Shown in pieces: positions 1 to 64,000 of a stretch of 64,000 nt of DNA. Below the pieces are notes generated by a model. The model had not been told where the DNA came from, searched no databases, and was given only the letters and a program-made list of their open reading frames with translations. Numbering within the stretch: position 1 is the stretch's first letter; each line of letters starts with the position of its first letter. The DNA is from Candidatus Altimarinota bacterium (GTDB lineage Bacteria; Patescibacteriota; Gracilibacteria; BD1-5; UBA6164), in assembly GCA_025210615.1 (NCBI GenBank), contig JAOARJ010000010.1, positions 1 to 64,000 of the forward strand. The letters are read 5' to 3'. Both the position numbers and the translations under genes were made by a program.

Positions 1-10
1 ATTTCCTCCT
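1..10 (-). promoter_or_regulatory. Ribosome-binding site of a gene beyond the left edge
   Basis: On the minus strand these bases read AGGAGGAAAT, a near-perfect Shine-Dalgarno sequence at the edge of the window, so a leftward gene probably starts just outside. Strong Shine-Dalgarno sites are rare among the UGA-decoding genes here, where most starts have only A/T-rich leaders, but two UGA-free genes have them. Confidence 0.5.
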
Positions 11-14
11 TACG

Positions 15-44
15 CCTTTCTTGTGACTAGCCTTTCTTGTGACT
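15..44. repeat. Tandem 14-bp direct repeat
   Basis: CCTTTCTTGTGACT occurs at 15-28 and again at 31-44, separated by AG. It lies in the leader of the presumed leftward gene at the left edge. It may be a duplicated regulatory site or a simple local duplication; nothing else supports a function. Confidence 0.6.
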
Positions 45-162
45 CTTTATTCACACTCATAAGCCAATCTTTTATTTATAATATAATAAATACTTATATA
101 AAATATTGTAGAAATTTTTCTGTTTCTGTCAAGAGTAAAATCTCACTTTTTTTATTTTTTGG

Positions 163-190
163 TTGACTATTTAAAATTAGTTTTTATATT
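163..190 (+). promoter_or_regulatory. Sigma70-type promoter of the Nudix gene
   Basis: TTGACT (163-168), a 16-base spacer and TATATT (185-190) lie about 30 bases upstream of the ATG at 220. Confidence 0.5.
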
Positions 191-219
191 TAATTATATT
201 AAAATATAACTAAATAATT

Positions 220-633
220 ATGGTTGATATCAATAATATTCCTAGAGTTTGAGTAATGTTTATCTTAAAAAAAGATGATAAAATTCTAATGCTAAAAAGA
301 AAATGAAGCCACGCTAGCTGAACTTGGGCATTTGTCTGATGACATTTAGATTTTATGGAAACTGTTGAAAAGTGTGTTGCTAGAGAATGCTTAGAAGAAA
401 CAAATATAAAAGTAAAAAATGTAGAAATTTTATGAATAACACAAGACTTTTATAAAGAGGAAAATAAACATTATATAACAATAGTTACAAAATGCGAATA
501 TGACTCTTGAGAATTAAAAATTATGGAACCTCATAAATGTGATGCTATGGATTGGTTTGATATTAATAATATTCCTTCTCCATTAATGCTCTCTACTGAA
601 AATACAATAAAAGATTTTAAGAGATATTTATAA
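220..633 (+). CDS. Nudix hydrolase
   Basis: Single-domain Nudix protein of 137 residues. The Nudix box is complete: a Gly-Gly-His start, then RECLEETN with the metal-binding glutamates, at about residues 40-62. Both glycines that open the box are encoded by TGA, so the protein is intact only under code 25. Nudix enzymes hydrolyse nucleoside diphosphates linked to another group; the ADWFD-like tail (DAMDWF) suggests a MutT/NUDT15-like nucleotide-sanitising enzyme, but the substrate cannot be read from the sequence. The gene is monocistronic, with its own promoter upstream and a hairpin terminator shared with the convergent gyrB. Confidence 0.9.
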
Positions 634-644
634 TATAAAATAAA

Positions 645-681
645 AAAACTTTAGATTAATTTCTAAAGTTTTATTTTTTTA
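645..681. terminator. Bidirectional terminator between the Nudix gene and gyrB
   Basis: A 10-bp stem (AAACTTTAGA with TCTAAAGTTT) and a 6-base loop are flanked by A- and T-runs on both sides. It serves the two convergent genes. Confidence 0.75.
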
Positions 682-2586
<1,905 letters not shown>

Positions 2587-2626
2587 AGTTTTTTATTATT
2601 ATTAAATTATTTTTTTTATTATTTTT

Positions 2627-3286
2627 TTAATATTGTTCTATCACAAGCCATATATTTCAAGTCTTTCATCAAAGCCATCTATGATATGGATATTTTGGAT
2701 TTCAGTCTTTATCTGTTTGTAAATCTACATCAAATCTTCTATGTGAGTTTCAAGGCATTAATCACACTGTTTCATATAAACTATCTTCTTTTTTATTTTC
2801 AAATTTTTGCATAAATCAATCTCACATTATATTTGTATGAATTTCTACAAAATTATGAACATTATGAATTCAGCAATTAACTCTAGGTCAGCAAAACCAA
2901 TAATTAAATTTATATTTTTCTCATAAAAACTCTTTTTCTAATTGATTAGAACGATAAAGGTCTGCTTTATCAAGTCCACATCAAGGAAATAAATCATCTC
3001 AAGAAATCCAGTTTTTTCTACAAAAATCTCAATACTCTTTATTTACATCTATTTCATTTAATAATATATTTCTATCATCTACTTTTATTACTATAACTAA
3101 AGTATCTTCTAATACTTCTAAGTTTATTTTATAATAAATAGAAGATTCAAATTTATTTAGTCATCTTCATGTATCTTCTTTAATTTTTCAAGATATAACA
3201 GTAATAATAGAAGGAGAATTTATTTCTAATTTATTTCAAGAATTTAGTTCTAGTAATTCAAATTTAATATTTTTTAAATCTAACAT
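2627..3286 (-). CDS. Cupin-like protein of unknown function
   Basis: 219 residues, not assigned to a named family. The middle of the protein has a His-rich stretch (CGIHNVHNFVEIHT) followed by a glycine turn, and then GLMPGNSHRRF. This resembles the two short metal-binding motifs of a cupin barrel. There is no signal peptide or membrane segment. It sits between prfA and gyrB on the same strand (20 bases after prfA, 40 bases before gyrB) and is probably co-transcribed with them. The cupin assignment is inference from motif spacing only; a structure-based search would settle it. Confidence 0.6.
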
Positions 3287-3306
3287 AACTATTTAATTAA
3301 AATTTA

Positions 3307-4380
3307 TTAAGCTCCCTTAGCAGCATTTTCTAATTTTTGCGCTTGATCAAAGGCTCATAAAGCTTCTACAATCGGAGCTAATTTCCCTGTCATAACTTGT
3401 GGAATTCCAGAAAAATTCTGCCCAATTCTATGGTCTGTTATTCTATCTTGTGGAAAATTATAAGTTCTAATTTTTTCACTTCTATCTCAAGAACCTACTT
3501 GAGCTAATCTTTCTTCTCATAATTCTTTGGCTTTTCTTTCTTCTTCAGCAGCATATATTCTTGCTCTTAATACTTCCCAAGCTTTATCTCTATTTGCATG
3601 TTGACTTCTTCAATCCTGACATTCAGCTACAATTCCTGTTGGAATATGTGTTAATCTTACTGCTGATTCTGTTTTATTTACGTGTTGTCCACCAGCTCAA
3701 CTAGCTCTGAAAAAATCCATTCTTACATCTTCATTTTTTATTTCAATGTCAACGTCATCAACTTCAGGAAGAACTGCTACAGTAATAGCAGAAGTATGTA
3801 CTCTTCATTTACTTTCTGTCGTTGGAATTCTTTGTACTCTGTGAGTTCATCACTCATATTTAAAAATGCTATAAGCTCATTCTCAATTAATTTTCATCAC
3901 AATTTCTTTTACTCATCCTGTTTCTGAAGCACTTTGTTCAACAATTTCTGTTTTAAATCATTTTTCTTCAGCAAAATTTATATAAGCTCTAGCTAATTCT
4001 CACGCAAATAAAGCCGCTTCTTCTCATCAAGTACCCGCCCTTACTTCAAGCATTATATTTTTATCATCATTTGGGTCTTTAGGTAAAAGAGCTATTTTTA
4101 ATTCTTCTTCTAATCTTTCAATAATACTTTCAGCTTCAGATTTTTCAGCTTTAGCTAACTCTTTCATCTCTGGATCATTATCTTCTAGCATTATTTTTGC
4201 TTCTTCTAATGTTTGATATGCATCCTTATATTCCTTATATAATGAAACAGCTTCTTCTATAGCTTTTTTTGCAGAAGAAACTTTTTTTACTTTTTTTTGA
4301 TCTGAGAAAATTTCGGGATTAGAAAGCTCTTTTTCTAACTGATTAAATTCTTCAACTAAATTATCTAAATTAAATTTCAT
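3307..4380 (-). CDS. prfA: Peptide chain release factor 1 (RF1)
   Basis: RF1 of 357 residues, the usual length. It has an N-terminal coiled region, the codon-recognition motif Pro-Thr-Thr in [10 protein letters not shown] (the PxT motif that reads UAA and UAG), and the catalytic [10 protein letters not shown] loop that triggers peptide release. The two glycines of GGQ are GGT and GGA codons. In a code-25 organism RF1 should be the only class I factor, because RF2 would terminate at UGA; no RF2-like gene is in the window. Usual RF1 motifs are PAT or PVT, so PTT is slightly unusual. The ATG is clear, and a gene-free stretch with the cdsA terminator lies upstream. Confidence 0.97.
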
Positions 4381-4509
4381 ATTTATTTTATTATATATTT
4401 TTTATATTACGCAAGCCATATTAATCATTTTTTTAAAAAAAGCAAGTCTTTTAAGGGGTAAAATCCTATTTTTCAAAAAAATTGCTTAAAACGCAAATTT
4501 TTAAGTTAA

Positions 4510-4546
4510 AAAGTCAAAAAGACGGAAGTTTTTTCAAACTCCCGCC
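4510..4546 (-). terminator. GC-rich terminator of the cdsA-like gene
   Basis: Read on the minus strand, an 11-bp stem starting GGCGGGAGTTT closes on AAACTTCCGTC around a GAAA loop, followed by TTTTTGAC. The two G-U pairs form only in this orientation. It is much more GC-rich than most terminators of the window. Confidence 0.8.
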
Positions 4547-4577
4547 TTATAATCATAAGCGTCACTCCTAAAAAATA

Positions 4578-5327
4578 TTAATTTAGAAAAATGCAAGCAG
4601 CTGGGAACAAGAACACCCAGCTGTCAACACGATCACTCAACCCTCCGATAGGGCCAAGTGTGGCGACAAAATCACCAACATTCAAATGTCGTTTACAATA
4701 GGAGAAAGTAGCATCTCCAATGGCTGCAAGAGTAGCAAGAATTTCTACCTGAAAAGGTTCAAAGTTAAGGTATTCCTGCGGAAATATTTTTCTAACAACA
4801 CCATAGATAAGCGCTGTAAAAAATATTCCCAGCATAGCTGCTGTAACACTTTTCTTCTTGTTAATATATTTTGGATATGGAATTTTAATCCAATACCATT
4901 CGCTAGTACTAATTTTTTTCCCAAAAAAATTGGCAAAGCTATCACATGTAATTGCGATAGCAACTAGCTCTACAACTACAGTTTTATCTAGAACCGTAGC
5001 CAACCCTAATGACAAAATAGCCATACAAAATATAAACGTAACTCCTAGAAATTTAAGCTCATTTCTTTGTTGGCAACTATGTAACGCCACCATCATCTCA
5101 ATAACAAGGACCACCGCTACTAAGATAACTAAGTTCCAAACCTCGGCATATTTATAAATATGTCCCAACAAGACCACCGCCAGGACAAGAGAAAATATCG
5201 TCTTCCCACCGACCGTACCTTTTCCATCATTTCTATAAAAAAAAGGCATTTTTTTTGAAATTATTCCTGCCCAGAAGGACAGAAAGAAGAAAAAACCTAC
5301 TCCATAGATAGAAAATACGTATGTCAT
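4578..5327 (-). CDS. cdsA: Phosphatidate cytidylyltransferase (CDP-diglyceride synthase), UGA-free
   Basis: 249-residue polytopic membrane protein with about seven hydrophobic segments. The C-terminus has the CdsA signature: SYCKRHLNVGDF followed by LGPIGGLSDRVDS, with the paired Asp residues that bind metal. Earlier, DSFANFFGKK matches the conserved DxxAYxxGrxfG region. It would make CDP-diacylglycerol from phosphatidate and CTP for phospholipid synthesis. All its glycines are GGN and no TGA occurs in 249 codons, unlike the neighbours. It has a TTGACT-N16-TATAGT promoter, a perfect AGGAGGT site five bases before the ATG, and its own GC-rich terminator. I infer recent transfer from a standard-code bacterium. 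Confidence 0.88.
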   Translation of the reverse strand: MTYVFSIYGVGFFFFLSFWAGIISKKMPFFYRNDGKGTVGGKTIFSLVLAVVLLGHIYKYAEVWNLVILVAVVLVIEMMVALHSCQQRNELKFLGVTFIFCMAILSLGLATVLDKTVVVELVAIAITCDSFANFFGKKISTSEWYWIKIPYPKYINKKKSVTAAMLGIFFTALIYGVVRKIFPQEYLNFEPFQVEILATLAAIGDATFSYCKRHLNVGDFVATLGPIGGLSDRVDSWVFLFPAACIFLN

Positions 5328-5377
5328 AATACCTCCTGAGCTTCATTGTTTTTGTTTCTGTTTTAAACACCAAAAAT

Positions 5378-5405
5378 ACTATATATAAAAATTATATATA
5401 GTCAA
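5378..5405 (-). promoter_or_regulatory. Promoter of the cdsA-like gene
   Basis: On the minus strand TTGACT (5405-5400), a 16-base spacer and TATAGT (5383-5378) lie about 45 bases upstream of the start at 5327. Confidence 0.6.
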
Positions 5406-5418
5406 GTATAAAATTATT

Positions 5419-6027
5419 TTATTTTTCTCTATCTTCATAAGCTTCTAAATAAGCTTCTTTATTCGTCTTCCCTAAATTTTCTTTTAATTTTCAAATATTT
5501 CAAATAATCAAAACGATAAATAAATATGATGACATTATCTCCCACATTGTAAAAATTTTCGCTATTTGATAAACTGGCGAAATATCACCAAATCATACAG
5601 TCGTGAAAGTTACAATACTATAATAAAAATAATCAACCAAAGTTTCTGCTCATTTAAAAGCTCAAGGATATAATCTATCAACAAAGCTATAAATAAATCC
5701 AAATGAAATCAAAAACGCTAAAATATAAATCGTTAATCTAATGAAAAATAGCATATAACTATTCTCTTCATTTAGTTTCATTATCGCCTTTAAAGAAACA
5801 ACATAAATAAATAATGTCGCTGATAAAACTAGCGCGTAAAAACTAATCCTCATAATATTATCAGGAATATGAAATGGCAATAAATTACCGAAAAATACTC
5901 TATCAAAAGCAATATTCCAAAACAAAGAAGCAAAAAATATCGCAATATCTCATTTTAATAAATTAATTCTTTGCTTTGTTATATTATACATTCACAAATT
6001 ATTTTTTAAAAATCTGTATAAAAACAT
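5419..6027 (-). CDS. Potassium channel family protein
   Basis: 202 residues with an N-terminal membrane bundle of about three helices, a pore helix, the selectivity filter TTVGFGD, and a last transmembrane helix followed by a short charged tail. This is the ion-channel (Ion_trans_2) arrangement, without a RCK/TrkA domain. The first glycine of the filter is a TGA codon and the second is GGT, so reading UGA as stop would destroy the pore. It probably sets membrane potential or K+ flux as a tetramer. It lies 14 bases downstream of obg on the same strand and may be co-transcribed with it. Confidence 0.9.
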
Positions 6028-6041
6028 TTTTGATATAAATA

Positions 6042-7439
6042 TTATAAATTATATTTTAATTTATCCAAATTTAAAATTTTCCCTGCTATTTCAACTTTTG
6101 GAGCAATTTCTTCAGCTTCTTCTTCTTTATCATTTTCAAAATAAAAACTATTATCAATATCTTCTTCTTCCATAACTTTATCTAACTCTTTTTCGATTTT
6201 TTTCATTGCTCAAATTTTATCTAAAACATCATAAACTCTCATAACTGCTTCAAAATTATCAAAATCTGTCATTCTTACAATTTGTTCAATTCTCTTTCAA
6301 GTAATTTTAAAAGATAATCTTCATAAATATTCTATATTGTATTTTCTTGGATTCTCTTCATCTTCCTCTCTTAAATCAAAAATTTTTATTTTCTCTTGCT
6401 CTAATTCTCTTCATTCTTCATCTAAATTTTCTTCTTCTAAAATATTTATATCACTAGCAAAATTATCTATTAAATAATCCTTAAAACTATCTAATCAAAT
6501 ATCACTAACACTACTAATTATAAAATCAATATTTTTATTAAATTTATTTTTAAATTCACTTTTTATAAATTCAAGCATTTCTTTATCTAATAAATCCGCC
6601 TTAGAAAGCACTATAACTTCTCTTTTTTCAGCTAAAGAACTAGAAAAATATTCAAGCTCTTTTCTAATATCACTATAATCTTCAAAAACTTTATCTAATC
6701 TATAGGCATCAAGTAAATGAACAATAACTCAAGTTCTTTCAATATGTTTTAAAAACTCTATTCAAAGCCCTTTTCATTCACTTGCTCAAGGAATTAAACC
6801 AGGTACATCTTCTAAAACTAATGATTTTCATTTATGCTCTAATACTCATAAATTTGGCGTCAGTGTCGTAAAAGGATAATCTCAAATTTTTGGTTTTACA
6901 TTAGTCAAGATAGAAATAAGTGTTGATTTTCAAGCTGAAGGAATTCAAATAATTCAAATATCAGCTACTAATTTTAGCTCAAAAATAAATTCTCCTTCTT
7001 CAGAAATATCTCAAAGCTCCGCAAAACGAGGCGCTTGTCTAACAGAAGACACAAAATGGGCATTACCATACCCTCATCTACCTCATTTAAGTAAAATCAA
7101 TTTAGTGTTTTTTTCATCTAAATCAGCTACTACTTCTCCAGTTTGCGCATTTTTTATAATCGTTCAAACAGGCACTTCTAAAACTAAATCCTCTCAATTA
7201 GCTCAGTGCATATTATTTGGCATTCAATGTTCTCCATTTCTAGCTTTAAGTTCTTTTCTATGTCTATATTCACTTAAAGTATTTAAATTATCATTTGTCA
7301 CAATAATCACATCTCATCATTTTCACCCATCTCATCCCCAAGGTCATCCCTTTGGAATATATTTTTCTCTTCTCCAAGATACTATTCAATCTCAACCTTT
7401 TCCAGCAGATAATTTTATTTTTGCTTCATCAATAAACAT
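6042..7439 (-). CDS. obg: GTPase Obg/CgtA
   Basis: 465-residue ribosome-associated GTPase. The N-terminal glycine-rich Obg fold is present (AKIKLSAGKGGDG, PKGGPWGGDGGKGG) with most glycines written TGA. The G domain shows G1 GIPSAGKST, G2 FTTLTPN, G3 DVPGLI and a degenerate G4 SKAD. A long acidic C-terminal extension follows, different from the usual OCT domain. Obg takes part in 50S maturation and the stringent response. The start ATG reads MFIDEAKIK, as in the family. The leader before it is A/T-rich, with the terminator of the neighbouring gene beyond. Confidence 0.96.
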
Positions 7440-7524
7440 TTTTTATATTTTTTCTTAATTTTTATAATATACATCTAAATTTATGCGTATTTTATACAAT
7501 TTTTAAAAAATAGCAAAAAATAAA

Positions 7525-7551
7525 AAAACTCTAGTTATTTTTAGAGTTTTA
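7525..7551 (-). terminator. Terminator overlapping the end of the fibrinogen-like gene
   Basis: The stem AAAACTCTA pairs with TAGAGTTTT; on the minus strand it is followed by a long T-run. It shares the ACTCTA/TAGAGT stem with terminators at 8545, 34657 and 40027. Confidence 0.7.
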
Positions 7552-8448
7552 TCTAATCATCCGTTCACTATGATTACTTCTTCTTTCATTAATATCTGTT
7601 GTTCATCATCATTGGCAAACTGCTCAAGTTGTATCCCAAGGAGAAGACCAACCACAGTTGCTTACCCATCACCATCACCAAGATTCTGTAACCCATCAAG
7701 TAGTGTGATCTCTTGTAAAACAGTTTCAAGCGGCCCAAGCATCACGATCTTTATCTGTTGTTGACAATTGAACTCAGTTCGTGTATCCTCAATTATAGAA
7801 AAAATTTCACCAAGTTAATGTATAATTAGCTCACTCATTCAAAGTAAAAGCTCAGCTTGCTGTTCTATCTTTTCAAGATGTATCAACACATTTTACCATA
7901 AGCTCAGAAGTTCACATTTTATTCCAATATTTAATTCAAAGCCATCAATTTTTATCAGAATCCGAGCCTTGATCAGTAGTTCAAGCTATAACCTGCGCTT
8001 CAGTCGCTGATATTCAAGCTATATTCCTAACTCAATTTACAACTCTAGTCCAACCTCATCAAGCAGTCGTCATATCACAATAAACCTCAAAAGCACTTCA
8101 AGAATATCAAGTCGGTTTAATAAAATATTTTCAATCTTTATTTAAATAAGAACTTTTAGTGTCCAAAATATTTTTACAGCTTGTTCAAGGATTTTCTTGC
8201 GTTCAATATTCTACATCTCACAAACATTTTCAACTATTATCACAAATTTTTCAAGTTACATATAATTTTCAATCTAACTTAATGTCACTTCAAGATACAT
8301 CTATTTTATTAGTTAGATTAGAAATATTTGTCCAAGTAGAATTATCTAATACTTCTCAAGAATTTTTAGTAATAGTAATAGCACTAATAAAATTAGCTAA
8401 ATATATTCAACTTAATAATATTGATAAAGTTAAAATGAATTTTTTCAT
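7549..8448 (-). CDS. Secreted fibrinogen-like domain protein (paralog 1)
   Basis: 299 residues. An N-terminal signal segment (MKKFILTLSILLS) is followed by a repeat-poor spacer, then a Cys-containing module with SCKNIL, FEVYCDMTTAGGGWT and later Trp/Gly-rich stretches. FEVYCDMTT..GGWT is the hallmark of fibrinogen-C/COLFI-type domains found in bacterial surface lectins. The first about 85 residues are nearly identical to the protein at 34756, while the rest diverges. It is probably exported and binds glycans or the host surface; the binding role is inference. It ends inside its terminator. Confidence 0.82.
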
Positions 8449-8544
8449 AATTTTCTAGAAATTATTTAATATTTAATAATTAAAGTGATTATAACTATTT
8501 TTATACTAAAAATCAAATTTTTTAAAAAATATAAATTTGACAAA

Positions 8545-8571
8545 ATAAAAACTCTAGTACTTAACTAAAGT
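8545..8571 (-). terminator. Terminator after the M23-SLH gene
   Basis: On the minus strand ACTTTAGT pairs with ACTAGAGT (one G-U) and is followed by TTTTTATTTTG. The 8449-8581 gap holds nothing else. Confidence 0.6.
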
Positions 8572-8581
8572 CTTTATTATT

Positions 8582-10489
8582 TTATCTTTCTAAATACATC
8601 ATATTTACTACTTCTCATCTTGTTAATTGTTTATTCGGTTCAAATTTATTATCACTATACTCTAATAATTCATTTTCAACAGCGTATACCACATATGGAT
8701 AATACCAAGCTGATGACTCTACATCTGTTACACTTATTTTTCTTTCAGCATATTTATCCATTGAAATTCATTTCGCCTTTAATAATAATTTAAGACCTTC
8801 TATTCTTGTTAAATTATTATTTGGATTAAATAATTTATTTTTTAGACTAAGAATATTCATTTCAACGAATTTATTTACATATTTTAGTTGCCAAGAATCA
8901 ACTCATACATCACCAAAATATTGTTTTGTATCCTTAGAAGTTCATAAATTTAATCATACTGATAACATTTTTAAATTTTCTACTCTTGAAATATTATTTT
9001 CAGGTTTAAATGTTCAATCACTATAACCAGCAATTAATCCTCGTTCTCTAAAATATTCGATAGAATAATAATATTTATAATCTTTGTTTATATCTGTAAA
9101 TTTTGGAGTTTCTTTTTTATCTTCATCTTTATTATCACTATTATTTTGATTATTATTTGTTTCTTCTGTTTTTGCTGGCTCAGTTGGCTTCTCTGGAGCA
9201 CTATTAAATTCTATTTTTTCTTCATCATCTTTTTTAATTTCTTCTTCTGTTTTATCTACTTCATCAAGCAAACTAACAGTATCATAAGAATTTATATTAA
9301 GTGTTCAAGTAAAATTACTTAAACTTCCTCAGTTACTAGAAACGACATTTTCATTATCATCAACATCAGCAATAGTAACTTTTTCTTCTTTCTTTATCAC
9401 AATTTCTTCATGAGCTTTTTCATCCTCTTTTTGCCCACTGCTTTCTTTATTATTATCACTATTATTAGTATTATCTTGATTATTTTTTGAATTATCAGAA
9501 TTATTATCTGGTTTATCTATACTACTAACTATTTCATTACTATCCTTAGTATCACTAGTATTATCAGAATTATTTTGATTATTATTTTCTTCTGGCTTTT
9601 CTATTACAACAGAAATATTATCTGAACTATCTGTCGCCACGCTATTATTTTGGTATTTATAAATAAAATTTATCGGATGAATTGTATATTTCATAGCATT
9701 CTCTTTTCATACTCAAGCGTTTATTCAACCATAAAAACTCACTCCTGCATCACGAGTATCTTGACTCGAAAATGGCCAGTATAAATGATAAGGCGCGTTA
9801 TCTACATCAATTTGAAAATGCAGATGAGAACCTGTTGAAGTACCTCAAGTGTTTCACACTGTTCAAATCATTTCTCCTCTAGAAACTTTATCTCAAGCGC
9901 TTACTTCTCTAGAATTCAAATGAGCATATCAAGAAAATAAATTTACTGTTTTTCAATTATAATTCACATTTTCATGTCTTACAACTATCACATTACCATA
10001 TCAAGATGCTTGATAATCAGATAAAACTACAACGCCGTTTGCAATAGATTTCACAGGAGTTCAAATAGGAGCTTTTATATCAACAGCCAAATGACTACCA
10101 GCATATTCTTTATAATCAGACTTATAAGTCCCCATATATGGCGTTGTATAAATAAGTTTTGCTATTTGAGCTTCTTTATAAGCATCACTTCAAACAGTTA
10201 AATTATCTAAATTTTTTCAAAAAACATTAGGGTCATATTTTGGAATATCAATAAATTTATTGCTATCAATTTCACTAAAAGTCAAAGTTCTATCAGTCAT
10301 AACTCTATAATCAGGTACCATACTAAATGGCATAACAGTACCATCAAAAGGATCAGCTTTTGTCGTTACATTTAAGACAGATGTATAAAGTGGAGAACCT
10401 GTTATTCCAAATAAATAAACCAAAACAAGTCAAATATTGACTATCCAAGGAGTTAAATAATGTTTTTCTATAAATCCAATTTTCTTCAT
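8582..10489 (-). CDS. Cell-surface M23 peptidase with SLH domains
   Basis: 635 residues. A hydrophobic N-terminal segment (about residues 15-32) anchors or exports it. An M23/LytM zinc metallopeptidase domain follows, with the HxxxD motif in GSHLAVD (about 133-137) and HxH in GSHLHFQ (about 215). Then comes a low-complexity Asn/Asp/Glu/Lys linker (about 285-470). The C-terminus carries S-layer homology modules ([34 protein letters not shown]) that bind secondary cell-wall polymer. It would cleave peptidoglycan cross-bridges while held at the cell surface, either for self-remodelling or for attacking a neighbour's wall. Confidence 0.9.
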
Positions 10490-10585
10490 AATTTTGTTTT
10501 TATTTTTATTATTTTATTCATAATATCATAAATTTTAAAATAAAACAAAATTCAAGCGCACTTTTTTATAAAAATTATTTTTAAA

Positions 10586-10611
10586 CAAAAAAATAGCCTA
10601 GTTAAGACTAT
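10586..10611 (-). terminator. Weak terminator after the gene at 10623
   Basis: On the minus strand ATAGTC pairs with GGCTAT (one G-U) and is followed by seven T. Confidence 0.5.
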
Positions 10612-10622
10612 AAAAATTAATA

Positions 10623-11444
10623 TTAAAACTCAAATTTAACTCAAGTTTCAGTATTATAATCTCATTTAAATATTAAAGTGTTAATATGTTTTTTCTCTCC
10701 TGCTTTTAATTTAATAGGAATTGTCACATATTGATATTGAGTATAAGAATCAATAATTTCTCACCTATGCGTATCATTTATACGAAATTTTTTAAAATAA
10801 TTAACTTTTTTTCATATATCAAGCTGTTCTCAATCTATTCTAACAGTAAAAACAATTGCTCATAAAGATTCATCAAAAATTGCTAACTTAGGAAATTTTT
10901 CAAGATCAGTAGCACTTTGATAGTTACAAAATTGCTCATCATTATATGGATAAAATCTTATTTCTCACTTTATGTCCCTATCAATAGCATTTTCTATATC
11001 AAAATCTATTATTTTTTTATTATATTTTAAACCAACATCATCATACTTTGTACCCAAATAATACTCTTCTAAAAGTTTATCATCTTCAATATACTCTTTT
11101 ATTCTAAGAACATCTTCTCTAAAAAAAATAAACAACTCTTTATTATCAAATAATTCTTTCACTTTATTTTGTCAAAACTCTTGTAATAATTTTTTTAATA
11201 ATTCAGGTTGTTTATTTATAGTCGGTTCTCCTCTACCAAAATCTTTGAAATCAGTATAACGAGAATTACTTATTTTTACATTTCATTTTAATCATCAAAA
11301 TGGTTTTACAACAATATTATCAAAATTTTGTCTACACCAATCATAATCTAATTCATCCAGTTTTTCTTTACTTTCAGCAATAATATTATTATTCATTGAT
11401 AAAAACAAACAAGAAATTATAATAAAACTAATGATTTTTTTCAT
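10623..11444 (-). CDS. Exported protein of unknown function
   Basis: 273 residues, not recognised. A classic signal peptide (MKKIISFIIISCLFLSMNN) with Cys12 precedes a soluble, charged domain rich in Lys, Asp, Tyr and Phe. The C-terminal half looks beta-rich (YQYVTIPIKLKAGEKK, LIFKGDYNTET), which could be an immunoglobulin-like fold. Several glycines are TGA, so it is adapted to this host. It lies in the run of secreted proteins between obg and the glycosyltransferases and has its own start and weak terminator. Confidence 0.7.
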
Positions 11445-11514
11445 AAAATTTTAATTAGATAAATAAAATATTAAAATCATTTTAATTAAAATACACAAAA
11501 ATACAAATTTAAAT

Positions 11515-11542
11515 TTGACTTATCTAAAATAATATATACACT
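11515..11542 (+). promoter_or_regulatory. Promoter of the UGA-free secreted gene
   Basis: TTGACT (11515-11520), a 16-base spacer and TACACT (11537-11542) lie about 55 bases upstream of the TTG start at 11602. Confidence 0.5.
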
Positions 11543-11601
11543 TTTTACGCGATTTTATTTTTCAATACACAATAAAAAAACAAAAAAAGGATTAAAAAAA
11601 G

Positions 11602-12294
11602 TTGAAAAAATTTACTATAAACTTATTTTTGGTATTGGCACTGTTGTTACCGCTAAAAGCTATGGCTCAAGAAGTTGGTTTAACTATGATGACAGATGAA
11701 GAGTTAAACTATCCAATGGCTACATCATACTTTATGTATGAAATCGGCAGTAACTGGGGAAAATTTGTAATTAACAATGAAGAAACTAGTTATGGTGATT
11801 TCATTGATTACCTCAGCTACGGCGACTTCATCTACAAAGTAGATGAATATGGATATCTTCGCGGCCATACTGATGTCGTTTTTACTCAATTAGAAGAAAT
11901 TCCTGGAGGAAAAAAAGGAAACTATTTCAGAATTGGAACAGAAGATGAAGACACTGGACAATGCGCAGCATTAGTGAAAGGACTTGTTCCTAAATTAAAT
12001 TGTTATACTGGCAATTGGGTTCCTGGTGTACGGGTTCCGGAAAAAAAATACTTAAAGCACTGGGTTCCTGGAATGGCCATTGGTAAATTTGACGGCTATT
12101 CAAACTATCAGTCTAATCCAAACCCCCACTCTGCTTTAATCATAAAAGTTGACCAAGACCATGGAACTATTACCGTTTTGGAGCAAAATTATGATTATGG
12201 AATACATAAGGCCAACTTCCGAACTCTGAATTTCACAAGCACAAGTGACTACGGAAATATCACTAAATATAATGCAATAGATATACGAAAATAA
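11602..12294 (+). CDS. Secreted BPSL0067-like (NlpC/P60-type) protein, UGA-free
   Basis: 230 residues starting at TTG, chosen because it gives a complete signal peptide (KKFTINLFLVLALLLPLKAMAQ region) after an AAGGATTA leader. The mature part has a Cys in GQCAALVKGLVP, PGMAIGKFDG and a His in NPHSALIIK followed by TVLEQNY. This resembles the BPSL0067 family, whose Cys-His pair suggests a cell-wall amidase or peptidase. About twenty glycines are all GGN, with no TGA. It has a TTGACT promoter and its own terminator. I infer recent import from a standard-code organism; the enzymatic role is by resemblance only. Confidence 0.72.
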   Translation: MKKFTINLFLVLALLLPLKAMAQEVGLTMMTDEELNYPMATSYFMYEIGSNWGKFVINNEETSYGDFIDYLSYGDFIYKVDEYGYLRGHTDVVFTQLEEIPGGKKGNYFRIGTEDEDTGQCAALVKGLVPKLNCYTGNWVPGVRVPEKKYLKHWVPGMAIGKFDGYSNYQSNPNPHSALIIKVDQDHGTITVLEQNYDYGIHKANFRTLNFTSTSDYGNITKYNAIDIRK

Positions 12295-12325
12295 AAACAA
12301 AAAAATTGAAAATAAAATCGTCATT

Positions 12326-12352
12326 AGAACTCATAGCAATATGGGTTCTTTT
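12326..12352 (+). terminator. Terminator of the UGA-free secreted gene
   Basis: A 10-bp stem, AGAACTCATA with TATGGGTTCT, with a GCAA tetraloop, followed by TTTTC. A T-G pair fixes the plus orientation. Confidence 0.75.
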
Positions 12353-12361
12353 CAAAAATAT

Positions 12362-13498
12362 TTATTTTTTATTAATCTTCTCTAAAATAAATTTCTTTAA
12401 ATTTTCTTTAAAAACTTCTTTATCAAAATTCTCAGCGTGCTTTCTAATCTCATTAGAATCAAAATCTAATTTTTCAAAATCTTCTATTTTTTTATTTAAA
12501 CTTTCTGAAGTTTGCTCACCAAAAAATACTCAAGTTTTATTCTCCACAACCGTTTCTAATCCTCATCACTTCCCATAAGCTATAATAGGTGTCCCTGTCG
12601 CCATTGCCTCAACTGGTACAAGTCAAAAATCCTCCTCAGGCGGGAATAAAAATGCCTTTGCTTCACCATATAATTTTATTAATTTTTCTCTACTCGGATT
12701 AAAAATCCATTCTATATTTTCTTTGCTTTTCCCTTTTAATTCACGATATAATTTATTATCCGTATTTGTACATAATATTAGTTTTTTAGAGTTTTTATTA
12801 AAAGCATCAACTATTAAATCGAATTTTTTATACGGAATACATCTTCAAACATATAGATAATAATCGGCTTTGTTATTACAAAATTTAAATTCGCTTAAAT
12901 CTAAACTAGGATAAATTACATTGGCTTTTCTTTTGTAATATTTATTTATTCTTGAAGCCGTATTTTTTGAATTCGCAATAAAATAATCAGGGCGAAAACT
13001 AGCCACTAAATCCCATTTTCTAAGGTTATGGACAAGCTTTGGCATCAGCCATTTTCATAAAAAATTCAATATTCAAAACTCCATCATATTCAAATACTCG
13101 TGATAATGACTCCAAAAATATCTCGTAGGCGTATGACAATAACAAATTTGCAAAGTTTCTGGCTTTGTAATCACGCCTTTACTCTCCGCACTCGTAGAAG
13201 TTATAACAACATCATATTCACTTAAATCAAAACTTTCAAACGCCCTAGGACGCAAAGTAAGCGCTAATTTATGGGATTTATTTAAAAAAGGTATTTTTTG
13301 AATAAAACTTGTTTTTATATTTTTATTCTCAAACACTTTATGTTTACTAAAAAACACTGACGTATAAATATCGGCTTTAGGAAAGGCTTCCATAATATGA
13401 CTAAGGACTAATTCCGCTCCTCCGAAATCTTTTATCCAATCAGCGACTATCGCTATTTTCAGTTTTTGTAAATCTTCTATTTTTTCTACTTTTTTCAT
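12362..13498 (-). CDS. Glycosyltransferase family 4
   Basis: 378-residue GT-B glycosyltransferase. The N-terminal half has KIAIVADWIKDFGGAE, the nucleotide-sugar enzyme start with the Gly-Gly acceptor loop, then CYCHTPTRYFWSHYHEY. The C-terminal half has YLYVGRCIPYKK and the donor-binding FLFPPEEDFGLVPVEAMATG, the EX7E region of GT4. It resembles WbaZ-like mannosyltransferases of surface polysaccharide synthesis. Glycines are a mixture of GGN and TGA. It is convergent with the secreted gene at 11602 and divergent from the TagA/WecG-like gene, with which it may share a pathway. Confidence 0.9.
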
Positions 13499-13648
13499 AA
13501 AATTCTATAAAAAATAATCTAAAAATACTAAAATATTAAAGAAAAATTAATAATTATACTAAAAATTTATTGTTTTTTTTAAAAAAAGCAATATAAATAT
13601 AGTATAAAAATAAAATTTTTACTAAAATATAAAATAAATTGCTAAATT

Positions 13649-14461
13649 ATGAAGATTTTTTGAATAGAAATGTCAAAATTAAAATACACTAATTTTCTTA
13701 AAGAAATAACTGAAAACAATAAAGATAATTCACAAAAAATTATTTTCACACCAAATCCAGAAATCCTTCTTGATAGCCTTACTGATGATAATTTTAAGCA
13801 AAATTTATTAAAAGCTGATTATCTGACACCAGACTGAATTTGATTATATTTAGCTTATCAAATATTAGATAATAAACATAATAAATTTATTAATTTTCTT
13901 CTTCTTCCATATTATATTTTAAAATTATTTCTCGCTACTGATAGCCTTTACAATAAATATTGAGATAGAATTTGTTGAAGTGATTTAACTAATGATTTAT
14001 TAGATTATGCTGAAAAAAATAGTCTAGAAATAGCTATACTAGATTTATATAATCCTACTGATAAAAACAAAGTTGAAAGTCAAAAAACATTAATAGAAAA
14101 GCTAAATAAAAAATTTAAAAATATAAAATTTAATCTAATTATTTATAGAAATAATAATGATGAAGTTATAAAAATTTTGAACAATCAAAATAATTTCGCC
14201 TTACTTGCAACACTATGATGAAAAAAGCAAGAACAAGCCATTATTGATATATTACCTCATACAAAAATTTCACTTGGGTTAGGTATCGGCTCTAGTATTG
14301 ATTATCAAATTTGATTCCAAAGAAGAGCCCCAAAACTAATGAGAAGTTTATGATTAGAATGGCTTTATAGACTTATTATGTGACCACAAAAAATAAAAAG
14401 ATTAAAAAGAATTTATAACGCAACATTTAGATTTATATATAATATTTTTAGAAGTAAATAG
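13649..14461 (+). CDS. WecG/TagA/CpsF family glycosyltransferase
   Basis: 270 residues. Family motifs occur in order: FTPNPEILL (residues 31-39), YLTPDGIGL, RICGSDLT, and the C-terminal DYQIGFQRRAPKLMR and LGLEWLYRL that mark the acceptor-side helix. The family transfers N-acetylmannosamine or similar sugars to undecaprenyl-PP-GlcNAc in teichoic-acid or enterobacterial-type polymer synthesis. It fits with an SLH-anchored surface protein that needs a secondary polymer (inference). The central part is longer than usual and Asn/Lys-rich. It faces the GT4 gene across a 150-base divergent promoter region. Confidence 0.9.
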
Positions 14462-14554
14462 TAAAAAATTTGACTTAGAACTCCAAAAGTGTTAAAATAA
14501 GCCCAAGTAGAAAAAATTATTATTTTTCTCAAATATAATATATCTTTCAAAATA

Positions 14555-15109
14555 ATGATTAGACTTGATAGCCTAGATTTATCCCTTGATAAAAAGGAAC
14601 ACATAAGGCGTCTAGCTGCAGATTTAACAAATATTCACCTTGACTTTGAATATGTTTCTGATTTCAAAAATACAAAAGAATTAAGAGATTTTGTAAGTGC
14701 TTTAACTGAGCTTGTAGGTATGCCAAAAATGTGGAGAAATAGGTTTGTTTTGGTTACTGATGAAATGAATAATAATGCCATAGAATATGGTAGTAGACCG
14801 GAAGATACAAATAGAATCACTTTTAAAGTTATCAAAAGATGAAAAAATATCAAAATGTTTGTAGAAGTAGAAGATACAGGAAGATGAAAAGCACCAAAAA
14901 CAGCAGATCAAATGTATAAACTAAAAGATGAAAAATTAAAAATATGATTTGATAGTAGAGATATTTGAATAAGATGAAGATGACTATTTTTAATTACAAG
15001 AGGAACTGTTGATAAATTATATTTCGAAGATTCTGAAAAATGAGGACTTATTGTCTGAGTTGAAAAAGATATCATCCTAGAAGATTGAGATTTACAAGAA
15101 GTAGCTTAG
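14555..15109 (+). CDS. HATPase domain protein (anti-sigma-factor kinase-like)
   Basis: 184-residue stand-alone GHKL ATPase domain. The N box is DEMNNNAIEYG (about residues 72-82), G1 is EDTGRGKAP and G2 is GIRGRGLFLI, with most of the glycines TGA. There is no sensor, membrane or dimerisation domain, which matches RsbW/SpoIIAB-type serine kinases or PF13581 proteins. No sigma or anti-anti-sigma gene is beside it, so a partner-switching role is only a possibility. It lies between the TagA-like gene and glmS, and its stop codon lies inside its own terminator stem. Confidence 0.85.
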
Positions 15110-15124
15110 ATAAGCTGCTTTTTA
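15103..15124 (+). terminator. Terminator overlapping the HATPase stop codon
   Basis: AGCTT-AGAT-AAGCT followed by GCTTTTTATTATTTTT; the TAG stop at 15107 is within the stem-loop. Confidence 0.55.
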
Positions 15125-15209
15125 TTATTTTTAATTTTAAATTTTATTTTAAAAATTTTTCTATATAATAGATTTAGAAATTAAATTTTAGTTATTAATT
15201 TTTCGGTCT

Positions 15210-17033
15210 ATGTGTGGAATATTTGCGTATTTATGAGATAAAGAGGCTACGCCTTATTTATTAAATTGACTTAGAAGTTTGGAATATAGATGATATGATT
15301 CTGCCTGAGTTTGCGTGATAAATAATGAAAAAAATATTTATCTGAAAAAAGCAACTTGAAGAGTTTCAAATCTAGCTAGTAAAATACAAGGTGAAAATAA
15401 AAACTTAAATAATTTTAATACTTGAATAGCTCATACACGCTGGGCTACTCACTGAAAAGTTACAGAAAATAATACGCATCCACATTTTAGTAATAACGAT
15501 AGATTTTATGTCGTTCATAACTGAATTATAGAGAACTATATCGACCTAAAAAAAGAGTTAGAGAAAAAATATGACTTTTATAGTGATACTGATACAGAAG
15601 TTGTAGCTAAACTATTTGAAGATTTATTTGAAAAAGATTTAGTTACTACTCTGAAAAAAGTTTTAAATAAAATAGAGTGAGCTTACGCTATTGCTGTAAT
15701 GGATAAAGAAAATCCTTTTGAAATAGTTTGAGCGAAGTTATGAAGTCCATTGGTTGTCGGAATCTGAATCTGAGAATTGTTTATTTCTAGTGATAGTAAT
15801 GCGCTAAAATGAATAACTAAAGAATTTATTTCTTTAGAAGATAATGAATATGTCGTGATAAATAATACTGGTTATCACATTTATTCTGGTGAAGAAAAAT
15901 TAAATAAAAAATCTGAAGAGATTGAACACAATGAAGATGATGATAAATTATGAAATTTCACGCATTATATGGAAAAAGAAATTTATCAAATGCCTGAAGT
16001 TTATGGGAATGCTATTAGCTGAAAAGTAAATTTTGAAGAGCATACAATTTGGAGTAATACTCTTGAAAAATTATGAAATTTGGATTTTGAAAAAATAGAA
16101 ATTATCGCTTCTGGGACAAGTTATTATTCAGCTTGAGTTGGGGCTGGATACTTTGAAGAATTATCAGGAATCCCTACGACAATACACGTTTCTACGGAAT
16201 TTAAATACAAAAGACATTTCATAGATGATAAAACACTTTATATTTTTATCTCACAATCTTGAGAAACAGCGGATACTAGAGATTGTTTAAAAATAGTTAA
16301 AGAAAGATGAGGACACACTTTCGGATTAGTAAACGTAGTTGGCTCAACTATCGCAAGACTAACAGATATGTGACTTTATACTCACTGTTGAACAGAAATC
16401 TGAGTAGCTTCTACTAAAGCGTTCACTTGAAACTTAGCCGTGCTATTATTAATGGCTTTGCATTTATGAAACAAAAGAGATTTAGACTATAATAAATATA
16501 GAGAAATTTTATCAGAGATGGAAAGTTTACAAGACAAAATGACAAAAGTTTTGGCTAACGCAAATAAAATAAAAGCATTAGCTGAAAAATACAGTAAATA
16601 TAAAAATATGTTTTACTTGTGAAGAAACTTACTTTTTCCTATCGCATTAGAGGGTAGTTTAAAACTAAAAGAAATCACTTATCATCATAGTGAAGCATAT
16701 CCATCAGGAGAATTAAAACATTGACCATTAAGTTTAGTTGATGAAAATTTCCCTGTTGTATCTATAAATCCTACTTGAAAATTTTATGAAAAAAATATCT
16801 CTACAATGAAAGAAGTTAAAGCTAGAGATTGAATAGTTATCTGAGTAGTAAGCGAAAATGATGAAAATAAAAATTTATATGATGATGTTATTGAAATACC
16901 TAATACAAGCTTAGAGTTAACTCCTTTCACTATTTCTATAGCATTAGATTTATTTGCTTATTTTACAGCAAATCACTTATGAAGAGAAATTGATAAACCT
17001 AGAAATTTAGCAAAAAGTGTTACAGTTGAATAA
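15210..17033 (+). CDS. glmS: Glutamine-fructose-6-phosphate aminotransferase
   Basis: 607 residues, full length. The N-terminal glutaminase domain begins [10 protein letters not shown] with the catalytic Cys2, followed by GLRSLEYRGYDSAG. Two SIS isomerase domains follow ([27 protein letters not shown], and the second with [17 protein letters not shown]), and the end is [12 protein letters not shown]. It makes glucosamine-6-phosphate, the first committed step to UDP-GlcNAc for peptidoglycan and surface glycans. The 100-base leader has no room for a glmS ribozyme, and none is seen. TGA encodes many glycines. Confidence 0.97.
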
Positions 17034-17040
17034 TTCACAT

Positions 17041-17084
17041 AAAAAACTGAATCCCCGTAAGTGTTTGTCTCACCTACGGGGATT
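17041..17084 (-). terminator. GC-rich terminator of the small Cys-rich gene
   Basis: AATCCCCGTA pairs with TACGGGGATT around a 15-base loop. On the minus strand the stem is followed by CAGTTTTTT, so it serves the leftward gene at 17108. Confidence 0.75.
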
Positions 17085-17107
17085 AATCAGGAGTGGAAAC
17101 GAAACAT

Positions 17108-17386
17108 CTAAGCAAGAGTAAACTCCCCACTTTGATTTTCAAAAAGTCCACCAAGACCAGTATGTTTCATTAAAACGGCGCTGACACGGGTCTGCAAAAG
17201 GCCTTTGTCTTTTTTTTCTGCAAGATCCATAATATCATTCAAACAAAAAGATCTATCTTCATTATGACAAAGGCAGCAGTTTGCCAAGCCAAGAACTGCT
17301 TTTTCCTCTTCAGGCAGTCCCTTACATTTTGCAGGCCCAAGATGTTCAACAATTATACCTGTTTCCAGTCTTTCTGTTTCTCCCAT
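17108..17386 (-). CDS. Small cysteine-rich protein of unknown function, UGA-free
   Basis: 92 residues, unrecognised. Five cysteines are present, four of them clustered in NCCLCHNEDRSFC, which could bind a metal; the C-terminus is GLGGLFENQSGEF. There is no signal peptide or membrane segment. The start at 17386 is chosen because AAAGGAGG lies eight bases upstream; an earlier in-frame Met has no such site. All glycines are GGN. It has a TTGACA-N16-TATATT promoter and its own GC-rich terminator. It is a self-contained monocistronic unit set between host genes, probably imported. Confidence 0.72.
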   Translation of the reverse strand: MGETERLETGIIVEHLGPAKCKGLPEEEKAVLGLANCCLCHNEDRSFCLNDIMDLAEKKDKGLLQTRVSAVLMKHTGLGGLFENQSGEFTLA

Positions 17387-17427
17387 TGCTTTGTCCTCCT
17401 TTAAAGGTTGAGATAACATTAACATTT

Positions 17428-17455
17428 AATATATCAAAAAAATTATTTTTGTCAA
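17428..17455 (-). promoter_or_regulatory. Promoter of the small Cys-rich gene
   Basis: On the minus strand a perfect -35 TTGACA (17455-17450), a 16-base spacer and TATATT (17433-17428). Confidence 0.65.
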
Positions 17456-17489
17456 CTTTATATACAATAAACAAAAATAATATATTTTT

Positions 17490-18182
17490 CTAATATTCTA
17501 TTATTAAATCTTTTTCCTTTCAAGTAAATCAAATTTCGGATAAATTATAATTCAATATTTTTCAAAGTTGAAGTGGTAAAACTTTTTCTTCGTTAATTAA
17601 TTTTTCTAAAAAATCTTTCGCTTCATCTCAAAAATTATTAATATAAATTCAAGCAGTAACTCATCTTGTTATCCCCTTAAACATAGCTTTATTTTGAGAA
17701 GATTCACGAGGCGGTGGAATAAAAAATATCTTGTCTTTCATTCTTTTATAATCACTTCATTTCCACATAAGATTTTCAATTTTTACACTAACTGTTACTA
17801 ACGGCACACTAAAATCTACATCAAAACAATTTATATCTTCTCTTAAAAATCAAAGCTCCTCATAATATTTTTCCAAAATATCTATTTCAGCAAGCAACGA
17901 AATTCAAATAATATGAATTTTTTGCCTTTTTTCTAACGCGTTATTAAATAATTCTTCAAAGATTTCTAACTCATCTTTTGGAGAATAAATATTAGAGTAA
18001 ATTGCTGGTTTATCCTTTACTTTATACCATAAGTCTTTATTTTCTTTTTCTTTTAATAACTCTTGCATATCATAAATTTTCACATCTCAAAAATTTTGCA
18101 CATCTAAATATGGCACCAAAAATTTATTATCAAATTTATTATCATCGATATTGATTATTTTGTCTTTAAAAATTTTTTTCAT
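17490..18182 (-). CDS. Protein of unknown function
   Basis: 230 residues, not recognised. The sequence is soluble and Lys/Asp/Glu-rich; an internal stretch (RQKIHIIGISLLAEIDILEKYYEELGF) could form a beta-strand, turn and helix as in a Rossmann-like or methyltransferase fold. Several glycines are TGA, so it is native to this code. It lies eight bases downstream of the ribonuclease HII-QueH gene on the same strand and is likely co-transcribed. Confidence 0.7.
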
Positions 18183-18190
18183 AATTTTAA

Positions 18191-19387
18191 TTATTTTTTA
18201 GTATTTTTATTATTAATTCAGTTTGGATAAGTTTCACTAAAAACGCATCCACAATAGTCTTGTCTATATATTTTATTTTCTTTTGTATATTCTACACTTC
18301 TTTCAAATCAAGCATTTTTTCTAAAATCTATTTTTAAGAAATTATTCCCATATTTTTTTGCTATTTTTTCTCAAATACAAAACAATTTTTTCACATCTTT
18401 ATGGGGAGAAATAGACAAAGTTGTTGTAAATTTTTCTATTCAAAGCTCTTTCGCTAACTTAGCTGTTTCTTCTAATCTAAAATCATAACATTTATGACAT
18501 CTTCTTCATTTTTCTGGTTCACTCTCAAGTCCTTTCGTTACTTCAAAAAATTTCTCAGGATTATAATCTCATTCTATAATTTTGATTTTTTCTATCTTAC
18601 AAACCTTTTTCAAAGCCTTCAATCTCTTTTTATATTCAGCTTCTGGATGAATATTTGGGTCATACCAAAAACAAGTTATATCATATTTATCTTTATAATC
18701 TAGCAAAGGAATTGTCGCATCAGGAGCACAACAAACATGTAATAATAACTTCTCTCTTTTATCCAAAATTTCAGCGACAGGTTTATAAGATTTTCTATGA
18801 ATTCAAGTCACTTTTGAAAAATCATTTAAAAATTCTTTGTGTTTTTTTGTTCCATATCATTTATGATTTTTAAGTCATAAATTCGGATACAGTTCATCAT
18901 AAACAAGCATTAATTTATCACGCAAAACTTTTGCGATAATAGAAGCTCCTGAAATTTCGGCAACTTTTGTATCTCATTTTATTATATAAATCGGCTTTTT
19001 ATCCAGCTCTTCAAACTCATAATTATCTCTTCAATCAATCACAACACTAGACACATTTTCTTTAGGAATCTTTCTTAAAACCTCTTCTAACGCCCTTCTC
19101 ATCGCCTCTTTATTCGCTTGTCTAATATTAATTTCATCTATAATAAAATTATCAACGACTCAAGCTCAGAAAAAAATTGTTGGCTTTTCTTTGCTCGCCT
19201 CTTCTATAATTTGAGAATAAATTTCTTCTCTCTTTTTTTCTGTTAAACTTTTTGAATCTGCTAGTAAATCTATTAATTTTTTATCAGGCATATGTTCACT
19301 ATTAAAAGCAAAAGCTCCAGCTACAACTGGTCATATCCGAGGTCATCTACCCGCTTCATCAACTCATATTTTATATTTTTTTTGCAT
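18191..19387 (-). CDS. Ribonuclease HII-epoxyqueuosine reductase (QueH) fusion
   Basis: One uninterrupted frame of 398 residues under code 25. Residues 1-205 are ribonuclease HII: GVDEAGRGP with the first catalytic Asp, DGRDNYEF, and the end HKGYGTKKHKEFL...GIHRKSYKPVAEIL. Residues 208-398 are QueH: LLLHVCCAPDATIPL, YDPNIHPEAEY, GRRCHKCYDFRL and YRQDYCGCVFSE, the Fe-S and metal-binding cysteines. The junction reads VAEILDKREKLLLHV with no stop or shift. RNase HII removes ribonucleotides from DNA; QueH reduces epoxyqueuosine to queuosine in tRNA. The two are not functionally linked, so the fusion is unusual. Confidence 0.9.
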
Positions 19388-19397
19388 AGTTTTAATT

Positions 19398-20192
19398 TTA
19401 TTTTAATTTATTTTCAAAAAATTTTATTAATTTAGAAAATGATATTACTCAAGTTTGTCTTTCTAAATCTCAAAAATGTATACCTCAAGGAATTTCCAAA
19501 TAATTAAATTGCCCTGCTGGATTTATATTTTTTAATTTTTCATAAAAATCTCTCGCTCTGTTTACATTTATTACATCATCAGCATCTCAATGCGTTAGAA
19601 ACACATTACAAGCTTTTAAATATTTCATATTTTTTGTCGGAGTTAATCAAGATGAATCTTGAAAATGTTTTTCCCATTCTAGTCATCCAAATCCTCTTAA
19701 TAAATTTTTAAATCATCTATCAATAACTCACAAAAAATCTTCAATTTTTTCTTCATCATATCACAAATCATTATTATACTCAAAAACAGGATTAATAAGA
19801 GCAATATTCTTTATATTTTTATCAAATTTAGGCATTAGTGAAACCACTCAACCTCACCAACTTTCTCAAACAAAAACAAAGTTTTTATATTTTATTTCAC
19901 TATATTCACCCGAAAAAACATCTTGAATTTTTCAAGAATTTTCAAAATGATTTTTAGTATCCAGCAGCGTATCAATATTACTTTGCGGAGTAAAAGTTTT
20001 TCAGCTTCTAAAAAATCAATAATAATCAGGAGCGAAAAAATCATATCAAGATTCATTTATTAATTTTTCATATCACTCCATATTTGGACAAGGAATACTC
20101 GGCATACCACTAGCGTAAATAAAAAGTGTATCAGAACCTTTTTCGCTTCTAGAATAATTTCAAACTATTTCTCAAAATCTAATTATTTGCAT
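19398..20192 (-). CDS. Alpha/beta hydrolase (paralog A)
   Basis: 264 residues. Catalytic triad candidates are Ser in FVGESWGGG, Asp in LTHGDADDV and His in IPGGIHFGD. The start MQIIRFGEIVGNY is shared with the gene immediately upstream, so the two form a tandem duplication. No signal peptide is present. The substrate is unknown; the fold suggests an esterase or peptidase. It lies 10 bases from the RNase HII-QueH fusion and from its paralog, in one leftward run with both. Confidence 0.85.
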
Positions 20193-20202
20193 ATTAAAAT
20201 TA

Positions 20203-20994
20203 TTATTTTTTATAAAATTTAATTATTTCAGGAATGGCTTCTATAAAGGTTTTTCATCAATGTCATTTTCACAAAATTTCCAAATATTTTATATTAGCTT
20301 TATTATTTAATTTCGTTATATTATTATAAAATTTTCTTGTCCTTTTGTAAGCTAGAACTTTATCCTCAGTTCAATGACATAAAAATAAATTTATATTTTT
20401 TAAGTAATTTATCTGTTTTATTGGACAATAATCTTCTTCATCTTGAAAATATTTTTCCCATTCTCATAAATTTTTATCAATTCATCTATAAATATAAGGA
20501 AACAAGTTTTTTATAAGCCTCATAAATTCCTCCGCATCCTCTTCTTCTATTCAATATGTTCAAATATCTCAAAATTCAAGCTGCGGATAACACATCGCTA
20601 TATTTTTTATTTCTGGATTTATTTTTGGTAACATTGCGACAATTCATCATCAAAAACTTCTTCATAAAACAACTATTTTTTTATATTTAGCTTTAAATTT
20701 TTTCTCTAAAAATAAGTCTAAAAACTCTTCTCACGCAGAAAAAATATCATAAGTTTTTAGTATTGTTTTGACGCAATTATTTGGCGCGAAATCTCAATCA
20801 CTTCTTCAAAATCAATAATAATCAGGAATAACTACATCACTTCAAAGTTCATTAAAAATGGGTGCATATTTGCTTTTTCAAATTTCTTTTGCAGTCGGAC
20901 AACCTGACGCAATAATATACAAAATATCACTAATATTAGTTTTATCAGCTTTATAATAATTTCAGATTATTCAGTTATATTTAATTGTTTGCAT
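20203..20994 (-). CDS. Alpha/beta hydrolase (paralog B)
   Basis: 263 residues. The nucleophile elbow is VVLGRSFGGG, the acid is in LFLCHGTEDKV and the His in LGKGHGGKTF. It resembles its tandem neighbour along the whole length (PDYYGFxRS, EWEKxFQD), so one arose from the other. The oxyanion and nucleophile-elbow glycines are TGA codons. It is probably the first gene of the leftward run 20994-17490; its promoter must lie in the 140-base divergent gap before the TPR gene. The substrate is unknown. Confidence 0.85.
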
Positions 20995-21135
20995 AAAATA
21001 GAGAAAAAATATTATTTTTTTTATATTGTATTAATTAAGAAAAAAAACTCAAATTTTATATTGATTTTTATGATTTTCTGTTTAAAATTATAGTACAAAA
21101 AATAAATCAAAATTAGAATTAAAAATTTAAAAAAT

Positions 21136-21663
21136 ATGGAAACTTTAAAAGAATTTTTAAAGCAAGTAGAAACACTTAAATCAGAGCAAAAATTCCCTGA
21201 AGCGATAGAAAAATTAGAAAAAATGATTACAAAAATAAACGATAATTACAGACTATACGAAGAATTAGGAGATATTTATATTTTCACTGGAAAATTTGAA
21301 AAAGCTGAAAAAGCTGTTGATTTTGCTTTATCTATAAATCCAGATTCACCAACTTGAAACTATTTAAAATGATTTTTAATGCTGGGCAAAAAAAAGCTAA
21401 AACAGTCAATAGTTTACCTAGAGAAATCAAATAAATTACTTCCAAATAACGCAGAAGTACTTAGAAATTTATGATGGGCGTATAATTTAGATAAACAAAC
21501 AAGTAAATGAATTTATGTTTTAAAAAGAGCTTTAAATATCTCTCCAAAAGATAAATTAATTATGGAAGATTTGGCTATGGCCCTTATTTGAGCAGACCAA
21601 GCAGAAGAGTGAAATTACTTATTATCTCAAATCTGAAAAGAAACTATCAAACATAAAAACTAA
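21136..21663 (+). CDS. Tetratricopeptide repeat protein
   Basis: 175 residues built of TPR helices, about four repeats (for example YRLYEELGDIYIFTGKFEKA and AEVLRNLGWAYNL). There is no signal peptide or enzymatic domain, so it is likely a cytoplasmic adaptor that binds other proteins. It opens a rightward series with the FtsA-like, baseplate-J-like and PBP1A genes but is separated from them by a terminator. Function beyond protein binding cannot be read. Confidence 0.88.
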
Positions 21664-21683
21664 ATTTATTTTTAGTTTTTTTA
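21655..21683 (+). terminator. Terminator of the TPR gene
   Basis: AAAACTAAA pairs with TTTAGTTTT and is followed by a T-run; the stop codon lies in the stem. Confidence 0.6.
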
Positions 21684-21722
21684 TAATTTTTATAAATATT
21701 TTATTTTGTTATTTATTTTATT

Positions 21723-22952
21723 TTGTTTTCGTTAAAAAAATTATTGCCAAATAAAAAAATAGCGATTATCTCTATCTGAAATTCAAAAGTTAGAGTTGCT
21801 ATTTGTGAGCAAGATGAAAAAAGCATAAAATTGCTAGCTATAAGCGAAAAAAGACAAGAACAAAAAGATTTTTTGCATGGAGAAATAACAGACATTGAAT
21901 GAGTGTGTGAAACTATAGATAGTGCTTTAAGTAAAGCATCAAAATTAGCTCCTGTAACCATTTGAGAAGCTATTTTAAATGTGCCTAGTTCAAGTGTTAT
22001 CTGAGAAATAAATAAAATAAATTACCAAAGGAAACAACCTGATACAAATATTGATTTAGAAGAATTAGATACCATTATTTGAAAAATTGAGCATTTCAGT
22101 ATTAAAAAAGCACAGAAAAAAATTTATGAAACTTCTGGTTATAAAAACCTTGATATAAAGCTAATTACATCAAGTATAACACAAATTTCTATTGATAATG
22201 ACTTAGTAAAAAATCCTATCTGATTTTCTTGAAAAAATGTAACAATCTCTGTTTTAAATATCTTCACTCCTATTTCAAAATATAATATAATTAAATCAAT
22301 TTGAAAATATTTATCTAAAAAAATTGATTATATCATTCCAAAAGAATTCGCTTTATGAAAGATAATAGAAAAATCTAGCTTTAATAGTGAAAATGTATCT
22401 ATATTAGATATTTGATACTCAAAAACAAGAATAATTATTCAAAAATGATGAAATATTATTTGATTTAAAATTATTGATATTTGAATTCTAGATTTAATTA
22501 AACAAATAAAAAAAGACACTAAAGAAAATGAAATAGAAATCCAAAAAAATCTAAACAGCGAAAGATATTTTTCTCATAAAAGACAATTTTTAAATGTATG
22601 GTGATTAGGGCTTAGTATTGCTATTAAAGAGCTTATTAATGATAGTTATTTTCCTGAAAAAGTTTTCTTAGCTTGACTAAAAGATTTTGATTTTATAAAT
22701 AGTTTTTTGAAATCATCTAAATTTAGCGCTATTATTAAGACAGGTAAGCAAATAAATTTTATTAATGACGAAATTGAAAAAGAACTTGAAAAAATCCTGA
22801 AAACAAATAATATATTTGCGCAAGAAATAAATCCAAAAAATATAGATTATTCACTATTGTCACTTATTTTGTCTTATAGCGAAATTATCAACATAAAAGA
22901 GGACGCTATAGCTCAAACTCTAAAAAATGTTTTAAATAAAATAAAACTATAA
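21723..22952 (+). CDS. FtsA/PilM-like actin-fold ATPase
   Basis: 409 residues from a TTG start; ATT at 21720 is also possible, and no ATG is available. The actin-family layout is visible: phosphate-1 loop IAIISIGNSKVRVAI (about residues 14-28), an FtsA-like segment HGEITDIEGVCETIDSAL, and phosphate-2 loop SILDIGYSKTRIII. FtsA tethers FtsZ to the membrane in division; PilM drives type IV pilus assembly. The HGEITD...V..I..AL pattern favours FtsA, but the gene is divergent. Six bases separate it from the next gene, which it probably shares an operon with. Confidence 0.65.
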
Positions 22953-22958
22953 TTTATT

Positions 22959-24611
22959 ATGATAAGAATTGAAACTCATGATACTATACTTGATATAGTA
23001 GCGAAAATGAACTCTTCTACTAAAGAAGAGATTTTACTTGAGTTTCCTTTTGGACATCCTGTTTTACACAATCATTTATTTTTACAAATTCTAAAAGCTG
23101 AAGCTGGAACTAAAAGACTTACTATCATTACAACAGATATATTATCAAGAAAAATTTGAAGCAAACTATGAATTAGATATGTAATTAATGAAGAACAAGA
23201 AAATTACGTAAAAAAACAATGAAAAAGACATATTTTGAAACATAATTTTACTTTTTTTGAATATTTTATTTTTGAAACAAAAAGATTTTTTAGAAGTCTT
23301 TGGAAAAAAATATGAGCACACGAATTAAAAAATATAAAATATTCTGCTACTAAAAATAATCTGAAATACCCTTGAGTAAGTCTATTATTAATGGGATTAT
23401 TTGCTTCTTTTGTACTACTCATCTTTATTTTTTACTTTGCCGTAAATAAAACTTATATTTACATAAGTCCAGAAGTAACAATCGCAACTAAATCAAAAAA
23501 CTTTATCTACTGAGAAAAAGTTATTAGTGATAATATAGAAGAAACAGAAAAACAAAATAAAGATAATTTTATAGAAATTAAAGAAATTAGCGAGCAATTA
23601 GTTTTAGAAGAGATTTTTCAAAGCAAGACAATAGATTATTCAACAACTCAAAGATCGATTTGAAAAGCTAAATTAAAAAATGAACTTACAACTCCTCAAA
23701 CACTCAGAGATAATACAAGATTATTAACTGCTGATGGAATAATTTTTAGAACTACAAAATGGATTACTGTTCCTAAAGCTCAAAAACAAGAGGATTGATG
23801 AAGTATTCCTTGAGAAGTTATTGTAGATATAAAAGCTGATTTATATGATGAAAAATGAGAATTTATTTGAGAAAGATGAAATATCGAAAAAACAACTATG
23901 ATACTTCCATGACTCCAAAATAATCGTGATAAAATTTATGCTTATTTAGAAGGCTGAACTAGTTGATGAAGCAATGATTATTCCCTAATAATCTGAGAAA
24001 AAGACATAGAAGAAGCAAAACAAATTATGAAAGAAAAACTTAAAAAACAAGTTTTAGAAAAAATAAAAGAAAAATTAAAACAAGATAATAAAGAAAATAA
24101 AACAAATTATGAAATATTAAATATTGCAAATATTATTGAATTTAGTGATTTAGATGTAAAATTAGCTTGATGAATAAAAGCGTGAGATAAACTTGATAAA
24201 TTCAAAATCATCTGAAATATAAAGGCAAAAACTTATATTTATGATAAGACAAAAGTTATAAACAATTTAGAAAAATTAGTTAATAGTAGTTTGCTTGAAT
24301 GAACTGAAAAGCTTAACTTTTTAGATAAAAATTCTCTTAGAATTCCAGATGTTATTGAAAAAAGTGAAAATCCGATTAGAATAAAGGCAACAACTCAAAT
24401 AGAAATATGAATAAATTATGATTTTGAAAATAATTTAAATTCAAGAGTTAAGAAAATAAAACAAATGATAATGTGACAAGAAATAAAAAAAGCAAGTACT
24501 TATCTACTAAATATACCAGAAATAAAAGATGTAACAATAAAAAATTCTCCTTTCTTTTTGAAAAGTGTTTCAGGAGTTGAAGAAAATATAATAATAAAAA
24601 TAAAAAAATAA
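22959..24611 (+). CDS. Baseplate-J-like membrane protein
   Basis: 550 residues. A small N-terminal alpha/beta domain (LEFPFGHPVLHNHLFL, RLTIITTDILSRKIGSKLGI) resembles the N-terminal domain of CPR proteins usually labelled baseplate J/gp47-like. One transmembrane helix at about 138-162 follows, then a large extracellular beta-rich region with two copies of an IxIKA-type strand (VIVDIKADLY, IRIKATTQIE). Such proteins may be envelope structural parts rather than phage parts. It is in operon-like contact with the FtsA-like gene (6 bases) and precedes PBP1A by 28 bases. Confidence 0.6.
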
Positions 24612-24639
24612 TTTAATTTAGATTTTTTAATAAAATATA

Positions 24640-27600
24640 ATGAATTTCAAAACTACTAAGGTTAAAACAGTTAGAAATACTAGAAATAATCTTAAGAAAA
24701 AAAGGAAATACGTGAAAAGAAAAAAGAAAAGTAATTTTCTAAAAAATTTCATAATTTATTCTTTTTTAGGTCTTATATTTGTAGGACTTATTTGACTATG
24801 GGTTATCTATGAACAATATATTAGACCTTTACCTTCTATTGATACATTAAGCGAATATACTCAACCAGAAGCATCAATTATTTATGATAAAAACTGAGAA
24901 GAATTATATACGCTTTATACAAGCGAAAAAAGAACTTATGTACCTTACTCAGAAATATCACAAGATATTATTCATTGAATTGTAGCGATTGAAGACCAAA
25001 CTTTTTTTGAAAATGAATGAGTAGATTTCAAATGAATTTTCAGAGCTGTTTTTAATAAAGTAACTTGAAAAGCAGATGTTATAAAATGAACTTCTACGAT
25101 ATCTCAACAACTTATCAAAAATGTATTTTTAAGTAATGAAAGATCATATGAAAGAAAAATCAAAGAAGCATATTTATCTTTTGAATTAAATAAAAAATAT
25201 TCTAAAGAAAAAATATTAGAGCTTTATTTAAATAAATTATGATACTGAAGTAATGCCTTCTGAATCGAACAAGCTACAAAAACTTTTTTCTGAAAATCAG
25301 CTAAAGATGTAGACCTTTTAGAAGCATCTATCGTAACTTCTATTCCTAAAGGACCAACTTATTATTCTCCTTATAATCACTATGATAGATTAGTTTGATA
25401 TCCTTATAAATATCACGCTGACACTCCTGAAGAAAAAGAAAAAATCATCACTCCGAAACAATATAGCGAAAATAAAGAAATCTATAATAAATTTATGGAA
25501 ATTTTTAATAATCTTAAAGGAAAAAGAATTTCGGGGACAGAATTTGTTTTATGTTGAATAGAAAAAAAATATTATAAAAAACCAAGTAGTGTTGATAATA
25601 GCTGATGTATAGTTATTCCTTATAATAACTTAGTAAATTTTTTAAATAATATAAAAATAAAGTGAGCAGATATTAGCGATAAAGAAGAATATGCTGATAT
25701 TATTATAGAATATGAAGCAGGTAGAAAAGATAGCGTTTTATGAAGAATGTTAGCTGATAATTATATAACTTTTGAAGATTATATTAATGCTATTAAGCAA
25801 TGATTTTGATACGAATTTAAAGTTTATAGAGAAAATATAAAATATCCTCATTTTGTCTTTTATGTAAAAGAATATTTAGAGAATAAATATTGAAAGGAAT
25901 TTATAGAAAAATGATGATTAAAAATCTATACTACGATTGATAAAGATTTACAAGATAAAGCTGAAGAGATTGCTAAGGCTCAAATAGAAAAGAATGCGCA
26001 AAAATTTGATGTACATAATGCTTGAATAATCAGTTTAGATAACCAAACTGGACAAATCCTTACAATGGTATGAAGCTGAAATTATTATGATGATGAACAT
26101 GATGGACAAGTGAATGTTATCACTAGGCAAAGACAACCAGGCTCTTCTTTTAAACCTATTGTGTATGCGCTTTGATTAAAAAATTATAAAGCTTGAAGCA
26201 AGACTCCTATTTATGATTTAAAAACAGACTTCTGAGCAAACTATGAACCTGATAATTTTGATGGAAAATTTATGTGAAAAATGGATATTTCTACAGCGTT
26301 AAACCATTCTAGAAATATTCCTGCGATAAAAATGTTTTTCCTTGCTTGATGAGAAACAAATATAGTAAATTTTGCTAACTCATTATGAATAAAATCACTT
26401 AAACATTGAAAAGGATATGGTGCTCCCCTTGCCTTATGAACTTGAGAAGCTACTCCATTAGAAATGGCACAAGCTTATAGCGTATTTGCTAACTGATGAT
26501 ATAAAAAAGAAATAACTCCTATTATAAAAATAGTTGATTCTAGATGAAATGTTATAGAAAAATTTAGACAAACTGCTTGAAAATTAGTTATAGAGCCTGC
26601 TATGGCTTATTTGATGAATACTATATTAAGTACAACTAGTGATAGACCTGCTTTCTGGAATACTTATTTATCATTAAATTCTAGAAAAGCTGCAGCTAAA
26701 ACTTGAACTTCAAATAAAATAGATACCAAATGACCTATTTGAAAAGATTGAAAAAGACCAATCTTACCAAGAGATTTATGGACAATATGATACACTCCTC
26801 AAATAACAACTATTGTTTGGACTTGAAATATAAACGGGCAATGAGCAAATAAAAAATGAAACTGATTAGAAGCATCGGGTCCTATCTGGAAATCATTTAT
26901 GGAAGAAGCTCATAAAGATTTACCTAAATTAAAATGGACAAAACCTTCTTGAATTATTTCTACTACCATTTCTAGCATTTCGGGATTACTTGCTGGAGAA
27001 AATTATGATTCAACATTCACAACAAATTCTCTATTTATGCAAGGAAATACCCCTAGTAAATATGATAATAGTTTAAAACAAGTTAAGGTAGATGCGTTAT
27101 GTGATGGACTTGTTACTGAAAATACTCCAGCTGGAGCTATAAAAACAGGTTATTATATTAAATTACAGACAATAGATCCAAGTAAAACTAAATGGAATGA
27201 AGCTTTAACAAGTTGGATAAATTCTTGAAAAGCACAAGAAAAATTTAAAGATTTCAATAATTTAATAACTAAATTTAGTTACGAAACTTGTTATAGAGAT
27301 CCAACTGCATTAAAAAACGCAAATGTAAATCTATCTACAAATATAAAAAATGAGCACCTATTTGTGAAGTGAAAAAATTATATGGAATTAAGTTATGATA
27401 GTTATAATCCCCTGCAATATATAAAGATTTATCTAAATAATATTTTAATTAAAACTATTGAAAATCCTTGAAAAGCATGAATAAAAAATGATTATATAAA
27501 TATTCCTGATAGTTTTAATTGAAAAGCAACTTTAAAAATAGAAGCAATAGATAACATTTATGTAGCGAAAACTTTAACAAGAATTGTATGAGTTTTATGA

Positions 27601-27900
27601 AAAGATATCACTCCTCCTAGTATAATTGTAACGAATCCTGTTGATTCAGATAAGGCAATTTATCCTGACCAATTCTTTAATTTAAGAGCAAAAATAGATG
27701 ATATTTCTGAAATTAGGTCAGTTAATGTTTATCTTGATTGAAAACCTTTGAAATTATGATTAAAGACTAGAGACTTAGTGCTACCTATAAATGAAGATAA
27801 AAAATTAAAAGTTTGAGAATATGAAATAAAAATAGAAGCTGTTGATTATTCTTATAACAGAAGTAATAAAATTATAAAATTAAAAGTTATAGAAAAATAA
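24640..27900 (+). CDS. Class A penicillin-binding protein (PBP1A-like)
   Basis: 1086 residues. A basic cytoplasmic start and one transmembrane helix (about 34-52) are followed by the GT51 glycosyltransferase domain, with [17 protein letters not shown] and the catalytic Glu, [13 protein letters not shown] and [14 protein letters not shown]. The transpeptidase domain has SxxK in PGSSFKP (about 500), SRN and KTGTS (about 686). The C-terminal about 300 residues include Ig-like modules. It polymerises and cross-links peptidoglycan. Nearly all catalytic-loop glycines are TGA. Its position after FtsA-like and membrane genes suggests a division or elongation cluster. Confidence 0.95.
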
Positions 27901-27909
27901 TATTTAATA

Positions 27910-27936
27910 GCGGAGCTTGATTTTATCAAGCTCCGC
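27910..27936. repeat. 27-bp palindrome, copy 1
   Basis: An 11-bp perfect stem (GCGGAGCTTGA with TCAAGCTCCGC) around TTTTA. The identical 27-mer recurs at 45873-45899. No T-run follows on either strand, so it is not a simple terminator. A second GC-rich hairpin follows directly. Confidence 0.85.
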
Positions 27937-27937
27937 A

Positions 27938-27984
27938 GGGCGAAAATCTCTTCAATATAAATTAATAAAGAAAGATTTTCGCCC
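27938..27984. repeat. Second hairpin of the composite intergenic element
   Basis: GGGCGAAAATCT (27938-27949) pairs perfectly with AGATTTTCGCCC (27973-27984) over a 23-base A/T loop, two bases after the 27-bp palindrome. Confidence 0.7.
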
Positions 27985-27987
27985 TAA

Positions 27988-28017
27988 AAAAAACTTGAGA
28001 TTATCTCAAGTTTTTTT
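27988..28017. terminator. Terminator between PBP1A and murG
   Basis: AAACTTGAGA pairs with TCTCAAGTTT and is flanked by A- and T-runs, so it can serve both convergent genes. Confidence 0.75.
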
Positions 28018-28019
28018 AT

Positions 28020-29057
28020 TTAATCTAACTCTTTTTCAATTCTTTGTAAAGCATAATTATATCAAGTCGTGTTTAATCATCTTTTTCTTAAATTAACATA
28101 TTTTGTTAATTTATTCAATAAATCTAATTTCAAATTATGATTTTCATCTAATTTATCACTACCAAACATTTCAGTAAAATAATCAGCATTTAATTCTTGA
28201 TGATTTCCAGCTGCACTTGATAGCGGGATTATAATTGAATGTATTCCGAAAAAATATAATTCCCAAAGTGTAGTAGCTCCTGCTCTTGTTATAGATATAT
28301 CTGTTTTTTTATAAATTTCTTTTAATAAATCTTGAGTTACAAAATCTAATGTTTTTACGTTTTTAAATTTTGAAAATTTTTCTCTAAAATGAAGATTTTT
28401 ATCTCATAATATAATAGTAAAATTCATATTTTTTACACTTGGCAATATATTTATAAGATTTTCAAAAATTATTGTAGAACCTTGACTTCAAGCGATAACT
28501 AAAACTTCTAATTCATCATTTTCTTCTAAAATTTCGTGAGTATTAATTTTATTAAATAATTTTGGATTTAAGATCTGCCCAGTTAAAATATGTTTTTTAT
28601 TATCTATTTTTTCATTTGGAAAAGTATAAAATATCTTTGTCGCGAATTTTCAAATCATTTTATTAGATATTCAAGCAACCGTATCAGATTCATGAATATA
28701 AATCTTTTTTCTCATCACAAAAGCAGCAAAACAAAGCGGAAGACTTACGAATCATCATTTTGAAAAAACTCCGTCAATATTATAATGATAAAGATAAAAA
28801 ATACTTTGAAAGAATCATACAATATTTAAAAGTGGTTCATAAAAATTCTTCCAGCTAAAATATCTTCTAAATTTTCAGGCTTTTATAGATTTAAATTCTA
28901 TTTCGGCTTCCTCGGCTATTTTTTCTTCAAGTCACGCTTTTTCTCACATCCAAATAAAAGCGTATTCTTCATTATTTTCTAAATGATTTGCTAGAGCTAG
29001 TAGCGGAAAAGTATGTCATCCTGTTCCCCCTCATGTTAGTGCTATAGTTTTTGGCAT
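28020..29057 (-). CDS. murG: UDP-GlcNAc:lipid I N-acetylglucosaminyltransferase
   Basis: 345-residue GT28 enzyme. The N-terminus is IALTGGGTGGHTFPLLALA, the acceptor-binding glycine loop, largely written with TGA. Further motifs are VFSKGGFVSLP, IYIHESDTVAG, VLVIAGSQGS, and the donor-binding RAGATTLWEL and NHQELNA. It adds GlcNAc to lipid I to form lipid II at the inner face of the membrane. It is convergent with PBP1A and two bases downstream of the PAP2 phosphatase, so the lipid II steps and carrier recycling appear linked. Confidence 0.96.
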
Positions 29058-29059
29058 TT

Positions 29060-29668
29060 TTATTTTTTAGTGATAAAATTATAAATTTGCCCATAAGGCT
29101 CATATTTTATTATAGTATTATTTATATTCTTTATTGTCTTAATGTCAATAAGTTTTTTAATAATAAACGCAGATAACACTCAAATTATACTTCAAACTAT
29201 TATATCAAAAGGCCAGTGAACTCCTACTATTATCCTACTTATAAGCATTAATAGAACAAAAATAGAGAAAAAATATCAAACTTTTTTATAATTAAATAAA
29301 AATAATCAAGTTAAAAATGAAACACTCACAGCAGCGTGGTCACTAGGAAAACTAGCATCAGGCACATGACTCATAAGAAGATTCCCAGCAGCTTTTAGAT
29401 ATTCTTCAGGTCTTTCCATATGAATAAACTTTTGAATAATCAAATTAATTATTATAGCTAAAAAACTACAATAAAATATAAATAGTAAATTATTTTTATT
29501 AATATTTTGATTTTTATAAGTGTAATAAATCCACATTGAAACTAGAAATAACGGTAAAAATAATATTGGATAATCAGCAAAAATGACACTAATAAACGAT
29601 ATAATTTCATTTTGTCAAAGGGAATTTAAAAATTCTAGTCAAGATTTGTTTATTTGTTCAAATATCAT
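29060..29668 (-). CDS. PAP2 family phosphatase (undecaprenyl-PP phosphatase-like)
   Basis: 202-residue membrane protein with about five helices. The three acid phosphatase motifs are KFIHMERPEEYL, ASFPSDHAAV and RIIVGVHWPFDIIVG. This matches BcrC-type undecaprenyl-pyrophosphatases that recycle the lipid carrier of peptidoglycan synthesis. Its stop lies two bases before the murG start on the same strand, so the two are co-transcribed. A substrate other than undecaprenyl-PP is possible for PAP2 proteins. Confidence 0.88.
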
Positions 29669-29792
29669 GTTTATTACTAAGTTTTATTATTATAAAGGCA
29701 AAAATTAGATTTAATTTTGATTAAATATAACTATTTTTTTGAAAAATTCAATTTATATTTTGGTTATATTTAAAAAAATTGTATTTTTTGGC

Positions 29793-29820
29793 TTGAAATT
29801 TTAAATTATTGTGCTATTAT
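29793..29820 (+). promoter_or_regulatory. hisS promoter
   Basis: TTGAAA (29793-29798), a 16-base spacer and TATTAT (29815-29820), about 43 bases upstream of the ATG at 29864. Confidence 0.55.
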
Positions 29821-29863
29821 GGGAAACATCAAGTTTATATTTATTAAGAATTTATAGAATTTT

Positions 29864-31222
29864 ATGGAAGTACCTAATCGCGCCAAATGAATGAAAGATG
29901 TTCTACCAGAAGACCACAAGTATTTGACATTTTTGAAGAAAGTAGCTCGTCATGAGTTTCGTAAGAACGGATTTAAGAGAATTAGTACTCCTGTTTTAGA
30001 AAAAAAGGAGTTATTTGTTAAGTCCATTTGAGAAGGGACTGACGTTGTTGATAAAGAAATGTTTGAAATTATTGACAAAAAATGAAGAAGTTTAGTTATG
30101 AGACCTGAATGTACTGCTTGAGTTATGAGAGCGTATATTAATGCCGACTTACAAAGCGAACCACAACCAGTATATTTATACTATATGGAACCTCAATTTA
30201 GATATGACAGACCTCAAAAATGAAGATATAGAGAATTTTATCAAATTTGAGCTGAAGCTATTTGAGAAAGTGATCCAGTATTAGACGCTTTATTAATATT
30301 AAGATGATATATGATTCTTAATAAAGTAGGGTTAGAATGAGATTTCAAAATCAAATTAAACTCTATATGAAATTCTAAAGAAAGAGAAAAATATAGAGAA
30401 GCATTAAGAGATTTTTATGAAAATAAAAGATGAGTTTTATGTAAAGATTGCCAAAGAAGAATGGATTGAAATATTTTAAGACTTCTTGATTGTAAAAACG
30501 AAGACTGTCAAATTTTAAAAGCGCAGGCACCACAAATAACAAAGTTCTTTAAAAAAGCATCAAAAGAGCATTATGCTAAAGTAAAAGAATATTTAGAAAT
30601 TATGGAAGTTCCTTATGAAGAAGACCATACTTTAGTTAGATGACTTGATTATTATTGTCATAGTGTTTGGGAATATGTAAGTGCTAGTACAACTAGTCAA
30701 AATGCTTTCTGATGAGGAGGTAGATATGATGGGCTTGCTGAAGCTATTGGAAATAAAAAAGAAATTCCAGCTGTATGATTTGCTCTTTGAGCTGAGAGAA
30801 TTATTGAAGCTATACAAGAAAAATGATTAAAAATTAAAGATAAAGATAAAATTAGTTTATATTTTATTCAACTTTGAGAAGAAGCTAAAAAATTAGTATT
30901 ACCATTAGCTATAAAAGCAAGAGCAAAATGAGTTAATACTCAAGCTTCGTTAGGTAGCCCTTCATTAAAAACACAACTAAAAAAAGCTAATAGATTAAAT
31001 GCAAAATATGTAGCAATAGTTGGTATTATGGAAGCTAGAAATGGTGTAGCACAAGTCAAAGATATGGAAGCGTGAACACAAGAAGAAGTGAAATTAGAAA
31101 ACTTACTTGATTATATTATAGAAAAAATTTGAGAAGAAAATTTAGATTTTTATTCTCCAAGTAGAGATTGGATTATAGAAGAAAAAACTGAAATTGAAGA
31201 TAACAAAAAACCTGAGGAATAA
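29864..31222 (+). CDS. hisS: Histidyl-tRNA synthetase
   Basis: 452-residue class II synthetase. Motif 1 is near GFKRISTPVLE; motif 2 is YREFYQIGAEAIG with FRYDRPQKGRYREF. The histidine-A and B loops are LVRGLDYYCHSVWEY and GGGGRYDGL; motif 3 is GFALGAERI. A C-terminal anticodon-binding domain follows. A zinc-like pair, CKDCQRRMDGN with CKNEDC, sits in the insertion, as in some bacterial HisRS. It charges tRNA-His. The stop codon is inside a hairpin that also covers the end of the convergent gene. Confidence 0.97.
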
Positions 31223-31236
31223 TCCTTAGGTTTTTA
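31206..31236. terminator. Terminator spanning two convergent stop codons
   Basis: AAACCTGAGGA pairs with TCCTTAGGTTT around ATAA, followed by TTTTT. It contains both the hisS stop (31220) and the stop of the leftward gene (31226), so the genes end four bases apart. Confidence 0.75.
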
Positions 31237-31972
31237 ATTTAAATTCAAAATTATTTCTGCTCCAAAACCAAAGTGGAGAATGCATATCAATAGGTGATAT
31301 TCAACTTCATTTTAATATTTCTCTCCATCTACTTGATATTTGCTCACTCGATATTTTATCAGCTTCTTTTTCTATTATTACTCATAATTTTATAGAACAT
31401 TGTTTTATATGAGTATCAGGCGCAATTTCTATAAACTCTCTATTTTTTAGTTTTATATCACAATATTCTCCCAAAATATAAGACCAATAATGAAAAATTT
31501 TAGGTCCAGATAAATAAGGGAATCATTTTTTATAATCTTTTTGAATAGTGTTTTGTAATTTTAAGAAATCTCAGTCACAATATTTAAGTAGATTTTCGAT
31601 ACTTCACCAATTTTCATAAATAGTTTGAGATATTGTCATCCAAGTTTTTATGTGTTTATTCGGTTGCAAGGCTATTTTATACTGCGTTAATATTTTTCTT
31701 AAATCTTCTTCTTTAATGTTTGCTCAAGTTTTTATACTGAAAATTTTGTTATTATTTTTGTGAGTTTCTAAACAACTCTCCCATAATTTATAACTATTTC
31801 TTTGATAATTTAATGCCATAGGTAGGGTAAAATAAACAAGATTTTCTTCTTTACTTTTAAAATTAGGATGCGTGTCTTCAGGCATTTTCATATATCATAA
31901 TTTTTTGTCTTGATAGGCTTTTATTAATGTTTTACAATTTTTTATGATATTATTTTCATTTACTCATTCCAT
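31226..31972 (-). CDS. Protein of unknown function, possibly HhH-GPD-like
   Basis: 248 residues. The middle reads YLSGPKIFHYWSYIL and then EIAPDTHIKQCSIKLGV, which resembles a helix-hairpin-helix followed by the DTHI/V segment of HhH-GPD DNA glycosylases. The end is SRWREILKGSGISPIDMHSPLWFW. No Fe-S cysteines follow. The resemblance is weak and the catalytic Asp/Lys cannot be assigned with certainty. Its start overlaps the preceding gene by 13 bases, so translation is probably coupled. It converges on hisS. Confidence 0.6.
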
Positions 31973-32274
31973 AATTTATCAAGTAAATCATCTAAATTTT
32001 TATTCTCTTCATCACTTTTTTCAAGCAATTTTATATTAGACATTTTTGATTTTGACAATAAATTTTTTAGCGTTCATATTTTTTCTTTGTTGGCATTGTT
32101 TTTCATAGCTTTCTCTAATAAAGAATCTTGAAGTTTTCTTATTTTTAATAAAATCACTTCTATTTCTTTTAAATCAGATCTACTGTCTGTATTCTCCACT
32201 TTTTCAATCAATTTACACTTCTGAAAAAAGTTTAAAATATAAATTTCAGAAATTAATGTTTTTATATTAGACAT
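31960..32274 (-). CDS. Small coiled-coil protein of unknown function
   Basis: 104 residues, Lys/Glu/Leu-rich and predicted helical throughout (for example DLKEIEVILLKIRKLQDSLL), with no signal peptide. There is one TGA glycine in the middle. Its 3' end overlaps the next gene, indicating a two-gene unit. It may be a partner subunit of that protein; no family is recognised. Confidence 0.65.
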
Positions 32275-32350
32275 GAGTCACATAATAGCTTTTTTGTTAC
32301 AATAAATATATTAAATTTAATTAATAATATCATATTTATTTTTTTGAGTC

Positions 32351-32380
32351 AAAAAAAAGCCATATTTTTTATAGCTTTTT
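32351..32380 (-). terminator. Terminator of the membrane protein gene at 32425
   Basis: On the minus strand AAAGCTATA pairs with TATGGCTTT (one G-U), followed by a T-run. Confidence 0.6.
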
Positions 32381-32424
32381 CTTATTTTTATATTTATTTT
32401 ATAGAAAATATAAAATTATTTATA

Positions 32425-32892
32425 TTATACTCTTACTTTTGTGACTTTTTCACCTTGTCTTTTCCCTTGTTTTGTTATTAATTTTCCTACAATTCAAGAA
32501 AAAATACTAAACCATCACATTATTGTTAACAAAATTGTAACATCAAGTAATCAATTTTGTACGGGAATAACATTTCCACATAAATAAATTATAAATATTC
32601 AGAAAACAATTTGCATTATTCTTGTATGTTTGCTTTTTAAGAAATTTTTATCTAGAATTCAAGAAGCAAGACTAGGAAGTCAAAATGCGATAAATAAGAT
32701 TTCTATATATAATTTATAGTCTGATAAATCATTTCAAAAGAAAACTAAATTTATAGTAGAATTCTCCCCTGTTAATCAGAAAAAGGCATAACTTAGGCTC
32801 GCAATATATAATAAAGCAAAGATAATTTTTATAGTTCTTATTGTTTTATCAGCTGGTTTTTTCATTATTAGCATTAATATTTTTTGTAACAT
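32425..32892 (-). CDS. Small multi-pass membrane protein of unknown function
   Basis: 155 residues with four hydrophobic helices (IIFALLYIASLSYAFF, LYIEILFIAFGLPSL, IMQIVFGIFIIYLCG, LLDVTILLTMLGWFSIFSG) and a basic tail KQGKRQGEKVTKVRV. Start 32892 is the first ATG in the frame after an A-rich leader; a later ATG (32865) would remove ten residues. It stands alone between the small-protein pair and tRNA-Gln. No family is recognised. Confidence 0.65.
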
Positions 32893-33029
32893 TTTTTTCT
32901 TAATAATTAAACTTGTAAAATAAAATTCTTGCTTATAATAATAAAAAAAGAAAAATACGCAAAATAATTTTGACTTTTTGGAAAATTGCATATAATACTC
33001 AAGCTAATTTTTGAAATCAGGCCGTCTGT

Positions 33030-33103
33030 TGGGATATCGCCAAGCGGTAAGGCAGCGGACTTTGACTCCGTTATCGGGGGTTCGAATCCCTCTATCCCAG
33101 CCA
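33030..33103 (+). tRNA. tRNA-Gln(UUG)
   Basis: A 74-base cloverleaf. The acceptor stem TGGGATA pairs with TATCCCA, then G73 and an encoded CCA. The D-arm is GCC-AAGCGGTAA-GGC, the anticodon stem GCGGA/TCCGT with loop CTTTGAC giving anticodon TTG, and the T-arm has the TTCGAAT loop. The TGGGATA acceptor is typical of tRNA-Gln. It lies just upstream of rplU. Confidence 0.95.
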
Positions 33104-33189
33104 TTAAATTAACTTAAATTTGGGAAGTTAATAAAACTAAAATTAAAAATTTCAAAAAATTAAATTTAATTGTTTAAAAAATTATAACG

Positions 33190-33501
33190 ATGTTAGCTGT
33201 TATTGAATTAGGTTGAAATCAATTCACTGTAAAACAAGGAGATATCATTGATGTGAAACACTTAGAAGGTGAAATTGATTCAAAAGTAGAAACTACTGCA
33301 TTACTAATTAGTGATGAAGATGGAAAAGATACTAAAATTTGAACTCCTATGGTAGAAGGAAGTAAAGTTGAATTAAAAATTGTAGACCAATATAAATGAG
33401 ATAAAATAAGAGTATTCAAGATGAAATCTAAGAAAAGATATTCTAGAAATAAATGATTTAGACCAACACTTACTAAATTAGAAGTTACTGCTATATCATA
33501 A
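33190..33501 (+). CDS. rplU: 50S ribosomal protein L21
   Basis: 103 residues. It starts MLAVIELGGNQFTVKQGD, has the central loop VEGSKVELKIVDQYKGDKIRVFKMKSKKRYSRNKGFR that binds 23S rRNA, and ends LTKLEVTAIS. The length is normal for L21. The usual partner rpmA (L27) does not follow; a stable terminator does. Glycines in LGGNQ are GGT then TGA. Confidence 0.95.
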
Positions 33502-33503
33502 TA

Positions 33504-33540
33504 CAAAGGAGGGTTAAATTTTAACTCTCTTTTGTTTTTA
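33504..33540 (+). terminator. Terminator of rplU
   Basis: A 14-bp stem (CAAAGGAGGGTTAA with TTAACTCTCTTTTG) with an ATTT loop, followed by TTTTT. Two G-T pairs fix the plus orientation. Confidence 0.8.
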
Positions 33541-33556
33541 TTATTTAAAATATTAT

Positions 33557-34651
33557 ATGAGCTCCAAGGTTAATATAAAAGCCAGAATAAAAAGGCATTC
33601 TGAAATTTTAAAAGAAGATTTAACAAATACTAGTCCAATGTTAGCTCTTTATCGCAAAGTTAGTTATAGGTTTGTGATTTGAGTATTTGTTATTATTTTA
33701 CCTATATACCCTCTTTTTTCTAATGTTATTTATGCAACTAGTAAAATAGATTTTTATAGATGAAATATTGATACTTCTTCTATCTTAGAAGCCTATGATG
33801 AACAAGAAAATACTGATGGATATTCTAGTACTGATAACTGATTTGTTATAGTAAATGCTCCTTTAGAAGATGAAAGAGATACAGAATGAGTAAATGAAAT
33901 CATTGAATATAAAGTTTCAGAGGGAGATTCTTACGATTCCATTGCTAAAAAATTTGAAATATCAACTAATTCTATTTTATGGGCAAATAATTTTGCTTTT
34001 AGCCGTGAATTAAAAACTTGAGAGACAATAAAAATACCTTCAGTATCAGGACTTGTACATAATGTAGAAAAAAGAGAAACATTAGATATGATTTCTGGAA
34101 AATACGGAGTCAGTAAAGAAAAAATTATTGCTCAAAATAATATTGAAGAAAATAATTTCGGTGAATGAATGACTTTAATAATACCTTGAGCTAAAAAATA
34201 TTCTAATATCAGAAATAATACAGCGTCTGCTAGTAATTGATATAGTTTTGCTAAATCTATTTGAAAATCTGGACAATCAAAAGAAGTTGAAGATACTGGA
34301 TTATATAAACTAGTAAAAAGAAAAACTGGTTATGAAAGATTCTATTGGTGAAATTGTACTCGTTTCGTAGCAATGTATAAAGAAGTAACTTGGTGAGGTA
34401 ATGCTAAAGAATGGTTAAAAAATGCTCAAGCTTTAAATGTTCCAACTTGAAAAAATCCTTGAGTATGAGCAATTGTAGTACTTCACGGAAGATGATATAA
34501 TCCTCGGTATTGACATGTCGCTATTGTAGTAGATGTAACTAAAGAAAGTATAATAGTAAAAGATATGAATTATAGAAGAATAAACGAAGTTACAGTAAGA
34601 GAGATTCCAAAAGATGATGCTGCAATAAAATGATATATTTATGCTAAATAA
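33557..34651 (+). CDS. LysM-CHAP peptidoglycan hydrolase
   Basis: 364 residues. An N-terminal transmembrane or signal segment (about 38-56) is followed by two LysM modules (IEYKVSEGDSYDSIAKKF, ANNFAFSRELKTGETIKIP; then VEKRETLDMISGKYG). The C-terminal CHAP domain has the catalytic Cys in YWGNCTRFVAM and His in RYGHVAIVVDV. It would cut peptide stems of peptidoglycan outside the cell. Conserved CHAP glycines (WGGNA, GVGAIVVL, YGH) are partly TGA. It lies 55 bases after rplU behind a terminator, so it is separately transcribed. Confidence 0.93.
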
Positions 34652-34656
34652 AATAT

Positions 34657-34684
34657 AACTCTAGAAATTAATCTAGAGTTTTTA
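34657..34684 (+). terminator. Terminator of the LysM-CHAP gene
   Basis: AACTCTAGA pairs with TCTAGAGTT and is followed by a T-run; it has the recurrent ACTCTAG stem. Confidence 0.75.
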
Positions 34685-34755
34685 TTTAATAATAAACTTG
34701 CTTTTCTATATAAAACTTATTATAATTAAAACAATTATTATTTATAAACAAAATT

Positions 34756-35667
34756 ATGAAGAAGTTTATATTATTTCTTTCAATATTATTAAGCTGAATT
34801 TATTTAACTAATTTCATTAGTGCAATCACTATAACTAAAAACTCTTGAGAAGTTTTAGATAATACTACTTGGGCTAGTATTTCTAGTTTAACTAATAAAA
34901 TAGATGTTAGCTCTAGTGATATAAAATTAGATTGAAAACTATATGTAACTGGAAAAATTTGTGATTCTAGTTGAAAATGTTTGTGAGAAAAAATCTGAAC
35001 AGAAAATAATCCTTGAGAATCTTGTAAAAAGATTTTAGAAGATGATAATACTTCTGTTGATTGAATGTATTGGATAGATCCAAATGGTTGAGATATTTCT
35101 GATAAATTTGAGGTTTATTGTGATATGACAACTGACTGAGGAGGTTGGACATTAGTTTGATATTCAAATCAAAAGTCAGACCAATTAAAAAATTTATATG
35201 AAAACGCTTGAATACGGAATCCTTTAACAAGAAATAATTCTGCAACAAAAGATTCAATTGATATAGTAAGGAAATCTACACAATTTTTAATTGCTTATCA
35301 TTCATTAATAAATCATAATTGAAATGCTTTGAGTTATGATGAAGTGCTAAAAATAAAAATCCCAGATTCATCTATAGTAGATTTTTGAAAAAATACAAAT
35401 AATTATTGAACTTGTCGTTCTATGACAAAAAATATTGATTTTTTTGAATTAAAATGATATTCATATCCATCAGGTTTATATATGTATGATAGATTATTGT
35501 GAGTAACTCGGTCATCAAATACTCAATTATATTGAGTTTGATCAGGAAAATATAATTGTACAAATTTTGGTTATAGTACTTCTTTCTTAGTTGGTCATGG
35601 ACATCGGAATATTGCAGTTGCTTGAAATGAATTTCAAGAATGATCCCAAGCAGTTTGGTTAAAATAA
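34756..35667 (+). CDS. Secreted fibrinogen-like domain protein (paralog 2)
   Basis: 303 residues. Signal segment MKKFILFLSILLSGIYL, then an N-terminal region nearly identical to the protein at 7549 (ITITKNSGEVLDN, KLYVTGKICDSSGKCLG). The fibrinogen-like module has SCKKILED, FEVYCDMTTDGGGWTLVG and a C-terminal NCTNFGYS. The C-terminal half is unrelated in detail to paralog 1. This is a constant export or anchor part with a changed binding domain, as in adhesin families. Exported; ligand unknown. Confidence 0.82.
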
Positions 35668-35696
35668 AAAACTACTAATTATAAGTAGTTTTTTTA
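35667..35696. terminator. Terminator between the fibrinogen-like gene and ferredoxin
   Basis: AAAACTACT pairs with AGTAGTTTT and is followed by T7; it overlaps both convergent gene ends. Confidence 0.7.
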
Positions 35697-35882
35697 TTCT
35701 TTACTAAGCGCTCAAACTGGGCAAGAACCAACTGCCGCTTCTATCTCTTCCTCACTTGCATCATTTTCTTCAATATACTCAGCTTTCATATCATCATCTA
35801 TTTTAAATGCATCACACATTATAGTACATGTTCCGCATCAGATACATTTATTTTTATCTACTTTTACTTTTATATCAGCCAT
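35694..35882 (-). CDS. Ferredoxin, single [4Fe-4S]
   Basis: 62 residues. It begins MADIKVKVDKNKCIGCGTC and continues TIMC, giving the C-x2-C-x2-C-x3-C type cluster; the last ligand is in the C-terminal SCPVGALSKE. This is the short monocluster ferredoxin of the Fer4_13/Bacillus type. The glycine of CIGC is TGA. It serves as an electron donor; QueH encoded elsewhere in the window is one Fe-S enzyme that needs reduction, but a link is only conjecture. Confidence 0.93.
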
Positions 35883-35929
35883 GATTTTGATTTTAGAAAT
35901 TTAAAATATTTTTAATATTTAATTTTATA

Positions 35930-36127
35930 ATAAAAAAAGAAATCCACGATATGGTCAGCACTTTGTCTTTGTATTTCTTGTACCCACAAGCATTTAGAGA
36001 AGTCCGATATTCTTTAGAAAAAGACACTAACTCATTTTCCTCCAAGTATCTCCTAAGACCTTCTCAGGTACTGAAATTAGTGAAGAAAAAAAACTAAAAG
36101 GGCAAGTCACCGATACAACAGATTTCA
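35930..36127 (-). ncRNA. Structured non-coding RNA of unknown family (6S-like size)
   Basis: About 195 bases with no reading frame. On the minus strand it starts 7 bases after a TTGATA-N16-TATAAT promoter. The ends pair (GAAATC at the 5' side, GGATTTC at the 3' side), and the 3' end is followed by TTTTTTTAT. Inside are three hairpins: CCTGAGA-AGG-TCTTAGG within CACTAA/TTAGTG, CTTGT-GGGT-ACAAG, and a weaker one. G-U pairs in the first support this strand. Length and closed long-hairpin shape recall 6S RNA, but the conserved 6S bubble was not identified. Confidence 0.6.
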
Positions 36128-36133
36128 AGAGAT

Positions 36134-36161
36134 ATTATATACTATATTTTCACAATATCAA
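36134..36161 (-). promoter_or_regulatory. Promoter of the structured RNA
   Basis: On the minus strand TTGATA (36161-36156), a 16-base spacer and a perfect TATAAT (36139-36134). Confidence 0.7.
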
Positions 36162-36238
36162 GGGAAAAAATAACTTTTTTGCAAAATATTAATTTTTGTA
36201 TATGATAAGAAAGTATTATAAAAAATAGTCAAAAGAAA

Positions 36239-37426
36239 ATGAAAAATAAATTTGCCAAAAATATACCCTTACTACTGCTAAATAACTTTAGTTCTAGAAT
36301 AAATTTTTTTCCAATATTAAGTATTTATTATTTAACTCTAAATAATACCGAGGCTAACCAGGTTTGATTATATATGTGAATTTGATATCTAGCTTGATTT
36401 ATATTTGAAATCCCTTCAGGATATTTATCTGATATTTTATGACATAAAAAAGCTATTATTTTAAGTAAAATAAGTTTTTTATTATCTGTTTCTTGTTATA
36501 TCTGAGCTAGTTTTGTAGAATACCCGCTGTTTATTTTTATTCTTGCAATGGTTTTTCAAATGTTATGAAAATCAATGACTTCATGAAGTGACAAAGCCTT
36601 ATTATACGATAGTCTAAAAAATATAAACAGAGAAGAAGAATTTACTAAAGTGCAGGCTAAAATAACAGCAGTAGCCTCGTTAATAAGTACATTTATTATT
36701 TTATGAATTCCATTTCTAACTAAAATTTCTATAATCACGCCTTTTTATGTTATAGTTTTACAATATTTAATCTGATTTGTCGCTTCTTTATTATTAGTAG
36801 ATACTAAAAATCATAAAAATATAGATAAAAATAATAAGAAAAAAATAAAAGATATTATTAAAGAAAATAAATGATTTTGATTATTCCCTTATTTATTATT
36901 TGGATATATGTATTCCTCTTTTTCTTTTGCAGAATCAGCTTTTCGCCCTTTATATATGGAAAATTTATGAATGCCTATAATTTTTATTTGAAGCGCTATG
37001 TGATTAAGTAGAGCTGTTTGGTATTTATTTCATTCTATTGCTTTTAAGTTAGAAAATAATTTTAAATTAAAACATATTTATCTAGGACAACTAATTTTTT
37101 GAGTTATATATTATATTTTGATAGCTTCTTTAAACAATCCTTATATTATAGCGTTACTTATGTGAATTTGATTAGGTTTTATAAGGATTATGTGAGATTT
37201 ACCAGCACATTTTATTATAAAACATATTAAAGATGATAACTATAAAGCAACAATGTTGTCTATTTGAAGCCAAATAGGTTTATTATTTAGATGAATTTTA
37301 GCTTTAATTTTAGGATATATTATGAATATTAGTTATAAATTATGATTTTTAAGTTTTGGGATTATAATGTGAATATCAATGACTATTATTTATTTTTTTG
37401 TGATAAGAACTGATTTAGAGAAATAA
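36239..37426 (+). CDS. Major facilitator superfamily transporter
   Basis: 395 residues with about twelve hydrophobic helices in two halves. Motif A between helices 2 and 3 reads GYLSDILGHKKAI. A longer charged cytoplasmic loop (TKNHKNIDKNNKKKIKD) separates the halves. The cargo is unknown; short MFS proteins with this motif are often drug or metabolite exporters. Very many membrane glycines are TGA. It starts about 110 bases from the structured RNA, which is transcribed divergently. Confidence 0.88.
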
Positions 37427-37476
37427 ATTTTAAATATAAAAATAAAATAATTTTATAAAAATTAATAAATAAAAAA

Positions 37477-37923
37477 ATGTTTAAATATAACTTAATAAAT
37501 ACTGATAATCTAGAATTTAACATTGATAAAAAAATATTAGATGAAATTTTTAATAATATAAATAATACTGTAGATAAAGACCAAAATTGAATGTTAAATA
37601 TAATTTTTTTATCTCCTGTTGAAGTACAAAATCTTAATAAAGATTATAGAAATATAGATAAAACTACTGACGTACTTAGTTTTCATTATTTTGATGATTT
37701 TTCTAATTTAGAAGCAGATATTATAGTTTGAGAAATTATCTTAAATCAAGAAAAAATTATAAAGCAATGACAAGAATATCAGCTATGAAGTGAAAAAGAA
37801 TTTTATAAATTAGTTATCCATTCTGTACTGCATATTTTATGATATGACCACGAAGAAAATTCTGATTATGAAATTATGAAAAAATTTGAAGAAAAAATAT
37901 GGGAGCTAATATTTGAAAAATAA
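37477..37923 (+). CDS. ybeY: Endoribonuclease YbeY
   Basis: 148 residues. The zinc motif H-x3-H-x5-H is present as HSVLHILGYDH (about residues 118-128), preceded by DKTTDVLSFHYF. YbeY acts in 16S rRNA 3' maturation and ribosome quality control. The motif glycine is TGA. It opens a rightward series with PrgI, TraC-like, YraN and GNAT genes separated by about 10-55 bases. Confidence 0.93.
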
Positions 37924-37978
37924 AGATAATTATGGTATAATTGCGTCAGAAATATAAATTTTTAAGAGAAAAACATTT

Positions 37979-38398
37979 ATGCAATATAAAATTCCTGTAC
38001 AGATAGAAAATGAAGATCCTATAATTTTGGGCTTAAGTTTAAGGCAATTAGCTATTATTATGACTTGATTTTGAATTGCGTATTGAATTTTTAAATCTAT
38101 TGAACCTACTTTTTGAGGAGAATTAGCATTACTTCCGTCTTGAATTGTCGCGTCTATTTGAGTCGCTATTGCGGTATTTAAAATTCATCATATGTCATTT
38201 GTGCCTTTTGTATTAGCAATGATTAGATTGTCTGTAAACGCTAAAGAAAGACATTGGCAAAAAGGGGTTGATAGTCATATGCCAATAGATATTTGATTTA
38301 TTACAATGGAAAATACCAAAGTAGAAAAGAAATATGAAACTGATTCTAGTTTAGATAAGATGAAATCTCTTGAAGATAAACTTAAAAAATTAAAATAA
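37979..38398 (+). CDS. PrgI family membrane protein
   Basis: 139 residues. It starts MQYKIPVQIENEDPIILGLS, followed by two close hydrophobic helices (LAIIMTGFGIAYGIF, LLPSGIVASIGVAIAVF), then a basic tail. This is the PrgI/VirB3-like layout seen in many CPR and Gram-positive type IV secretion or conjugation loci. It precedes a TraC-like gene by 42 bases. Confidence 0.75.
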
Positions 38399-38440
38399 AA
38401 TTATAAAAAATAAATTTAATTTAAAAATAATAATAAAATT

Positions 38441-39145
38441 ATGAGTGTTCAAACTAAAAAAAGACCACATCCTGATAATTCAACTCAAAGATATTTGCCT
38501 TTTTCTGAAATTAGAGAAAATATAATGATTATGAAAGATGGTTCTGCAAGACTTGTTATGAGATGTTCTACAGTGAATTTTTTACTTAAAAGTACTCAAG
38601 AACAAGACGCTATTATTATGTCTTACCAAAGATTTTTAAATTCACTTGAATTTCCTATTCAAATTCTTATTAGGTCAATAAAACTTGATATTGATGGTTA
38701 TCTAGCTAATCTTAATTGAAAAGCATTAAAACAGGAAAATTATAAACTTCAAAGACAAACTTATGAATATATAGATTATTTAAAAAAACTTGTAGAAATT
38801 GCTCAAATAATGAGAAAAGAATTTTATATTGTTCTTCCTTTTGATTATGTTGAAAACAGAAGTGTTAGAGATACTGGAATTATGTGAATGTTCAGCAATT
38901 TTTGGGCGTCTATAAACTGAAGTGTAGAAATTACTAAATTAAGAAGTAATATCAAAGGTTTTGAAAAAATGAAAAAATGATTAAATACTAGAGCAAATCA
39001 TATTAAAACAAGTTTGGAAAACATTTGAATAAAAGCTACAGAGCTTAATAGAACAGAGCTAGTAAAACTGATGATAGATTATCATAATCCTACTTTGAAT
39101 AATGTAGAAGCGAGTAAAAATTTTGGTAAAGCTGAGTTATTATAA
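38441..39145 (+). CDS. TraC/VirB4 N-terminal-like protein
   Basis: 234 residues. STQRYLPFSEIRENIMIMKDG and LLKSTQEQDAIIMSYQRFLN match the N-terminal domain that precedes the ATPase of TraC/VirB4 proteins; the ATPase itself is missing, as the frame ends with a normal TAA. It follows the PrgI gene. In CPR genomes such PrgI + TraC-domain pairs occur with type IV secretion or pilus ATPases; no VirB4 ATPase, VirD4 or relaxase is in the window. Confidence 0.7.
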
Positions 39146-39156
39146 TTAAAAATATT

Positions 39157-39507
39157 ATGAAAAAAATTTGAGATATTTGAGAGAATATAGCAAAAAATTA
39201 TTTAATTAAATCTTGATATGAAATAATCATTCAAAATTATAAATATTCAAGAATTTGAGAAATAGATATTATAGCGAAGACTCCTAAATGAGTTTTTGTT
39301 TTTATAGAAGTAAAATTTAGAAAAAATAATAATTTTTGATGATGAGAATGAGCTATTACTTCTAGTAAAAAAGAAAAAATTTATTTATCTATAATGAATT
39401 ATATAACAGAAAATGATATTGATGAAGAAGATATTAGATTTGATGTTATTATTATAAATAAAACTAAAAAAAAATTGATTCATTATAAAAATCAGCAATT
39501 AAATTAA
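39157..39507 (+). CDS. YraN family endonuclease-like protein (UPF0102)
   Basis: 116 residues. The family core is intact: GDIGENIAKNYLIKSGYEII, NYKYSRIGEIDIIAKT and FVFIEVKFRKN, the PD-(D/E)xK-like E-x-D...E-x-K arrangement. The role is unknown; a Holliday-junction-resolvase-like fold is known for the family. The GGGEGA turn is written TGA TGA TGA GAA TGA, three consecutive UGA codons and a fourth one codon later. It lies 11 bases after the TraC-like gene. Confidence 0.9.
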
Positions 39508-39526
39508 TATATTATAAAAAAATAAG

Positions 39527-40009
39527 ATGAATAGAGTAAAATTTATAAAATTAGAAGTAAATAATTTTGATAAATTACAAGACTATATGAATAGATTATC
39601 AAAATATGAAATAGAAAATTTAAATAATATTTTTCTAAAAACAGATTGGGTATTTACTGAAGAGTGAAAAAAATGAATAAAAGAAATTTTGAAAGATAAA
39701 AATAGTTATTCCTGTTTAATGAAAGACTGAGAAGAAGAAGTATGATATTTTATTTGAAAAATAAATAAACCAAAATATTATGAGACTTCTTGAAACTTTT
39801 GTGAATTAGATAATTTTTATATTAACAAAGAATTTAGATGAAAAGGATATTGAAAAATGTTAATGCAAAAATTTATAAATTGGTGAAAATCAAATAATAT
39901 TTTAAAGTTTTATATACCAAGTGTAGCTTTTTTAAATGAAAATGCTAAATGATTTTATAAAAAAATGTGATATAAAAATTATTCAGAATCTTTTTATATT
40001 ATAGACTAA
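39527..40009 (+). CDS. GNAT family N-acetyltransferase
   Basis: 160 residues. Acetyl-CoA binding motif A is LDNFYINKEFRGKGYGKMLM (R-x-x-G-x-G), and motif B reads VAFLNENAKGFYKKMGY. The acceptor is unknown. It is the last gene of the rightward series that began with ybeY and ends at a terminator. Confidence 0.9.
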
Positions 40010-40026
40010 TAATATTATTAAATAAA

Positions 40027-40056
40027 AAAAACTCTAGTTAATTCTAGAGTTTTTTA
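40027..40056. terminator. Terminator between the GNAT and PKD genes
   Basis: AAACTCTAG pairs with CTAGAGTTT around TTAATT, with A- and T-runs on both sides; the recurrent ACTCTAG stem. Confidence 0.75.
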
Positions 40057-40057
40057 C

Positions 40058-43003
40058 TTAATCAGTAATTTTTATTATATATTTATCTTCTATAACATTA
40101 CGATCAGTAAATGTTATTCTCAATAAGACTTCATATTCTCAAGATTTTGTATAAGTATGGTTTGGTGATGCTTCACTAGAAACTTTTCAATCACCAAATT
40201 TCCAGACATAACTTTCTATTTGTCATTCAGATTTTTCTGAAGAGAAGGCTATTGATTGTCAAACACTTGCTTCTTTAAAACTAGAAGTTATTTTAGCTTC
40301 TTGTGGTTTTGGCTTTAATATTAATTTTTTACTCATACTGTATTGTTTTCAAGATTGAGTTACTACTGTTAATTTTACCGTATAATCTCAAGCTTGAGTG
40401 TATCTATGTCAAGGATTTACAGCATCTCTTTCTTCTGTTCTACCATCACCATAATCATAAATAAATTTTACTATATTCTCTCCATCTACTTCACTTTTTG
40501 ATGCATCAAATTTTACCGTTACAGGCACATACTCAGAAGTTTTTTCTATATCTAATTTTAATATAGCTTCTTTTTTTATTGCATCTATATTAATATTTTC
40601 AACCATTTCTATTTTCTTTTTAATGTCTCTTAAATGAACAAAAGTTAATTCAACTCAAACATTATATAATCCTTCTAAAGGTATTTCTAAATCAATTTCC
40701 TTTCAAGTCTTATCAAAATTTCAATCTCCATCTGTATCCCATTTTGCAGAAATTAATTTATAATAAGATTTATTTTTAATAGGTTTCACCTTTCTAGCAT
40801 TTAAATGGATAGTACTCGGAGCTCAAATTCATTCTAAAGTATATTCCCTAAGTTTTGAATTATAAATTTTCTTACTTTCTAATTCTTCTCAATCTACAGT
40901 TATTCAAATAGGTTCTCTAAATTGCAATAAAATAGGGATTTCTATATTTTCTGTTATCTCTCTAAAATTACCAGAAGAATCATAAATTCTCAAAGAAACC
41001 TTTTGAGTTCAATAATTTTTAAATATATATTTCACTTCAGAAGATTCTTCTATAGCTTCTTCTGATGTTATATCTATGTTATTAACTGTCTTTATATCAT
41101 CTCAAAACACCCATTCAAACTTACTTACAAATCAATTTCACTCAGCTATCTGAGGATTTTTAGCTTTAAAAGTAAACTCTAAGTCATTCATAATTGATCT
41201 TTTATAATCAATTCTTCATCAAATATCGGAAGATGAAGCTCATTTTATAAAGAAAATTTTATCAAAAGCGTCTGCTTCTTCTCAAGCTCTAATTATCTTC
41301 ATTCAAACAAAGGTATCTTCCATAAAGATTTCTCAAGGTTGGAAAATATACATCATCGGTGCTTTATCTCTAGGAGTGTCTTCAAAATACCATTTTATTT
41401 GACCAAATGGTTTTAAATCTGTAGCATCAAATTTTACTCTTTTTCATCAATTAGGCAGGACAGTCTCGCTGTATTCCACCATAGAAGAAATATTAACTGG
41501 TTTAATATCATCTACTATTTTTGTTGCAAATTCACCATCTTTTTCTCACTCAATAGTCAATTTTATATCATATAATCATTTTTTATTAAACTCTTTGATT
41601 ATTGAATTTTCGATTGTTTCAACTTTCTTTTTGTCTCAAAAATCCCAAATATATCTTTGAATAACAAATCAATCTTGAGCTTTATCTCTATAAAAATTTG
41701 TTAAATCATACTTTAAAGTAATAGGTCAGATTATATCAGAAGTGCTTCTTAGTGCTGATTCTTCAGGAGTAAAATTATCATTTATTAATTTATCATTATC
41801 ATAAATTTGAATTGCTCAAAGTGATATTTGATACCAATCTGGTAATTTTTTTCTATATAAAGCTAGTCATAAAGAAGCTGTTCAAATCAATATAATAAAC
41901 ATAAATACACTGACAAAAGCAGAAAATACTCTTTTTCTCTTATACTTTTTCTTTGTTAAAATAGCTCTAAATACAAAAATTCATAAAATCACACTTTCTA
42001 CAAATGCAAGTATTGTAAATACAAGCAATATAGTATTTTTAATGAAAGTATTGATTTCACTAAGATTTATTCACAACTGAGAGAAAACAGCCACATCAGC
42101 AGGAGTTTTCGCATTCATTACGACAAAAGTCAAAAATGCTCACAAAATAATTAAAACTACAAGCAATAATACAGCTAAAAATCATAAAATTTTAGTTATT
42201 GAAATAGGTTCTTTTTTAATATTTGCTTTTGTTTTATTTACTGTCTTTTTAGGTTTCAAGAATATCTTTTCTCAATCTTTACTAGGAGCAGTTTTAGCTA
42301 AAATTTTTATTTTTTGTTCTTTAAAATTCATTTCAAATTCTTTCTTTTGTTCTTCATCATCAATTTCTAAATCAAATTTTCAAACTCATTTTAATTTCAT
42401 CAAAATACTAGCATAAACTTTATAGCTTATATATCTTCTTTCTTCAAGTTTATTATCTGTTTTAAAGTTTATTTCTGTTAGTTGCTCACTAGGAATAATA
42501 GTGAAATAAGCATATTTTTTCTTATATAAAATATCAATTAAATCTTCCAAAGTTTTTATACTTTGATCCATAACTTTTTCTTGTTTTTTCTCTATTTCTG
42601 GAACTTGTTTATAAAATTTTTTCATCTCAGGAGATACTTCTTTATTTTTTATTTCTCTTTCTTCATCTTTTTTTTCTTCCTCTTCTGGCTGCTCTAATTG
42701 AGCAAAAACATCAATATTAAAATCATCTTCTGATTTTTTTTCTTCAGAAGTTTCTTGTTTTGGTTTTTCTTCTTCTTGTTTGGCTTTAGATAAATCTTCT
42801 CTTAATCTAACTTCCTGAGCTTCTGATTCAACAGATTTCTCTATTTGTTTTATTTTATCTTCAGCTTTCTTTATTTCAGCATTCTGTTTCTTTTCTTCTT
42901 TATTTTGAGGTTTTTTGTCTTGATTTTGGTCTGATTTTTTATTATTTTCATTGTCATCAGAAAAATCTAAATCTAATTTTTTTGGGTCAAACATATCTGA
43001 CAT
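40058..43003 (-). CDS. Membrane-anchored PKD-repeat surface protein
   Basis: 981 residues. The N-terminal about 290 residues are cytoplasmic: first a low-complexity Lys/Glu/Gln region (MSDMFDPKKLDLDFSDD...), then a small alpha/beta domain (KKYAYFTIIPSEQLTEI). Two to three transmembrane helices follow (about 270-380), then a large extracellular part of PKD-like Ig modules with motifs YIWDFGDKK, FEWVFGDD, FIYDYGDGR and YVWKFGDGK. PKD modules mediate protein or polysaccharide binding. An intracellular domain plus extracellular repeats suggests a surface sensor or adhesin. The leader contains an unusual CGCGCG run just before the ATG. Confidence 0.85.
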
Positions 43004-43081
43004 GCGCGCGTATTAAAAATATATTTTTAACATTATAACATACTTTTTATATAAAATAAAATTTTTATGATTGACTTATAA

Positions 43082-43110
43082 AAAAAACTTTGCTTAACTA
43101 GCAAAGTTTA
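43082..43110 (-). terminator. Terminator of secA
   Basis: AAACTTTGCT pairs with AGCAAAGTTT; it overlaps the stop codon and is followed on the minus strand by a T-run. Confidence 0.7.
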
Positions 43111-45774
43111 TACTCTATATTTCTTTTTATCACTACTATTTGGTTTAGTTTTTGGCGCTGAAACTGGATTAACAAAAAGTGGATTAGAATTTCCTGCGTT
43201 AGAATTATTTTGAAGGTTTTTTTGCATTTTTTGTGCTTGTTTTATAAGTTCCTGAGCTTGTTCCTCAGTGATTTCTATTCACTCAGGCATTTCTACTTCT
43301 TCAACTTTTGTCTTAGGAGTAGTCATGAATAACGCCTTTGTAACCTTAAATTCAAGCTCATCTAACAATTCTACAAATTTATCATAAGCCTTTCATTTAT
43401 AGACTATAAGCGGATTTTTTTGAGCATATCAAGCAAAAGCTACATCTTGTCTAAGTCTAGCCATAGTATCAATATGCATCATCCAAAGTTCATCAATAGA
43501 TTGCAAAACTAATCTTCTCTCTAATTCAAAAATTTCTTCTTCATCAACAAAAGCTGATTTAATTTCTTCAAATTTTTCTAAGGCTTTAGTAATAACATAA
43601 TCTTTTAAATCTTCTATATCTTCTATATTTTTTGCTTTATCCTCGTCTAAATCTTCTAATGTAATAAAATCTATATTTAAGAAATCATTTAGTTTTTCTC
43701 TAATTTCAGCTAAAGTTTCGCTATGTATAGTTTCTGAAGTTTCAGCTACAACAGCTTTTTCAACTTGAGATTTTATCATATTAATAACGTCGCTGTCAAT
43801 ATTTTCACTATCCAAAATTTTATCTCTTCTTGTATAAATTATATCCCTATGTTGGTTTATAACATCATCATATTCCAAAACATGTTTACGAATATCAAAA
43901 TGATGTCATTCAACTTGTTTTTGAACGCTTGTAATTCTTCTTGTCAAAGTTCAACTTTCAGCTAATGGTTCATTCGCCGGAATCGATGCAAATAATGGAG
44001 AATTAAACACTGCAAATAATTTATCTCAACCAAAGATTCTCATTATATCATCAGTTGGAGAAATTAAAAATTGTGTCATTCAAGGGTCACCTTGTCTACC
44101 AGAACGTCCTCTTAATTGGTTATCAATTCTTCTTGATTCGTGTTTTTCTGTTCAGATAATTATAAGTCCTCATAGCTCTTTTACTTCATCAGATAATTTA
44201 ATATCCGTTCATCTTCAGGCCATATTAGTCGCGATTGTAATAGCTCATTTTTCTCAAGCATTAGCAACTATTTCAGCTTCTTTTTCATGTTGTTTCGCGT
44301 TTAGTACATTATGTTTTAATCCAGCTTGATTAAGTTTATTGCTTAAATATTCACTTTTAGCTACTGATACAGTTCAGACTAAAATAGGTCTTCCACTTTC
44401 ATTAAGCTCTTTAATATATTCTACCAAATAATCATATTTTCCTTCTTCACTTTTGAATAATAAATCAGATTTATCTTCTCTTAATATAGGCTTATTAGTA
44501 GGGATAACAACTACATCTAAATTATAAACTTTATAAAATTCTTCTTCTTCTGTTTTAGCTGTTCAAGTCATTCAAGCTAATTTAAAAAACATTCTAAAAT
44601 AATTTTGAAAAGTTATAGAAGCTAGGGTTCTTGATTCTTGTTGGATTTCTACATTTTCTTTCGCTTCAATCGCTTGATGAAGACCTTCTGAATATCTTCT
44701 TCAAGACAAAACTCTTCAAGTCATCTCATCAACTATCATAACTTCATCATTAGTCACGATATAATCTCTATCTTTTAAATAAACAGCTCTAGCTCTTAAA
44801 GCATTTTCAATGTGATGTAAATCATTATAATGACTTGATACATAAATATTATCAACTCAAATCATTTTTTCTATTTTTTCTATTCAATGTTCTGTTAAAA
44901 CAGCAGTTTTTTGTTTTTCTTCTATCTTATAATGCTCTCCTTCTTTAAGCTCTTTTGCCATAGCAGCAAATTTCACATATTTTGTAGTTGGTTCGTTATC
45001 TGGAGCAGAAATTATAAGAGGAGTTCTAGCCTCATCTATCAAAATAGAATCCACCTCATCAATAACAGCATAAAATAATTTAGGTTGAACTTTGTGCTCT
45101 TTTTTTGTAGCCATATTATCACGAAGATAATCAAACCCTAATTCATTATTTGTCGCATATACAATATCTTTACCATATTGTTCTTGTTTCTCACTATTAG
45201 GTCTATTCGGTGTAATAATTCATACTTCTAATCATAACGCGTTATATAAAATTCACATTTCTTTCGCATCTCTGTCAGCTAAATAATCATTTACTGTGAC
45301 TAAGAAACAACTATTTCAAGTAAGCGCGTTTAAATATAATGGAAGAGTCGCTACAAGCGTTTTTCATTCTCAAGTTTTCATTTCAGAAATATTCCCATCA
45401 TGAAGAGCTAAACCTCAAATAATTTGTACATCATATGGTATCATTTTCCATTCATATTGAGCCTCCTTTCCTCAGGCGTAAGTTAAATCAAAAGTTTGTC
45501 CATAGATAAGTTTACAAGCTTGTTTTACTAATGCAAAAGCATCTACTTTTATTTCTTCTAATATTTTTCTTATTTGGGTAGCGTCTCCTTCATTTTTAAA
45601 ATCAAGTTCAGTAAATTTTTCTTGAAACTGCTTAGTTTTAGCTTTTACTTCATCTAAATTTAAATTTTCAAAATCTTTTTCTTTAGCTTTAATTTTTTCT
45701 AAAATCTTTTTATATTCCTTAACTCTTTTTTCAGAAATATCTCAAAATAATTTTTTGATTAAGTTATCTAACAT
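43108..45774 (-). CDS. secA: Protein translocase ATPase SecA
   Basis: 888 residues, full length. Walker A is [20 protein letters not shown]-type Walker [18 protein letters not shown], then [23 protein letters not shown] and [13 protein letters not shown] in nucleotide-binding fold 2, with the scaffold and C-terminal helices ([11 protein letters not shown]). No zinc-binding CxCxxxxxCH tail; the end is Asn/Lys-rich. It drives preproteins through SecYEG, as needed for the many signal-peptide proteins here. The composite hairpin element lies upstream, beyond the start. Confidence 0.97.
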
Positions 45775-45872
45775 TTTATAATTATTATAGTGTATAAACT
45801 GCCGTATTTTATCTAGTTTTTATAAAAAAGCAATAAAATTTTACATCTTTTATATAAGGAATTTCTTTTCAT

Positions 45873-45899
45873 GCGGAGCTTGATTTTATCAAGCTCCGC
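45873..45899. repeat. 27-bp palindrome, copy 2
   Basis: Base-for-base the same 27-mer as at 27910-27936, again directly followed by a second, different GC-rich hairpin. It lies between secA (upstream side) and the 3' end of pheT. Confidence 0.85.
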
Positions 45900-45902
45900 G
45901 AA

Positions 45903-45929
45903 AAAGGCGCGCCCAAAGGGCGCGCCTTT
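45903..45929. repeat. Very GC-rich hairpin following palindrome copy 2
   Basis: AAAGGCGCGCCC pairs perfectly with GGGCGCGCCTTT around AAA. It has the highest GC content in the window. In the pheT direction it is not followed by a clean T-run, so it is a weak candidate for a terminator. Confidence 0.75.
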
Positions 45930-45949
45930 ACAATAAAACTTCCTTATTT

Positions 45950-48301
45950 TTATCCTCTTAATATAAAACCTTGTTTTTCAGCTTTTGCAACAATAATTTT
46001 AATAAGTTCAGCTTTATAATTATCATCTAATGTTCATTCTAATGAAGAAATATAAACCTTAAAAGTTAAACTTCTTTGTCCAGGCATTTTTTCTTCATTT
46101 TCATAAATATCAATTAATTCTACTCTATCAATATATTTTTTATCAGATTTTAAAATTAATCAGTATAAATCTTTTCAATTTTTATTTTTATCTATAACAA
46201 ACGATAAATCAAAATTATTTTCTTGATAAATAGAAATTTCTTCTGCTTTTATAGTAGAATAAGCTGCTTCTTTAAGCTCTTGCATATTTAACTCAAAAAA
46301 TGCTATTTTATTTTTTACATCGAAATTTTTAGCTATAAATGGATGAATTTCTCAAATAACTCCAACAGATTTTCATCTCACAACGACACTAGCAACTCTT
46401 CAAGCATGAGCATATTCAGGAGCATTATCTAATTTTTCAAATACAGCATTTTGTACTCCTATCTTTTTGAAAAAATCAAGTAAGTGCTTTTGCATTGCAT
46501 AATAAGGAACTTCTTCATTTTCGCTTGTAATAACACTTGCTAAATGATATTTTTCATCTATATTATTTTCTTTATCTATAAAATATGCTTTTTCAAATTC
46601 AAATAATTTTAGATTTTTTTCATCACGAATATTTTCTTCTAAGCTAGCAAGTAATCCAGGAATCAAACTTACTCTCATATGAGTTCATTCTTCGCTTAAA
46701 AAGTTTTTAAGAGGAATAAGTCATTCCACACTTTGTCCAGCTCTTTCTAATACATCTTTTCAAGTTATAGAATAGTTATATAATTCATAAAATCATCTTG
46801 ATACAAAAAAGTTTTTTGTGTCATTTTTTAAATTATACATCACACTTTGATTTACAGCTCCTAAGTTTACTTCTGGGATAGTGGCTTCTACATTATTATA
46901 ACCGTGAATTCTTACTATTTCTTCAGCAATATCAGCTTTATATTTCATATCTGTTCTCCAGAATGGAATAATTAAATCTTCGTTATTTTTATCTAATTTT
47001 ATCCCTAGTTTATTTAATACTTCTATAATATATTCTCTGCTATATTCTTTTCAAATTAAATTATTTATAAAATCTACATCTAATCTTATTTTTATTTCCT
47101 CTTGTTTTATATTGTAACTATCTCAATATGCTTCTAATTTCATATTTGGACATACTTTTTCAAGCGTATCTACGACTAAAGCAGTTGCTTTATCTTGAAG
47201 ATTTTCTGGAATATCTTTTTCAAATACATTAAGTGAATCAGTTCTCACACCATGAATTCTTCAAGTTTTTCTGACTTTAGCTTGATCAAATTTTGCTGAT
47301 TCTAAAATAATATTTTTTGTTTCATCAGTTACAGCGCTATATTTTCCTCAAATAACTCAAGCTAATGCGATAACTCATTTTTCATCAGCTATAACCATAT
47401 CTTCGCTTGTTAACTCATATTCTTCATCATTAAGAGCAACAAATTTTTCTCAGTTTTCAGCATATCTAATAATAATTTTTCAATTTATTTTATCCGCATC
47501 AAACGCGTGAGTAGGTTGTCCATAAAAATATAAACTATAATTAGTTACATCTACTAAAATTCATTTACTAGCAACATCAAGGGCTCATAATACTTCTAAA
47601 ACTGAGCAAGGAGATTTAGTATTATTTACTCAGCTTATTTTCAACGCGCTATATCTATGTACAACTTCAGGAATTCTATTTTCAATAGGAAATTCTGGTA
47701 AACTTGAAAAATCTTTTTCTAAATACTCTAAATCATTTTTTAATTCAAAAATAGTAGCTAATTCTCTAATAGTTCAGATATGAGAAAACATATCAGGTCT
47801 ATGATTTATAGCTTTATTATCAACTTCTAAAATAGCATCATCTATTTCTAAAAATTCTCTCATTGAAGCATCAAGTGGAGCATTATCAGGTAGAATCATA
47901 ATACCTTCTTGTCTTTCTTCTTTTAATCATAATTCATCTTCGCTGCAAATCATTCATTTGCTTTCTTCTCCTCTTATTTTTGTTTTTTGTATTACAAAAT
48001 CTTCTGTTAGCTTAGCTCAAACAACAGCAACAGGAACTCTTATACCAACTTTTACATTACTTGCTCCGCAAACAATAGGTAAAATTTCTCATTTAACCCT
48101 TACTTTTACTAAATTTAATTTATCACCATCAGGATGACGCTCGCATTCTAAAACTTCTCAGATATAAACATCTTTTAAATTTTGTCATTTTAGATGAATC
48201 TCTTCTACTTCGGCAGTATGCATAATTAATTCTTGTGCCACTGTTTCAACATCATGTAATTCTGGTAAATATCTTTTCAATGTGTTATATGAAATTTTCA
48301 T
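45950..48301 (-). CDS. pheT: Phenylalanyl-tRNA synthetase beta subunit
   Basis: 783 residues. The N-terminal part is MKISYNTLKRYLPEL and an EMAP/tRNA-binding domain (ECERHPDGDKLNLVKV, IVCGASNV). The B3/B4 editing region and B5 domain follow (IEVLNKLGIKL, IPFWRTDMKYKADIAEEIVRI), then the catalytic-like core and an FDX-ACB anticodon domain at the end. It forms the alpha2-beta2 enzyme with PheS, which is not in the window. Many glycines are TGA. It is followed by the composite palindrome element. Confidence 0.96.
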
Positions 48302-48358
48302 TTTTTTATTATTTATTTATAAAACTTCGCTTATTGTATACAAAAATTTCAAAATTAC

Positions 48359-48390
48359 AAAAAAAACTAGCTGTTTTTTTGCTAGTTAAT
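48359..48390 (-). terminator. Terminator of the PHP gene
   Basis: AACTAGC pairs with GCTAGTT; on the minus strand it is followed by eight T. Confidence 0.65.
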
Positions 48391-48398
48391 ATTTATTT

Positions 48399-49076
48399 TT
48401 AAATATAATTGTTTTCTTTTAAATATTTTATTGCAAATTTTCTTGATTCTTTAAGGTCATATAAAGTATGCGCATCTGAATTTATATAAATTTCATTAGC
48501 ATTTTTTAGCATATAATCTAATTTTTCTAAATTAGTATCTCATTTAACTATATTTTTAGCATTAAATTCAAGAGGAATATTATATTTATTTGCTACTTCT
48601 ACTATTTGTTTTATATCGCTTGTTGTTCAAAACTTTTCTAATAAAAAACAGGGATGGCCAATAAATTTTATTTTATCATGATGTTTTTCTATTGCTTTGA
48701 TATAACCTTGTGTCGCGTCTTTTCATTTAAATACACATCTATGTGCTGATAGAATAATAAAATCCGGTTCTAATCACTGAATAGTAAAAGAAACATTTCA
48801 TTCTTCATCTAATAAATCTCACTCTACTCAAAAAATTACTTTAACATCATTAAAAACATTTTGCCGAGTTTTTATTGCAAATCTCATTGTAGAAGGACGA
48901 TAATCATACTCTCTTTTAAATTTTTCAAGTGTAGCATCGCTATGGTCAGTAATAGCTATTTCTGTTAATCAAATTTCTCCAGCAAATCTAACTATTTCAT
49001 CCACAGTACTCATTCAATCAGAAAAATCAGATGAATGCATATGATAATCTCTATTATCTAAATTTAATATTTTCAT
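48399..49076 (-). CDS. PHP domain metal-dependent phosphoesterase
   Basis: 225 residues. PHP motifs are present: DYHMHSSDFSDGMST, ITDHSDATLEKF, SAHRCVF, GHPCFLLEKFG and the last NSDAHTLYDL, giving the His/Asp set for a tri-metal site. It resembles HisK/YcdX-like phosphatases; the substrate is unknown. It stands between pheT and the divergent Nudix-APRT gene with its own terminator. Confidence 0.9.
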
Positions 49077-49204
49077 AATTAAAAAAATTTTATTAAAATA
49101 AACTATAGTAGTATATTATATTTATAAAAAAATACAAACTAATTTAAATTTGATAAATAAATTAAATATTTATAATAAAATAAATATTTTTTAATAATAA
49201 AATT

Positions 49205-50164
49205 ATGGATTTTCAAGAAATATTAAATGAAGCTCAAAAAGATTGAATACAAAAATTAGTTGTATGATGAGTTATATTTTTGTGAGATAAAGTTTTACTT
49301 GTACAAAGAGCAGATGATGATTTTATGTGATGATTAGTAGAAGTTCCTAGTTGATGAATAAATGAGTGAGAAAGTATAGAAGAAGCTTTAAAAAGAGAAG
49401 TTTTTGAAGAAACTTGATTAGAAGTTTTAGAAATAAAATATTATGTTTGATCTTTTGATTATTTATCTAGCTCTTGAAAAAAATCTAGACAAGTAAATTT
49501 TTATTTAATAGTAAATGAAAAAAGTGAAATAAAATTAAATCCAGATGAACATTCAGCTTATTTTTTAGTAAAACAAAATGAATTAAAAAATTATAATATT
49601 TCTGAGAAATGTACAAAAATAGTATTAAAATGATTTAAAAAACTTGATAAAATAGAATATTTAAGAAATTTTATTTTAGAAGTGTCAGATTTTCCAAAAA
49701 AATGAGTGTCTTTTAAAGATATAACACCATTACTTAAAAATTCTAATGCCTTTAAAACAAGCATAAATATTTTCAAAAATAGAATAAAAGATAAAAAAAT
49801 AGATGCTATTGTTGCTTTAGACGCTAGATGATTTATTTTTGGTGCCGCTCTTGCATATGAATTAAATTTACCTTTTATTCCCATTAGAAAAGCGTGAAAA
49901 TTACCTAATTCAACATTAGAACAAGAGTATGATTTAGAATATGGTTCTGCTTGTCTACAAATTCATAAAGACGCATTATTACCAGATCAAAAAGTAGTTT
50001 TAATAGATGATGTATTAGCAACTTGATGAACAGCGCAGGCTTCCATAAAATTATTGCGTAAGCTAGAAGTTCAAATAGTAGAAGTGTTATTTTTGATAAA
50101 TCTGACTTTTTTAAATTGAGAAGAAAAAATAAATGCTCCTATATTTTCTATTTTAGAATATTAA
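49205..50164 (+). CDS. Nudix hydrolase-adenine phosphoribosyltransferase fusion
   Basis: One frame of 319 residues. The N-terminal about 150 residues are a Nudix domain ([15 protein letters not shown]; Nudix box ending REVFEETGLEV). Residues about 155-319 are adenine phosphoribosyltransferase: [38 protein letters not shown] and the PRPP loop [18 protein letters not shown] converts adenine and PRPP to AMP; the Nudix part could remove a damaged or dinucleotide substrate feeding it. No stop lies at the junction ([16 protein letters not shown]). Glycines of the Nudix box and PRPP loop are TGA. Confidence 0.92.
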
Positions 50165-50225
50165 AATAATTTTGTAAAAATAGAAAAACTAATATACTTA
50201 AAAATAATTTAATCTTTAATAAATT

Positions 50226-50708
50226 ATGAAAACAATTATTTGAATAATGTGATGATGAGAAAAAGCATCACAGATAGATAAAAATAATGCATATGAATTA
50301 TGAAGATATATAGCTTCTAAAGGATTTGTTACTCTTACTTGATGAAGAAACATTTGAGTAATGAATGAAGCTTTAAGATGAGCAAAAGAAAATTCAGGAA
50401 TAACTCTATGAATATTACCAAATGATGATAAAGAAAGTTTTTCTGAATATCTTGATATACCAGTAATAACAAATATGAGGTCATGAAGGAATTATATAAA
50501 TGCTTTATCAAGTGACTTATTAATTATTTGTTGAGTTGAGTTATGAACTTCATCGGAAATATCTTTATGATTAAAAGCGTGAAAAAAAGTAATATTAGTA
50601 TGATTATATAAAGAAGCTAATATTTTTTATAAAAAACTAGCTCCTGAGCAAGTTTATATTGCTAATAATTATGATGAAGCAATAAAACATTTTAATACTT
50701 TAATCTAA
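50226..50708 (+). CDS. TIGR00725/LOG-like Rossmann-fold protein
   Basis: 160 residues. Starts TIIGIMGGGEKAS, then FVTLTGGRNIGVMNEALRGA and the GVELGTSSEISL stretch, matching the TIGR00725 family of nucleotide-binding proteins related to LOG/lysine-decarboxylase-like enzymes that release free base from nucleotides. It lies 61 bases after the Nudix-APRT gene, and a joint role in nucleotide salvage is plausible (inference). Confidence 0.8.
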
Positions 50709-50714
50709 AAAATT

Positions 50715-51113
50715 ATGAATAAAAATATTATAAAAGCAGTGTTAATTCTGTTAATTATAGTTTGAGGTTTCTTTGCTATAAAAACTATTCAAAATAATGT
50801 AGAAAGTAATCCTGAAATTCAAAATGAAGAGAATAAAATAGCTTGATATTGGTTTACTCCTCATAATGCTTGAGAAAATATAACTTTTAATACTGATAAA
50901 ACTTTTGTTTATAATCATAATAATTTAGACACAGAAAAAGAAGAAAAATTAAACGGAACTTATAGTTTAAATAACTCAGAACTAACTTTAACTTATTCAA
51001 ACTGAAAAGAAGAAAAACTAAGTTATGTAAAATGAGAATGAGAAGATAATAATTATTATATTCAAAACACTGATAAAACAGTGTATCTAGTAAAATGAAA
51101 AAATAATTTATAA
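50715..51113 (+). CDS. Small membrane-anchored extracellular protein
   Basis: 132 residues. One N-terminal hydrophobic helix (IIKAVLILLIIVGGFFAI) is followed by an extracytoplasmic beta-rich domain (GYWFTPHNAGENITFNTD, NGTYSLNNSELTLTY), similar in outline to lipocalin-like META/DUF folds. No family is assigned. Six bases separate it from the Rossmann gene, so they are co-transcribed. Confidence 0.7.
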
Positions 51114-51148
51114 AAAAAGCTAAATTAATAGCTTTTTTATTTTTTTAT
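51111..51148. terminator. Terminator between the small membrane gene and tetR
   Basis: AAAAAGCTA pairs with TAGCTTTTT with A- and T-runs on the two sides; shared by convergent genes. Confidence 0.7.
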
Positions 51149-51685
51149 AGCATCCCATATTATATCTAACATTTCATTTGTTGCCTGCTTTATCTTGTTT
51201 TCGTTACAATAAGTTAATATAGCATTAATTATATCTCAATAAACTTTATAAATAAGATTCATATCTAAATCTTTAAAATAACCTTCTCCTTTCCATCAAA
51301 TAAACATATCTGAAAAAGTCTTAAATTCTTTCTCTACTTCTTTTATAGCTTCCTCGGATACCTCTGGCTCATTATTCATTAGTCTAACATACTGATATTC
51401 AATGTAATTATTAGTATAATAATTTATTATATTTTTTGTAATTTTCTTGAAATTTTCTTCTACTGATAAATTTTCATCTATTTTTATATCTTGAGCTTGA
51501 GCTGATTTTTTCTTTATGTTAATATAAACAGCGTCTATAAGTTCTTGTTTTGTTTTGAAATGCACAAACAAAGTTCCTGAAGCTATTCAAACTTGCTTTG
51601 ATATTTGGGCTGTTGACGTTTTATTAAAGCCTTGTTTTGTAAATAATTCTAATGCAGCTTGTAATATTTTTTCCTTTGTTGTCAT
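51137..51685 (-). CDS. TetR family transcriptional regulator
   Basis: 182 residues. The N-terminal helix-turn-helix reads ILQAALELFTKQGFNKTS and QISKQVGIASGTLFVHF, the TetR signature; the C-terminal ligand domain is helical. It is the last gene of a leftward run with DUF2255 and the membrane-anchored hydrolase. A palindromic site upstream of the hydrolase promoter (53247-53260) is a likely operator, so it probably represses the module including itself. Confidence 0.92.
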
Positions 51686-51763
51686 TTTTATTTTATTATT
51701 TCTAAAAAATTATTTGAAAAGTAGTATACTTAAAATATTTTTAAATAAAAGTTTATTTTATGA

Positions 51764-52129
51764 TTAGATCTTTGGAATTAACTCTAAAGTTAATGCTTCA
51801 TGTTTTTTAGTATCAAATCAAAGTCTCATAGTTTTATAAATAACTGGCAGTTTTTTACTAAAAGCTTTATTTATTTTTGGATTTAATTCATCTAAATTAT
51901 CAGGTATAATTCAATCTATCGGCACAATAATATCTCAAAACTTCATTTCTCATTTTGGATTTTCCATAAAAGCGTCATACCAACCATTTTTCGCAAATTT
52001 ATATGGTCTTACAAAAAATCTCGAGTCCATTTCTACAATTGTAATATCGATAAATTTATGTGTTGTTCAAGACCTAATTTGGTGTATATTAGAAGCGTTT
52101 ACTAGCTTTATTATTTCATTTATATTCAT
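51764..52129 (-). CDS. DUF2255-like protein
   Basis: 121 residues. IDITIVEMDSRFFVRPYKFAKNGWYDAF and GEMKFGDIIVPIDGI resemble the DUF2255 layout, where a small beta-barrel related to pyridoxamine-oxidase folds is expected. No active site can be assigned. It starts ten bases after the hydrolase stop and precedes tetR by 78 bases, so it belongs to that operon. Confidence 0.7.
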
Positions 52130-52138
52130 AATTTTTTA

Positions 52139-53209
52139 TTATTTATTGAAAAATTCTGCAACTGCATCAGTTGATACTTTTACAGCTTCTGGTTTATAGT
52201 AAAAATCTACATGACCAAACTCTTCTAAAGCCATAACTTCGTGCTCATTTGTAAGTTTCTCAATAAACTGAGTCGAACAAGGTGCTGTAAACGCAGTTTT
52301 ACTATAAATTACTAACGAAGGTTGTACAATTTTATCTGCATAATGTTCACAAAGAGAGAAAAGAGATTGCATTCCTTGATCTCCTATATGGAGGTTTGTA
52401 AAGTTTTTAACCTCTTTAGGTCCTCTATAACCATCTCTTCCATAATAATCATAAGATTCTCCTGCCATAGGATTACCACCTGATAATTCTACATATTCTT
52501 CTCTTGATTGGTCATCAGTAAGCCCAAAAGGAGCTATATAATCAGGTTCTCAAGTTTCATACATTTTTTGAGCTGAAGCATTTGCTGCTAATATTGCTTG
52601 TTTTACACCTTCTTTATCAGCCCATTGAAAGTTATCTGCTGCCATCATTCCTGATACCATCGCGATTTTTTTAATTCTATAGTCAGTTACAGCAGCTGAT
52701 GCGATAATTGAACCACCTTGACATACACCAAGTCCATGAATTTCTTCTACAAAAGGAAGAGTTCCTAAATATGAAACTGCATCCCAAGTATTTTCGATAA
52801 GTCTAAACATATATCTAGATTGTTTAAACTCGCCTGATAATGCTGGAGAATCTCCCATCCCTAGATAATCAAAAGCTAAGAATACAAATCCTCTATCAGC
52901 CATTTCTGGTCCATAAGTTCCAAGAACTTGCTCTTTTACTTGCGGAAAAGGACTAGCCCCAACTATTGCTTTATATTTTTTATTTTTATCAAATCCTTCT
53001 GGAAGGTATAAATCAGCAGCTAATTCTACTCCAAATGATTTGAAAGTTACTCTATTTTTTCCTGGTTTTAAATTTTCCATAGTTATATTATTTAAAGAAT
53101 TATAATTATTATTTTTATTTATGCATAGACATGTTACTAATCATAGTATTAATACAAAAGCTATTGCTATAATCGAGATTAATAATGATTTATTTTTAAT
53201 ATCAGACAT
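52139..53209 (-). CDS. Membrane-anchored alpha/beta hydrolase, chimeric codon use
   Basis: 356 residues from the ATG at 53209. Residues 1-30 form a host-style hydrophobic anchor (ISIIAIAFVLILGLVTC) with one TGA. From Met44 (ATG at 53080) a complete cytosolic-type hydrolase follows: ASPFPQVKEQ, the nucleophile elbow GLGVCQGGS with Cys instead of Ser, and His in EEFGHVDFY. The enzyme part uses GGN for its glycines except one TGA (52550). The family is dienelactone-hydrolase-like. It heads the tetR operon. The later ATG could also be used, giving an unanchored form. Confidence 0.85.
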
Positions 53210-53217
53210 AAATTTTC

Positions 53218-53247
53218 ATTATTACGAAATAAAATACTTTCTTACAA
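53218..53247 (-). promoter_or_regulatory. Promoter of the hydrolase-tetR operon
   Basis: On the minus strand TTGTAA (53247-53242), a 17-base spacer and TAATAA (53224-53219), just ahead of the ATG at 53209. Confidence 0.45.
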
Positions 53248-53260
53248 GTGAGTACTCACT
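53247..53260. promoter_or_regulatory. Candidate TetR operator
   Basis: AGTGAGTACTCACT is a perfect 14-base palindrome abutting the -35 of the hydrolase-tetR operon; GAGTACTC cores are common for TetR repressors. Confidence 0.6.
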
Positions 53261-53280
53261 CATATTTTATTTAAATTAAA

Positions 53281-53423
53281 AATAATGTCAAATAAAAAAG
53301 TGGAAAATATAAATAATCTTTTATATTTTTACTTTTAAATAGACAAAAAATAAAATATTCTTATTCTTACTTAAAATAAATATATTAATTTAAAATTTAA
53401 TTTTAAACATTTAGGATACGATT
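53281..53423. other. Gene-free A/T-rich stretch
   Basis: No reading frame, RNA or clear hairpin was seen. Together with the operator region and hairpin element 1, it makes up the 360-base gap between the hydrolase and the gene at 53570. Confidence 0.5.
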
Positions 53424-53500
53424 TATAACGAAATAGAAAATTATAATAAATAAAACACTTCCTAACCTAGGGAGTGTCTTTTTATCTAATTTGGAGGCAC
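53424..53500 (+). repeat. GGAGGCAC hairpin element 1
   Basis: TATAACGAAATA (53424-53435), then a hairpin ACACTTCCT/AGGGAGTGT (53455-53477) with TTTTT, and TTGGAGGCAC at 53491-53500. The same order recurs at 54920 and 58005. After the box an open stretch reads GGTKNEKVLETLDLLD to TAA at about 53572, perhaps a gene remnant. Least conserved of the three copies. Confidence 0.6.
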
Positions 53501-53569
53501 AAAAAATGAAAAAGTTCTTGAAACATTAGACTTACTTGATATTGATTTAGATGAATTGGATAAGTTTTT

Positions 53570-54172
53570 TTAATTAGTATATCAGATAATTTCTTCAATA
53601 TTTAAATCTTTATTTTCCCAAGGGAAAAGATATTGTTCTCTTCATGTTTTTAATTCTATTATATAAACTGAATTAAAATAATAATTTTTATTTAAAAACA
53701 AAATATGGTTATTGTATCTATTAAGTCAAATATAATATTTTCAATCTTTTGTCCAAAATCAATTTGTTTCAAAAAAATATCAACCTTTCAAAATTCACTT
53801 TTTAGAATAAATTTTATCTTTCTCTATATAAAACTCTTTATTATATTTATTTTGGTTATAATTTTTATATTTTCAAATAATTTCTTTTTGATTTTTTAAT
53901 TCTCATAAATATTTTTTTATATCTCATGTTTTGGTATTAAAGCTGAAATTTCAAGGTTTATTTTCTAACTTTAGAATAATTTTTTCTGGTATATCTGTAG
54001 CTTCTAAACTATGATATTTATACCAATTTTTAAAATATAAAAATCAAAATAAAACTAATCAAATAATTATAACTATTCAAGCTAATTTTATAAAAAATAT
54101 TATTAATTCTAAAATTTCTTTAAAGCTGTTTTTTATAAAAACAATTATTTTATCGTTATTTATTTTTTTCAT
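53570..54172 (-). CDS. Single-pass membrane protein of unknown function
   Basis: 200 residues. An N-terminal amphipathic start and one long hydrophobic helix (about 21-47: IIFFIKLAGIVIIIGLVLFGFLYF) are followed by a soluble Lys/Asn/Tyr-rich domain with Trp and Gly-Tyr repeats. Many glycines are TGA. Its first 17 bases overlap the end of the papain-like gene, so the two are translationally coupled and may act together. No family is recognised. Confidence 0.7.
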
Positions 54173-54785
54173 CTTTTTCTTTTAAAATTTTAATAACTTT
54201 GTCGACATCTTTAATATAACGTTCGGTATCTTTTAATATATTTTCAGGATGAGTAACAAATCTATCTCAATACACATATACTACTCCTGCTTGTTCTAGA
54301 GCTTGCCCGACCATATCGCTACAATTATTTCACCATAAATCGTATTTTGGTGGATTTTCTTTTTGTTCTTGTATCCATTCATCCATTTTATCTACATCGA
54401 CATATTTTCTTTCTATTTTCACAAGTCTTACATTTTCGGTAGAGTCTCAAAGTAATATATCTTCTGCTAATTGTTTATGTCATTCTTCAAAAATTCAATC
54501 AACAGGTCCAGTCATTTCATTTACAGATACCGAAGGATAAAAACTAAAAAAATGTCATTCTCAGTTTTTTACATAGTAAAGCATAGCATGTCAGATATCA
54601 AATTCATCTTCACTGAAAGAATCTAAATTTGATAAATCAAATAACCAAATAGTTCATTCATTCTCTTTTAAAAATTTTTGGAATCTTTTTTCTCTCAATT
54701 CTTTTACTCTATTCTCAAGATACTCTTTTCAATCATTTTGTCAATTGTTTTTTGAATGTCTACGTAGTATATAAAAACTTGAAAA
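54156..54785 (-). CDS. Papain-like/amidase-fold protein, start unclear
   Basis: Open frame of up to 209 residues with no ATG before the conserved part. Motifs: DIGHAMLYYVKNGEGHFFSFYP with a candidate catalytic His, and later YDLWGNNCSDMVGQALEQAG with a candidate Cys. This His-then-Cys order fits permuted papain or PPPDE-like amidases used as effectors. An upstream TAA (54786) limits the frame; TTG at 54698 is the most likely start, or the 5' end was lost next to hairpin element 2. It overlaps the next gene by 17 bases. Confidence 0.55.
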
Positions 54786-54919
54786 TTAAATTCAATTGAT
54801 TTTTCAAAAAGTGATATGGATAATAAATTATTATTACTATTTCCTAGTATAAAAAAGAATATATAGATAAGTTAAAAGAAGTGATAAATCAAAAATTATA
54901 AAAAGAAAATTTGAAAATT
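54786..54919. other. Gene-free stretch before element 2
   Basis: A/T-rich, no recognisable promoter, RNA or gene. A short in-frame sequence ending at 55144 runs on the plus strand through element 2; it is discussed there. Confidence 0.4.
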
Positions 54920-55047
54920 GTTCAAACTTTCTATAAACGAAATAAAAGAGCTTTCGATAAAGTAAAGCTCTTTGATGTATTGAATGGATTATTTTCCAGT
55001 AATAAGTCTTCATTGGAGGCACCTAACGTAAACCTGTCGAACTCTTC
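54920..55047 (+). repeat. GGAGGCAC hairpin element 2
   Basis: Box GTTCAAACTTTC (54920-54931), TATAAACGAAATA, a perfect 10-bp hairpin AAAGAGCTTT/AAAGCTCTTT (54945-54973), TTGGAGGCAC at 55013-55022, CTAAC, and box GTCGAACTCTTC (55036-55047). A 77-residue frame from TTG 54911 to 55144 crosses all of this, but it has no Gly-TGA signature or family match and is more likely incidental or a remnant. Confidence 0.65.
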
Positions 55048-55151
55048 TCTTCAAAAATTCTTTAATAGTTTAGTTGATATAGAAGCTATGGAAGTCTATA
55101 AAAATTTTAAAAATATATTAAGTAAGGTGTATAAAAATAAATAAAATTTAA

Positions 55152-55679
55152 TTAATAATTATTTCTATATTTAAAATTTCATAAGTCTGTTACTTTGCTT
55201 TTATTTAATATTTGAAAGATTTTTTTATCCTCATTAGTTAATTCATAATTATTAACTTTAGTATCTATAAATTTTCAATCTTTTCATTTAAAACGTCAGG
55301 TAAATTCAATGTTTTCAAAATTAGTATTATAATATGCTGGAAATTTATTTGATTTTGTCCAAATAATTATATAACTAATTCATTTAAATTCATCTTCATT
55401 TGTATATTTTCAATAATCTTTTATATCTCTTAATTGTAAATAAATCTTATCATTTTCTAAAAATCAAGATTTAATATATTCTGAATAAAAATCAGGAAAA
55501 TAATTTTTATATTTAATATTATATCAAGGATCTTGAAAATTCGTCTTTACAATTTCTATAGTATCTCAAATATAATAATGTTTAGGTTTTATAGATTCCA
55601 AAGCACAAAAAGCCATTCAAATTACTAAAAAAGTTACAAAAAGTAATTGCCAAAGGAAATTTTTTAATTTTTTATTCAT
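55152..55679 (-). CDS. Membrane-anchored protein of unknown function
   Basis: 175 residues. A signal-anchor helix (WQLLFVTFLVIGMAF) precedes a soluble domain rich in Tyr, Lys and Asn (DTIEIVKTNFQDPGYNIKY, RDIKDYGKYTNEDEFKGI). Eight TGA glycines show adaptation to this host. It lies six bases after the small gene at 55686 in a leftward run that begins with the phage-head-like gene. No family is recognised. Confidence 0.65.
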
Positions 55680-55685
55680 AAAATA

Positions 55686-55850
55686 TTATTTAATATCTAA
55701 TTCAATATTAGCTTCTTCTATATTTTTTTCAATTTGTTTATCTCAAATGTATTTTATTATTAATGTTGATAAAATAGCTAAAATAATTAAAAATAGAATA
55801 ATCATTCTAAAGGTATAATAAAAGATTTTTAATAATTTATTTAATCTCAT
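55686..55850 (-). CDS. Small single-pass membrane protein
   Basis: 54 residues. MRLNKLLKIFYYTF then one hydrophobic helix (MIILFLIILAILSTLII) and an acidic tail ending ANIELDIK. The ATG overlaps the last ten bases of the upstream gene, so translation is probably coupled. A small membrane effector or holin-like function is possible but not shown. Confidence 0.6.
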
Positions 55851-57097
55851 AATATTGTGTGTTTAATGTTAACTTCAACCTCATAAGTTTTTAAATATCA
55901 ATTTTTCTGTGCAAAATGTAACATATTTGTTAATTTATCCATAAGCTCTTTATCATCTAATTCTAAATTAAAATCATATGTATCAGTTATTTTTATATCA
56001 AGTTCTAGATTCTTTCAAATTTTATTTACTGTTACTGTATAATTAAATTTTCATAAAGTATAAGCTGAAAATTTATCTAAAGAAACTCAATCATCTCAAC
56101 TAATAATCTTTCATCATTGTATATTATATTTCTTTTGAATATTTTCTATTAATTTTTGAAAAGTAGGAGTTTGTTTAAATTTAGTTACAAAATCACTATC
56201 ATATCAATAGATAAGTTTTACAGTTTTTCCCTCAAATGCCAAATCATATTGGAAAAGTCAATATCTAAGTTCTTCATCTAATAATGCTTGTATTGAAAGT
56301 CAAAAACCAGCTAAATTAGTTTCTAATAAAGAATAAAAATCTTCGATAAAACTTTCCTCTTTATTATATTCTTTAATATCCCTATGTCAACCTAATTTTA
56401 TTAAAGATAATCCTAAATCGCATCTACAATTTACATGTCAAGGAGGAGCGAAGTGTCCACTAGGAAAATCTTTTTCATATTTTATCCATCAGACAAATTG
56501 GTTTTTATCGCATAATTCGCTAGTTTTATCATCTTCTTTGGTATCCCGCATTTTCCATCATGTTAAATTTAATTTTTTTCTTAAATAATCAAATTGATTT
56601 AGTTGTCCTTCTATATTAGTTGACTTTAATTCATTACTAGCAATTCTCTTAGCTATGAATCATTTTCCAAAAAAATCATGCAACTCTAATACTAATTTTA
56701 CAGTATCCCAAAGGTATTTTTCAAATAATTCGTCTAGTTTTTTATTAATATGGCTTTCAATTTTTTCAAATATTCAGATTGTTTTTTCTTTTATAGAATC
56801 CAAATTTATATTATAAAAATCTTTTTTATCTTCATATTTATTTTCTTCTATAACTTTTTCTTGTCACAATTTGTAAGATTGTTCTAAAAAATTATTAACT
56901 CAATGAAAATATTCTTTTTCATTTTTATCTATTCAATAATTATTTATATATTGTTTGTTTAATAGTAAATTTTGGCTCTGTGGTTTATTATTTCGATTTA
57001 AATCTAATAATAATTTTTCTTTTTTATAATTCCAGAATTCAAGTAAATATTTTTCAAATTCATTTGTTAATTTATCTAATTTTTTTATGTTATTCAT
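55841..57097 (-). CDS. Phage minor-head-like (Mu F/SPP1 gp7) domain protein
   Basis: 418 residues. The central part contains GHFAPPGHVNCRCDLGLS at about residue 220; the P-G-H-x-N-C-R-C motif is characteristic of phage head morphogenesis (gpF/gp7) domains, which also occur in secreted toxins. The N-terminal 180 residues are helical and Lys/Glu-rich; the C-terminal 200 residues are Asp/Asn-rich. No capsid, portal or terminase gene is nearby, so it is either a prophage relic or a toxin-type protein. It heads a three-gene overlapping run to 55152. Confidence 0.65.
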
Positions 57098-57178
57098 TTT
57101 TTATTAATTAAAGATTAAAAATTAATTAATAAAATAAAAAATAAATAGTCATTTTCAATGTCTTTTTTATTCTTAAAA

Positions 57179-57208
57179 ACAAAAAAAGAAGCTTCATTGT
57201 GGCTTCTT
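57179..57208 (-). terminator. Terminator between the HsdS-like and phage-head-like genes
   Basis: AAGAAGC pairs with GCTTCTT around an 9-base loop; on the minus strand it is followed by T7. Confidence 0.6.
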
Positions 57209-57209
57209 C

Positions 57210-57743
57210 TTATATTTCAACTTTTATTTTTTCTAATTCTTCTAATTCTTGGATTAAGTTATTTTTAAGTTTTTCTATTTTTTCATATTTTTCAGCTATT
57301 TCTTTTTGTTTGTCTAAATCAAAATTTCAATTTTTATCTAAAGGAATGCTTATATCTATATCATTTATTTGATTATTTCATAATTTATTATTTCAATATC
57401 ATTTAGATTTTTCAAAAAATTTATTTTGCAAAATTAATTCTACAAAATGTAAATCAAGATTATCAACCCTAGGAATTAAAATTCCACAATGGTTATTTAT
57501 CGTAAAATAGAATTCATCTTTTTGTTCATTGTTTGCATTATTTTGATTTCTAACAAATAATTTTCAAGCATATCAATCAATAGACCAAGTTAAACAATAT
57601 TGATAAAATAGTTCATTTTCTTTTATATGTTTTTTGTCTATTCAAATCAATAATCAATTTTCTTTAGTATTTGATGAATATACAGGAATATTTCAAATCC
57701 AATTATTTTCTAATAATCATTTTTGTTTTAATTCTTCAGACAT
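57210..57743 (-). CDS. Half-size type I restriction specificity (HsdS-like) protein
   Basis: 177 residues. One target-recognition-like domain ends with the conserved block NNQINDIDISIPLDKNG, then DLDKQKEIAEKYEKIEKL and a helical coiled tail; this is the typical end of an HsdS half. Full HsdS has two such halves. No hsdM or hsdR gene lies in the window. It may dimerise to serve an unlinked methyltransferase or be a remnant of a phase-variable S gene. TGA glycines are frequent. Confidence 0.7.
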
Positions 57744-58004
57744 AATCAAAATTTTTATGAGTAAAGTTATAATGTTAATTATTTTCAAGAAAAAAGCAAA
57801 AAATAATTTACGGCATTATTATATATAATGAGTAAAATAAAGCAAATATAAAAAGAAAGATAGTTTTTTTATAATTAATCTATATTTTCTCTTTGCTAAA
57901 AATCTTTAAAATTATAAAAATTATGTCGAACCTTAAGTAATTATATTTATAAAGCGAAAATATACTTATTTTACATAGGACAAAAGATGTTTAGAATTTC
58001 TGTT
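57744..58004. other. Gene-free stretch before element 3
   Basis: A/T-rich. An extra GTCGAACCTTAAG box is at about 57923. No gene or RNA is recognised. Confidence 0.4.
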
Positions 58005-58128
58005 GGTCGAACTTTTTTGAAAGTTAAATAAAAAGCTTCTCATAGCGAGAAACTTAATATATAATTTTATGTATTTTGCCTAATTTACGGTTTGGAGGCA
58101 CTAACACCCACCAATCTTCGAACTTTTA
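58005..58128 (+). repeat. GGAGGCAC hairpin element 3
   Basis: Box GGTCGAACTTTT (58005-58016), GTTAAATAAAA, a hairpin AAGCTTCTC/GAGAAACTT with one mismatch (58033-58055), TTGGAGGCAC at 58092-58101, CTAAC, and box CTTCGAACTTTTA (58116-58128). Box-to-box distance is about 111 bases, close to element 2 (about 116). Confidence 0.65.
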
Positions 58129-58179
58129 TAGAAAACTATGATAGAGTAGCAAAAAAATATTGATATAACTTCTAAACAA

Positions 58180-58220
58180 AAAATAACGATGAACTTAAAA
58201 ATCATTGTTATTTTGTTTTA
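58180..58220. terminator. Terminator after the AAA-Toprim gene
   Basis: A 13-bp stem AAAATAACGATGA with TCATTGTTATTTT (one G-U) followed by TTTTA on the plus strand and by A/T sequence on the minus strand. Confidence 0.55.
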
Positions 58221-58250
58221 TTATCTTATTTAAATATTCCTTAATAGGAA

Positions 58251-60110
58251 TTAAACTTTAACAATATCTTCTATAATAGATAAAATTATTTTAAAATTAT
58301 CTAAAGCAATTTTTTCAAATCAATTCACTTCATTCAATATATTTTCAGCAAAATTATTTTTAGTTAAAGCTATACTGTTTTCTGTTTTATAATCATCATA
58401 ATGATAAACTTTTTCATCTATAATAGTATCCTTTGTACATTTGTCTTTTTTTATAGTTTGATATCTTCAATTTTTACTATTTCAATTTTGTAAAAATTCT
58501 GTTCATAAAAATAATCTTCTTCAATTGTCATCTTCTAATATTAAATCACTATCGTTATAATAATGTTCAATACATACATTGTCAAAAGTTCTGAAATTTG
58601 GTTTAGGTATAGCAAATGAATAAATATTATTTCACCAATTTTTAGGTTTTCATTCTTTTTCTACTTTGTTGATTATATTTTTATTATCCCTATCAAATAT
58701 AAATATTATTTTTTCTGAATGAGGGGTTTTAGAATATTGTTGACACATATTTAATAATTCATTATCTCACATTTTTATATCTTCATCATATTCTAAAAAA
58801 TTTATATCCAAATTAGAATAATTTGGGTTAAATTTTTTTAAAGCAGCTTTTAAATGTTTCCAGTCAGTTTTTCATTCAGTAATAATTAAAGGTTTATTTT
58901 CTAATTCTAAATTTTGTATTTTTTCTTTTACATCCTCTAATTTTTTATTTTCAGCTTTTAATTCTGATATACGATCTTCTTGATTTGAAATTTTTTCATA
59001 AAATTCTCTATTCACAATTTCAAGCTCTATGTAATTATGTTTTTGAACTTTTTCTATTCTTTCAGAAGCATTTTTCTTAAATACTTCATAAAAAATAGCA
59101 TAATTAGGAGTAAGAGAAATGGTTGCTGGAGAATGAGTAACTATTATTACTTGGATTCATTTCTTTATAAAATATGTATCTAAAATTTGAAAAAACATTT
59201 TTATTAAAGAAGGATTTAACGTTGCATCAAACTCATCAAGCAATAGTATTTTTATATCCTCTTTTTTGATTCAGCTTAAAGATCAAAAAACAAAAGAAAT
59301 AATTGCTTTTTCTCAATCTGACAGATCATTTAAATCTCTTGATTGATCTTCATCAATACTTCAATCTTTTTTAATTCAATATAATTTAGGTTGTTCATTG
59401 ATTTGTGAATTACTAATTTTATAATTAGTTTTAAATCTATATTCAAACCCTACCTTTCAAAATAATTCATTAAATTCTACCCAAGGAGCTATTCAGATCT
59501 CATAATCAAAATTTATTTCAGAAGATAATATTCATTCATCAGATTTTTTAGCCTTTAATTCTAATTTTCTGCTTGCATAGTTAAAAAAAATATCTCAAAT
59601 AAAATTAGTAAATATATCATCTGTTTTCCATATAAAAGTATTTGGAATTGCTTCATCAATTTCTTCTCTTGTTAGTCTTCAAGAATCAAATTTAATATCT
59701 CAATATTTATCAATCAAATATTTTCTGGCTAGTTTAGATGATTGTTGAAAATTTTTCAAACTCTGATCTCTTAGGTTTAAACGAGTTTTTATATAATGAC
59801 CAGAAACTATATTTTTGTAGTTTATAATATTCTGAGGAGTTGCTTGAGTCAAATTGGGGATGTTTATATTTTCTCTAATAGATCTATATAAAATATTTCA
59901 TATTTGTAAAATATTTCCATCCAATATTATGTTTGCTTTTATGGAACTCACTCCATTATGAGAATCCTCATTCTTAATAATATTAAGTAACTGAGACTTT
60001 CAACTTCAATTGACTCAAGAAATTATAATTAAATCTCATTCAAATTCTTGTCTAAATCAAGCATCAAAAGATTTATAGTCTTGATTTAATGTTATACTTA
60101 AATTTTTCAT
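58251..60110 (-). CDS. AAA ATPase with C-terminal Toprim domain (OLD/PARIS-like)
   Basis: 619 residues. ABC-type ATPase: Walker A GVNGSGKSQLL (about 36), signature LSDGEKAIISF (about 263), Walker B ILLLDEFDATLNP (about 290) and H-loop VIIVTHSP. After a coiled-coil (SNQEDRISELKAENKKLEDVKEKI) a Toprim-like part follows: LIITEGKTDWKHL (about 405) and IIFIFDRDNKN. This is the order of OLD-family nucleases and of fused PARIS-type AriA-AriB proteins, both antiphage systems. All three Walker A glycines are TGA. It lies downstream of a membrane protein and a nuclease-STAND gene. Confidence 0.85.
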
Positions 60111-60244
60111 ATTTTACATTTATTTAAAAATTTACTTATTTATCATTTTATTCTTTGTATATAAAAAAGCAACCATTTTTTACTTATAAAAATATATCAT
60201 AAGGAACTTAGTCCCTTTACAAAATAAATATGAATATAATCTTT
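60111..60244. other. Spacer between the membrane gene and the AAA-Toprim gene
   Basis: 134 bases, A/T-rich, without a clear promoter or hairpin; co-transcription across it is possible but not shown. Confidence 0.4.
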
Positions 60245-60730
60245 TTAATTTTTTTCAAACGATATTTTTAAAGAATATATAATTAAAAATGTAAATCAAA
60301 TAACTCCTAATACTGGTATAATTAAGTTTAAGTATAAAACAATGTTTATTAAAAAAGAAACTACTTGGTTTAAAATATCTATAAATCAAGGGATTATGAT
60401 AAATCATATAGCAAACATCAATCAATACCATATAATTTTCTTTAAATCTCTATATAGTCACCTATTATTTAAAATTGTAACAAAAATAAAATATAAAATT
60501 CTATAAAATTGTAAATCATACAAAACTTTTCACGGTCATATAAATGCTAATCAGCTTAATAAACGAATACTTAAACTAGGTTCAGATATTAGATTATATT
60601 CTTGCCAAGAATAGGGATTATTGCTTATTCACCGATAAATTAGCAATATCAGAATAAAAACCAATACTAAAAAAGTTGATTTTTTATATTCTTCCAGCAT
60701 ATTTAAAAATTCTTCCTTATACCATTCCAT
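60245..60730 (-). CDS. Four-helix membrane protein in the defence cluster
   Basis: 161 residues with four hydrophobic segments (STFLVLVFILILLIYRG, SIRLLSGLAFIGPGK region, IIWYGLMFAIGFIIIPG, LNLIIPVLGVIGFTFLII). No family is recognised. It starts 28 bases after the nuclease-STAND gene and reads the same way, so co-transcription is likely. Small membrane proteins often act as abortive-infection effectors; here that is only a suggestion from context. Confidence 0.7.
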
Positions 60731-60758
60731 TTTTTATAAATATATTTAATATTAAATT

Positions 60759-63125
60759 TTAGTCTCTATAAAAGATATCATCAATATCTTGACTATAGTC
60801 TATACTTCAGCCTCATCTATGATCAATATCAGGCTCATAATCTGAATCTTCTAAATCTTTTAGATAATCTTTAACTATTTGGTCTATATCTAAGCTAGAG
60901 TTCCTTACAATAGATTGATAATCTATGTTTAAATTTTCTATAAAAACTTTTCCAAATAATGGATCATAATAAATATTATCTACTATTTCATCATAAATAC
61001 CTTCTTTGTCTATTATTATTTCATAAGCTCAATATTCACTATATGCATCATATTGTACAAAATTTTCAAAACTTATTGACATAATATCAAAATTTCAAAT
61101 GCTACTAGATAATTCTTCCTCTAAAAGTGATTCAATATTGTTTGATATTAGTTCTAGTAATTTTTCATTGTCTTTTTTAAATGATTCAAAATCATTATAA
61201 TTATTTTTATAAAAATCATCTAGTATCTCAATTACATATTCTAGTTCTGAATCTAAATCAACTTGCTCTAAATATTCAATTAAAAAATCTAAGCTTTTAA
61301 TATCTATTTTAGATCAATAGGTATACAATAAGGATAAAAAATCATAATAATTACTAATTTCTTTATATTCTTCAACAAATCATTTTAAAGTATCAATAAT
61401 AATTTTTTCATTTTTTCCTCAAGATTCAAACAATTTTAAAAACTCTAAAATATAATCATTATCCATTAAATCTTTTGAAATAAGTTTCCATACTTGGTTT
61501 ATTATTTGAGTGTAACTTTTTTTCGTTACTATTTTGTTATATTCTAATGATTTTATTTCTTTCACAGAATCTATGGTTTGTAAAGATGAAAAAATATTGA
61601 CTAGTTCCTTATTATCACTTGAACAATCATTTAATACAAAATCTCAAAGAGAAGGATTAAGCCATTTATATGTCACATCTCAATTAGAAGCATCTATATT
61701 TCTATTTAAAAATGATCCAACACAAGGCTTAATTACTGAATTAAAACTTTTATCGGCTTTTCAATCATTTATTATTCTTTTTGCCTCAACAAAATTATCA
61801 TAAGCATTTCTTAGATCTTCTTCTCTGATGCTTCATCAATTATAAACAACTAATTTAATAATTCATCTAATGTATTCATTTGAACATTTTTCTCAATAAA
61901 AAACTCAAGACCAAATTTCAGCAGGATTATCTAAAGTATTTTTAATATATTTCCAATAGTTTTCGGGATTGATCGAAAGCTCTTCTATCCTATCTTTATC
62001 AATAATAAATTCTATAAGTCTAGGGTTAAAATTACTATGTTTAGTTATTTTACGGTATTTTTTATTTTCATAAATCTTGTCTATATAATCATCATCTAAA
62101 TTACTGAAGAAAATATGATTATATAATATCCAAGCTTTATCTATTTCATTTAAACTCTTAATAGTTAGTAAGAATTCGTTTTTATAAGTATTACTTTGCC
62201 TTATTTTATCGCTAAACAGTTTTCATTGGACTAATATATTCGTTCTAGAGGTTAAAATAAATAGTTTGTTTTTAGATTCGGAAACTCTTTTTATAAAATT
62301 GATTATATGAGAGTCTTTCTTTCATTCTAATAATTCTAGGTAGTTACTTCCTAAAAAATCATCATAATAAAATAACTGTTTTTTATCTTTTTCCCAAATA
62401 CTCTCTGCCTCATTCAAAGGATCTTGAATTTCTATCAATTCATAAGTTTCTTCTGATTCTTCACGAGGAATAAGAAAATCTAAGGCAATATTGTTAGCTA
62501 AAGTTGTTTTTCAAATTCAAGGCTCTCATGATATAATAAGGACATTTTTGTCAATTAGTTTATCTTTAGCTTTATTATGATTATCAGTAAAAACATATTT
62601 ATTTATTTTATCTTCTCTAGTAATTTGTTGAAATAAAAATTCGCTTCTTCATTTTATAGAATTATTAAAAATATTTTCTAATACATGAGTACTATTCAGC
62701 CATAATTTATAATATTTTTTTTCTATTTCCTTATTTTCAAATAATAATTTATTTAAGTCTTCTCTTCAAAAAATATCATCATCTCTTTTAATATAAGGGG
62801 AAAAGATATCCTTTATTTCTTTTTTATTATCTCTAGATAATTCTTGAGAAGTAACAAAAATATATTTTTGGGGATTAAGTTTTTTTACCTTTTTAACCTC
62901 TTCGCTTTTTAGTTTGCTTTTTAAACCACTATAAGATGTTTTTAGATAATGTTTACACTGAATAATAATTTCTTCATCAGTATTACTAAAAAATCTTCAA
63001 TCAACTCATCAATCTCTTCATCACTTAAATATTTCAATGTTAGTTTTATATTTTATTGATAATAAATCCGCCGACAATTGTTCAAATTCTCTGTCATTTA
63101 ACTGCTGAAAATTATAATCATACAT
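60759..63125 (-). CDS. Mrr-like nuclease-STAND NTPase fusion
   Basis: 788 residues. The N-terminal restriction-endonuclease domain reads LNDREFEQLSADLLS, GGRDGGVDGRFF and IIIQCKHYLKTS, the D...Q-x-K core of Mrr-type PD-(D/E)xK nucleases. A STAND-type NTPase follows: Walker A ISGEPGIGKTTLANNIAL (about 201), Walker B KQLFYYDDFLG (about 255) and sensor LFILTSRTN. The last about 430 residues are helical and Asp/Glu-rich, a candidate sensor region. This fits nSTAND3/Avs-like antiphage proteins, in which target recognition activates the nuclease. All three P-loop glycines are TGA. Confidence 0.88.
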
Positions 63126-63245
63126 TATTTTATTTTTATTAGATTTTAATTTTTTACTATTTTATACTTCTTATATAAAAAAGCAAACACTTTTTATTTA
63201 AAACGCATATATTCTCTTGTAAAGTAATTTATAACAAAAAATAAG
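63126..63245. other. Divergent promoter region of the defence operon
   Basis: A/T-rich spacer; a minus-strand promoter for the nuclease-STAND gene must lie here, but no good -35/-10 pair was singled out. Confidence 0.35.
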
Positions 63246-63273
63246 TTGTATTTTAAAGCAAAATCAATACTAT
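63246..63273 (+). promoter_or_regulatory. Promoter of the structured RNA
   Basis: TTGTAT (63246-63251), a 16-base spacer and TACTAT (63268-63273). The predicted +1, about seven bases on, coincides with the first bases of the long helix at 63278. Confidence 0.6.
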
Positions 63274-63277
63274 AGGC

Positions 63278-63422
63278 TTACCACACCTATTACATTCAAG
63301 CTTAATATAGCTAATTGAAGGGCAACTTGTGTTTCTAACCCTTTTTGCTGTATTTAGCTTTAGGTAGTAGGTGTGGTAATCTACAAGAGCATAGGTTGTC
63401 CTTTTTTTATTTTCTCCTATGC
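63278..63422 (+). ncRNA. Candidate structured RNA with long hairpin and pseudoknot
   Basis: TTACCACACCTATTAC (63278-63293) pairs over 16 bp with GTAGTAGGTGTGGTAA (63364-63379), including one U-G that favours the plus strand. Inside, 63298-63311 pairs with 63347-63360 (13 of 14), and AAGGG (63318) pairs with CCCTT (63339). The loop stretch GGGCAAC (63320-63326) can alternatively pair with GTTGTCC (63395-63401), directly followed by T7. A further 7-bp hairpin GCATAGG/CCTATGC spans 63389-63422. There is no reading frame. It is unlike any family I recognise. Confidence 0.65.
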
Positions 63423-63447
63423 CTTCTTAATATCTAACTTTCTATCT

Positions 63448-63945
63448 ATGAAAAAAGTTTTAAAAGAATGGTTCATAAAACACCCTATTATTTATACATT
63501 TATTGTAATGGCAATAATTTGATGAATAATTTCAGGTAACAAAGAAAATAAAGATCAACCACAAGAAATAATACAAGCAGAAACAACTAAAGAATCTTTA
63601 CAGAATACAGAAAATTTTAATATTTTACCTGAATTTATTTCAGCAAAACAAATGGTAAATTGAAAATGTAGATATTTCTTTATGATAAAGAATAATGATT
63701 CTACAAATTTTGAATGAACTGTTAAAATAAATTTAATAAATCTAAAATGAAAAAAAATTTGGAAAGACGAATTCTTTACAGAAACTTCAATTGTTCCCGA
63801 CACGGGTAATTTGTTCCGTATTGAAATAAGCACCTGCCCTGTTAGTATATTTTGAGAATATTGAATTGATTCATTTTCATTTGAAGCTTTTAAAAGTTGA
63901 AGGATTGTAAATTCTTGAACCTGAAAAATAACATTTAGTGATTAA
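63448..63945 (+). CDS. Membrane-anchored protein of unknown function
   Basis: 165 residues. A basic start and one hydrophobic helix (IIYTFIVMAIIWGIISG) precede an Asn/Glu-rich linker and an extracytoplasmic beta-sandwich-like domain (RYFFMIKNNDSTNFEGTVKI, ISTCPVSIFGEYG) with two Cys. It begins 26 bases after the structured RNA region and reads the same way, so the RNA could be its leader. Many TGA glycines. No family is recognised. Confidence 0.7.
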
Positions 63946-64000
63946 ATTTTTTTTAAAAAATATTATAAATAATTTTATATTTTTTTAGATGTATTTTTTG
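63946..64000. other. Right-edge A/T-rich sequence
   Basis: No feature is seen in these last bases. Confidence 0.4.

Follow-up and report, generated by a model that had tools for sequence, protein, structure and literature searches.

A putative family of alternatively pairing RNA leaders ahead of restriction-modification and surface genes in Gracilibacteria

What function resides in the DNA between a divergent defence gene and a small ORF was the question raised by positions 63246–63447 of the window, the stretch of 64,000 nt of contig JAOARJ010000010.1 (Candidatus Altimarinota bacterium, assembly GCA_025210615.1) that was analysed as a whole. A preliminary description had placed there a promoter-driven RNA with two exclusive folds, regarded as a possible sensor, antitoxin-like RNA or leader of the gene at 63448. 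The genome uses code 25, in which TGA codes for glycine, and its ORFs are sensible under this code only. The features of the locus and its two flanking genes are as follows.

60759–63125, minus strand: gene for an Mrr-type nuclease–nSTAND3 NTPase fusion, divergent from the leader (PADLOC PDC-S73).
63246–63273, plus strand: promoter-like site TTGTAT-N16-TACTAT, read from the sequence (TTGTAT at 63246–63251, TACTAT at 63268–63273).
63276–63311, plus strand: 5' strand of the rod hairpin, with segment A1 at the base and the upper rod above it (from the fold; the base covaries in relatives).
63320–63334, plus strand: apex strand of the long-range helix (P12a), forming 15 contiguous pairs with 63387–63401 (the helix covaries in 48 relatives).
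63347–63379, plus strand: 3' strand of the rod hairpin, ending in segment A1' (from the fold and from covariation of the rod base).
63387–63401, plus strand: tail strand of the long-range helix (P12b; from its pairing with the apex and covariation in relatives).
63402–63408, plus strand: run of seven T right behind P12b that would supply the U-tract in the terminator-like fold (sequence).
63416–63422, plus strand: CCTATGC, complementary to 63389–63395 (inverted repeat I14; part of the minimum-energy fold).
63448–63945, plus strand: ORF of 165 aa (code 25) for a membrane-anchored protein, starting 39 nt past the T7 run.

The product of the 63448 ORF matched no Pfam family above the cut-off and showed weak N-terminal similarity to two other proteins encoded behind leaders of the family described below. 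On the opposite side, the 60759–63125 product was a full-length match to the candidate defence family PDC-S73 (E = 1.8e-227). The adjoining gene (58251–60110, minus strand) encodes an ABC-type ATPase whose C-terminal part matched RT-Toprim models in their Toprim part (E = 3e-37) and which is a possible OLD-like nuclease. A short ORF at 57210–57788 (minus strand) matched type I specificity subunits in their C-terminal part only and is probably a fragment.

The rod hairpin of about 30 bp lies between the promoter-like site and the 63448 ORF. The minimum-energy fold (−57.6 kcal/mol, z = −7.0, with none of 200 shuffles as good) holds a 16-bp helix (63278–63293/63364–63379), a second helix of 5 + 8 pairs (63298–63311/63347–63360) and an inner stem, which are the 16-bp, 13-bp and inner stems described before. 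The pairing of 63320–63326 with 63395–63401 proposed alongside them was genuine and had been understated, as it extends to 15 uninterrupted pairs, five of them G-U, between 63320–63334 and 63387–63401. The energy of this apex–tail duplex was −24.2 kcal/mol versus −5.0 for the competing inner (apical) hairpin, to which a part of P12a also contributes, and was matched by none of 2000 tail shuffles. The U-run can also pair with the AAA ahead of the apex and could merely extend the helix. The TTGTAT-N16-TACTAT promoter described earlier is present in the sequence, and the relatives have such a promoter before the rod; the site was absent from the output of a consensus promoter scan of the window run with stricter thresholds. 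Its −10 element is separated from the rod base by 2 nt as against 6–8 nt in relatives, which makes it an outlier, and with so short a gap transcription would begin a few bases inside the rod and not exactly at the start of the helix, as had been proposed.

Nucleotide BLAST detected no convincing copies of similar DNA in the genome of the window, and in related genomes it recognised, because the rods diverge, no homologue beyond a single weak 94-nt match in a same-family genome. The stems differed in this match, and the apex (GGGCAACTT-TGTT) and the tail (AGTTGTCC-T6) were the same and equally spaced. This conserved pair was the key to the relatives. A pattern built from both parts and run on 353 genomes of the class revealed nine loci; they lay in seven genomes, all from the window's own family, and a reversed control pattern gave none. 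A covariance model of the apex–tail helix alone (R1) yielded about 48 members from that family, which served to build a second model (R2), the T-run being part of the search models. Within the family, 31 of 48 genomes had R2 matches; outside it the figure was 17 of 29 for the rest of the order and 4 of 276 for the remainder of the class. One of these four (G174) has the leader architecture, and the other three have terminators or nothing. Among 379 further genomes across the phylum there were three matches, of which one, L204 from outside the order, looked genuine, with a rod and an apex–tail helix before a serine recombinase gene. The matches in G514, G371, G296 and G347, read by eye, were ordinary terminators, and that in G335 contained no element.

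The family thus found numbers about 95 relatives, and almost all of them belong to the window's own Gracilibacteria order, which uses genetic code 25. Up to 7 or 8 copies occur per genome, ahead of unrelated genes, and many lie near contig ends; the R2 search assigned four copies, one of them weak, to the window genome, where the window copy had a modest score (E = 1e-8). Such a distribution, together with the relative in another family that precedes a serine recombinase, might be expected of repeats acting as DNA, namely as the termini of a mobile or recombining unit that carries single genes. The copies of one genome are unlike each other, BLAST gave no similar DNA in the own genome, pattern scans of viral contigs detected no leader, and the promoter–rod spacing, the U-run and the strand-specific, G-U-rich covariation presented below also speak against this explanation, which we regard as very improbable. 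An integron attC site was rejected on sequence, as GTTGTCC does not satisfy the GTTRRRY box. In Rfam searches of the window and 20 related loci only tRNAs exceeded the gathering score, in agreement with the earlier statement that no known family fits; sub-threshold matches in the window to MIR9563 (a microRNA precursor model, which scored best among them) and rli51 were chance hairpin matches. In the literature searched, mostly outside subscription journals and preprints, no structured RNAs in Gracilibacteria and no attenuators of restriction-modification genes were found; an earlier description is possible, and the RNA leader family is apparently undescribed so far.

The structure was compared among the relatives. 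In a MAFFT alignment of 48 members, 97.0% of the cells of the apex–tail helix were paired (83.6% in shuffled data), changes on both sides were present in 9 of 12 pairs, with 86 such cells versus 27 ± 6 in shuffles, and slid registers reached at most 53% pairing. G-U cells were common and non-standard cells rare in this alignment, and such pairing fits an RNA of the leader strand. Some members change both strands wholesale, for example GGAGGAAA with TTTCCTCC, and the helix measures 12–16 bp across the members. The rods of the relatives had a mean z of −6.5, with 48 of 49 below −2, and the base pairs A1:A1' covary at many positions. Behind the U-run, most members contain a segment named A2, which pairs with the rod 3' strand A1' over up to 23 bp; the duplex energies were −18.1 for own, −12.4 for crossed and −6.6 for shuffled partners, and compensatory changes occur among the relatives. 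Since both A1 and A2 pair with A1', they compete for it. A fourth segment, A2', sits just ahead of a hairpin preceding the ORF and fits A1 better than does the A2' of members with another A1 type; among 61 long leaders the A1:A2' values were −9.05 (own), −6.45 (crossed) and −4.5 (shuffled). A1:A2' is the weakest-supported helix, with modest evidence because many members have the same A1, and a pairing of A2 with A2' was unsupported in the duplex comparisons.

The same relations were observed in 47 R2 members outside model building, a set that is partly independent, because R2 demands the apex–tail helix and the T-run, though not rod pairing, promoter or ORF. Among the 44 parsable members, 43 had a helix of 9 bp or more and 43 an ORF start within 160 nt; the mean z of the rods was −6.6, and A1':A2 gave −17.7 against −12.1 when crossed. 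With the rod base and A1':A2 both covarying and the apex–tail helix covarying as well, helices that exclude each other are conserved, and the predicted structure is well supported by the comparative evidence. The idea of two exclusive folds, one of them terminator-like with T7 behind the tail strand, has thereby gained ground, and compensatory changes, the absence of which in homologous regions had been named in the preliminary description as grounds for refutation, were found.

Neither A2 nor A2' nor a second terminator is clearly recognisable in the window copy itself. CCTATGC at 63416–63422 could, according to the folding, sequester the tail strand after read-through and so take the part of A2 as a window-specific counterpart. 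The copy appears to be a short, divergent member, which may be degenerate or represent a short type.

The transcription signals of the relatives were also positioned with regularity. In 41 of 47 and 33 of 40 members (74/87), 6–8 nt separated the rod base from the end of the −10 element of the best sigma-70-like site, a spacing found in 14% of shuffled sequence; because this spacing is conserved, transcription most likely starts at or near the rod base. The members read had a U-run directly behind the apex–tail helix. In 40 of 48 members, versus 6.7% of random positions, a same-strand ORF of 50 aa or more began 15–80 nt past the U-run; members usually have such a start within 100 nt, and in most of them the distance was 28–75 nt. 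A second terminator-like stem, a hairpin with T-run at the start codon, was detected for 40 of 87 leader ORFs versus 22 of 438 other ORFs (p = 2e-20) and not detected for about half of the downstream ORFs. One member (L079:4001-4150) has no ORF behind it, and a convergent tRNA gene appears next on the other strand. The upstream neighbours of the leaders vary in kind and strand, and a functional tie to the divergent nuclease–STAND gene, suggested earlier for the window, was rejected on this ground; the antitoxin-like role was likewise unsupported. A leader peptide from the ATG at the apex (MLLCPLSFI and similar) was discarded, as start codon and peptide are unconserved and the ORF is very variable in length and missing in many members.

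The promoter and U-run present in nearly every member might also delimit a free-standing small RNA of about 130–150 nt, its 3' end locked by the apex–tail helix, which would act in trans or be structural while the gene is transcribed separately. The length and stability of the rod, as well as the member lacking an ORF, would suit such an RNA. It is nevertheless unlikely: the ORF often begins too near the U-run for a second promoter, A2 coevolves with the rod although it lies beyond the U-run, 19 of the 21 EcoRI-type methyltransferase genes of the order with the upstream region present are preceded by a leader, and apex and rod differ between the copies of one genome, so no common trans target is visible. 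The comparative data strongly favour the remaining proposal of the preliminary description, a leader of the gene behind, which in the window is the same-strand ORF close behind the U-run.

The genes behind the leaders were surveyed through 86 downstream proteins. They included 15 EcoRI-type adenine methyltransferases, seven N6/N4 and three C5 methyltransferases and single matches to Tsp45I, type III restriction, Mrr and SWI2/SNF2 families; zinc-ribbon membrane proteins, subtilases and nucleases also occurred, as did pilin-like and secreted proteins, and many products could be assigned to no family. DNA methyltransferases or restriction enzymes thus constitute about a third of the genes, and the family is strongly linked to restriction-modification genes as the gene downstream. 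The downstream genes are metabolically unrelated to each other. One EcoRI-type methyltransferase gene (L210, G015:C489) lacks both TGA codons and a leader in a genome otherwise of the order, and its contig is perhaps foreign or recently transferred. In another locus (L028:2152-3912, contig C2 64151-65911), a recombinase-like protein is encoded by two adjacent ORFs behind the leader gene, which may be compared with L204.

Taken together, the locus is rather probably a cis-acting 5' leader that steers transcription of the next gene (63448 in the window) via alternative pairing, and it is most likely that the leaders decide whether the gene behind them gets transcribed. The promoter position, the rod, the apex–tail helix, A1':A2 and the same-strand downstream gene are the parts established by sequence comparison, from which we infer termination as the output, and its direction. 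The transcript would begin at or near the rod base, and mutually exclusive folds would arise during its synthesis. In one, the rod would be closed at its base (A1:A1') and topped by a small apical hairpin; the alternative would pair the tail strand before the U-run with the apex over 12–16 bp, giving a G+C-based stem directly followed by the U-run, the shape of an intrinsic terminator. Once polymerase had passed the U-run, A2 would be exposed in most members and take the rod 3' strand from A1, and the freed A1 would pair with A2' at the foot of the second terminator hairpin, often ending at the start codon. As A2 lies behind the U-run, it alone cannot prevent termination there; the A1':A2 and A1:A2' pairings would arise once read-through had occurred and would influence the second terminator. 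The leader would likely function as a two-step transcription attenuator that holds the expression of accessory genes, such as those of methyltransferases, restriction enzymes and surface or secreted proteins, at a low or conditional level. By reasoning, not calculation, a closed rod and a complete apex–tail helix would be sterically hard to combine, because a linker of about 10–15 nt would have to span some 30–40 bp; the rod base therefore probably opens in concert with apex–tail zipping, and "alternative fold" is a safer term than the "pseudoknot" used before, of which the long-range pairing stands.

Two serial terminator-like sites before many ORFs would need an antiterminator, and the leader might bind a protein, the ribosome, RNA polymerase or a ligand, as a processive antitermination element or riboswitch with the folds as the read-out. 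The conserved stretches GCGAACA and TGTTYGC, which adjoin the switch, could be viewed in the same way; however, their conservation is explained by the predicted A1':A2 pairing, and hardly any other unpaired sequence is conserved. With no Rfam match, no candidate ligand and metabolically unrelated targets, this reading is quite doubtful. For a metabolite riboswitch in particular, the conserved positions lie mainly in pairing segments. Leader copies with different P12 strands were found within one genome (G048), where apex and rod sequences vary, which argues against one trans-acting reader or one conserved antisense RNA. As the P12 and rod sequences differ between copies even in one genome, the switch of the preferred cis-acting leader is probably self-contained. 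A bolder version, possible but on the whole not expected, is a ligand-free and aptamer-free switch giving each accessory gene (methyltransferase, restriction enzyme, pilin or secreted protein) an orthogonal two-terminator lock of its own. Cells would then differ or respond in the genes that are on, which in these tiny bacteria would amount to phase variation at the RNA level.

If the leader reading is true, the family would represent a regulatory RNA that is widespread in Gracilibacteria, where none was described in the literature searched, and one leader architecture would join restriction-modification and surface genes. Its design would be one in which rod apex and tail zip into a terminator stem and the rod base has competing partners up- and downstream, and its approximately 95 natural variants supply covarying cases ready for testing.

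The leader shares features with three types of known systems. Riboswitches of the preQ1 and SAM-II type combine a pseudoknot with a terminator platform. They resemble the Gracilibacteria leader as pseudoknot-capable leaders coupled to a terminator-like stem, whereas the latter lacks a conserved aptamer core and an Rfam match and precedes metabolically unrelated genes. The put RNA of HK022 and the EAR element are processive antitermination leaders; like them, the Gracilibacteria leader is structured, lies ahead of terminators and has surface genes among its targets, but it shows no sequence match to known families. The trp-type four-segment attenuators are alike in the ordered segments with exclusive 1:2 and 2:3 pairings, in the terminator-like hairpins within the leader and in the gene directly behind. 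In contrast to them, the Gracilibacteria leader has no conserved leader peptide, the apex ATG being absent in many members, and its targets do not belong to one pathway; it pairs segments 1:4 rather than 3:4 and possesses an extra long-range helix between apex and tail.
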